Positions 1 through 35,150 of a stretch of 35,150 bases of DNA are shown piece after piece. The stretch's first letter is position 1, and every line of letters starts with the position of its first letter. A program made the position numbers and the translations under genes. A model generated the notes under the pieces. It saw only the letters and a program-made list of their open reading frames with translations, was not told the origin of the DNA and did not search any database. The stretch is from Actinomycetota bacterium. GTDB lineage: Bacteria; Actinomycetota; Thermoleophilia; Miltoncostaeales; Miltoncostaeaceae. The stretch is taken from the NCBI GenBank assembly GCA_005792725.1, contig SXQZ01000142.1:1-35150 (forward strand), written 5' to 3'.

Positions 1-564
1 CTCGACCCCGGACGCGCCGTCGCCCTCGGCCAGGTGCTCTCACGGGGGCACACACGCCGGGCGGCGGCGACGGGGGGACGGCCGGGGGGGGAGGCGCGCG
101 TCGCCGGACTCACAGGTTACGCCCGCGCGCGCGGCCGGGACGCCATGGCGTGTGCGCAGTCCGCCGGCGAACGACGGCTGATCACCTCGGCGACCCGGGC
201 GGCGGCGGCGGCGGCGGATCTCGCGCGCGGCCCCGCGGCGGCGTTCGCCTTCCTGCACGGCGATCTCATCGAGGACAACGTCGTCTGGCCCACCGGCGGC
301 GGCGACCCGGTGCTCGTGGACTGGGAGTTCTGGCGCATGGGTGATCCCGCCGAGGACCTCGCCTACCTGAGCGCGATCAACGCCCTCCCACCGGAGGTCA
401 TGGGGCACGTGTTCCAGGGATACCGCGCCGACGGGTCCATCATGGCGAGGGTTGACCTGTGGCACCCCCTGGTGCTGGTGGACGCCGCCCTGTGGTACCG
501 GGCGCACGGCGACCACGAACCCGTCGCTCGGCTGCTGGACCGCGCACGCGACGCCCTCTCGTAA
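1..564 (+). CDS. Aminoglycoside/choline phosphotransferase family protein, 5' end outside window
   Basis: Frame +1 is open from base 1; kinase-like motif FLHGDLIEDNVVW...LVDWEFWRMGDPAEDLAYL. Confidence 0.8.
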   Translation, partial: LDPGRAVALGQVLSRGHTRRAAATGGRPGGEARVAGLTGYARARGRDAMACAQSAGERRLITSATRAAAAAADLARGPAAAFAFLHGDLIEDNVVWPTGGGDPVLVDWEFWRMGDPAEDLAYLSAINALPPEVMGHVFQGYRADGSIMARVDLWHPLVLVDAALWYRAHGDHEPVARLLDRARDALS

Positions 565-590
565 GCCCCGCCCCCGGGTAGGCTCGCCGC

Positions 591-2990
591 GTGCCCCCGG
601 CACCGCCCACCGACGCCGGCCTCACCTCCGCCGAGGCCGCCCACATCCTCGCGGAGCACCCCTACCGGCAGGGCCCGCGGGGCAGCCGGTCGTACGCGGA
701 CATCGTCTGGTCGAACACGTTCACCCTGTTCAACCTCATCCTCATCGTGCTGCTGGTGCCGCTGGGCGTCTTCTCCCTGTGGGGCGACATGCTGTTCGGC
801 GGGGTGCTGGTGGCCAACACGCTCATCGGCATCATCCAGGAGACGCGCGCCAAGCGAGCGCTCGACCGTCTGGCCCTGCTCGTCGCGCCCCAGGGGCGGG
901 TGCTGCGCGATGGCGCGATGGCAACACTGGACCTTCCCGCGATCGTCCCGGGCGACGTCGTGCGGCTGGACCCGGGCGACCAGGTGGTGGCCGACGGCGT
1001 GCTGGTGCGCTCGTCCGTGCTGTCACTCGATGAGTCGGTGCTCACCGGTGAGGCGGACGCCGTGGGGAAGGAGGTCGGGGACCATGTGCTGTCGGGTGCG
1101 TTCTGCGTGGCCGGCGCCGGCGCGTACCGCGTCACCGCAGTGGGGGCCGACTCGTTCGCCGAGCGCCTGGCCGCCGAGGCCAAGGGGACCCGCACGATGC
1201 TCTCGCCGCTGCAGCTCGACATCAACCGGGTACTGCGCGTCATCATCGCGGTGATGGCCCCGCTGGCCGTGCTGATGGTGGTGTCCACGATCTGGATCGA
1301 TCTGGGCGGGGCGGCCTCATCGGTGCAGCGGGTGGTGGCCGCTCTCGTGCCGCTGGTGCCCGAGGGGCTCGTGCTGCTGGCCAGCCTCACGTTCGCGGTC
1401 GCCGCCGTGCGGCTGGCGCGCATCGGCACCCTCGCCCAGAAGATCAACGCCATCGAGAGCCTGGCGAGCGTTGACACCGTCTGCGTTGACAAGACCGGGA
1501 CCCTCACCGAGAACCGGCTTGAGGTGGCGGGGGTGCTGACCGCGACCGGGGCCGCCGAGAACGACGTACGCCGCGCCGCCGGGCGGCTGGCGGCGAGTGC
1601 CGCCTCCCGGAACGCGACCGCCGAGGCGATCCTCGCGGCCATGCCCGCCGGGCCCGAGCACCCCGTGGCCGAGGTCCCGTTCGCCTCATCGCGCAAGTGG
1701 AGCGGGATCACGCTGTCCACCGGGGACAGCATCGTCATGGGTGCCCCGGAGATCCTCGCGCGCATCGGCGTGGAGGTGGAGGTGCCCCTCACCACGGCCA
1801 TCGCCGACGCCCAGGCCGCACGCCGCCGGGTCCTGCTGGTGGCCACCGGTGGCGGGGCGCTCGACCCCGAACCGGAGGGCATAGGCCACCTGCCCCCGAT
1901 GCGCGCCGTCGGCGCCGTGATGCTGGAGGAGGCCCTGCGCCCCGATGCCGCCGACACCGTCCGGTTCCTCGAGGAGGAGGGCATCGAGGTGAAGGTGATC
2001 TCGGGCGATGGCGTGGCCACCGTGCAGGCGGTGGCCACCGCCTGCGGGGTGACAGGCGCCGAGAACGCCGTACAGGGGGCCGACCTGCCCGACGACCCTG
2101 CGGCCCTGCGCGAGATCGTCACCCGCACCGCGGTGTTCGGCCGCATCACCCCCGAGCAGAAGCGCGCACTAGTGCAGGCCATGACGGCCAACGGCCGCTA
2201 TGTGGCGATGATCGGCGACGGAGTGAACGACGTGCTGGCCCTCAAGGACGCCCGCCTCGCCGTGGCCATGGGCAACGGCAGCCAGATGGCCAAGGGCGTG
2301 GCCGACCTGGTGCTGCTGACCAACGCGTTCTCGACGCTGCCCAGGGCCATCGAGGCGGGCCGGCAGATCATCCGCAACACCCACCGGGTCGCCAAGCTGT
2401 TCATCACCAAGTCGGTGTACTCGGCGGTCATCCTGCTCGCGTTCGCCCTCCTGCCCCTGGCGTTCCCGTTCCTCCCGCGGCAGCTGTCCATCACGTCGTC
2501 GCTCACCATCGGCATCCCGGCGTTCTTCCTCGCGCTGTCGCGCAGCGACGGCCCCGTGCACCGCGAGGGCTTCATGCGCAGCCTCGGCGCATTCGCCGTG
2601 CCCGCGGGCGCGGTGATCGCCGTGGCCATCACCGCGGCCTACCTGCTGGCGCGCGGACCCTTCGATGCCGACCTCCAGGAGGCCCGCACCGCCGCGGTGC
2701 TCACGGCCACCCTCCTCGGCCTCGCGGTGGTCGTGGAACTCGAACGCGGCATCGAGCGGCGGCCCGTGCGCCGCTGGGTGTGGCTGATGGTCGCCGGGTT
2801 CGTCGTGGTGCTCACCGTCGGCCTGCAGGTCCCCCTGCTGCGCGACTTCTTCCAGGTGGGCGTGCCGACGCCGGCCCAGTGGCTGCTGATCGCCGCGGTG
2901 GTCGTGGCGGGGGTCGTGGCGCTGCTCGCCATGCGGCGCATCCCATGGCTGCGCCGCATCGAGGACCCGGCGCCGCGCGAAACGCCGTAG
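591..2990 (+). CDS. HAD-type cation-transporting P-type ATPase (CtpE-like)
   Basis: DKTGTLTENRL phosphorylation motif, SVLTGEAD, GDGVNDVLALKDARLAVAMG hinge motif, multiple TM segments; GTG start. Confidence 0.93.
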   Translation: MPPAPPTDAGLTSAEAAHILAEHPYRQGPRGSRSYADIVWSNTFTLFNLILIVLLVPLGVFSLWGDMLFGGVLVANTLIGIIQETRAKRALDRLALLVAPQGRVLRDGAMATLDLPAIVPGDVVRLDPGDQVVADGVLVRSSVLSLDESVLTGEADAVGKEVGDHVLSGAFCVAGAGAYRVTAVGADSFAERLAAEAKGTRTMLSPLQLDINRVLRVIIAVMAPLAVLMVVSTIWIDLGGAASSVQRVVAALVPLVPEGLVLLASLTFAVAAVRLARIGTLAQKINAIESLASVDTVCVDKTGTLTENRLEVAGVLTATGAAENDVRRAAGRLAASAASRNATAEAILAAMPAGPEHPVAEVPFASSRKWSGITLSTGDSIVMGAPEILARIGVEVEVPLTTAIADAQAARRRVLLVATGGGALDPEPEGIGHLPPMRAVGAVMLEEALRPDAADTVRFLEEEGIEVKVISGDGVATVQAVATACGVTGAENAVQGADLPDDPAALREIVTRTAVFGRITPEQKRALVQAMTANGRYVAMIGDGVNDVLALKDARLAVAMGNGSQMAKGVADLVLLTNAFSTLPRAIEAGRQIIRNTHRVAKLFITKSVYSAVILLAFALLPLAFPFLPRQLSITSSLTIGIPAFFLALSRSDGPVHREGFMRSLGAFAVPAGAVIAVAITAAYLLARGPFDADLQEARTAAVLTATLLGLAVVVELERGIERRPVRRWVWLMVAGFVVVLTVGLQVPLLRDFFQVGVPTPAQWLLIAAVVVAGVVALLAMRRIPWLRRIEDPAPRETP

Positions 2991-3215
2991 CGCGCGGCCG
3001 CGGGGAACCGGCCCGGGCACCATCGGCCCGGTGATGATCGGGACGGCCCCGGAGAGCGCCGGCAATGCGCCCGGGGTGACTGCGCCCCCCCTGATGGGGG
3101 TTCCCCTGCAGGGACGACGCGGCGAAATGGGTGCCCGGGAGGCCCTGGGCACGGTGCCCGTGGCATGCTCCCAGCACGAACGATCGGTTTCCGCCGCCGG
3201 ACCAGGAGGAACACC

Positions 3216-3755
3216 ATGAAGGCCCGCACGAGCCGCATCGCCGTCGCCGCTCTGCTTACGGCAGGAATCCCCCTCATCGCCGCGGGTTGCGGCGCCGCCG
3301 ACGAGGAGCCATCGGCCACCCAGGCACCGGCGGCCACCGCGACGACCGCCGCGCCCGCGGCCACCACGGCCTCGGCCACGTCGTCGGCGAGTCTGCCCGC
3401 GCCGCCGTCCGGCGCCACGCAGATCAGCACCAAGGCGGCCAACGGCGCCATGTACGTCCACTACTCCGTCTCCGGCCAGACCCCCGCAGACGTGGTGGGC
3501 ACCTACCAGTCGGCCCTGGAGTCATCCGGGTTCGCCGTCAAGAGCACGGGTGGCGGTGGCGGTGGATGGGGCGGTTATGGGGGATCCGGCGCGGGCATCA
3601 GCGCCGACAACGGCACGGAGTGGATCGACGTCGAGGCCGGCGGGCAGGACCGCGGGCCCACCTACTGGGAGGTCTGCATCGGGCCGAGCGCGCAGTCGGT
3701 GGACGACTGCCGGGAGATGAGCGACGGGAACGACTCCACCAGCAAGCAGAGCTAG
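3216..3755 (+). CDS. Putative lipoprotein with Gly-rich loop
   Basis: Signal peptide with lipobox-like LIAAGC, aggagga SD upstream of ATG 3216, low-complexity Ala/Thr linker, GGGGGGWGGYGGSGAG. Confidence 0.75.
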   Translation: MKARTSRIAVAALLTAGIPLIAAGCGAADEEPSATQAPAATATTAAPAATTASATSSASLPAPPSGATQISTKAANGAMYVHYSVSGQTPADVVGTYQSALESSGFAVKSTGGGGGGWGGYGGSGAGISADNGTEWIDVEAGGQDRGPTYWEVCIGPSAQSVDDCREMSDGNDSTSKQS

Positions 3756-4678
3756 TGCCGGACGGCGCGCCCGCCCCCCGGGGTGAGTCGCGCTTCCGGG
3801 CGATGGGCTCCGACTGCCAGATCATCATCCTCCGGGGCGGGGATGATGATCTGGCGCTGGCGGAGGCAGAGGTACGGCGCCTTGAGGCCCTCTGGTCACG
3901 CTTCCGTCGCGGCAGCGAGATCTCCGGCCTCAACGCGAACGCCGGGCGTGCCATGGCGGCCTCGGCCGAGACCCGCATGCTCGTGCGCCGGGCGCTGCGT
4001 GCGGAACACCTCACCGGCGGCCGCTTCGATCCGCTGCTGGGCCGCGAGATGATGGTGCTCGGGTACGACCGCGACCATGCCGCGCTGCCGCGACCCGATG
4101 GCCCCACCGCGACCGTGGCGCTGCCGCAGGTTGTGCGTCCCCGCGGTGCCTGCCTGCGCATGGACGAGGCCACGGGGCTCATCACCGTGCCGGGTGGGTG
4201 GGCGCTGGACGCCGGGGGCATCGGCAAGGGGCTCGCGGCCGACATGGTCACCGCACGCCTCATGCGCCGCGGGGTGCCCGGCGCGCTGGTCAACCTGGGC
4301 GGGGACATCCGGTGCCGTGGCATCACCCCACCGGGCGGATGGCGCATCGGCATTGATGATCCCCGGAACCCGGACGCCGCGCAGGTCGCGCAGGTGACGC
4401 TGACCCGGGGGGCGGTGTGCACTAGCGGGGTGCGCCGGCGGCGCTGGCGGCGACCCGACGGCACGGTGGCCCATCACCTGCTCGATCCGCAGACGGGCGC
4501 ACCCACCGATGCCGAGTTGGCCTCGGTGTCCGTGATCGCCCGGACCGGGTGGTTGGCCGAGGCGCTCACCAAGGCCGTGATCCTGGCGGGGCCGGAGACG
4601 GGCCGCCGGCTGCTCGCCGCCCACGATGCCGGTGCGGTGGTGGTGCTCTCCGACGGCGCCGTGCACCGCCTGCCCTGA
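3755..4678 (+). CDS. apbE: FAD:protein FMN transferase (ApbE family)
   Basis: FRAMGSDCQI, EISGLNANAG, ALDAGGIGKGLAADMV, LVNLGGDIRCRG, HHLLDPQTGAPT; GTG start overlaps upstream stop (TAGTG). Confidence 0.9.
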   Translation: MPDGAPAPRGESRFRAMGSDCQIIILRGGDDDLALAEAEVRRLEALWSRFRRGSEISGLNANAGRAMAASAETRMLVRRALRAEHLTGGRFDPLLGREMMVLGYDRDHAALPRPDGPTATVALPQVVRPRGACLRMDEATGLITVPGGWALDAGGIGKGLAADMVTARLMRRGVPGALVNLGGDIRCRGITPPGGWRIGIDDPRNPDAAQVAQVTLTRGAVCTSGVRRRRWRRPDGTVAHHLLDPQTGAPTDAELASVSVIARTGWLAEALTKAVILAGPETGRRLLAAHDAGAVVVLSDGAVHRLP

Positions 4679-4754
4679 CCGGTCGGGGGACGTCGGCGCA
4701 CCACCACATCCCGCCGGGCACCCGGTGGCCGATCGCGGTCGGCATGGTGCGATG

Positions 4755-5159
4755 TCAGACCGGACGCTCCACGTGCATGCCGTGATCACGTGCAGCATCG
4801 GCCTGCCGGTCGTCGTAGGTGACGAAGCCCCGCAGGCGATCGCCGAGATCAAGGGCGACCACCACGTGGATGGTATCGAGGGTGCGCAGGTGCGCGGGTG
4901 CGATGAGGGCCGCACGGCTGAGGTGCGACCTGTCCACCGGCACGATATCGACGGTGCTGAGCACGGCCTGTGCCCGGTCGAGCAGGGCGGTGTCCACGCG
5001 CCGCACGGCGCGCAGCACCTCGGCCTCGCCCAGATCGCTGGTGACCAACCGGTCCCCGGCCTCCTCCTGCCAGTGGTACATCGCGGAGGAGTGCACCTCG
5101 GCGGCGACCAGCTTCACCAGCGCGGATGAGTCGAGATACCAGATCCCGATGGTGCTCAG
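4755..5159 (-). CDS. PIN-domain toxin (VapC-like)
   Basis: WYLDSSALVKLV...SDLGEAEVLRAV...LRTLDTIHVVVALDL...FVTYDDRQADAA; putative CTG start overlapping antitoxin stop. Confidence 0.8.
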   Translation of the reverse strand: MSTIGIWYLDSSALVKLVAAEVHSSAMYHWQEEAGDRLVTSDLGEAEVLRAVRRVDTALLDRAQAVLSTVDIVPVDRSHLSRAALIAPAHLRTLDTIHVVVALDLGDRLRGFVTYDDRQADAARDHGMHVERPV

Positions 5160-5428
5160 CGGTCGTCCTCGTCGCGCATCGCGCGAAGGGCATCGCCCAG
5201 GCTCCGTCCGCCGCCATGCCGGACCGGCGGCCCGATCCCGGCGGCCGTCGCGCGGGCGACGCGCAGCAGCCCCGCCTGCTCGAGGGCGGCCAGGCGATCG
5301 GTCGGCAACGGCATGATCTGGGCCACCGGGCGGCCGTTGTCCGTGATGACAATGGCCTCGCCCGCCGCGGCGCGGGCCACCACCGCCGACGCGTTCTGCT
5401 TGAGCGCCCGGATCCCGACCCGTTCCAT
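5156..5428 (-). CDS. Phd/YefM-type antitoxin
   Basis: MERVGIRALKQNASAVVARAAAGEAIVITDNGRPVAQIMPL; directly upstream of and overlapping the PIN toxin. Confidence 0.82.
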   Translation of the reverse strand: MERVGIRALKQNASAVVARAAAGEAIVITDNGRPVAQIMPLPTDRLAALEQAGLLRVARATAAGIGPPVRHGGGRSLGDALRAMRDEDDR

Positions 5429-5532
5429 GTGCTTCACCGTAGCACGGCGTCCTGCGTGGCCCTTCACCCCCAGATGGGGCCGCCGTCCACGCGAGCACCC
5501 GGCGGCCCGGCACCGCGGGGGCGCCGCGCGGC

Positions 5533-6327
5533 CTACGAGACCGGCAGGTCGAAACGCTCGATTGAGGTGGCGCGGCCCGTCGCCTCGGCCCGTACCACGA
5601 CGCCCTGCACCCGCACGTCGCCGGTTGCCGGCTCGAACCGTGCGGGCAGACCGGTGAGGAAGCGGCGGAGCACGGGGGCGTCCTGCACCCCGATGACCGA
5701 GTCGTGGGGGCCACTCATGCCGAGGTCCGTGATGTAGGCCGTACCACCCGCCAGCACGCGCTCGTCGGCGGTGGGCACATGCGTGTGGGTGCCCACCACG
5801 GCGGTCACCCGGCCGTCCAGGTGACGCGCCAGCGCCAGCTTCTCGCTGGTGGCCTCGGCGTGGATGTCCACGATGATGAGGGGGGTCTCACGGCGCATGC
5901 GATCCACGAGATCGTCGGCCACGGCGAAGGGACTCTGCGCCGCCTCGATGAATACCGCTCCGATGAGGTTGATCACACCTACCCGGAAGCCCCCGCGGGC
6001 ATCCACCACCACCGTGCCCGAGCCCGGCCCGCGCACGGTGAGGTTGGCGGGCCTCAGCACGCGCGGGTCCTTCTCGAGCACCGGCACGATCTCCGGCCGG
6101 CGGAACGTGTGATTGCCCCCCGTGAGCACATCGGCGCCGGCCGCGAGCAGCGCCTCGGCCTGCTTGGGGGTGGTGCCCGCCCCATTCGCGGCGTTCTCGG
6201 CGTTCACCACCACGAGGTTGGCCCCATGGCGCTCGCGCAGCCCCGGCAGGGCGTCCTGCACCGCGCGCATGCCCGCGCCCCCGAACACGTCGCCGAGGAT
6301 CACGGCAGTGAAGGCTGCGGACGCCAC
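5533..6327 (-). CDS. YmdB-family metallophosphoesterase
   Basis: ILGDVFGGAGMRAV, VNAENAANGAG, DVLTGGNHTFRR, VVGTHTHVPTADERVL. Confidence 0.9.
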   Translation of the reverse strand: MASAAFTAVILGDVFGGAGMRAVQDALPGLRERHGANLVVVNAENAANGAGTTPKQAEALLAAGADVLTGGNHTFRRPEIVPVLEKDPRVLRPANLTVRGPGSGTVVVDARGGFRVGVINLIGAVFIEAAQSPFAVADDLVDRMRRETPLIIVDIHAEATSEKLALARHLDGRVTAVVGTHTHVPTADERVLAGGTAYITDLGMSGPHDSVIGVQDAPVLRRFLTGLPARFEPATGDVRVQGVVVRAEATGRATSIERFDLPVS

Positions 6328-7089
6328 CTAGACGCCGGGGCCCGTGGTCTGGTGCAGCAGGTCAACCTGCACGTTGTTGCCGGCGTCGTTGGTGTAGCGG
6401 GCGATGTCGAACGTCGCGACCCGCGACAGGTCGCGTACGCGCCCCAGCACCGTGCGCCCGGCGCCGACCGGCGATCCCACCCGCGGCACGATGCCGTCCG
6501 GGCCCGGCTCGATGTGACTCAGGCGCACCGCCACGTCGGGCACGCCGGCCGGGGTGAGGACGATCTCGAGGCCCTCGGGACGCCCGGCGATGCGGTGCGG
6601 CATCACGGCGGTCACCACCCCGTCCACGGGGCTGTAGACCGTGGTGCCCGCGGGAGCGCCCACATCCACGCCCGCGGTACCCGTGTCGCCGCCGTCATCG
6701 GACATGACGTTATGCGCGACCCCCGCAGCCGGGACCATGTTGATGGCGCCCGCCTCGGCGACCGGATGGAACAGCACTGCCGTCACCTGCTTCTGGGCGA
6801 CGGGGAGGACGACCTCGACCTGGCCCGCCCGGGCCAGCACCACCCGCTGCGGCGTACCGGGCTGGCTGATGCCCGACGGCGGCACGGGCGACGCCACCTG
6901 ACCCGCAGGCGCGGCGGCACCGGACGGTGCGCCGCCGTCATAGAAGGCCAGCACGACCGCAGTGATGATGGCCGCCACCAGGAGGGCCGGGGCCACGATG
7001 GTGAGCATCACATGGTTGCTGCGGTGCCGGTCGGCCTGCCGGCGCACGGCGCGGCGCAACCGGAGCTGATCGCGGGTCAGTGGCGGCAT
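6328..7089 (-). CDS. Membrane-anchored M23-like (LytM/peptidase) protein
   Basis: N-terminal TM segment then GVDVGAPAGTTVYSPVDGVVTAV, a degenerate M23 core; upstream of and adjacent to the ymdB-like gene. Confidence 0.6.
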   Translation of the reverse strand: MPPLTRDQLRLRRAVRRQADRHRSNHVMLTIVAPALLVAAIITAVVLAFYDGGAPSGAAAPAGQVASPVPPSGISQPGTPQRVVLARAGQVEVVLPVAQKQVTAVLFHPVAEAGAINMVPAAGVAHNVMSDDGGDTGTAGVDVGAPAGTTVYSPVDGVVTAVMPHRIAGRPEGLEIVLTPAGVPDVAVRLSHIEPGPDGIVPRVGSPVGAGRTVLGRVRDLSRVATFDIARYTNDAGNNVQVDLLHQTTGPGV

Positions 7090-7130
7090 CGGCCTCGCAA
7101 GGCTAGACCAGCGGGGATACCATGACGCCC

Positions 7131-8366
7131 ATGACCGGCCGCCCGGCCACAGCACCGCCGTGGGTCTGGATCGGAACGGTGGCCGCCCTCGTCGTGATCG
7201 TCTGGATCGCAGGCCAGACGCTCGGACGCGTGCTGTTCGTGTTCCTGGTCTCGGTGGTCATCGCCCTGCTGCTCAACCCGCTGGTGCGTATGGCCCGCCG
7301 GGCGCACGTACCCCGCGGTCTCGCGGTGGCGACCGTGGTCCTCGGTTTCCTGGGTGCGGTGGCGGCAGCGGTCGTGCTGCTCATCCCGCCGATCCAGCAG
7401 CAGATCAGCACGATCCGGGCGAACCTCCCGCTCTACACCGACCAGGCCCAGCGGCAGGTGCAGAACCTGCAGGCCTTCTTCGACCGCAACGGCATTGACA
7501 TCGACGTGGCCGAACGCGCGGGGGCCGCGCTACGGGCGATCCGGGGGTGGGCCAACGACCTGTCGGGCAACGCCGTGTCGTACTCTCTGAGCGCCATCGG
7601 GGCGCTCGTCGTGACGATCATCATCATCGTCGCCGCCGTCTACATGCTGCTGGACGCACCCCAGATCGCCCGCGCGGCCCGGCGCATGGGCGGGCCCTCG
7701 GCCTCGCAGTTCCTGCGCCGCACCGAGCACACGCTGGTGCAGTACATCAAGGCGCAGACCCTCGTCTGCCTGATCATCGCCGTGAGCGCCGGGGTGATCC
7801 TCTGGATCTTCGGCGTCACGGGAATCTTCCCGCAGGGCGCCACCTACGCGGTGCTCTTCGCGGCCTGGGTATTCCTGATGGAGTTCATCCCCTACATCGG
7901 ACCCATCCTGGGCGCCGTACCACCGGTGCTGCTCGCGCTCTTCTTCTCCCCGTGGACCGCCCTATGGGTGCTCATCGCCTTCATCGCGATCCACCAGTTC
8001 GAGGGGCACGTCGTGGTGCCTCAGGTGATGAGTGGTGCCGTCGGCGTGCACCCCCTCGTCGTCATCTTCGGCGTGCTCATCGGCGAGGAGCTCTACGGCT
8101 TCATCGGCATCATCCTCGCGGTGCCGGTGGTGGTCATCCTCAAGGAGACGGCCGTGTACCTCACCGACCGGATGGGCTGGTTCGGGGCCACCCCGGTCAT
8201 CACGGGCGCACCGGACGATGCCGCCGGGGATGACACCCGCACGGACCTCGCGCCGCCGCCGCGCCGTGGATCGCCATCGCCGTCCGACGCACCGGGCGAC
8301 GGCGACACGATGGACGTGACCGGCGTCATCGACTCCCACACCGTGCGGCCCACCGGCGCCGAGTAG
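7131..8366 (+). CDS. AI-2E/PerM family transporter
   Basis: Multiple TM helices, PFAM-type pattern FIPYIGPILGAVPPVLLAL...HQFEGHVVVPQVMSGAVGVHPLVVIFGVLIG; start set to ATG 7131 from the upstream -10 position (ORF track gives 7122). Confidence 0.88.
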   Translation: MTGRPATAPPWVWIGTVAALVVIVWIAGQTLGRVLFVFLVSVVIALLLNPLVRMARRAHVPRGLAVATVVLGFLGAVAAAVVLLIPPIQQQISTIRANLPLYTDQAQRQVQNLQAFFDRNGIDIDVAERAGAALRAIRGWANDLSGNAVSYSLSAIGALVVTIIIIVAAVYMLLDAPQIARAARRMGGPSASQFLRRTEHTLVQYIKAQTLVCLIIAVSAGVILWIFGVTGIFPQGATYAVLFAAWVFLMEFIPYIGPILGAVPPVLLALFFSPWTALWVLIAFIAIHQFEGHVVVPQVMSGAVGVHPLVVIFGVLIGEELYGFIGIILAVPVVVILKETAVYLTDRMGWFGATPVITGAPDDAAGDDTRTDLAPPPRRGSPSPSDAPGDGDTMDVTGVIDSHTVRPTGAE

Positions 8367-8375
8367 ACCATCCAT

Positions 8376-9059
8376 ATGGGAGAACCGCTGCTGGAGACCC
8401 GGGGCATCACGCGCCGGTACGGGGGTGTGACGGCGCTCGCCCCCCTCGACCTCGTCATCAACCGGGGCGAGCGCGTCGCCCTCACGGGCCCCAACGGCGC
8501 GGGCAAGACGACCCTGCTCGCCCTGCTCGCCGGGGTGGGGACGCCGGGCGGCGGCGACATCCGGTGGGTGGGTGACGCGAGCCGCTCAGTGGGCTGGGTG
8601 CCCCAGCGCCCCGCCCTGTACCCGCGCCTCACCGTGCGCGAGAACCTGCGGCTGTTCGCGGGCCTTGAGCGCGTGGACGACGCCGTCGCCACGGCCGACC
8701 GGCTGATCACGCGGGCAGACCTGGGCGAGTTCGCCGACCGCCGGGCCAACGTACTCTCCACCGGCACGCTGCAGCGCCTGAACCTGGCCATCGCCCTCGC
8801 GGGGGCACCCGCGCTGCTGCTGCTCGACGAGCCGACCGGCACCCTGAGTCCCGACCAGCGGGTGCGCCTGTGGGCCTGGATGGATGACCTGGTGCGCACC
8901 GATGGCATGACCTTGGTGTTCTCCACGCAGTCAATGGACGAGGCGGCCCGCAGCAGCGACCGGATGCTGGTGCTCGCACGCGGGCGCCTGGCGCACGACG
9001 GCCCGGCCGGGGCCATTGACGAGGCCGCGTTCATGACGTTGGTCGAGGAGGCGCCGTGA
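8376..9059 (+). CDS. ABC transporter ATP-binding protein
   Basis: Walker A GPNGAGKTT, signature-like STGTLQRLNLA, Walker B LLLLDEPTG. Confidence 0.93.
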   Translation: MGEPLLETRGITRRYGGVTALAPLDLVINRGERVALTGPNGAGKTTLLALLAGVGTPGGGDIRWVGDASRSVGWVPQRPALYPRLTVRENLRLFAGLERVDDAVATADRLITRADLGEFADRRANVLSTGTLQRLNLAIALAGAPALLLLDEPTGTLSPDQRVRLWAWMDDLVRTDGMTLVFSTQSMDEAARSSDRMLVLARGRLAHDGPAGAIDEAAFMTLVEEAP

Positions 9060-10408
9060 GGGCCCTGCGCGCCGGCCGGCTGCTGTTCACCAAGGACCTG
9101 CGCGTGCTGGTACGCAGCCGCGGCCTGCTCGCGGTGCTCATCGGCTACCCCATCGTCATCGGAATCCTGCTGGCTCTCGCGCTGTCGGGCGGCGACCGGC
9201 GACCGGCCATCGCCTTCGTCAACCTCGACGCCACATCGGGGCGAACGGTGCAGGTAGGCGACGAGCGGCTGTCCATGGAGGACTATGCGACGAGCCTCGA
9301 GGAGCACGTGGATCTGGTGCGCCTCGACCCGGCCGCGGCCGAGGAGGCGCTGTCGGCGGGCCGGGTCAGCGCCGTGCTCACCGTGCCCAAGGGGTTCATC
9401 GCCGACCTGCAATCGGGCCTGAAGCCCCCGGTCCTGCAACTCGCCACCAACCCGCGGTCGCCGATCGAGGCCCAGGCGATCGAGCGCAACCTCGAGTCCG
9501 CAATCTTCCGGTTGAACCAGGAACTGGCCACCGCGTACGTCACGCAGGTGCTGAACCTGGTGGATCTCATCCAGAAGGGCGGCACCATCGGCATCTTCGG
9601 CCGCTCGGGAACGCTGATGGGCCTCGACGACAGCAACCGCATGCTCGCGCAGGTGCAGGCGCAATTGCGCCGCGACGGCCGCGGCGCCCTCGCCACGCGC
9701 CTCGAGCCGCTGCGCGTGTACATCTCGGAGATCGGTGGCAACCTCGAACTCGCGAAGCCCGCGGCCCAGGCAATCGCCAGCCCCATCCGGCTGGACATCC
9801 GTGACGGCGCGCCCGGGCGCGAGCCGCTGTCGGCCCTGGGCATCGCCGGTGCCCTGGTCGTGGGCATCGGCCTCGTGGGCGTGCTGCTGGCAGCGGCACT
9901 GCTGTCGGCCGAGCGTGAGGACCGGGTTCTCTCCCGGCTGGGCCGCGGGCTCGCGGGCCCGGGCACGATCATCGGGCAGAAGGCGGTGCTCGCGGCGGTG
10001 GCCTGCATGATCGTCGGTGTCGTGCTGCTGGGCGTGGTCGCCGTCAGCACCTCGGTGGAGGTGGGGCGCTGGCTGCTGTGGCTGCCGGCGCTCCTGCTCG
10101 CGGGCCTGGCCTCCGGCGCCTTCGGGCTGCTGGTCGGCGCCCTCGCCCGCGAGACGCGCACGGCGCTGCTCGCGGGCCTCATGCTCGCCCTCCCCCTTGC
10201 CGTGATCTCGCTGATCCCCGGCAACGACATCGCCTACTGGGCCAGCGCCCTCGCGGGCTTCGGACCCGCGGCGCGCACGTTCCAGGGGCTGCTGGTGGAC
10301 CCGGAGGTCACCTCATCCACGTATTCCGGCATGGGCATCATGGCCGTGGTGGCCGTGGTGTACGGCGTGGCGGCCCGCGTCGCGCTGGGCCGCCGCATGC
10401 ACGCCTAA
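9056..10408 (+). CDS. ABC-2 type permease
   Basis: N-terminal TM, large extracytoplasmic domain, C-terminal TM cluster; GTGA overlap with the ATPase gene. Confidence 0.88.
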   Translation: MRALRAGRLLFTKDLRVLVRSRGLLAVLIGYPIVIGILLALALSGGDRRPAIAFVNLDATSGRTVQVGDERLSMEDYATSLEEHVDLVRLDPAAAEEALSAGRVSAVLTVPKGFIADLQSGLKPPVLQLATNPRSPIEAQAIERNLESAIFRLNQELATAYVTQVLNLVDLIQKGGTIGIFGRSGTLMGLDDSNRMLAQVQAQLRRDGRGALATRLEPLRVYISEIGGNLELAKPAAQAIASPIRLDIRDGAPGREPLSALGIAGALVVGIGLVGVLLAAALLSAEREDRVLSRLGRGLAGPGTIIGQKAVLAAVACMIVGVVLLGVVAVSTSVEVGRWLLWLPALLLAGLASGAFGLLVGALARETRTALLAGLMLALPLAVISLIPGNDIAYWASALAGFGPAARTFQGLLVDPEVTSSTYSGMGIMAVVAVVYGVAARVALGRRMHA

Positions 10409-11040
10409 CCCAGATCGCGCGTGCGGACGAGGTGCCCCGTGAACTCATCATGGGGCATGCCCCGGGCGCCGAACCGGGCCAGATGCGGTGACTCCATCTG
10501 CACGTCCACGAGCGTGGCCCCCTCGGCGCGCGCGATCCCGATCAACCCCGCGATCGCGGCATTGCCGCCGTCAGGCGCCCGGTGGAACATGCTCTCGGCG
10601 GTCAGGACGCGGCCCATCCGCACCCCGAAGAGGCCGCCGACCAGCACGTTGCCCTGCCAGGCCTCCACGCTGTAGGCGATCCCACGTGCGAACAGCGCCT
10701 CGTAGCCATTCATCAGGCGCGGGGTCAGCCACACCCCGCCGCGGTCGCCCCCGCAGCGCGTGAGCACATCGCGGAATGCCGTGTCCATCCGCACCTCGTA
10801 CCGGCGCCGTCGCAGCATGCGCCGCACCGTCGCGGGGATGCGGGCGTCGGGCATCGGAATGACCCACCGGGGGTCGGCCGTGTACCACCCCACCGGCCCG
10901 TCGGCGCCCAGGATGTCCATCGGGAATGCGCCCGCGCGGTACCCGGCCACCATCTGCGGCGGCGCAATGCCCGCGGCGGCGAGGTCCGGGTCACCTGACC
11001 CCAACCTCCCGGCCCCGCGCGCACCCCCGTCGCCACCCAC
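10405..11040 (-). CDS. aat: Leucyl/phenylalanyl-tRNA--protein transferase
   Basis: AGYRAGAFPM, GWYTADPRWVIP, WLTPRLMNGYEALFARGIAYSVEAWQGNVLVGGLFGVRMGRVLTAESMFHR, LVDVQMESPHLARFGAR. Confidence 0.93.
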   Translation of the reverse strand: MGGDGGARGAGRLGSGDPDLAAAGIAPPQMVAGYRAGAFPMDILGADGPVGWYTADPRWVIPMPDARIPATVRRMLRRRRYEVRMDTAFRDVLTRCGGDRGGVWLTPRLMNGYEALFARGIAYSVEAWQGNVLVGGLFGVRMGRVLTAESMFHRAPDGGNAAIAGLIGIARAEGATLVDVQMESPHLARFGARGMPHDEFTGHLVRTRDLG

Positions 11041-11047
11041 GACGGCG

Positions 11048-11057
11048 ACGATACACT
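11048..11057. promoter_or_regulatory. Overlapping divergent -10 elements of aat (-) and hemB (+)
   Basis: acgaTAcact: + TACACT 11052-11057, - TATCGT 11053-11048, sharing TA; 7 nt to each start codon. Confidence 0.6.
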
Positions 11058-11064
11058 CGGACCC

Positions 11065-12087
11065 GTGGCACCCGAGATCGCCGACACCATGCCGCGTACG
11101 GGCGGGTTCCCCGCCGTCCGGCACCGTCGGCTGAGAACCACCGAGGGCATGCGGCGCCTCGTGCGCGAGACGGCGCCGCGGCCATCGCAGTTCGTGCTGC
11201 CGATGTTCGCCGTCGCGGGCGAGGGCGTGCGCCAGCCGGTGGATGCCCTGCCGGGCATTGCCCGCCTCTCCCCCGACCTCCTGGTCGAGGAGGCCCGCGC
11301 TGCCCGCGACGCCGGGGTCGGAGGCGTGCTGCTCTTCGGGGTCACCGACCTCAAGGATGCCGACGGGTCGTCGGCCCATGCCGCGGACGGGGTGGTGCAG
11401 GAGGCCGTGCGGGCGCTGAAGACCGCGCTGCCCGATCTGGTGGTCATCACCGATGTCTGCCTGTGCGGCTATACCGACCACGGCCACTGCGGCCTGCTCG
11501 GCGGCGGCGGCGAGGTGGACAACGATGCGTCGCTCGCGGTACTCGCGCAGACCGCCGTGAGTCACGCACGGGCCGGAGCCGACGTGGTGGCCCCCAGCGA
11601 CATGATGGACGGCCGGGTGGCGGCGATCCGCTCCGCCCTCGATGAGGCCGGATACGAGGACGTGGCGATCATGTCCTACTCCGCGAAATACGCATCCGCG
11701 TTCTACGGGCCCTTCCGCGAGGCGGCGGGCTCGGCACCGGGCCACGGCGACCGCCGCGGCTACCAGATGGACCCGCCCAACGCGCGCGAGGCGGTGCGCG
11801 AGGTGCGCGAGGACGAAGCCGAGGGCGCCGACCTGGTGATGGTGAAGCCTGCCGCCACCTACCTCGACGTGATCCGGGCCGTGCGCGAGGCCACCGGACT
11901 GCCCGTGGCCGCCTATCACGTGAGTGGTGAGTACGCGATGGTGAAGGCGGCCGCGGAGCGCGGATGGCTCGACGAGCGCAGCGCCATGCTCGAGGTTCTC
12001 ACGGCCGTCGTGCGGGCGGGCGCCGACATCGTCATCACCTATGCGGCCGTGGACGCGGCGCGGTGGATCCACGAGGGGGAGCGATGA
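11065..12087 (+). CDS. hemB: Delta-aminolevulinic acid dehydratase (porphobilinogen synthase)
   Basis: DVCLCGYTDHGHCG, VAPSDMMDGRVAAIR, SYSAKYASAFYGPFREAAGS, LVMVKPA, AYHVSGEYAM. Confidence 0.96.
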   Translation: MAPEIADTMPRTGGFPAVRHRRLRTTEGMRRLVRETAPRPSQFVLPMFAVAGEGVRQPVDALPGIARLSPDLLVEEARAARDAGVGGVLLFGVTDLKDADGSSAHAADGVVQEAVRALKTALPDLVVITDVCLCGYTDHGHCGLLGGGGEVDNDASLAVLAQTAVSHARAGADVVAPSDMMDGRVAAIRSALDEAGYEDVAIMSYSAKYASAFYGPFREAAGSAPGHGDRRGYQMDPPNAREAVREVREDEAEGADLVMVKPAATYLDVIRAVREATGLPVAAYHVSGEYAMVKAAAERGWLDERSAMLEVLTAVVRAGADIVITYAAVDAARWIHEGER

Positions 12088-13166
12088 CGACCGCGGCCGC
12101 CCGGCCCACGCACCACCGGCCCGACGAGGTGGACAAGCGCCTGCTCAATGCCGTGCAGGCGGGCATCCCGCTCACCCGACGGCCCTACCTGGGAATCGCC
12201 GAGGCCGTCGGGATCGACGAGGATGAGGTGCTGCGCCGTATGGGCGTGCTGAAGGACGCCGCGATCATCCGCCAGGTGTCCGCCATCTTCGACACCCGCG
12301 CGCTCGGCTACGAGAGCACGCTGGTGGCGGCTGCCTACCCCGATGACCGCCTCTTCGAGGCGGCCACGGTGGTCAACGGGCACCCGGGCGTGAGCCACAA
12401 TTACCGCCGCACGCACCGCTTCAACATGTGGTTCACACTGGCCGTGGAGCCGGGTGCACGCATGTCCCTGGAGGACACCCTCGACGTGCTGACCCGCGAG
12501 ACCGGCGCCCTGTCCATGCGCATCCTGCCGACGCTCACGCTCTACAAGATCAACGTGCAGCTCGACATGACGGGGGCCAGTGGAACCACCGCACGCGCCG
12601 AGCCGGTGGCACCGCCCCGGCGCGGTGACGGTCATCCGCCCTCCGACGAGGACCGTGCGGCCATCCTCATCCTCCAGGAGGATCTGCCGCTGGTGCGCGA
12701 GCCGTTTGATCTCTGGGCGCAGGCGGCGGGCTGGGACGTGGACCACCTGCTCGCGAAGGCCGCGGAGATGAAGGAGCGCACGGTGATGCGGCGGTTCGCC
12801 GGCGTGCTGAACCACCGCCGGGCCGGGTTCGGTGCCAACGGCATGGCCGTGTGGAAGGTGCCCACCGACCGGATTGACGACTTCGGCAGCCGCATGGCCA
12901 CGTTCACCTCGGTGTCGCACTGCTACCGCCGGCCGACCTACGACGACTGGCCCTACAGCCTCTTCACGATGGTGCACGCGCGATCACGGGACGCCTGCGA
13001 CGAGACCATCGCCGCGCTGGCGGGCGAGGTCGGTCTGGGTCCCGACGACTACTCGGTCCTGTACTCGACCTTCGAGTTCAAGAAGATCCGCCTGCGCTAC
13101 TACTCGCCCGAGTACCGCGCCTGGGAGGACATCGCACGGGCGGGATCATCCCTGCCGACGGCGTGA
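12084..13166 (+). CDS. Fused Lrp/AsnC-like siroheme decarboxylase (AhbA/AhbB or NirDL type)
   Basis: Two tandem HTH+AsnC-like halves: ...VIRQVSAIFDTRALGYESTLVAA...VSHNYRRTHRFNMWFTL and ...VMRRFAGVLNHRRAGFGANGMAVW...VSHCYRRPTYDDWPYSLFTMVHA; lies between hemB and hemL. Confidence 0.82.
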   Translation: MTTAAARPTHHRPDEVDKRLLNAVQAGIPLTRRPYLGIAEAVGIDEDEVLRRMGVLKDAAIIRQVSAIFDTRALGYESTLVAAAYPDDRLFEAATVVNGHPGVSHNYRRTHRFNMWFTLAVEPGARMSLEDTLDVLTRETGALSMRILPTLTLYKINVQLDMTGASGTTARAEPVAPPRRGDGHPPSDEDRAAILILQEDLPLVREPFDLWAQAAGWDVDHLLAKAAEMKERTVMRRFAGVLNHRRAGFGANGMAVWKVPTDRIDDFGSRMATFTSVSHCYRRPTYDDWPYSLFTMVHARSRDACDETIAALAGEVGLGPDDYSVLYSTFEFKKIRLRYYSPEYRAWEDIARAGSSLPTA

Positions 13167-14449
13167 GCACGGTGACCGGCGCTCCCCGCGGCGCCCGCAG
13201 CGCCGAACTGTTCGACCGGGCCCGACGCGTACTGGTGGGCGGCGTCAACTCGCCCGTGCGCGCCATGCGCGGCATCGGGCGCGACCCGCTGTTCATTGAC
13301 CGCGCCGAGGGTGCCCACGTCTGGGACGCCGACGGCAACCGCTACGTGGACTTCCTGGCCTCGTGGGGGCCCGCCATCACCGGGCACGCCGACCCGGTGG
13401 TGATCGGTGCCCTGCGCGAGGCCCTTGCGCGGGGCACCTCGTACGGGGCACCCACCGAGCGGGAGGTGCGGTTCGCCGAGGTGGTCACCGGGGCGTTCCC
13501 CTCGATCGAGCGGCTGCGCATGACCTCGTCGGGCAGCGAGGCCGTGATGGGCGCCGTGCGCCTCGCGCGCGCCGCCACCGGACGCGAGGCCATCGTCAAG
13601 GCCGAGGGCGGCTACCACGGGGCCATTGACGGCCTTCTGGCCCAGGCCGGGAGCGGGGCGACGACCCTCGGCGTACCCACCAGCCCGGGGGTCACGGCGG
13701 GCGCGACCGCCGCGACCCGCCTGGTGCCCTACAACGACCTGGCGGCTGCCGAGGCAGCGCTCGACGGCGCGGCGGCCATCATCATCGAACCGGTCGCCGG
13801 GAACATGGGCGTGGTGCCCCCCGCCCCCGGGTACCTCGCGGGGCTGCGCGCTGCCTGCGACCGCACGGGGGCGCTGCTGATCCTCGACGAGGTCATCACG
13901 GGGTTCCGTGTGGCGCGCGGCGGGGCGCAGGAGCGGTTCGGCGTGCAGGCCGACCTCACGTGCCTCGGCAAGGTCATCGGCGGCGGCCTGCCCGTGGGTG
14001 CCTTCGGCGGTCGCGCCGACGTGATGGCCGAACTCGCGCCCGAGGGCCCGTGCTACCAGGCCGGCACCCTCTCGGGGAACCCGCTGGCCACCGCCGCGGG
14101 CCTCGCCGTCCTCGCGCGGCTCGCCGCGCCCGGTACCTACGAGCGGCTTGACGAGGCGGGTGCCCGGCTCGAGGAGGTCATCCGCGGCAGTGGCGCGCCG
14201 GTCACGATCAACCGGGTCGGCTCGATGCTCACGGCGTTCCTCACCGATACCGAGGTGACCGACTACGCGGGTGCCACCGCCTGCGACACGGACCTGTATG
14301 CAGCCATCGCGCGCGGCCTGCTGGCCCGCGGGGTGTACCCGCCGCCGTCGCAGTTCGAGGCCTGGTTCGTGAGCACCGTGCACGGCGAGGCCGAGTTCGA
14401 TGCCACGGCCCGCGCCCTGGCCGGGGCCCTTGAGGAGGCCGGCGCATGA
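13163..14449 (+). CDS. hemL: Glutamate-1-semialdehyde 2,1-aminomutase
   Basis: VGGVNSPVRAMRGIG, TSSGSEAVMGAVRLARAATGR, LILDEVITGFRVARGGAQ, LGKVIGGGLPVGAFGG. Confidence 0.95.
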   Translation: MSTVTGAPRGARSAELFDRARRVLVGGVNSPVRAMRGIGRDPLFIDRAEGAHVWDADGNRYVDFLASWGPAITGHADPVVIGALREALARGTSYGAPTEREVRFAEVVTGAFPSIERLRMTSSGSEAVMGAVRLARAATGREAIVKAEGGYHGAIDGLLAQAGSGATTLGVPTSPGVTAGATAATRLVPYNDLAAAEAALDGAAAIIIEPVAGNMGVVPPAPGYLAGLRAACDRTGALLILDEVITGFRVARGGAQERFGVQADLTCLGKVIGGGLPVGAFGGRADVMAELAPEGPCYQAGTLSGNPLATAAGLAVLARLAAPGTYERLDEAGARLEEVIRGSGAPVTINRVGSMLTAFLTDTEVTDYAGATACDTDLYAAIARGLLARGVYPPPSQFEAWFVSTVHGEAEFDATARALAGALEEAGA

Positions 14450-14970
14450 TGATCCCCGGGGCGGACCGGGTCAGCGAGGTACTCGCCGAGCAGCCGGCCC
14501 TCGCCGGGCGCACGGTGGACGCCGAGGAGGTTCTCGTCCCGATGATCAGCCCGCCCCTTCCCCGCGGGAACGCCCTGGGGCTCGAGTTGATCCTCGAGGG
14601 GTTCCTGCTGCACCACGGACGCCCGCGCCACGTGGACCACGTGCCGATGGGCGCGGCGGTGCTGGCCGGCGACTACTGCTACGCGCAGGGGCTGGTGCGC
14701 ATCGCGGCCACCGGCGACCTTGCGATGGTGGAGGCCCTCGGCGACCTCGTGGCGCTGTCGGCGGCGGCGATGGCCGCCGGGCGCGAACAGGACCTCGTCC
14801 CGCGGTGGCGGTCCACCGCGGCGGCCATTTCGGGGGAGTCGGGCCCGGACGGGGCGGAGGTCGCGCGCACCGCGCGATCGGCACTGCGCGCGGGCGTGCC
14901 CGGGCCCATCCACGAACTCGCCGCAGGGCTGCCTCCGGCCCCGGCGCTTCAGGAGGCCCTGCCGCGATGA
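14446..14970 (+). CDS. Unknown helical protein, possibly isoprenyl-synthase-like without DDxxD
   Basis: ATGA overlaps on both sides; GDYCYAQGLVRIAATGDLAMVEALGDLVALSAAAMAAG resembles the GDFLFARAFAELTRLGSPAAVSALAEASLDLA helix of the in-window polyprenyl synthase. Confidence 0.6.
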   Translation: MMIPGADRVSEVLAEQPALAGRTVDAEEVLVPMISPPLPRGNALGLELILEGFLLHHGRPRHVDHVPMGAAVLAGDYCYAQGLVRIAATGDLAMVEALGDLVALSAAAMAAGREQDLVPRWRSTAAAISGESGPDGAEVARTARSALRAGVPGPIHELAAGLPPAPALQEALPR

Positions 14971-16412
14971 GGGACCTGCGCGAGTGGATCCGGGTGCTCC
15001 GTGACAGCGGCGAGCTGGTCGAGGTGGATGCCGAGGTGGACCCGTACCTCGAGATCACCGAGATCTCCGACCGTGTGATGAAGGCCGGGGGGCCCGCGGT
15101 GCTGTTCCGCAACGTCAGGGGCTCCGCCCTGCCGGTCCTGATCAACCAGTTCGGCAGCGAGCGGCGCATGGCGCGGGGTCTGGGCGGGGAGGACCTTGAC
15201 CAGATCGCCGCGCGCATCGCCCACATCGCCGAGATGCAGCCGCCTCAGGGCCTCATGGACAAGGTGAAGGCGCTCGGCACACTCAAGGACCTCGCCTCAC
15301 TGGGGACGAAGTCGGTGCGGTCGGGACCCTGCCAGGAGGTCGTGCTGCGCGGTGACGAGGTGGACCTCGACCTCCTGCCCATCCTCACCTGCTGGCCCGG
15401 TGATGGGGGGCCCTTCGTCACGCTGCCCCTGGTGTTCAGCCACGACCCGCACACGGGGTCGCGTAACTGCGGCATGTACCGCGTGCAGAAGGTCGACCGG
15501 AACACCTGCATCATGCACTGGCAGGTGCACAAGGACGGGCGGCGGCACCTGCTGAACTCGGATGGCCGGGTGCCCGTGGCCGTGGCGATCGGCACCGACC
15601 CGGCGGTGACCTACTCGGCCACCGCGCCGCTGCCGCCGGCCCTCGACGAGATGATGTTCGCGGGGTTCCTGCGCGGCGAGCGGGTCGAGATGGTGCAGGC
15701 CGTGAGTCAGGACATCGAGGTGCCGGCCCACGCCGAGGTGGTGCTGGAGGGCTATGTGGATGCCACCGACATCCGCGACGAGGGCCCGTTCGGTGACCAC
15801 ACGGGCTTCTACACGCCGGTGGACCGCTACCCCGCGTTCCACGTGACCGCCCTCACCATGCGCCGCGATGCCATCTACTCCACCACCATCGTCGGCATGC
15901 CCCCCATGGAGGACTACTGGCTGGGCAAGGCCACCGAGCGGCTGTTCCTGCCGCTCATCCGCATGACGCTGCCCGACCTGGTGGACATGAACCTGCCGCT
16001 CGAGGGCATCTTCCACAACTGCGCGATCGTGTCGGTCCGCAAGCGCTACCCGGGCCATGCGAAGACGCTGATCAACGCGGTGTGGGGCCTGGGGCTGCTG
16101 TCGCTCAGCCGGTGCGTGATCGTGGTGGACGCCGACATCGACGTGCACGATGTGTCGCAGGTGGCCTTCCGTGCGTTCTCCAACGTTGATGCGAAGCGGG
16201 ACGTCCTCATCGTGGACGGCCCCGTGGATGCCCTCGACCACGCGGCCCCCCACTTCGCCTACGGGGCCAAGATCGGCTTCGACGCCACGGCCAAGTGGGT
16301 GGGCGAGGGTGAGGTGCGGCCGTGGCCCGACGAAATCCGCATGAGCGACGAGGTCCGCGAGCGCGTGAGCGACCGGTGGGCGGAGTTCGGCATCCCGGTG
16401 CCACCGGCGTGA
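14967..16412 (+). CDS. UbiD-family decarboxylase (candidate menaquinone decarboxylase MqnL)
   Basis: MRDLREWIRVLRDSGELVEVDAEVDPYLEITEISDRVMK, PILTCWPGDGGPFVTLPLVFS, GMYRVQKVDRNTCIMHWQVHKDGRRH. Confidence 0.92.
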   Translation: MRDLREWIRVLRDSGELVEVDAEVDPYLEITEISDRVMKAGGPAVLFRNVRGSALPVLINQFGSERRMARGLGGEDLDQIAARIAHIAEMQPPQGLMDKVKALGTLKDLASLGTKSVRSGPCQEVVLRGDEVDLDLLPILTCWPGDGGPFVTLPLVFSHDPHTGSRNCGMYRVQKVDRNTCIMHWQVHKDGRRHLLNSDGRVPVAVAIGTDPAVTYSATAPLPPALDEMMFAGFLRGERVEMVQAVSQDIEVPAHAEVVLEGYVDATDIRDEGPFGDHTGFYTPVDRYPAFHVTALTMRRDAIYSTTIVGMPPMEDYWLGKATERLFLPLIRMTLPDLVDMNLPLEGIFHNCAIVSVRKRYPGHAKTLINAVWGLGLLSLSRCVIVVDADIDVHDVSQVAFRAFSNVDAKRDVLIVDGPVDALDHAAPHFAYGAKIGFDATAKWVGEGEVRPWPDEIRMSDEVRERVSDRWAEFGIPVPPA

Positions 16413-16616
16413 CCGGCATGTCCTGGCGTCACCGCGATTGCGCTCCGGTGCCTCGTAGCCGATGGCCCGCTGCCCCCGGCGTGACCGGGGTGCCGTGGCG
16501 TCACCCCGGGATGGGGACATCCGGCCCGATCTCGGCCGCACCCACGGGCGATTTGTCGCAGGCCGGACTCCCCTCCGTTAGTCTCGCTGCCCACGTGAAC
16601 GTTTACGGAGGTGGGA

Positions 16617-17486
16617 GTGGCTGAGGACGAGCCGGACGTCGGCGTGCCCGGGACCCGTGGTGGTCCCTACACGGGCCCGCGGGCAGCCGACTACACGCCG
16701 GAGCCGGATCACTCGGATGATCCCGGCTACATGACGCGTACCCGATTCCTCTCCAACGCCGCCATCGCCGGCGGCGGGGTGCTGACCGCTGCCATCGTCG
16801 TGCCCGTCGTCGGGTTCGCCGTCTCCACCCCACTGCACAGCGAGGAGTTCCGCTGGGTGGACATCGGGCCGGCCGGTGACTACCTGAAGAACGCGCCCCC
16901 GTACCCGAAGCCGGCGCCCAGCACGAAGATCGGTGAGGTCACCTCATTGGCCGTGTCCGGTCCGTCGGCCGACGCCGACCGGCGCATCTTCGTGGTGTAC
17001 GGCCTGAAGGACCCCTCGACCCGGCCGGTGCCGACCCCCGGCGAGGACAGCGCGGTGTACGAGGCCGCGTTCGCCAAGTGGGCGTCGGCGCTCAGCGCCA
17101 GCGACTTCGACCTCGTCGCCATCTGGAACCGCTGCGCCCACCTGGGCTGCCCCGTGGCGTACTCCCCCGGCTCGTCCGGGTATGTGTGCCCGTGTCACGG
17201 CGGCGCATACGACTCGCGTGGTCTGGTGATCGGTGGTCCGCCGCCGCGTCCCCTCGACCGCGTGGACATCAAGGTCGTGGACCCCCGGAAGTCGTTCACC
17301 CCCGAGCAGATCGCCAAGGGCGACGACCGCGTGCCGCTGGCCGTGGCCGCGAAGAGCGGCGGTGCGGGACTGCGTGTGCTCGTCGGCAAGCCGTACTCGA
17401 TTGACCAGCAGCAGCAGGCGTTCGAGCTGCATTCCCCCGGGGAGCCCGTGTCGGGCGCCCTCTCCCACCTCTACCCGTTCACGTAG
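16617..17486 (+). CDS. qcrA: Rieske 2Fe-2S subunit of menaquinol-cytochrome c reductase
   Basis: Cluster motifs CAHLGCPV and CPCHGGAYD, N-terminal TM; ggagg SD upstream. Confidence 0.93.
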   Translation: MAEDEPDVGVPGTRGGPYTGPRAADYTPEPDHSDDPGYMTRTRFLSNAAIAGGGVLTAAIVVPVVGFAVSTPLHSEEFRWVDIGPAGDYLKNAPPYPKPAPSTKIGEVTSLAVSGPSADADRRIFVVYGLKDPSTRPVPTPGEDSAVYEAAFAKWASALSASDFDLVAIWNRCAHLGCPVAYSPGSSGYVCPCHGGAYDSRGLVIGGPPPRPLDRVDIKVVDPRKSFTPEQIAKGDDRVPLAVAAKSGGAGLRVLVGKPYSIDQQQQAFELHSPGEPVSGALSHLYPFT

Positions 17487-17495
17487 GAGCGCAGG

Positions 17496-18329
17496 GTGAC
17501 GACAAAGGACATCGGGCCGAAGGGCACCGTCCAGAAGTCCGCCGAGGGCGCACTCGACTTCGTGGACGAGCGCTCGGGCGTGAAGACAGGTGCCCGATGG
17601 TTCCTGTTCCGCAACATCCCCGCGGGTACGAGCTGGTTCCAGACGCTCGGGTTCACGGCGATGGTCGTGTTCGGCATGCAGGCCATCACCGGGATCATCC
17701 TCGCGATGTACTACGTGCCCGACACCAGCGGTGGGGCCTACGCGAGCATCCAGCGCATCACCGAAGAGGTGACGTGGGGATGGATGGTCCGCGGCATGCA
17801 CAAGTGGGGCGCCTCGGTGATGATCATCGTGGTCTTCCTGCACATGGCACGCGTGTTCATCTGGGGCTCCTACAAGTACCCGCGTGAACTCACCTGGGTG
17901 ACGGGTGCGGTGCTGCTCATGTTCACCCTGTTCATGGGCCTCACCGGGTACCTGCTGGTGTGGGACCAGAAGGCCTACTGGGCCACGGTCGTCGCCGTGA
18001 ACATCTTCGCGAGCGCACCGATCGTCGGGCCGTACATCGGCGACATTCTGCGGGCCGGTCCCGAATTCGGACCATCCACGCTATCGCGCTTCTATTCGAT
18101 CCATATGCTCGTGATACCAGCGGGAATAGCGGCCTTCATCGGCTTGCATCTCTACTTCATCATGCGCCTGGGCATCTCCGAGCCGCCCTGGGCGAAGCGC
18201 CGGCTGCGCATCGAGCGTGATGAGGAGGACGCACGACGCCGGGCTGCGCGCGAGCAGGCCGCGGCGTTGCCCGGCACGGTGACCTACCCGGCGGGCGCGC
18301 CCACCGGGGCCGGAGGGGACGACCGATGA
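17496..18329 (+). CDS. qcrB: Cytochrome b (N-terminal half, b6 type)
   Basis: TLGFTAMVVFGMQAITGIILAMYYVPD, MHKWGASVMIIVVFLHMARVF, SIHMLVIPAGIAAFIGLHLYF heme-ligand helices. Confidence 0.93.
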   Translation: MTTKDIGPKGTVQKSAEGALDFVDERSGVKTGARWFLFRNIPAGTSWFQTLGFTAMVVFGMQAITGIILAMYYVPDTSGGAYASIQRITEEVTWGWMVRGMHKWGASVMIIVVFLHMARVFIWGSYKYPRELTWVTGAVLLMFTLFMGLTGYLLVWDQKAYWATVVAVNIFASAPIVGPYIGDILRAGPEFGPSTLSRFYSIHMLVIPAGIAAFIGLHLYFIMRLGISEPPWAKRRLRIERDEEDARRRAAREQAAALPGTVTYPAGAPTGAGGDDR

Positions 18330-19063
18330 AGCCGGCCGACAAGCGGGCATACGACCGGGACTACGCGCAGGCCAAGAAGACCGGCAAGCCGTTCTTCCCC
18401 TACGCGATCTTCAAGGACACCGTCATCGCGACGCTGACGGTGCTCGGCATCATCATCCTCGCGATCGTGGTGCGGGTCGAGGTGGGCGAGCCGGTGAACC
18501 CGGCCACGACCGACTTCGTGCCGAGGCCGGAGTGGTACTTCTACTTCGCCTTCGAACTCCTGAAGATCTTCAAGAACCAGGACGTCTTCACGCCGCTGAT
18601 CATGGCGACGTTCATGGTGCCGAACATCCTCATCATCCTGCTGGTGGTGTGGCCGTTCATCGACCGGGGTCCGGAGCGCCGAATCTGGAAGCGCCCGTTC
18701 GCCCTGGGCCTCACCGTCATCGTCACCGGCATGCTCTGCTACCTCACCTGGATGGGCGCCAACTCGCCCGCCGGGGTGGCCAAGGGCGGCCTGCCCGTGA
18801 GCGGCCTCGACGAGGAGGCCACGAAGGGCATGGGGGTCTATCTGGCCAACGGGTGCGGCAGCTGCCATATGGTGGCGGGCGTCGGCGCCCCGGGGCCGGG
18901 TCCCGACCTCACCAACGAGGGAACCAAGGGCTGGGACAACGCGAAGATGATCGCGTGGTTCAAGGCGCCCAAGCCGCCGATGCCCTCGTACGCGTCGCTG
19001 CCACCCGCCGAGCTGGAAGCGCTGGCCACCTTCATCACCGGCCTGGGGACGACGTACAAGTAG
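18326..19063 (+). CDS. qcrC: Subunit IV / cytochrome c fusion (Bacillus QcrC type)
   Basis: DFVPRPEWYFYFAFELLK (PEWY), 3 TM helices, then CGSCHMV heme c motif and a C-terminal cytochrome c domain. Confidence 0.92.
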   Translation: MKPADKRAYDRDYAQAKKTGKPFFPYAIFKDTVIATLTVLGIIILAIVVRVEVGEPVNPATTDFVPRPEWYFYFAFELLKIFKNQDVFTPLIMATFMVPNILIILLVVWPFIDRGPERRIWKRPFALGLTVIVTGMLCYLTWMGANSPAGVAKGGLPVSGLDEEATKGMGVYLANGCGSCHMVAGVGAPGPGPDLTNEGTKGWDNAKMIAWFKAPKPPMPSYASLPPAELEALATFITGLGTTYK

Positions 19064-19093
19064 GCCGCTCCCCGGGCATGGCACGGTTCATCG

Positions 19094-19119
19094 CGGGGCC
19101 CCGCCACGGCGGGGCCCCG
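19094..19119. terminator. GC-rich hairpin between qcrC and ubiX
   Basis: cggggccccg-ccacgg-cggggccccg perfect 10-bp stem; no T tract. Confidence 0.5.
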
Positions 19120-19157
19120 GCCGCCTTCCTGCCATGCGGGGCTACCATCACAGGGCC

Positions 19158-19796
19158 ATGCGGATCTTCCTGGGGGTAACCGGGGCCAGCGGCGCCCTCT
19201 ACGGCGGGCGCGCCCTCGCCGCGCTCACCGACGCCGGTCACCACGTGGGGCTGTGCGTGTCGGACGCGGGCGCCCGGGTGATCAGCCACGAGGTGCTGGG
19301 GGAGGGTCCCCGACCCGCCGATTACCACGACGTGGCCGAGCGCTTCGCCGCCATGTTCGCCCGGCCGGCCGGTGCGGTTGACCTGCTCAGCGCCGACGAC
19401 ATCGCATCCTCATTCGCCTCGGGCTCCGCGGGCGCACGCCAGGCCCTGGTGGCCCCGTGCTCCACGTCCACCCTGGGCCACATCGCCCACGGCACGGGCG
19501 GCAACCTCATCCACCGGGTCGCCGAGGTGATGCTGAAGGAGCGCGGAGGGCTGATCATCATCCCGCGCGAGACGCCCGTGTCGCTGATCCAGTTGAGGAA
19601 CATGGTCGCGGTCACCGAGGCCGGTGGCGTGGTGCTGCCTGCCTCGCCCGGCCTGTACACCCTGCCGGCGACCGTTGAGGACATGGTGGACTTCGTCGTC
19701 GGCAAGGCCCTGGACCTGATGGGCGTCGAGCACGCCCTCTTTCCCCGCTGGGGGCAGCCCGACGTGCCGGCCGGGACCCTGGGGGACCACCCGTGA
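19158..19796 (+). CDS. ubiX: UbiX-type flavin prenyltransferase (candidate MqnM)
   Basis: MRIFLGVTGASGALYG, VAPCSTSTLGHIAHGTGGNLIHR, IIIPRETPVSLIQLRNM. Confidence 0.94.
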   Translation: MRIFLGVTGASGALYGGRALAALTDAGHHVGLCVSDAGARVISHEVLGEGPRPADYHDVAERFAAMFARPAGAVDLLSADDIASSFASGSAGARQALVAPCSTSTLGHIAHGTGGNLIHRVAEVMLKERGGLIIIPRETPVSLIQLRNMVAVTEAGGVVLPASPGLYTLPATVEDMVDFVVGKALDLMGVEHALFPRWGQPDVPAGTLGDHP

Positions 19797-20485
19797 GTAC
19801 GGCGTCGCCCGACCGGGCGGTCTTCGACCGGATCGCACCGCGCTACGACCTGGTGAGTGGCCTCATGACCCTGGGCATGGGGGACCGCTGGCGCCGGGCC
19901 GCGGCCGAGGCCGCCGACGCAACCGCCGGCCAGCGGGTGCTCGATGCCTACACGGGCACGGGGGACCTGGCGCTGCTGCTGGCCGACCGCGTGACGCGTC
20001 TCGGCGAGGTGGTGGGCGTGGACCTGTCACCGGAGATGATCGCGCGGGCGCGGCTGAAGGCCACGGCCTCCGGACGCGAATGCCGCTTCGAGGTCGCCGA
20101 CTGCACCGCCCTACCCTTCGCCTCCGATTGGTTCGATGCCGCCACCGCGTCGGGCGGGCTGAGGAGCCTGGCCGACCCGGCACCCGGCGTGGCCGAGTTG
20201 GTGCGGGTCGTGCGCCCCGGCGGGCGCATGGTGATCCTCGAGGTCACGCCCCCCGCCCGGCTCCGTGGCGCACACGCACGGGTGCTGCGCTTCACCACCC
20301 CGCTGCTCGGCGGGGCGCTCGGCGGTGACCCGGATGCTTTCCGGCACATGGTCGCGACCATCGGGCACGTGCCCGCCCCGCAGGACATGGCGGCCATCAT
20401 GGGTGATGCCGGCCTGCTCGGGGTCGGCTGGCGCACATTCGCCGGGGGCATCGCGACGCTCCACCACGGCGTGGTGGCACCATGA
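19793..20485 (+). CDS. UbiE/MenG-type quinone C-methyltransferase
   Basis: FDRIAPRYDLVSGLMTLGMGDRWRR, DAYTGTGDLALLLAD, VVGVDLSPEMIARAR, VRPGGRMVILEVT. Confidence 0.9.
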   Translation: MSTASPDRAVFDRIAPRYDLVSGLMTLGMGDRWRRAAAEAADATAGQRVLDAYTGTGDLALLLADRVTRLGEVVGVDLSPEMIARARLKATASGRECRFEVADCTALPFASDWFDAATASGGLRSLADPAPGVAELVRVVRPGGRMVILEVTPPARLRGAHARVLRFTTPLLGGALGGDPDAFRHMVATIGHVPAPQDMAAIMGDAGLLGVGWRTFAGGIATLHHGVVAP

Positions 20486-21453
20486 CCACCGCCCCGCCCG
20501 TCCACGATGTCGTCCAGCCGTTCCAGCCATGGATGGCCGAGTGCGAGGACATGCTCGGGCGCTTCGCCGGCGGACACGTGCCCGAGGTATCGGGGCCCGC
20601 CACGGACACCCTCGTGGCGGGTGGAAAGCGGGTGCGCCCCGTGATGCTGTTCTGCTGTTCGTCACGCCGTGAGGATGACCGGCAGGCCCTGGTCAGCGCC
20701 GCGGCCGCCGTGGAGCTCGTCCACATGGCCACTCTGGTGCATGACGACCTCATTGACGGCGCCACCACCCGCCGGGGCCGGCCGACGGTGGCACGCGCCC
20801 ACGGAGCCGATGCCGCCATCAACGTGGGCGACTTCCTGTTCGCGCGGGCCTTCGCGGAGCTCACGCGCCTCGGGTCGCCCGCCGCCGTCAGCGCCCTGGC
20901 CGAGGCGTCCCTCGACCTGGCCCGGGGCGAGATGGACCAGCAGCGGGCGGCCGGCGACCTAGCGCTGCCCGTGGATGCCTACATGGCACGCTGCCAGCGC
21001 AAGACGGGGGCGCTCTTCGCCGTGGCGTGCCGCCTGGGCGCGCTGCTGTCGGGGGCGTCGGACGAGGCCCAGCGGAGGCTGGCGGCATTCGGCACCCACG
21101 TGGGCGTGGCGTTCCAGATCCTCGATGACATCCTCGACCTTGCGGGCGCCCCAGCCGACACGGGCAAGCGCCGCGGCACCGACATCCTCTGCGGCACCGT
21201 GACGCTGCCGCAAATCCTTGCGATGGAGGTGGACCCGGATCTCGGCGCCGAGATCCGGCGCGTCGCCGCCGGCGAGGACGGGCTTGGCACCCTGTGCGAC
21301 CGCCTGGCGGCGCATCCGGGTACCGCGGCCGCGCGGCAGCGGGCCATCGGCGAGGTGGAGATGGCCTTGGAGTCGCTCGACGGCGACATCGGTGGCGCCG
21401 ATGCGGCCGCCCTGCGCATCATCGCCGCGGGCGTGGTGGACCGGTTCGCATGA
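20482..21453 (+). CDS. Polyprenyl diphosphate synthase
   Basis: GGKRVRPVM, HDDLIDGATTRRGRPTV, GDFLFARAF, FQILDDILDLAG. Confidence 0.94.
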   Translation: MTTAPPVHDVVQPFQPWMAECEDMLGRFAGGHVPEVSGPATDTLVAGGKRVRPVMLFCCSSRREDDRQALVSAAAAVELVHMATLVHDDLIDGATTRRGRPTVARAHGADAAINVGDFLFARAFAELTRLGSPAAVSALAEASLDLARGEMDQQRAAGDLALPVDAYMARCQRKTGALFAVACRLGALLSGASDEAQRRLAAFGTHVGVAFQILDDILDLAGAPADTGKRRGTDILCGTVTLPQILAMEVDPDLGAEIRRVAAGEDGLGTLCDRLAAHPGTAAARQRAIGEVEMALESLDGDIGGADAAALRIIAAGVVDRFA

Positions 21454-21911
21454 CCCGCGAGGAGATCGTCGCCATGCTCGATGCCCGCGACCCGCTGGCC
21501 GCCGCGAAGGGCCTGCCGACGCCGGGCGAGGTCGGCTGGCGGCGTGGGCCGGCCGGCGACGAGGGCGTGGCGGCACTGCGCTACGGCGCAGGCACCACCA
21601 CCGGCCAGATCGCCGACCGCCTGCTCGAGATCGCCGGATGGGGATCCGGCGTGCGTGCCGTGCAGCTGGTGCCCGGGCCGGACACGGCGGGACGCCCCGG
21701 GTCGTGGGGCACGGAGGATCTCCTCGTCACCGCGGTCACCCGGCGCGTGCTGCCCGACGTGGCGATCCGCCCCGACTGGCAGGCGCTCGGCGGGCCCGCG
21801 TGCCAGGTGGCGGTGTCATTCGGCGCGGACGAGTGGGTCATCCCGGAGGACGACGACGCCGACCCCGACCGCCTGGCCGCGGCCGTGGGCGCGAGGGCGG
21901 TGGCCCGGTGA
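21450..21911 (+). CDS. Small protein resembling the C-terminal part of MqnE/MqnC/CofH-type radical SAM enzymes, no CxxxCxxC
   Basis: LRYGAGTTTGQIADRLLEIAG..GVRAVQLVPG...TEDLLVTAVTRRVLPDVAIRPDWQALGGPACQVAVSFGADEW parallels the corresponding region of the family; 4-nt overlaps with neighbours. Confidence 0.6.
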   Translation: MTREEIVAMLDARDPLAAAKGLPTPGEVGWRRGPAGDEGVAALRYGAGTTTGQIADRLLEIAGWGSGVRAVQLVPGPDTAGRPGSWGTEDLLVTAVTRRVLPDVAIRPDWQALGGPACQVAVSFGADEWVIPEDDDADPDRLAAAVGARAVAR

Positions 21912-22720
21912 GCGATCTCCGGGTGGGGCGCATCAGCGCACTCAACATGTTCCCCGTCTACCACCACCTCGAGCGGGCCCACCTGCCGGGGGTGGCGTTC
22001 ACCGACGGCCTGCCGGCGGCGCTGAACGCGGCGGTGCTGGGTGGGGCGCTCGATGTGTCGGCGGTCTCGAGCATCACATACGCGCGCAACGCCGGGCGCC
22101 TGCGCCTGCTACCCGTGGGCTGCATTGCCTGCGAGGGGGCGGTGGGCTCCATCCGCCTCATGTCGCCCGTGCCGCTCGACCGGGTGCAACGCGTGGCCGT
22201 GACCCCGCACAGCGCGAGCAGCGTCACGCTGCTGCGCGTCCTGCTGGGTCCGGGGGTGCCCTTCCGCGCGCTGGCGTCCGACGACGATGCCCCATCGGCG
22301 CTCGCCGGCGGCGAGGCCGTGCTGCTCATCGCCGATGCCGCCCTGCTCGCGCACCGCGACGGCCTCGCCCCGTACTCCATCGATCTGGGTGAGGCCTGGC
22401 AGGAACGCACCGGGCTGCCGATGGTCTTCGCCGTGTGGGTGGCGAGGAGCGAGGTGGCCGGCACCCGCACCGCGGACGTTGCGGCGCTCAGCACCGTGAT
22501 CAGCGAGGCCCGCACGGCGTTCGAGACGGACCCCGACGCGGTCGCGGCCGCCGCCGCGTGGCGCTTCCCATTCGACGAGGCATACGTCCGGGAGTATCTG
22601 CAGCGCCTGCGGTATGGGTTCGGCGACGCCGAGCGCGCCGGATTGCTGCGGTTCCTCGATCTGGCGCAGGATGCCGGTGAGCTCGGCGAGGTACCCGCCC
22701 TCGGAGCCCTGGCGGCATGA
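21908..22720 (+). CDS. mqnA: Chorismate dehydratase MqnA (futalosine pathway)
   Basis: VGRISALNMFPVYHHLE, LNAAVLGGALDVSAVSSITYARNAGRLRLLPVGCIACEGAVGSIRL, VFAVWVARSEV. Confidence 0.9.
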   Translation: MSDLRVGRISALNMFPVYHHLERAHLPGVAFTDGLPAALNAAVLGGALDVSAVSSITYARNAGRLRLLPVGCIACEGAVGSIRLMSPVPLDRVQRVAVTPHSASSVTLLRVLLGPGVPFRALASDDDAPSALAGGEAVLLIADAALLAHRDGLAPYSIDLGEAWQERTGLPMVFAVWVARSEVAGTRTADVAALSTVISEARTAFETDPDAVAAAAAWRFPFDEAYVREYLQRLRYGFGDAERAGLLRFLDLAQDAGELGEVPALGALAA

Positions 22721-23808
22721 GCACCATCGCACCCACCCGCCACCACGCGGTCATCGACGGCCTCGACGCCGGCCGGCGCCTCGATGCCGAGGGCGCCCGG
22801 GTGCTCCTGGACTCACACGATGTGGTGGCCGTCGCGGCGGCCGCCCGGCGGGCGCGCGACCGGGTGACCAACCCGGGCGAGGTCACGTTCGTCATCGACC
22901 GCAATGTGAACTACACGAACTTCTGCGTCACCGATTGCGACTTCTGCGCCTTCTACCGCCACCCGCGCGACCCCGGGGGCTACGTGCTGGGCAAGCCCGT
23001 GATCTTCCGCAAGATCGAGGAGACCCTCGCCCTTGGCGGCACGGCGTTGCTCATGCAGGGCGGGCACCACCCCAACCTGCGCATCGAGTGGTACGAGGAC
23101 CTCTTCCGCGACATCAAGGCCCGCTACCCGATCCACCTGCACGCCCTGTCGCCCAGCGAGGTGCTGCACATCGCCCACTACTCGCGCCTCGATCTGGGGG
23201 ACACCCTCGGCCGCCTCATCCGCGCCGGGCTCGACTCCATTCCCGGAGGCGGAGCCGAGATCCTCGTGGACCGGGTGCGCGATGTCATCGCCCCGCGCAA
23301 GACGATGACCGCGGAGTGGATCGGGGTCATGCGCGAGGCACACCTGCGGGGCCTGCCCACCAGCGCCACCATGATGTACGGCACGATTGACACCGTGGAT
23401 GACCGCGTGGAGCACCTGCGCGTGCTGCGCGACCTGCAGGACGAAACGGGGGGCTTCCGGGCCTTCGCGTGCTGGTCGTACCAGCCCGGTGGGGGCTCGG
23501 CGCGCGGCGATGACCACCTCGGCCTCACGGCGGCCGACTACCTGATGATGAACGCGGTCGCGCGCCTCTACCTCGACAACATCCCCCACATCCAGTCCTC
23601 GTGGGTCACCCAGGGGCTGCGCATCGGGATGCTGGCGCTCGAAGCCGGATGCGACGACATGGGCTCCATCATGATCGAGGAGAATGTGGTGCGCGCCGCC
23701 GGCACGCAGTTCACCCTCGACACCCCGCGCATGGTGGAGGCCATCGAGGCCACCGGCCGCCGCGCGGTCCAGCGCGACACCCTCTACCGCGTGGTGCGGC
23801 GCTTCTAG
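22717..23808 (+). CDS. mqnC: Cyclic dehypoxanthine futalosine synthase MqnC (radical SAM)
   Basis: NVNYTNFCVTDCDFCAFYR (CxxxCxxC), GGTALLMQGGHHPNLRIEWYEDLF, MMYGTIDTVDDRVEHL, IQSSWVTQGLRIGMLALEAGCDDMGSIMIEENVV. Confidence 0.95.
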   Translation: MSTIAPTRHHAVIDGLDAGRRLDAEGARVLLDSHDVVAVAAAARRARDRVTNPGEVTFVIDRNVNYTNFCVTDCDFCAFYRHPRDPGGYVLGKPVIFRKIEETLALGGTALLMQGGHHPNLRIEWYEDLFRDIKARYPIHLHALSPSEVLHIAHYSRLDLGDTLGRLIRAGLDSIPGGGAEILVDRVRDVIAPRKTMTAEWIGVMREAHLRGLPTSATMMYGTIDTVDDRVEHLRVLRDLQDETGGFRAFACWSYQPGGGSARGDDHLGLTAADYLMMNAVARLYLDNIPHIQSSWVTQGLRIGMLALEAGCDDMGSIMIEENVVRAAGTQFTLDTPRMVEAIEATGRRAVQRDTLYRVVRRF

Positions 23809-23951
23809 CCCCAATGGACGGCGGCGCCCGACGAAGGGCCACGATGGCCGCCGTGCGCGCCGGCCTCGCCACCCCCGACATGCCCTGAACCGCGGCCCGC
23901 GGAACCCCGGGGCGGGCACGTAACCCTCCGCCCCGCGACCCCACCCCCGCC

Positions 23952-23984
23952 GGTGCCCGCCCCCGGGCCCCGGGGGCGGGCACC
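23952..23984. terminator. Perfect hairpin between convergent mqnC and rhodanese/lipA
   Basis: ggtgcccgcccccgg-gcc-ccgggggcgggcacc, 15-bp perfect stem. Confidence 0.6.
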
Positions 23985-24071
23985 CGGGCGTGCCACCGGG
24001 GTCCGGCGTGGGGGGCGGTAACCGGCGGGGGTACGTGCCCGGCACCGGGGCCGGCCGGAGGTGCACCCTCA

Positions 24072-24374
24072 TCACGGGCTGACCGGCAGGCCGGCCTGTG
24101 CCCAGGCGACGATCCCGCCCTCCAGGTTCACGAGGCCGGCGAAGCCCTCGTTCTCCTCGAGGTACCGGCAGACCGTCTCCGAACGGCCGCCGCTGTGGCA
24201 GGTGAAGATCACCGTGCGGTCGCGGGGCACCTCGGCGAGACGGTCCAGCAGGTCGCCCATGGGGATGTGAATGGCACCCGGGATGGCCGCCTGCGCCAGT
24301 TCGTCGGCCTCGCGCACATCAATGATGACGGCATCGCCAGCGTCGGCGGCGCCCTTCGCCTGCCCCGGGGTCAT
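24072..24374 (-). CDS. Rhodanese-like domain protein
   Basis: VIIDVREADELAQAAIPGAIHIPMGDL, FTCHSGGRSETVCRYLEE, NLEGGIVAWAQAGLPV; ATG overlaps lipA stop (TGATG). Confidence 0.92.
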   Translation of the reverse strand: MTPGQAKGAADAGDAVIIDVREADELAQAAIPGAIHIPMGDLLDRLAEVPRDRTVIFTCHSGGRSETVCRYLEENEGFAGLVNLEGGIVAWAQAGLPVSP

Positions 24375-25468
24375 CACCTCCACGATGTCACCGGGGCGGC
24401 GCCGGTCGCGGCCTCGTCGGCCACGCGGTCGGCCTCGAACGACGACCGCACCAGCGGACCCGCCTCGACATGCGCGAGGCCCAGCGAGTGGCCGAGGGCA
24501 GCGAGCGCCGGATACTCGGCAGGCGCATAGAAGCGCACGACCGGCAGATGGGCAGGTGACGGGCTGAGGTACTGCCCCACGGTCACCACGTCGCACCCGG
24601 CGGCCGCCAGATCGGAGAACACCGTGGCGACCTCGGGCAGATGCTCCCCGAGACCCACCATGATGCCGCTCTTGGTCAGCAGCCCCGCCGCCCGCGAGCG
24701 CTCGAGCAGCTCAAGGGTCCGCTCGTACCGGGCGCCCGGGCGCACCCGACGGTACAGCCGCGGCACGGTCTCGGTGTTGTGGTTGAGCACGTCAGGCCGT
24801 GTCTCGATCACCAGATCGAGCGCGTCCCAGTTGCCCCGGAAGTCGGGGATGAGCACCTCGACGCGGGCATCGGGCACCCGATCGCGAAGCGCGTGGATGA
24901 CGGCCGCGAAGTGCCCGGCGCCGCCGTCGGGCTGGTCATCGCGGGCCACGGCGGTCACCACCACGTAGCGAAGGCCCATTGCCGCCGCGGCATCCGCGAG
25001 CCGTGCGGGTTCACCGGGATCGGGCGGCAGCATGGGCTTCCCCGACGTCACGTCGCAGAAGCGGCATCCGCGGGTGCACGTCTCACCGGCGATCATGAAC
25101 GTGGCCGTCCCCCGGCTCCAGCAGCGCTGGATGTTCGGGCATGCGGCCTCCTCGCACACCGTCACCAGGGACTCTTGCCGCATCAGTGCCTTCAGGCGCA
25201 CGTACCCGGGCCCGAACGACCCCTTCTCCACGACCCACCGGGGCAGGCGGGTGCCACTCACCAGCTGCCGCAGCTCATCGGGCGTCACGCCCACGGGGTC
25301 GAGCCCATCCCCGGGGCCATCCCCCACCAAGGCCCCGCCCACGATCACATCGGGTACCGCGCCCCGGGCCCGTGCCTCCCGGACCACGCAGAGGAGGTCC
25401 TCATCGGGCACCGCGTCCACCACGAAGGCGCGCTGCCGGCCCGACCCCTCGTCCGAGGACCACATCAC
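24374..25468 (-). CDS. lipA: Lipoyl synthase with about 72-aa N-terminal extension
   Basis: LPRWVVEKGSFG, VCEEAACPNIQRCWSRGTATFMIAGETCTRGCRFCDVTSGKP, NHNTETVPRLYRRVRPGARYERTLELL, KSGIMVGLGE; GTG 25468 (or ATG 25465). Confidence 0.92.
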   Translation of the reverse strand: MMWSSDEGSGRQRAFVVDAVPDEDLLCVVREARARGAVPDVIVGGALVGDGPGDGLDPVGVTPDELRQLVSGTRLPRWVVEKGSFGPGYVRLKALMRQESLVTVCEEAACPNIQRCWSRGTATFMIAGETCTRGCRFCDVTSGKPMLPPDPGEPARLADAAAAMGLRYVVVTAVARDDQPDGGAGHFAAVIHALRDRVPDARVEVLIPDFRGNWDALDLVIETRPDVLNHNTETVPRLYRRVRPGARYERTLELLERSRAAGLLTKSGIMVGLGEHLPEVATVFSDLAAAGCDVVTVGQYLSPSPAHLPVVRFYAPAEYPALAALGHSLGLAHVEAGPLVRSSFEADRVADEAATGAAPVTSWR

Positions 25469-25536
25469 GTCCCGCAGGCTAGACCACACGGGCCGGGGAA
25501 CCGGCACCGGACCGGGGGCCCCGCCGATGCACGGAG

Positions 25537-26335
25537 GTGGCGACGGTCTTCGGGGGGACGAGACCCAATACGAGACCGCTGGCGATCACGATTGACTCCG
25601 CCGGGAACATCTACACGGCGAACTTCAACGCGGCCTCCGTCACCAAAGTCACCGGCGCCCCCCGCCACGCCGGCCGCGCCGTCGGCCGTGGCAGCAAGCG
25701 GATCCGCATCGGTCACCGTGAGCGCGAACGCGCCCTCAGCGCGATTCGGACCGCCGAGTTCCTACCTCGTCACCACGGTTGAGGACCCCACGCGGCAGTG
25801 CACCGTGACCCCTCCGGCGACCGCCTGCACCCTCAGCGGGTTGGCAGCCGGAACCTCCTACACCTTCACCGTGAAGGCATCCCTCAACACATGGCTGACC
25901 GCGCCCTCAGCGCCATCGGCCACCGTGACCCCCACCGCACTGCCGGCCCCGGCGCCGTCGCCGGACCCCGCGCCGCCCCTGTCGCTGTCGCCATCACCAT
26001 CGCCGTCGCCCGTCCCGAATCCCCGGGCGAGGATCCGCTGCACCACCGTCCGGTGCACCACCACCGGTCCGGTGCCCCGGCGCGCATCGCGCATCACCCA
26101 GTCGGCGGTCACCACCACGGTGGCGACCGCCTCCATCCGTGACGGCGCGCGGGCCATGGCCAGGACCGCCCGGGGTACGTGCGCCATCAGGACGACCGGC
26201 GCCGGGACAACGGCGAAGCGCACCTACACGTGCTCCCTCCGCCTGCCGAAGGGCACCTGGACCATCACCACCACGGCGCTGTCGAAGGCCGGGGCCGTGG
26301 TGGAGCGCTCCCGGGTGGTGAAGCGGATCCGGTAG
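25537..26335 (+). pseudogene. Frameshifted, 5'-truncated NHL-repeat + FN3 surface protein
   Basis: Frame 1 encodes PLAITIDSAGNIYTANFNAASVTKVTGAP, continued in frame 2 as PATPAAPSAVAAS...YLVTTVEDPTRQCTVTPPATACTLSGLAAGTSYTFTVKA; one extra C in the 6-C run 25658-25663 explains the shift. Confidence 0.65.
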
Positions 26336-26411
26336 GCACCCGGCCGCCGGGCGCCGCCCCCGATGCGCTAGCCTCAATCATCCCGGTAGCCACGTTCCCT
26401 GAGGGGGCTCC

Positions 26412-27113
26412 GTGCGTCCATCTGCCATTGCCACCGCGCTCGCCATGGCGGCGCTCGCCCCGGTCGCCCTGGCCGGGACCGCAGGTGGCGGTGCCACCGG
26501 GCTCGCCGTCACGGCAGGTGACGGGCAGGTGGTCGTTTCATGGACCGCCCCGGTCGCCAACGGCGGCTCGGCCATCACGTCCTACGCGGTCACCGCCGCG
26601 CCCGGCGGGGCCACCTGCACCGCGACCGCGCCCGCCGTCACCTGCACCGTCACGGGGCTGACCAACGGCACGGCCTACACGTTCACCGTCACGGCCACGA
26701 ATGCGCTCGGCACCTCGCCCGCCTCGGCGGCATCTGCGGCGGTGACCCCCCGGGGCGCTGCGCTTGCCGTGACCGTGGTGCCCTCGCGGACGCGCATCAC
26801 GAGCGGTCAGCGGATGACCGTGACCCTGCGCACCCGGAGCACCGGCACGTGGGCCGCCACGGCGGTGACGCCGTGCCTCACGCTGCCCCAGAGCCTCACG
26901 GCCGTCAGCACGAGCGGCGCCACCCGGACGGGGCGCACCCTGTGCTTCGCGCCCGGGGACCTCGCCGTCGGCAGGGCGCGGGCGCGGACGGTGACCGTCA
27001 CGGCGGCGGCGACCCGGGCGATCACCCGCACCATCACCGCACGCACCACGGCCGGGAACGCCCAAGCGGCCACGGGGACCTCGCCGGCCGTGCTCATCAG
27101 CCCGCGCCGCTAG
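26412..27113 (+). CDS. Secreted fibronectin type III domain protein
   Basis: Signal peptide [24 protein letters not shown]3 pattern [23 protein letters not shown]...[25 protein letters not shown]. Confidence 0.82.
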
Positions 27114-27183
27114 GGCGTCCCGGGCTCCGGTCGGCCCCGCCCGGACGGGAGGCCGGGGGGTGCATCGGGTAGCGTCCTCGCGC

Positions 27184-27738
27184 ATGGTCCTGTCCGACCG
27201 AACCATCCGCGAGCAGATCGCCGCCGGGCGCCTGGTGATTGACCCCTTCGACGAGGGGCTCCTGCAGCCGTCGTCGGTGGACATCCGGGTGTCCGACGCG
27301 TTCCGGGTGTTCCGGAACAACCGCCAGCCGTTCATCGACCCGAGCCTGCCCGAGGCCGATCTGACCGAGGTCGTCACCGTCGCCGAGGGCGAGCCGTTCA
27401 TCCTGCACCCCGGTGAGTTCGTGCTGGGCTCCACGCTCGAGCGCGTGGGCATCCCCGACGACCTCGTGGCCCGGCTCGAGGGCAAGTCGAGCCTCGGGCG
27501 CCTGGGCCTGCTCATCCACTCGACCGCCGGCTACATCGACCCCGGCTTCACGGGGCAGATCACGCTGGAGTTCTCCAACGTCGCCAGCCTCCCCATCGCC
27601 ATCCACGCCGGGATGCGCATCGGGCAGATCTCATTCCTGCAGATGACCACCCCGGTGGACCGGCCGTACCAGGGGAAGTACCAGGGGCAGTCCGGACCGA
27701 CGTCCAGCCGCTCCCACCGCGACTTCGCCCGGGAGTAA
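27184..27738 (+). CDS. dcd: dCTP deaminase
   Basis: [77 protein letters not shown]. Confidence 0.96.
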
Positions 27739-27781
27739 CGGTGGCGGCCACGCCCCGGTGGCGGCGCCCCGGTCCGGCCCG

Positions 27782-28153
27782 CTAGTACCGGCGGCGCAGC
27801 CGCCGGGTGCTGTAGCGGCGCTCAGCCGCCAGGCCGCCGACCACCGCGGCCAGCAGGGAGCCCGCGGCGATCAGCAGTGCGGCGCCACCGGTGCCCGGGG
27901 CGAACTCCGGATCGGCCGGGCCGCCAAGGGCCGCCACGATGGCCAGCACCACCCAGATGACGCCCCACAGCAGCCAGCCGAACACCCATGCGGCCACGGC
28001 ATTGAGGGCGCGGCGGTCGAGGGTCCGGACCCCGGACAGGAATCCGCCGACCAGGAACGCCCCGATGACCGCGGCGGCGCGCACCCACAGTGCGGACCCC
28101 GACGACGCGACCAGGCCGATCGTCCCGATCAGGCCGCCCCAGCCGACCGCCAT
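27782..28153 (-). CDS. Small four-TM membrane protein
   Basis: Four hydrophobic segments, Arg-rich C-terminus RRYSTRRLRRRY. Confidence 0.65.
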   Translation of the reverse strand: MAVGWGGLIGTIGLVASSGSALWVRAAAVIGAFLVGGFLSGVRTLDRRALNAVAAWVFGWLLWGVIWVVLAIVAALGGPADPEFAPGTGGAALLIAAGSLLAAVVGGLAAERRYSTRRLRRRY

Positions 28154-28207
28154 GGACTCGAGTCCGATTCCGCCACCCCCCCCGCCGCATCGCCGGTTTA
28201 CGCACCC

Positions 28208-28217
28208 ATGCTAACGT
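28208..28217. promoter_or_regulatory. Overlapping divergent -10 elements of tatA (+) and the membrane protein gene (-)
   Basis: atgcTAacgt: + TAACGT, - TAGCAT, sharing TA. Confidence 0.45.
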
Positions 28218-28264
28218 CGCCGCACGCGGACCCCCGCCGGGGGTCCCCGACAATGAGGTAACCC

Positions 28265-28492
28265 ATGCCCTTCGGCATCGGCCCGCTTGAGCTCATCATC
28301 ATCCTGGCCATCATCCTGCTGGCCTTCGGCGCAAAGCGCCTTCCCGAGATCGGCAAGAGCCTGGGCAGTGGAATGCGCGAATTCAAGAAGGGCGTCACCG
28401 GCGAGAAGGCCGCGGACGAGACGCTGACCGCCACGCAGTCCTCGGACGCGGCGCTGCCCCAGAAGACCGACGAAACCACCCCCGCCGCCTAG
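28265..28492 (+). CDS. tatA: TatA/TatE-like translocase subunit
   Basis: GIGPLELIIILAIILLAFGAKRLPEIGKSLGSGMREFKKG. Confidence 0.95.
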   Translation: MPFGIGPLELIIILAIILLAFGAKRLPEIGKSLGSGMREFKKGVTGEKAADETLTATQSSDAALPQKTDETTPAA

Positions 28493-28532
28493 CAACGGAG
28501 CGCCCGCCGTCCTCATCCGGGCGGCGTGGGTT

Positions 28533-29828
28533 GTGCCCGTGGAGGGCCCGGTCGTCCGGGACGGGTGCGTGCTGGTTCGCGGCGGCACCATTGTGGCCGT
28601 TGGCCGCGAGCGCGACCTGCCGCCCTGCGACGGGGGTCCGGTCACCGACCTCGGCGACGCGATCCTCATCCCCGGGCTGGTGGATGCCCACTGCCATCTC
28701 GAGTGGGGCCTCATGGGCGGCCTGGTGTCCGATGCACGCTTCGGCGAGTGGCTGGGCGCGTTCGTGCAGCGCACGGCCGGCGTCACGCCGGTTGATCGCG
28801 AGCACGCGGCCCGCTGGGCCGCGCTGACGGCGCTCCGCAGCGGCACCACGACCCTCGCCGATTCCGGCCCCAGCGGCTTCGGGGTGGCCGCGGCCGGGGA
28901 TACGGGTCTGCGGGCCATCGTCCACATGGAGATCTTCGGCCGCGACACCGGCTCTGCCGCGCGCGACAAGGTGGTGCGCCATGGCGAGGCGCTGCTGCAG
29001 GCCCGCGACACGGCCGGCCCGCGCGTGCGCGTGGGCGTGTCACCCCACTCGCCCTACACGGTCGGGCCCGCGCTCTGGAGCGAGGTGCTGGCCGACCCGA
29101 TCCTCGGCGCGGGCTCGGTGGCCACGCACATCGCCGAGTCGCCCGACGAGGTCATGCTGCTCGACGAGGGCATCGGCCCGCTGGCCGAGGCCATCCGCGT
29201 GGTGGCCCGCGATCCGGCCGAGTGGCCGGGCGGCGGACCCGGCGTGGTCTCACGCCTCGGGGCCGCGGGCGCCCTGACCGCAGGTCTCATCGCCGCCCAC
29301 TGCGTGCAGGTTGACCCCGACGACGTGCTCCTCCTCGCCGATCACGGCGTGCGCGTGGCCCACTGCCCGCACTCGAACGCACGCCTCGAATGCGGCGACG
29401 CACCGGTGGAATTGCTTCACCTGCTGGGGGTTCCGGTGGGGCTCGGAACCGACAGCCCCGCGAGCGCCGGCGCCTACGACCTGCGCGACGAGGCCCGCTG
29501 GGCGGCCGAGGCCATGGCCCGCCGGGGGCAGCGGCCCGTGGCCGCCGACCTGCTGGCGATGGCCACCATCGGCTCCGCGCGGGTCCTCGGAATGGATGCC
29601 GACGTGGGATCGCTCGTCGCCGGCAAGCGCGCCGATCTGGTCGCCATCCGGCCGTTCGCCGGGGCTCCGGTGGAGGCCGACCCGTCCCTCGTCGTGCTCG
29701 ATCCCCGCTCACGCGTGATCGCCTCGTGGATTGATGGCGAGCCGGTGCTGGGGCCCGACGGCCCCGCCCGCCTTGACGTGGCGGGCATCGTGGCCGATGC
29801 GCGCGAGGCCCGGGACCGGATCATGTAG
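28533..29828 (+). CDS. Amidohydrolase of the TrzN/aminofutalosine deaminase type (start probably upstream, near 28509)
   Basis: IPGLVDAHCHLEWGLMGGLV, GVSPHSPYTV, IAAHCVQV, VAHCPHSNARLECGDAPVELLHLLGVPVGLGTDSPAS. Confidence 0.85.
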   Translation: MPVEGPVVRDGCVLVRGGTIVAVGRERDLPPCDGGPVTDLGDAILIPGLVDAHCHLEWGLMGGLVSDARFGEWLGAFVQRTAGVTPVDREHAARWAALTALRSGTTTLADSGPSGFGVAAAGDTGLRAIVHMEIFGRDTGSAARDKVVRHGEALLQARDTAGPRVRVGVSPHSPYTVGPALWSEVLADPILGAGSVATHIAESPDEVMLLDEGIGPLAEAIRVVARDPAEWPGGGPGVVSRLGAAGALTAGLIAAHCVQVDPDDVLLLADHGVRVAHCPHSNARLECGDAPVELLHLLGVPVGLGTDSPASAGAYDLRDEARWAAEAMARRGQRPVAADLLAMATIGSARVLGMDADVGSLVAGKRADLVAIRPFAGAPVEADPSLVVLDPRSRVIASWIDGEPVLGPDGPARLDVAGIVADAREARDRIM

Positions 29829-29837
29829 CGTCGCCGC

Positions 29838-30482
29838 GTGCTCTTCGACGGCAGGCACCAGAAGACCCTCACCAAGATCGTCGCCATCATCGCGATCGTC
29901 GCCTTTGCGGGCTTCGGCCTGGTGGCGGGGGGCCTTGCGGTGAGCGGCGGCTGCGGAACGGCCGACCCCCTGCAGCAGGCGGTCGCCGATGCGACATCAC
30001 GGCTGGCGACCGAGCAGGCGGCCGTCAAGACTGCCCAGAAGGCGGCCACGGCCGCGCCGGACAGCGCGAAGGCCAAGGCCGCCCTCGTCAGCGCGAAGGC
30101 GGATCTCGCGCAGGCGTTCTCGACGCTCGCACAGGCGAAGATCGCGGTGAACCCCGCAGACCCCACCGCGCTTGCAGACGCCATCACCGCCACGAAGACC
30201 GCCCCCGACGACGGCGACCTCGTCCTCGGGCTCATCACCATCGCGAGCGCCCAGAACAACCCCGCCGCCGGGCTGACGGCGATCGCCGCCTACACCCGCC
30301 GCAACCCCAACGACGCGCAGATGTTCGCCTACTGGGGCCAGGTGGCCGAGCAGGCCGGGCAGCGCAACCAGGCGATGCTCGCCTACCAGCGCTTCCTCGA
30401 ACTCGCCCCCGACGACACGCTGGCCCCGGATATCCGGAACCGCCTGGAGCAGCTGTCCAAGCAGGCCGCCACCACGGGCTGA
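29838..30482 (+). CDS. Membrane-anchored TPR protein
   Basis: N-terminal TM, coiled-coil-like Ala-rich region, TPR-like YWGQVAEQAGQRNQAMLAYQRFLELAPDD. Confidence 0.75.
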   Translation: MLFDGRHQKTLTKIVAIIAIVAFAGFGLVAGGLAVSGGCGTADPLQQAVADATSRLATEQAAVKTAQKAATAAPDSAKAKAALVSAKADLAQAFSTLAQAKIAVNPADPTALADAITATKTAPDDGDLVLGLITIASAQNNPAAGLTAIAAYTRRNPNDAQMFAYWGQVAEQAGQRNQAMLAYQRFLELAPDDTLAPDIRNRLEQLSKQAATTG

Positions 30483-30522
30483 TCCCCGCCCCCGGGCCTG
30501 CGCCCGGTGCTAGCGTGCCCGC

Positions 30523-30595
30523 GGGCCGTTAGCTCAGCTGGTAGAGCAGGGGACTCTTAATCCCAAGGTCGCAGGTTCGATCCCTGCACGGCCCA
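30523..30595 (+). tRNA. tRNA-Lys (anticodon CTT)
   Basis: gggccgt/acggccc acceptor stem, ttagctcagctggtagagc D-arm, loop ctCTTaa, gcaggttcgatccctgc T-arm, discriminator A; CCA not encoded. Confidence 0.96.
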
Positions 30596-30890
30596 TACGC
30601 CACCCCCCGGACGGGCCCCCACGCGGACGTCGCGCGACGGGGTGCCGCTGTCCGTCGGGAACGACCTGAGCGGACCGCGCGGGAGTGAGTGCCACACGGT
30701 CGCCCGCCGTGCCGTGGAGGTGGTCGCCGATGGTGGTCCCCCGCGCGCCGGATGCGCCGGACGGAGGGCGCCCCGGGGCCGGAGGTGACCGGTCGGCCGA
30801 GGTTCCGGGCACACGCTGATGATGGTCACGGCCGGCCCGCGGGCACTGAGTGGGGCCTGAGCGCGACATGCGTGAGACTGGGAGTGTGGG

Positions 30891-30953
30891 GTGCGTGTGA
30901 GTGGTAGTCCCGTGTGCGTGTGAGTGGTAGTCTCTGGTGCGTGAGTGCGATAC
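30891..30953 (+). repeat. Tandem gtgcgtgtgagtggtagtcY repeats upstream of the DUF4143-type ATPase
   Basis: Copies 30891-30910 and 30914-30933, 20 nt with only the last base differing; degenerate copy gtgagtgcgatac 30941-30953. Confidence 0.8.
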
Positions 30954-30966
30954 TCAACCGGTTGCC

Positions 30967-32202
30967 ATGACGCGGGGCCGACTCGTTGACACAACACTGC
31001 GTGCATGTCTGGATGCCCACCCGATCATCCTCATCACGGGACCGAGGGCCTGCGGCAAGACCACGACCGCAACCCACGTCGCCGGCGACGTGATCCGTCT
31101 GGACCGTGGGTCCGAGGCCGCGGTCTTCCGCGCTGACGCCGCGGCCGCGCTGGCGTCATTCCCCGCACACCCCCTCCTGCTCGATGAGTGGCAGGAGGTA
31201 CCGGAGATCATGCCCGCGCTCAAGGCCGCCGCGGACACGGGTGCCCCGCCGGGCCGCTTCATCCTGACCGGGTCGGTGCGACCCGAACCCGGGATCGCCT
31301 GCCCCGCGACGGGACGCTTGATCGAGTTGCGCCTGAGCCCGTTGACGATGCGCGAGATGACCGGCGACGCCACCCGTCCGGGATTGGTCGCCGCCCTCAT
31401 CGAAGGTCACACGCTCTCGGTCGATTCCACCACCCCGCTCGATCTGGGCGGCTACATCGACCTGGCGCTCGCCGGTGGCTTCCCCCACCCGGCACTCGCC
31501 CTCGGCGAACCCGCCCGGCGACGCTGGTACGACTCCTACGTCGACCAGGTCACCGGCCGCGACGCGCTCACGGTGCTCCGCCGGGCCGACCCCGATCGCG
31601 TGCGCCGGTACATGGAGGCCTACGCGCTCCACTCCGGCTGCGTTGTGGACCACAAGACGTTGTTCGACGCCGCCGGCATCAACCGGAAGACGGCTGAGGG
31701 CTACGAGGCGATTCTGTGCCGGCTCTTCGTAACCCACGCGGTGCCCGCGTGGTCAACCAACCGGCTCCGGCGCTTGGTCAGGCCCCCGAAGCGGTTCGTC
31801 ATTGACGCCGGGCTCATGGCGGCGGCCGCGCGCATCGGCCGGGCCGACGTCATGCGCGACGGCGGCCTGATGGGGCGCCTCATCGAGACGTTCGTGCATG
31901 CCCAACTGGCCCCCGAACTTGCGGCACGCCATCCGTCGGTCCGTCTGTACCACCTCCGCACCGACAGCGGGGGGCGGCACGAGGTGGACTTCATCCTCGA
32001 CCTCGGCGGCAACCGCATCATCGCAATCGAGGTCAAGAGTGCAGCCGGGCCCACGGCCGCCGATGCACGCCATCTGGCCTGGCTGCGCGATCAGCTGCGT
32101 GACGACTTCATCGAGGGCGTCCTCCTCCACACGGGGAACCACGTCTATCCGCTGGGCGACCGCCTGCGAGCCATTCCGATCCGCGCGCTTTGGCAGGCCT
32201 GA
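30967..32202 (+). CDS. AAA-type ATPase with DUF4143-like C-terminal domain
   Basis: Walker A GPRACGKTT, LLLDEWQEVPEI, ILTGSVRP, C-terminal HEVDFILDLGGNRIIAIEVKSA nuclease-like motif. Confidence 0.88.
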   Translation: MTRGRLVDTTLRACLDAHPIILITGPRACGKTTTATHVAGDVIRLDRGSEAAVFRADAAAALASFPAHPLLLDEWQEVPEIMPALKAAADTGAPPGRFILTGSVRPEPGIACPATGRLIELRLSPLTMREMTGDATRPGLVAALIEGHTLSVDSTTPLDLGGYIDLALAGGFPHPALALGEPARRRWYDSYVDQVTGRDALTVLRRADPDRVRRYMEAYALHSGCVVDHKTLFDAAGINRKTAEGYEAILCRLFVTHAVPAWSTNRLRRLVRPPKRFVIDAGLMAAAARIGRADVMRDGGLMGRLIETFVHAQLAPELAARHPSVRLYHLRTDSGGRHEVDFILDLGGNRIIAIEVKSAAGPTAADARHLAWLRDQLRDDFIEGVLLHTGNHVYPLGDRLRAIPIRALWQA

Positions 32203-32320
32203 TCCCGGGCCACCCGCTCCGGGCCCGGCCCTGCGCCCGCGGCGCACACCCGACCCATTCCGGACGCCGTGCGGGCCCGCGTGCGCACACCGAGCCGGCC
32301 CCGCCGCCCCGCCCCGGGAC

Positions 32321-33145
32321 TCACTGCGCCGGCGTGGTCCAGTCCGGCGGGGACACCCCGGTCGGCGGTTGGGGCAGCGACGTACACGCGAGGATCACCG
32401 AGAACGCGTAGTCAGACGGCCCGTCGTTCTTGCCCTGGAGGGTGGCGTACACGTACTGACCCGACGTGGTGAGCATGATGCGGTTGTCCCACCCGAAGGA
32501 GCTGGTGGTGTTACCCGCCAGCGACGCCACGCTCAGCGCGCACCGCGCCACCGACCGGCTGAAGGTGATGCGGTACTTGCCCGGGTACGTGTGCACCACC
32601 GCGGTCGCGCCCAGCGACCGCGTGCGCTGCAGGGCCCCCGTGGCCGAGACCGTGGCGTACATCATGGGCATGGCCGTGGTGGTCGTCCCGGATCCGGAGC
32701 CCGGGCCGGGAAGCACCGGCGTGACGGTGCCGACCCCCGTCGCCGACGCCGAGCATGCGAGCACGACCGACGATGCGAAGTCGGCCGGGCCGTCGTTTTC
32801 TCCCTGCAGGGTGAGGTACAGGTTGCTGCCGGAGGTGGTCGCCATGATGCGGTTGTTCCACCCGAAGGAGGTGGTGGTGTTCCCCGCCAGCGACGCGGTG
32901 CTGATGGCGCACCGCGAGAGCGACCGGTTGAACGTGATGCGGTACTTCCCCACGGACGGGTGCAGGACCGACACGGCCCCGCTCGAGCGCGACTTCACCA
33001 GGCTGCCGTCACTGTTCACCGTGGCGGTGAGCAGCACGGGATCGGAGGACTTCGCGTTCTCGGATGCGCCGCTTCCCGCCAGGGCATAGGTGCCGCCGAC
33101 AACGGCGATCCCCGCGAGCACAAGGGTGGGGAGGGTGCGGGCCAT
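32321..33145 (-). CDS. Secreted protein with two copies of an about 90-aa Cys-pair repeat domain
   Basis: Signal peptide MARTLPTLVLAGIAVVGGTYALA; two domains with GKYRITFxRSxxRCAxSxASLAGNT...FGWxNRIMxTTSG...TLQGxNDGPxDxAxSVxLAC. Confidence 0.82.
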   Translation of the reverse strand: MARTLPTLVLAGIAVVGGTYALAGSGASENAKSSDPVLLTATVNSDGSLVKSRSSGAVSVLHPSVGKYRITFNRSLSRCAISTASLAGNTTTSFGWNNRIMATTSGSNLYLTLQGENDGPADFASSVVLACSASATGVGTVTPVLPGPGSGSGTTTTAMPMMYATVSATGALQRTRSLGATAVVHTYPGKYRITFSRSVARCALSVASLAGNTTSSFGWDNRIMLTTSGQYVYATLQGKNDGPSDYAFSVILACTSLPQPPTGVSPPDWTTPAQ

Positions 33146-33155
33146 GACCCGTGGC

Positions 33156-33184
33156 ACCGTACGCCGCACCCTGCAGTGCGGCAA
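33156..33184 (-). promoter_or_regulatory. Promoter of the two-domain repeat protein
   Basis: TTGCCG-N17-TACGGT, 10 nt before the ATG. Confidence 0.65.
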
Positions 33185-33651
33185 GCCGGGGCGTTCCCGG
33201 GGACTACCGGGTACCCGCCACGGCGGGCTGCCCGCCTCCGGCCCGGTGACCGGGGGCCCGGCGATCCCGGACCCCGCAACGGCTGGCGGCGTCCCCCGAC
33301 GTGAGCGCGAGCGGCTCGTCGGGATCGGCCTCGACGATGACATCCGCGAACGCGATGCACTTCTGCATCACCGCGGCATCGTGGCCCGGCCGGGCCCTCA
33401 TGGTGAACTCGGCGGCGGCGGGCATGGGATCCTCCGGCGGGGTTGCGTGGCAGACGGTGATCTCCGCGGGCTCCGGCGGCGGGCCGTCCCGCGCCCCCGT
33501 GATGCGCCCTGCCCCGTGGGGTGCGGGTGCCAGCGCGGCCGTCATCGCGGCCCGGGGCCTCTCACCGGTGCCGGTCGTCACCGGCTGGGGCGCACGCCCG
33601 TGGCACATCACGCGGGCGACCGGGGGGCGGCCCCGGCACCCCGCTCCCGGA

Positions 33652-34800
33652 TCACGGTACCGGAACCGTCCAGTCCGGCTCGGCAACGGGTGCCGCAACC
33701 TTGGGCAGCGACGAGCAGGCGAGGATCACCGAGAACGCGTAGTCGGACGGCCCGTCGTTCTTACCCTGGAGCGTGGCGTACACGTTCTGGCCCGATGTGG
33801 TGAGCATGATGCGGTTGTCCCACCCGAAGACGTAGGCGCTGCTGCCCGCCAGCGACGCCACGCTCACGGCGCACCGTGCCACCGACCGGTTGAAGGTGAT
33901 GCGGTACTTGCCCCCCGAGGGGTGCACCACCGAGGTCGCGCCCCGTGATCGCGTGCTCTCCAGAGTCCCCGTGGATGAGACCGAGGCATACATGATCGGC
34001 ATCCGGGTGGCATTCATCCCCGGCGATGCGCAGGCGAGGATCACCGAGAATGGGTAGTCGCTGGGCCCGTCGTTCTTGCCCTGGAGGGTGGCATAGACGT
34101 ACTTGCCCGATGTGGTGAGCATGATCCGGTTGTCCCAGCCAAAGGTGGTGCGGGTGGTATCGCCGGCCAGCGACGCCGCGGTCACCGCGCACCGTGCCAC
34201 CGACCGGTTGAAGGTGATGCGGTACTTGCCCCCGAACGCGCCCCCGGAGGGCAGCACCGACGTCGCGCCCAGGGATCGCGTGCGCTCCAGGGTGCCCTTG
34301 GATGAGATGGTCGCGTACATGATGGGCATGGCGGCGGTGATCACGCCGGGTGCCGCGCCCGGTAGGACGGGTGGGTTGGCGCCCACGCCGGTGACCGCTG
34401 ACGAGCATGCGAGGACGGCCGACGATGCGAAGTCGGCCGGGGCGTCGTCCTTGCCCTGCAGCGTGAGGTAGAGGTTGCTGCCAGAGGTGGCCGCCATGAT
34501 GCGGTGTTGCCACCCGTAGGTGTTGGTACTGGTATTCCCGGCGAGCGACGCCGTGGCCACGGCGCACCGTGCGAGCGACCGGTTGAAGGTGACCCGGTAC
34601 CTGCCCGTGGTGGGATGCGAGACCGACACCGCACCGGTCGAGCGCGACCTCACCAGGCTGCCGTCACTCTCGAGCGTCGCCGTGAGAAGCACAGGCCCGG
34701 AGGAGGTCGCGTGCCCAGATGCGCCGGTGGCGGCGAGGGGGGCGGTGGCACCGCCGAGGGCGATCCCCACGAGCACGATGATCGGGAGGCGACGTGTCAT
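33652..34800 (-). CDS. Secreted paralog with three copies of the same repeat domain
   Basis: Signal peptide MTRRLPIIVLVGIALGGATAPLAATGA; three repeat domains. Confidence 0.82.
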   Translation of the reverse strand: MTRRLPIIVLVGIALGGATAPLAATGASGHATSSGPVLLTATLESDGSLVRSRSTGAVSVSHPTTGRYRVTFNRSLARCAVATASLAGNTSTNTYGWQHRIMAATSGSNLYLTLQGKDDAPADFASSAVLACSSAVTGVGANPPVLPGAAPGVITAAMPIMYATISSKGTLERTRSLGATSVLPSGGAFGGKYRITFNRSVARCAVTAASLAGDTTRTTFGWDNRIMLTTSGKYVYATLQGKNDGPSDYPFSVILACASPGMNATRMPIMYASVSSTGTLESTRSRGATSVVHPSGGKYRITFNRSVARCAVSVASLAGSSAYVFGWDNRIMLTTSGQNVYATLQGKNDGPSDYAFSVILACSSLPKVAAPVAEPDWTVPVP

Positions 34801-34810
34801 GTCCCGCCCG

Positions 34811-34839
34811 ACGGTACCCCGCGCACGACCGGTCGGCAA
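34811..34839 (-). promoter_or_regulatory. Promoter of the three-domain repeat protein
   Basis: TTGCCG-N17-TACCGT, 10 nt before the ATG; same geometry as its paralog. Confidence 0.65.
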
Positions 34840-35017
34840 CCGGGGTGTTCCCGACGACCCATCGGATCCGGACGTGCCGCCGGCGCTCGCCTGCGGCCCG
34901 CGTGACCCGGGGCGGCGGATGGGCGACCGGCGCGTCCGGACCCCAGGAGCGCCCGCGAGCGGGCCCTGCTGGGGATGGCGCTCGCCGGTGGTGCGCTCCC
35001 TGACGACTGGCCCGGGC

Positions 35018-35037
35018 CCGTCAGGGCACCCTGACGG
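35018..35037. terminator. Hairpin between a CDS truncated by the window end and the repeat protein region
   Basis: ccgtcaggg-ca-ccctgacgg inverted repeat. Confidence 0.5.
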
Positions 35038-35051
35038 TGCCCGGTGCGCCC

Positions 35052-35150
35052 TCACTCGTCGTCGCGCCCACCCATCTTCCGCCACGCCGCCGCCGCGCCG
35101 AATCCCACGCCGGCGACGATGAGGAATATCAGCCAGCCAGCCAACAGGAC
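35052..35150 (-). CDS. Membrane protein C-terminus, truncated by window end
   Basis: Open to the window edge: LLAGWLIFLIVAGVGFGAAAWRKMGGRDDE-stop, one TM helix. Confidence 0.5.
   Translation of the reverse strand, partial: VLLAGWLIFLIVAGVGFGAAAAWRKMGGRDDE

Follow-up and report, generated by a model that had tools for sequence, protein, structure and literature searches.

A gene derived from the C-terminal half of MqnE is maintained beside mqnA in the menaquinone operon of Miltoncostaeaceae

The window analysed here is a 35,150-nucleotide stretch of a contig from an actinomycetotal genome of the family Miltoncostaeaceae (order Miltoncostaeales, class Thermoleophilia). On its forward strand lies the gene run ubiX-ubiE-pps-orfX-mqnA-mqnC, with a menaquinone UbiD-type decarboxylase gene and Rieske/cytochrome b genes upstream. 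The features of the run, and those within orfX that are discussed below, are as follows.

19134..19796, + strand: ubiX, flavin prenyltransferase
19793..20485, + strand: ubiE/menG, methyltransferase
20482..21453, + strand: pps, polyprenyl diphosphate synthase (Pfam PF00348)
21450..21911, + strand: orfX, MqnE-derived C-terminal half-barrel protein, 153 aa, no radical-SAM motif
21450..21453, + strand: overlap of pps stop and orfX start, ATGA
21450..21554, + strand: orfX N-terminal segment, about residues 1-35, conserved in the family, with no detectable MqnE homology
21555..21908, + strand: orfX segment homologous to the C-terminal half of the MqnE barrel, about residues 36-153, from profile and structure comparison
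21582..21587, + strand: invariant Tyr45-Gly46, corresponding to MqnE YGH, the MqnE-invariant His being lost
21693..21719, + strand: R-P-G-S-W-G-x-E-D, residues 82-90, Ser85 and Trp86 being specific to orfX
21765..21779, + strand: I-R-P-x-W, residues 106-110, with Arg107 in place of an MqnE-invariant Lys and Trp110 inherited
21834..21845, + strand: W-x-I-P, residues 129-132, at the site of the invariant GT in MqnE GT-x-x-EE, the EE being lost
21908..21911, + strand: overlap of orfX stop and mqnA GTG start, GTGA
21908..22720, + strand: mqnA, chorismate dehydratase (Pfam PF02621)
22717..23808, + strand: mqnC, cyclic dehypoxanthinyl futalosine synthase (TIGR03699, 438.5 bits, over the cut-off)

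Translation confirmed orfX as a real reading frame of 153 codons whose product has a single cysteine and, as had been read from the sequence at the outset, lacks CxxxCxxC; the four-base overlaps with the polyprenyl synthase gene and mqnA, noted at the same time, are likewise present as ATGA and GTGA. Nearly every locus of the window's genus has such an overlap at either end of orfX; most of the other genera separate orfX from mqnA by a short gap instead.

Several other features of the window were recorded. An amidohydrolase gene (28533-29828, + strand), about 5 kb from mqnC, matches the aminofutalosine deaminase family in part (PRK08418, 105 bits against a cut-off of 320) and might encode the deaminase of the futalosine pathway. 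The match of the UbiD-type decarboxylase (14400-16412, + strand; TIGR03701) does not begin before residue 196; the ~190 residues ahead of it represent either an extension without a match or a wrongly placed start, and they overlap another reading frame at 14446-14970. A single frame at 11964-13166 (+ strand) fuses both siroheme decarboxylase subunits, AhbA at residues 57-202 and AhbB at 234-379, each scoring over its own cut-off, and a tRNA-Lys (CTT) gene lies at 30523-30595 (+ strand).

Taken alone, the window protein matches no Pfam family and, within NCBIfam, only TIGR00423 at E 0.13. A profile built from 33 orthologs, by comparison, aligned with MqnE (aminofutalosine synthase) at an hhalign score of 105.8 (Prob 99.3), the maximum among 40 column-shuffled profiles being 11.1 and the score of the reversed profile 3.5. 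The same profile scored 64.0 against MqnC, and in hmmsearch its sole sequence match in the PDB was MqnE 6xi9 (E 6e-9). The homology of orfX is therefore with the C-terminal half of MqnE, and not with MqnC in particular. The original prediction, that the protein resembles the region following the radical-SAM part of futalosine-pathway enzymes, is thus borne out far beyond chance; the parallel it drew was with the MqnC of the window, and here it needs correcting, since the closest relative is MqnE. The homology extends from the 'HRAAH-x-x-G' and 'YG' motifs to the C-terminal end, whereas the first 35-40 residues show none with MqnE (score 4.8; shuffled mean 3.9, maximum 10.6). In the window's genus, orfX lacks a segment around HRAAHAAGRPSEA that is present in other genera. 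TIGR03700, the MqnE model (cut-off 434.55), does not match the window protein, and its best ortholog, at E 6.7e-13, falls far under the cut-off; the CofH/MqnC C-terminal region (PF19288) is matched by 14 of 31 orthologs at E <=1 (best 9e-7), but not by the window protein itself, and most orthologs match it weakly or not at all. Searches of Pfam and NCBIfam assigned orfX to no further known family and showed no catalytic domain in it.

Structure prediction agreed with the profile comparison. AlphaFold2 models of the window protein (pLDDT 93.3, pTM 0.90) and of a long-form ortholog (L072; pLDDT 94.9, pTM 0.91) both had MqnE 6xig/6xi9 as their top Foldseek hits (prob 1.0, TMq 0.60-0.68); for the long form, MqnE was found at E 1e-7 with TMq up to 0.68 and the next family at E 7e-3. 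The predicted alternation of strands and helices superposes on the C-terminal half of MqnE, as expected of a TIM-type half-barrel, and the model is, as far as prediction goes, that half of the MqnE barrel.

Compared with MqnE (TIGR03700; PDB 6xi9 and 6xig, from Pedobacter heparinus), orfX is alike in its C-terminal-half profile, its predicted fold and its slot before mqnA, and it shares the residues YG, R98, W110, G114, Q119 and F-G. It differs in length (153-189 aa against about 360) and in lacking the radical-SAM core, that is, strands 1-4 and the CxxxCxxC cysteines of the 4Fe-4S cluster, which are missing from the window protein and from the ortholog sequences shown. With neither cluster cysteines nor the SAM half, radical chemistry by orfX is excluded. 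MqnC, whose gene lies in the same operon, has a paralogous C-terminal half but matches orfX more weakly and is a full radical-SAM enzyme. Among (beta-alpha)4 half-barrels, such as the HisF halves, stand-alone TIM-type halves are laboratory constructs or inferred ancestors; orfX, also a stand-alone half, seems to be a natural one retained as a gene in its own right.

When 61 related genomes were searched in full, orfX orthologs turned up in 18 of the 20 that belong to the window's genus (g1, the window's own genome counted) and in all other sampled genus groups of Miltoncostaeaceae except g8. Neither the absence from all relatives nor the unrelated fold that would have counted against the original prediction is therefore seen. 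The two g1 genomes without orfX are incomplete (G002, 82%; G004, 69%) and have a single MqnE-type match each, and the operon is probably missing from these assemblies. Orthologs in a single-contig genome (G030) and a three-contig genome (G137) show that the gene is not a binning artefact. Across 399 genomes of the class, all strong matches (E below 1e-50) lay inside the family; among the matches listed outside it, most were frames at least as long as MqnE and covered in their C-terminal part. Scanning 84,980 species genomes gave 34 loci; the more informative of their titles name Miltoncostaeales, Miltoncostaeaceae or Thermoleophilia, others being generic or seemingly mislabelled. Three records carrying the titles Bifidobacterium breve or Acidobacteria contain contigs that belong to this Miltoncostaeales genus (L134, L141 and L133, which match G005:C1, G014:C39 and G013:C128, respectively, in length) and look mislabelled.

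In 33 family loci orfX, 153-189 aa long, lies between pps and mqnA, so that orthologs at the same position beside mqnA, the search for which had been proposed at the outset, do exist; in the two g8 genomes mqnA directly follows pps and orfX is gone. In other families of the class (f2, f3 and f8; L091-L093) the same slot, with pps upstream, is filled by full-length mqnE, the order in L092 and L093 being ubiX-ubiE-pps-mqnE-mqnA-mqnC, and the order mqnE-mqnA-mqnC recurs in L087-L090, L094 and L095; sister orders of Miltoncostaeales have mqnE itself where orfX stands. Since g8 is nested inside the family in a tree of operon proteins, a single origin of orfX, no later than the base of Miltoncostaeaceae, was followed by its loss in g8, where it is evidently not essential. 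Its origin from MqnE is well supported, and synteny argues for descent from an in-operon mqnE copy. In a tree of the C-terminal half the orfX stem branch measures 4.8 changes per site, a length at which the tree does not separate an operon mqnE from a duplicate of the family MqnE as the exact ancestral branch; grouping orfX with the family MqnE was not rejected (p 0.61), and placing orfX and every MqnE of the class in one clade was marginally rejected (p 0.04).

Away from the operon, genomes of the family, g8 included, encode an MqnE-type protein of full length, which in the window's genome lies at G000:C166:4326-5426 (L169; L096:2986-4086), with TIGR03700 as the best NCBIfam model at 392 bits. 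All sampled family genomes stay under the TIGR03700 cut-off (best 418 bits of 434.55), and automatic annotation may consequently fail to name the protein, so that MqnE may be reported missing. In the tree the family MqnE forms a separate deep branch outside the class MqnE clade. In the window's genus (L096-L109) MqnE carries a 6-residue insertion in the loop before the FQAFIPL strand. The insertion falls at the loop homologous to the shortened site of orfX and on the same stem, a single coincidence, and MqnE of a sister genus (G028) is of intermediate length.

The suggestion that orfX is maintained rather than decaying stands. All 33 reading frames are open and intact, and dN/dS, among the pairs listed with the window sequence, is 0.22-0.36 within the genus, as compared with 0.21-0.29 for mqnA and 0.13-0.18 for mqnC; orfX is under purifying selection like mqnA. 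Twenty-one residues are invariant across the family. Some were inherited from MqnE (YG, R98, W110, G114, Q119, G125 and others) and some are new (S85, W86, P102, R107, W129 and P132); three positions are invariant in both sets yet swapped, D to P102, K to R107 and T to P132. Other residues that never vary in the C-terminal half of MqnE (the YGH His, the DN and K ahead of the W helix, and GT-x-x-EE) are not retained, the His having become A, D or S and the EE being lost. Judged from the sequences, this pattern of replacement is one of changed function and not of decay. Given the selection, the confident fold and the clade-specific invariants, orfX is a maintained, diverged half-barrel pseudoenzyme.

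What such a protein might do was considered against its surroundings. By its genomic context OrfX may be a component of the menaquinone (futalosine) pathway. Mirror-tree rate covariation of orfX was highest with mqnA (partial r 0.43, 0.26 and 0.63), within the range of other pathway gene pairs and open to local rates shared by adjacent genes, so that it gives a weak hint of MqnA as partner; with mqnE it was near zero (0.06, 0.02 and 0.07). MqnE takes up the product of MqnA as its substrate. We envisage that in the ancestor of Miltoncostaeaceae the in-operon mqnE lost its radical-SAM half, its C-terminal half-barrel being kept as an independent protein, and that catalysis would be carried out by the divergent full-length MqnE encoded elsewhere. 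OrfX, translated together with MqnA, would then most likely serve the early futalosine pathway in a non-catalytic, accessory capacity, and may bind MqnA or hold its product, stabilizing the intermediate or handing it on. This reading of OrfX as a neofunctionalized mqnE remnant acting at the MqnA step builds on the homology, the synteny, the missing catalytic core, the selection and the single origin with one loss described above, to which we add, by inference, an accessory function, a partnership with MqnA and the handling of an intermediate. A role at this step is favoured because of co-translation with mqnA, descent from MqnE and a covariation that is strongest, though not exceptional, with mqnA; as a whole we hold the reading tentatively, at somewhat short of an even chance. 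Its most specific form, in which a radical-SAM enzyme was cut in two in nature and its substrate half alone retained, as a pseudoenzyme and dedicated non-catalytic carrier or chaperone passing the MqnA product to the relocated MqnE, is distinctly unlikely. A role for orfX as stand-in for a lost nucleosidase step finds no support, since almost every genome of the family encodes PF01048 proteins.

OrfX could, alternatively, bind a small molecule, a futalosine intermediate or some other ligand, in a remodelled pocket, as a sensor or a new enzyme and independently of any protein partner. The stretches Y45-G46, P75 to D90, R107 to W110 and P132 to D138 contain invariants that follow the strand ends, on which side 12 of the 21 invariants fall when ~7 are expected by length, and the three swapped positions fit a pocket turned to new use. 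Mean conservation, however, is equal on both faces (difference in mean information 0.02, reached by 56 of 126 shifts), and conservation that is not focused on one face points out neither a pocket nor an interface; with the YGH His and EE motif of MqnE also lost and the database searches giving no other catalytic domain, we regard a ligand-binding role as unlikely, if worth serious thought. As a half-barrel derived from MqnE, OrfX might instead be a structural subunit that pairs with MqnE, MqnC, CofH or itself and completes or caps a barrel, for example as a homodimer. The MqnE insertion and the orfX shortening at homologous loops on the same stem would suit such pairing, but they amount to one event, the MqnE gene lies outside the operon and covariation with mqnE is about zero (0.02-0.07), which makes a subunit role rather improbable.

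That OrfX is a passive relic, kept because its start and stop overlaps carry translational coupling from pps to mqnA, accords with the four-base junctions of the window's genus and, in our accounting, with g8 having pps and mqnA without it. A dN/dS well below 1, the 21 family-wide invariants, the confident compact predicted fold and the short gap in place of an overlap at the orfX-mqnA junction of most other genera all speak against this, and we consider it very unlikely. An unrelated small protein with a chance resemblance, to which the failure of the window protein alone to hit any Pfam family might have pointed, can be rejected as next to impossible on the hhalign profile score and the Foldseek result taken together, with profile, structure and synteny all converging on MqnE.

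The gene does not figure in the titles and abstracts found by literature searches on Miltoncostaea, the Thermoleophilia futalosine pathway, the MqnE structure or radical-SAM pseudoenzymes, and neither MqnE nor Miltoncostaea occurs in the main text of a quinone survey (PMC13386864). For orfX, the ancestral enzyme, the slot it occupied, the enzyme that replaced it and one later loss are all readable from genomes, so that the way in which half of an enzyme turned into something else becomes directly testable. The joining of halves is the generally assumed route by which barrel enzymes arose; to our knowledge, natural cases of the reverse, with half of an enzyme released and retained as a separate gene, are rare. 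Across an entire bacterial family, orfX also marks a part of the menaquinone operon that calls for explanation, and our results suggest that a leftover half of MqnE has there been put to a new use.
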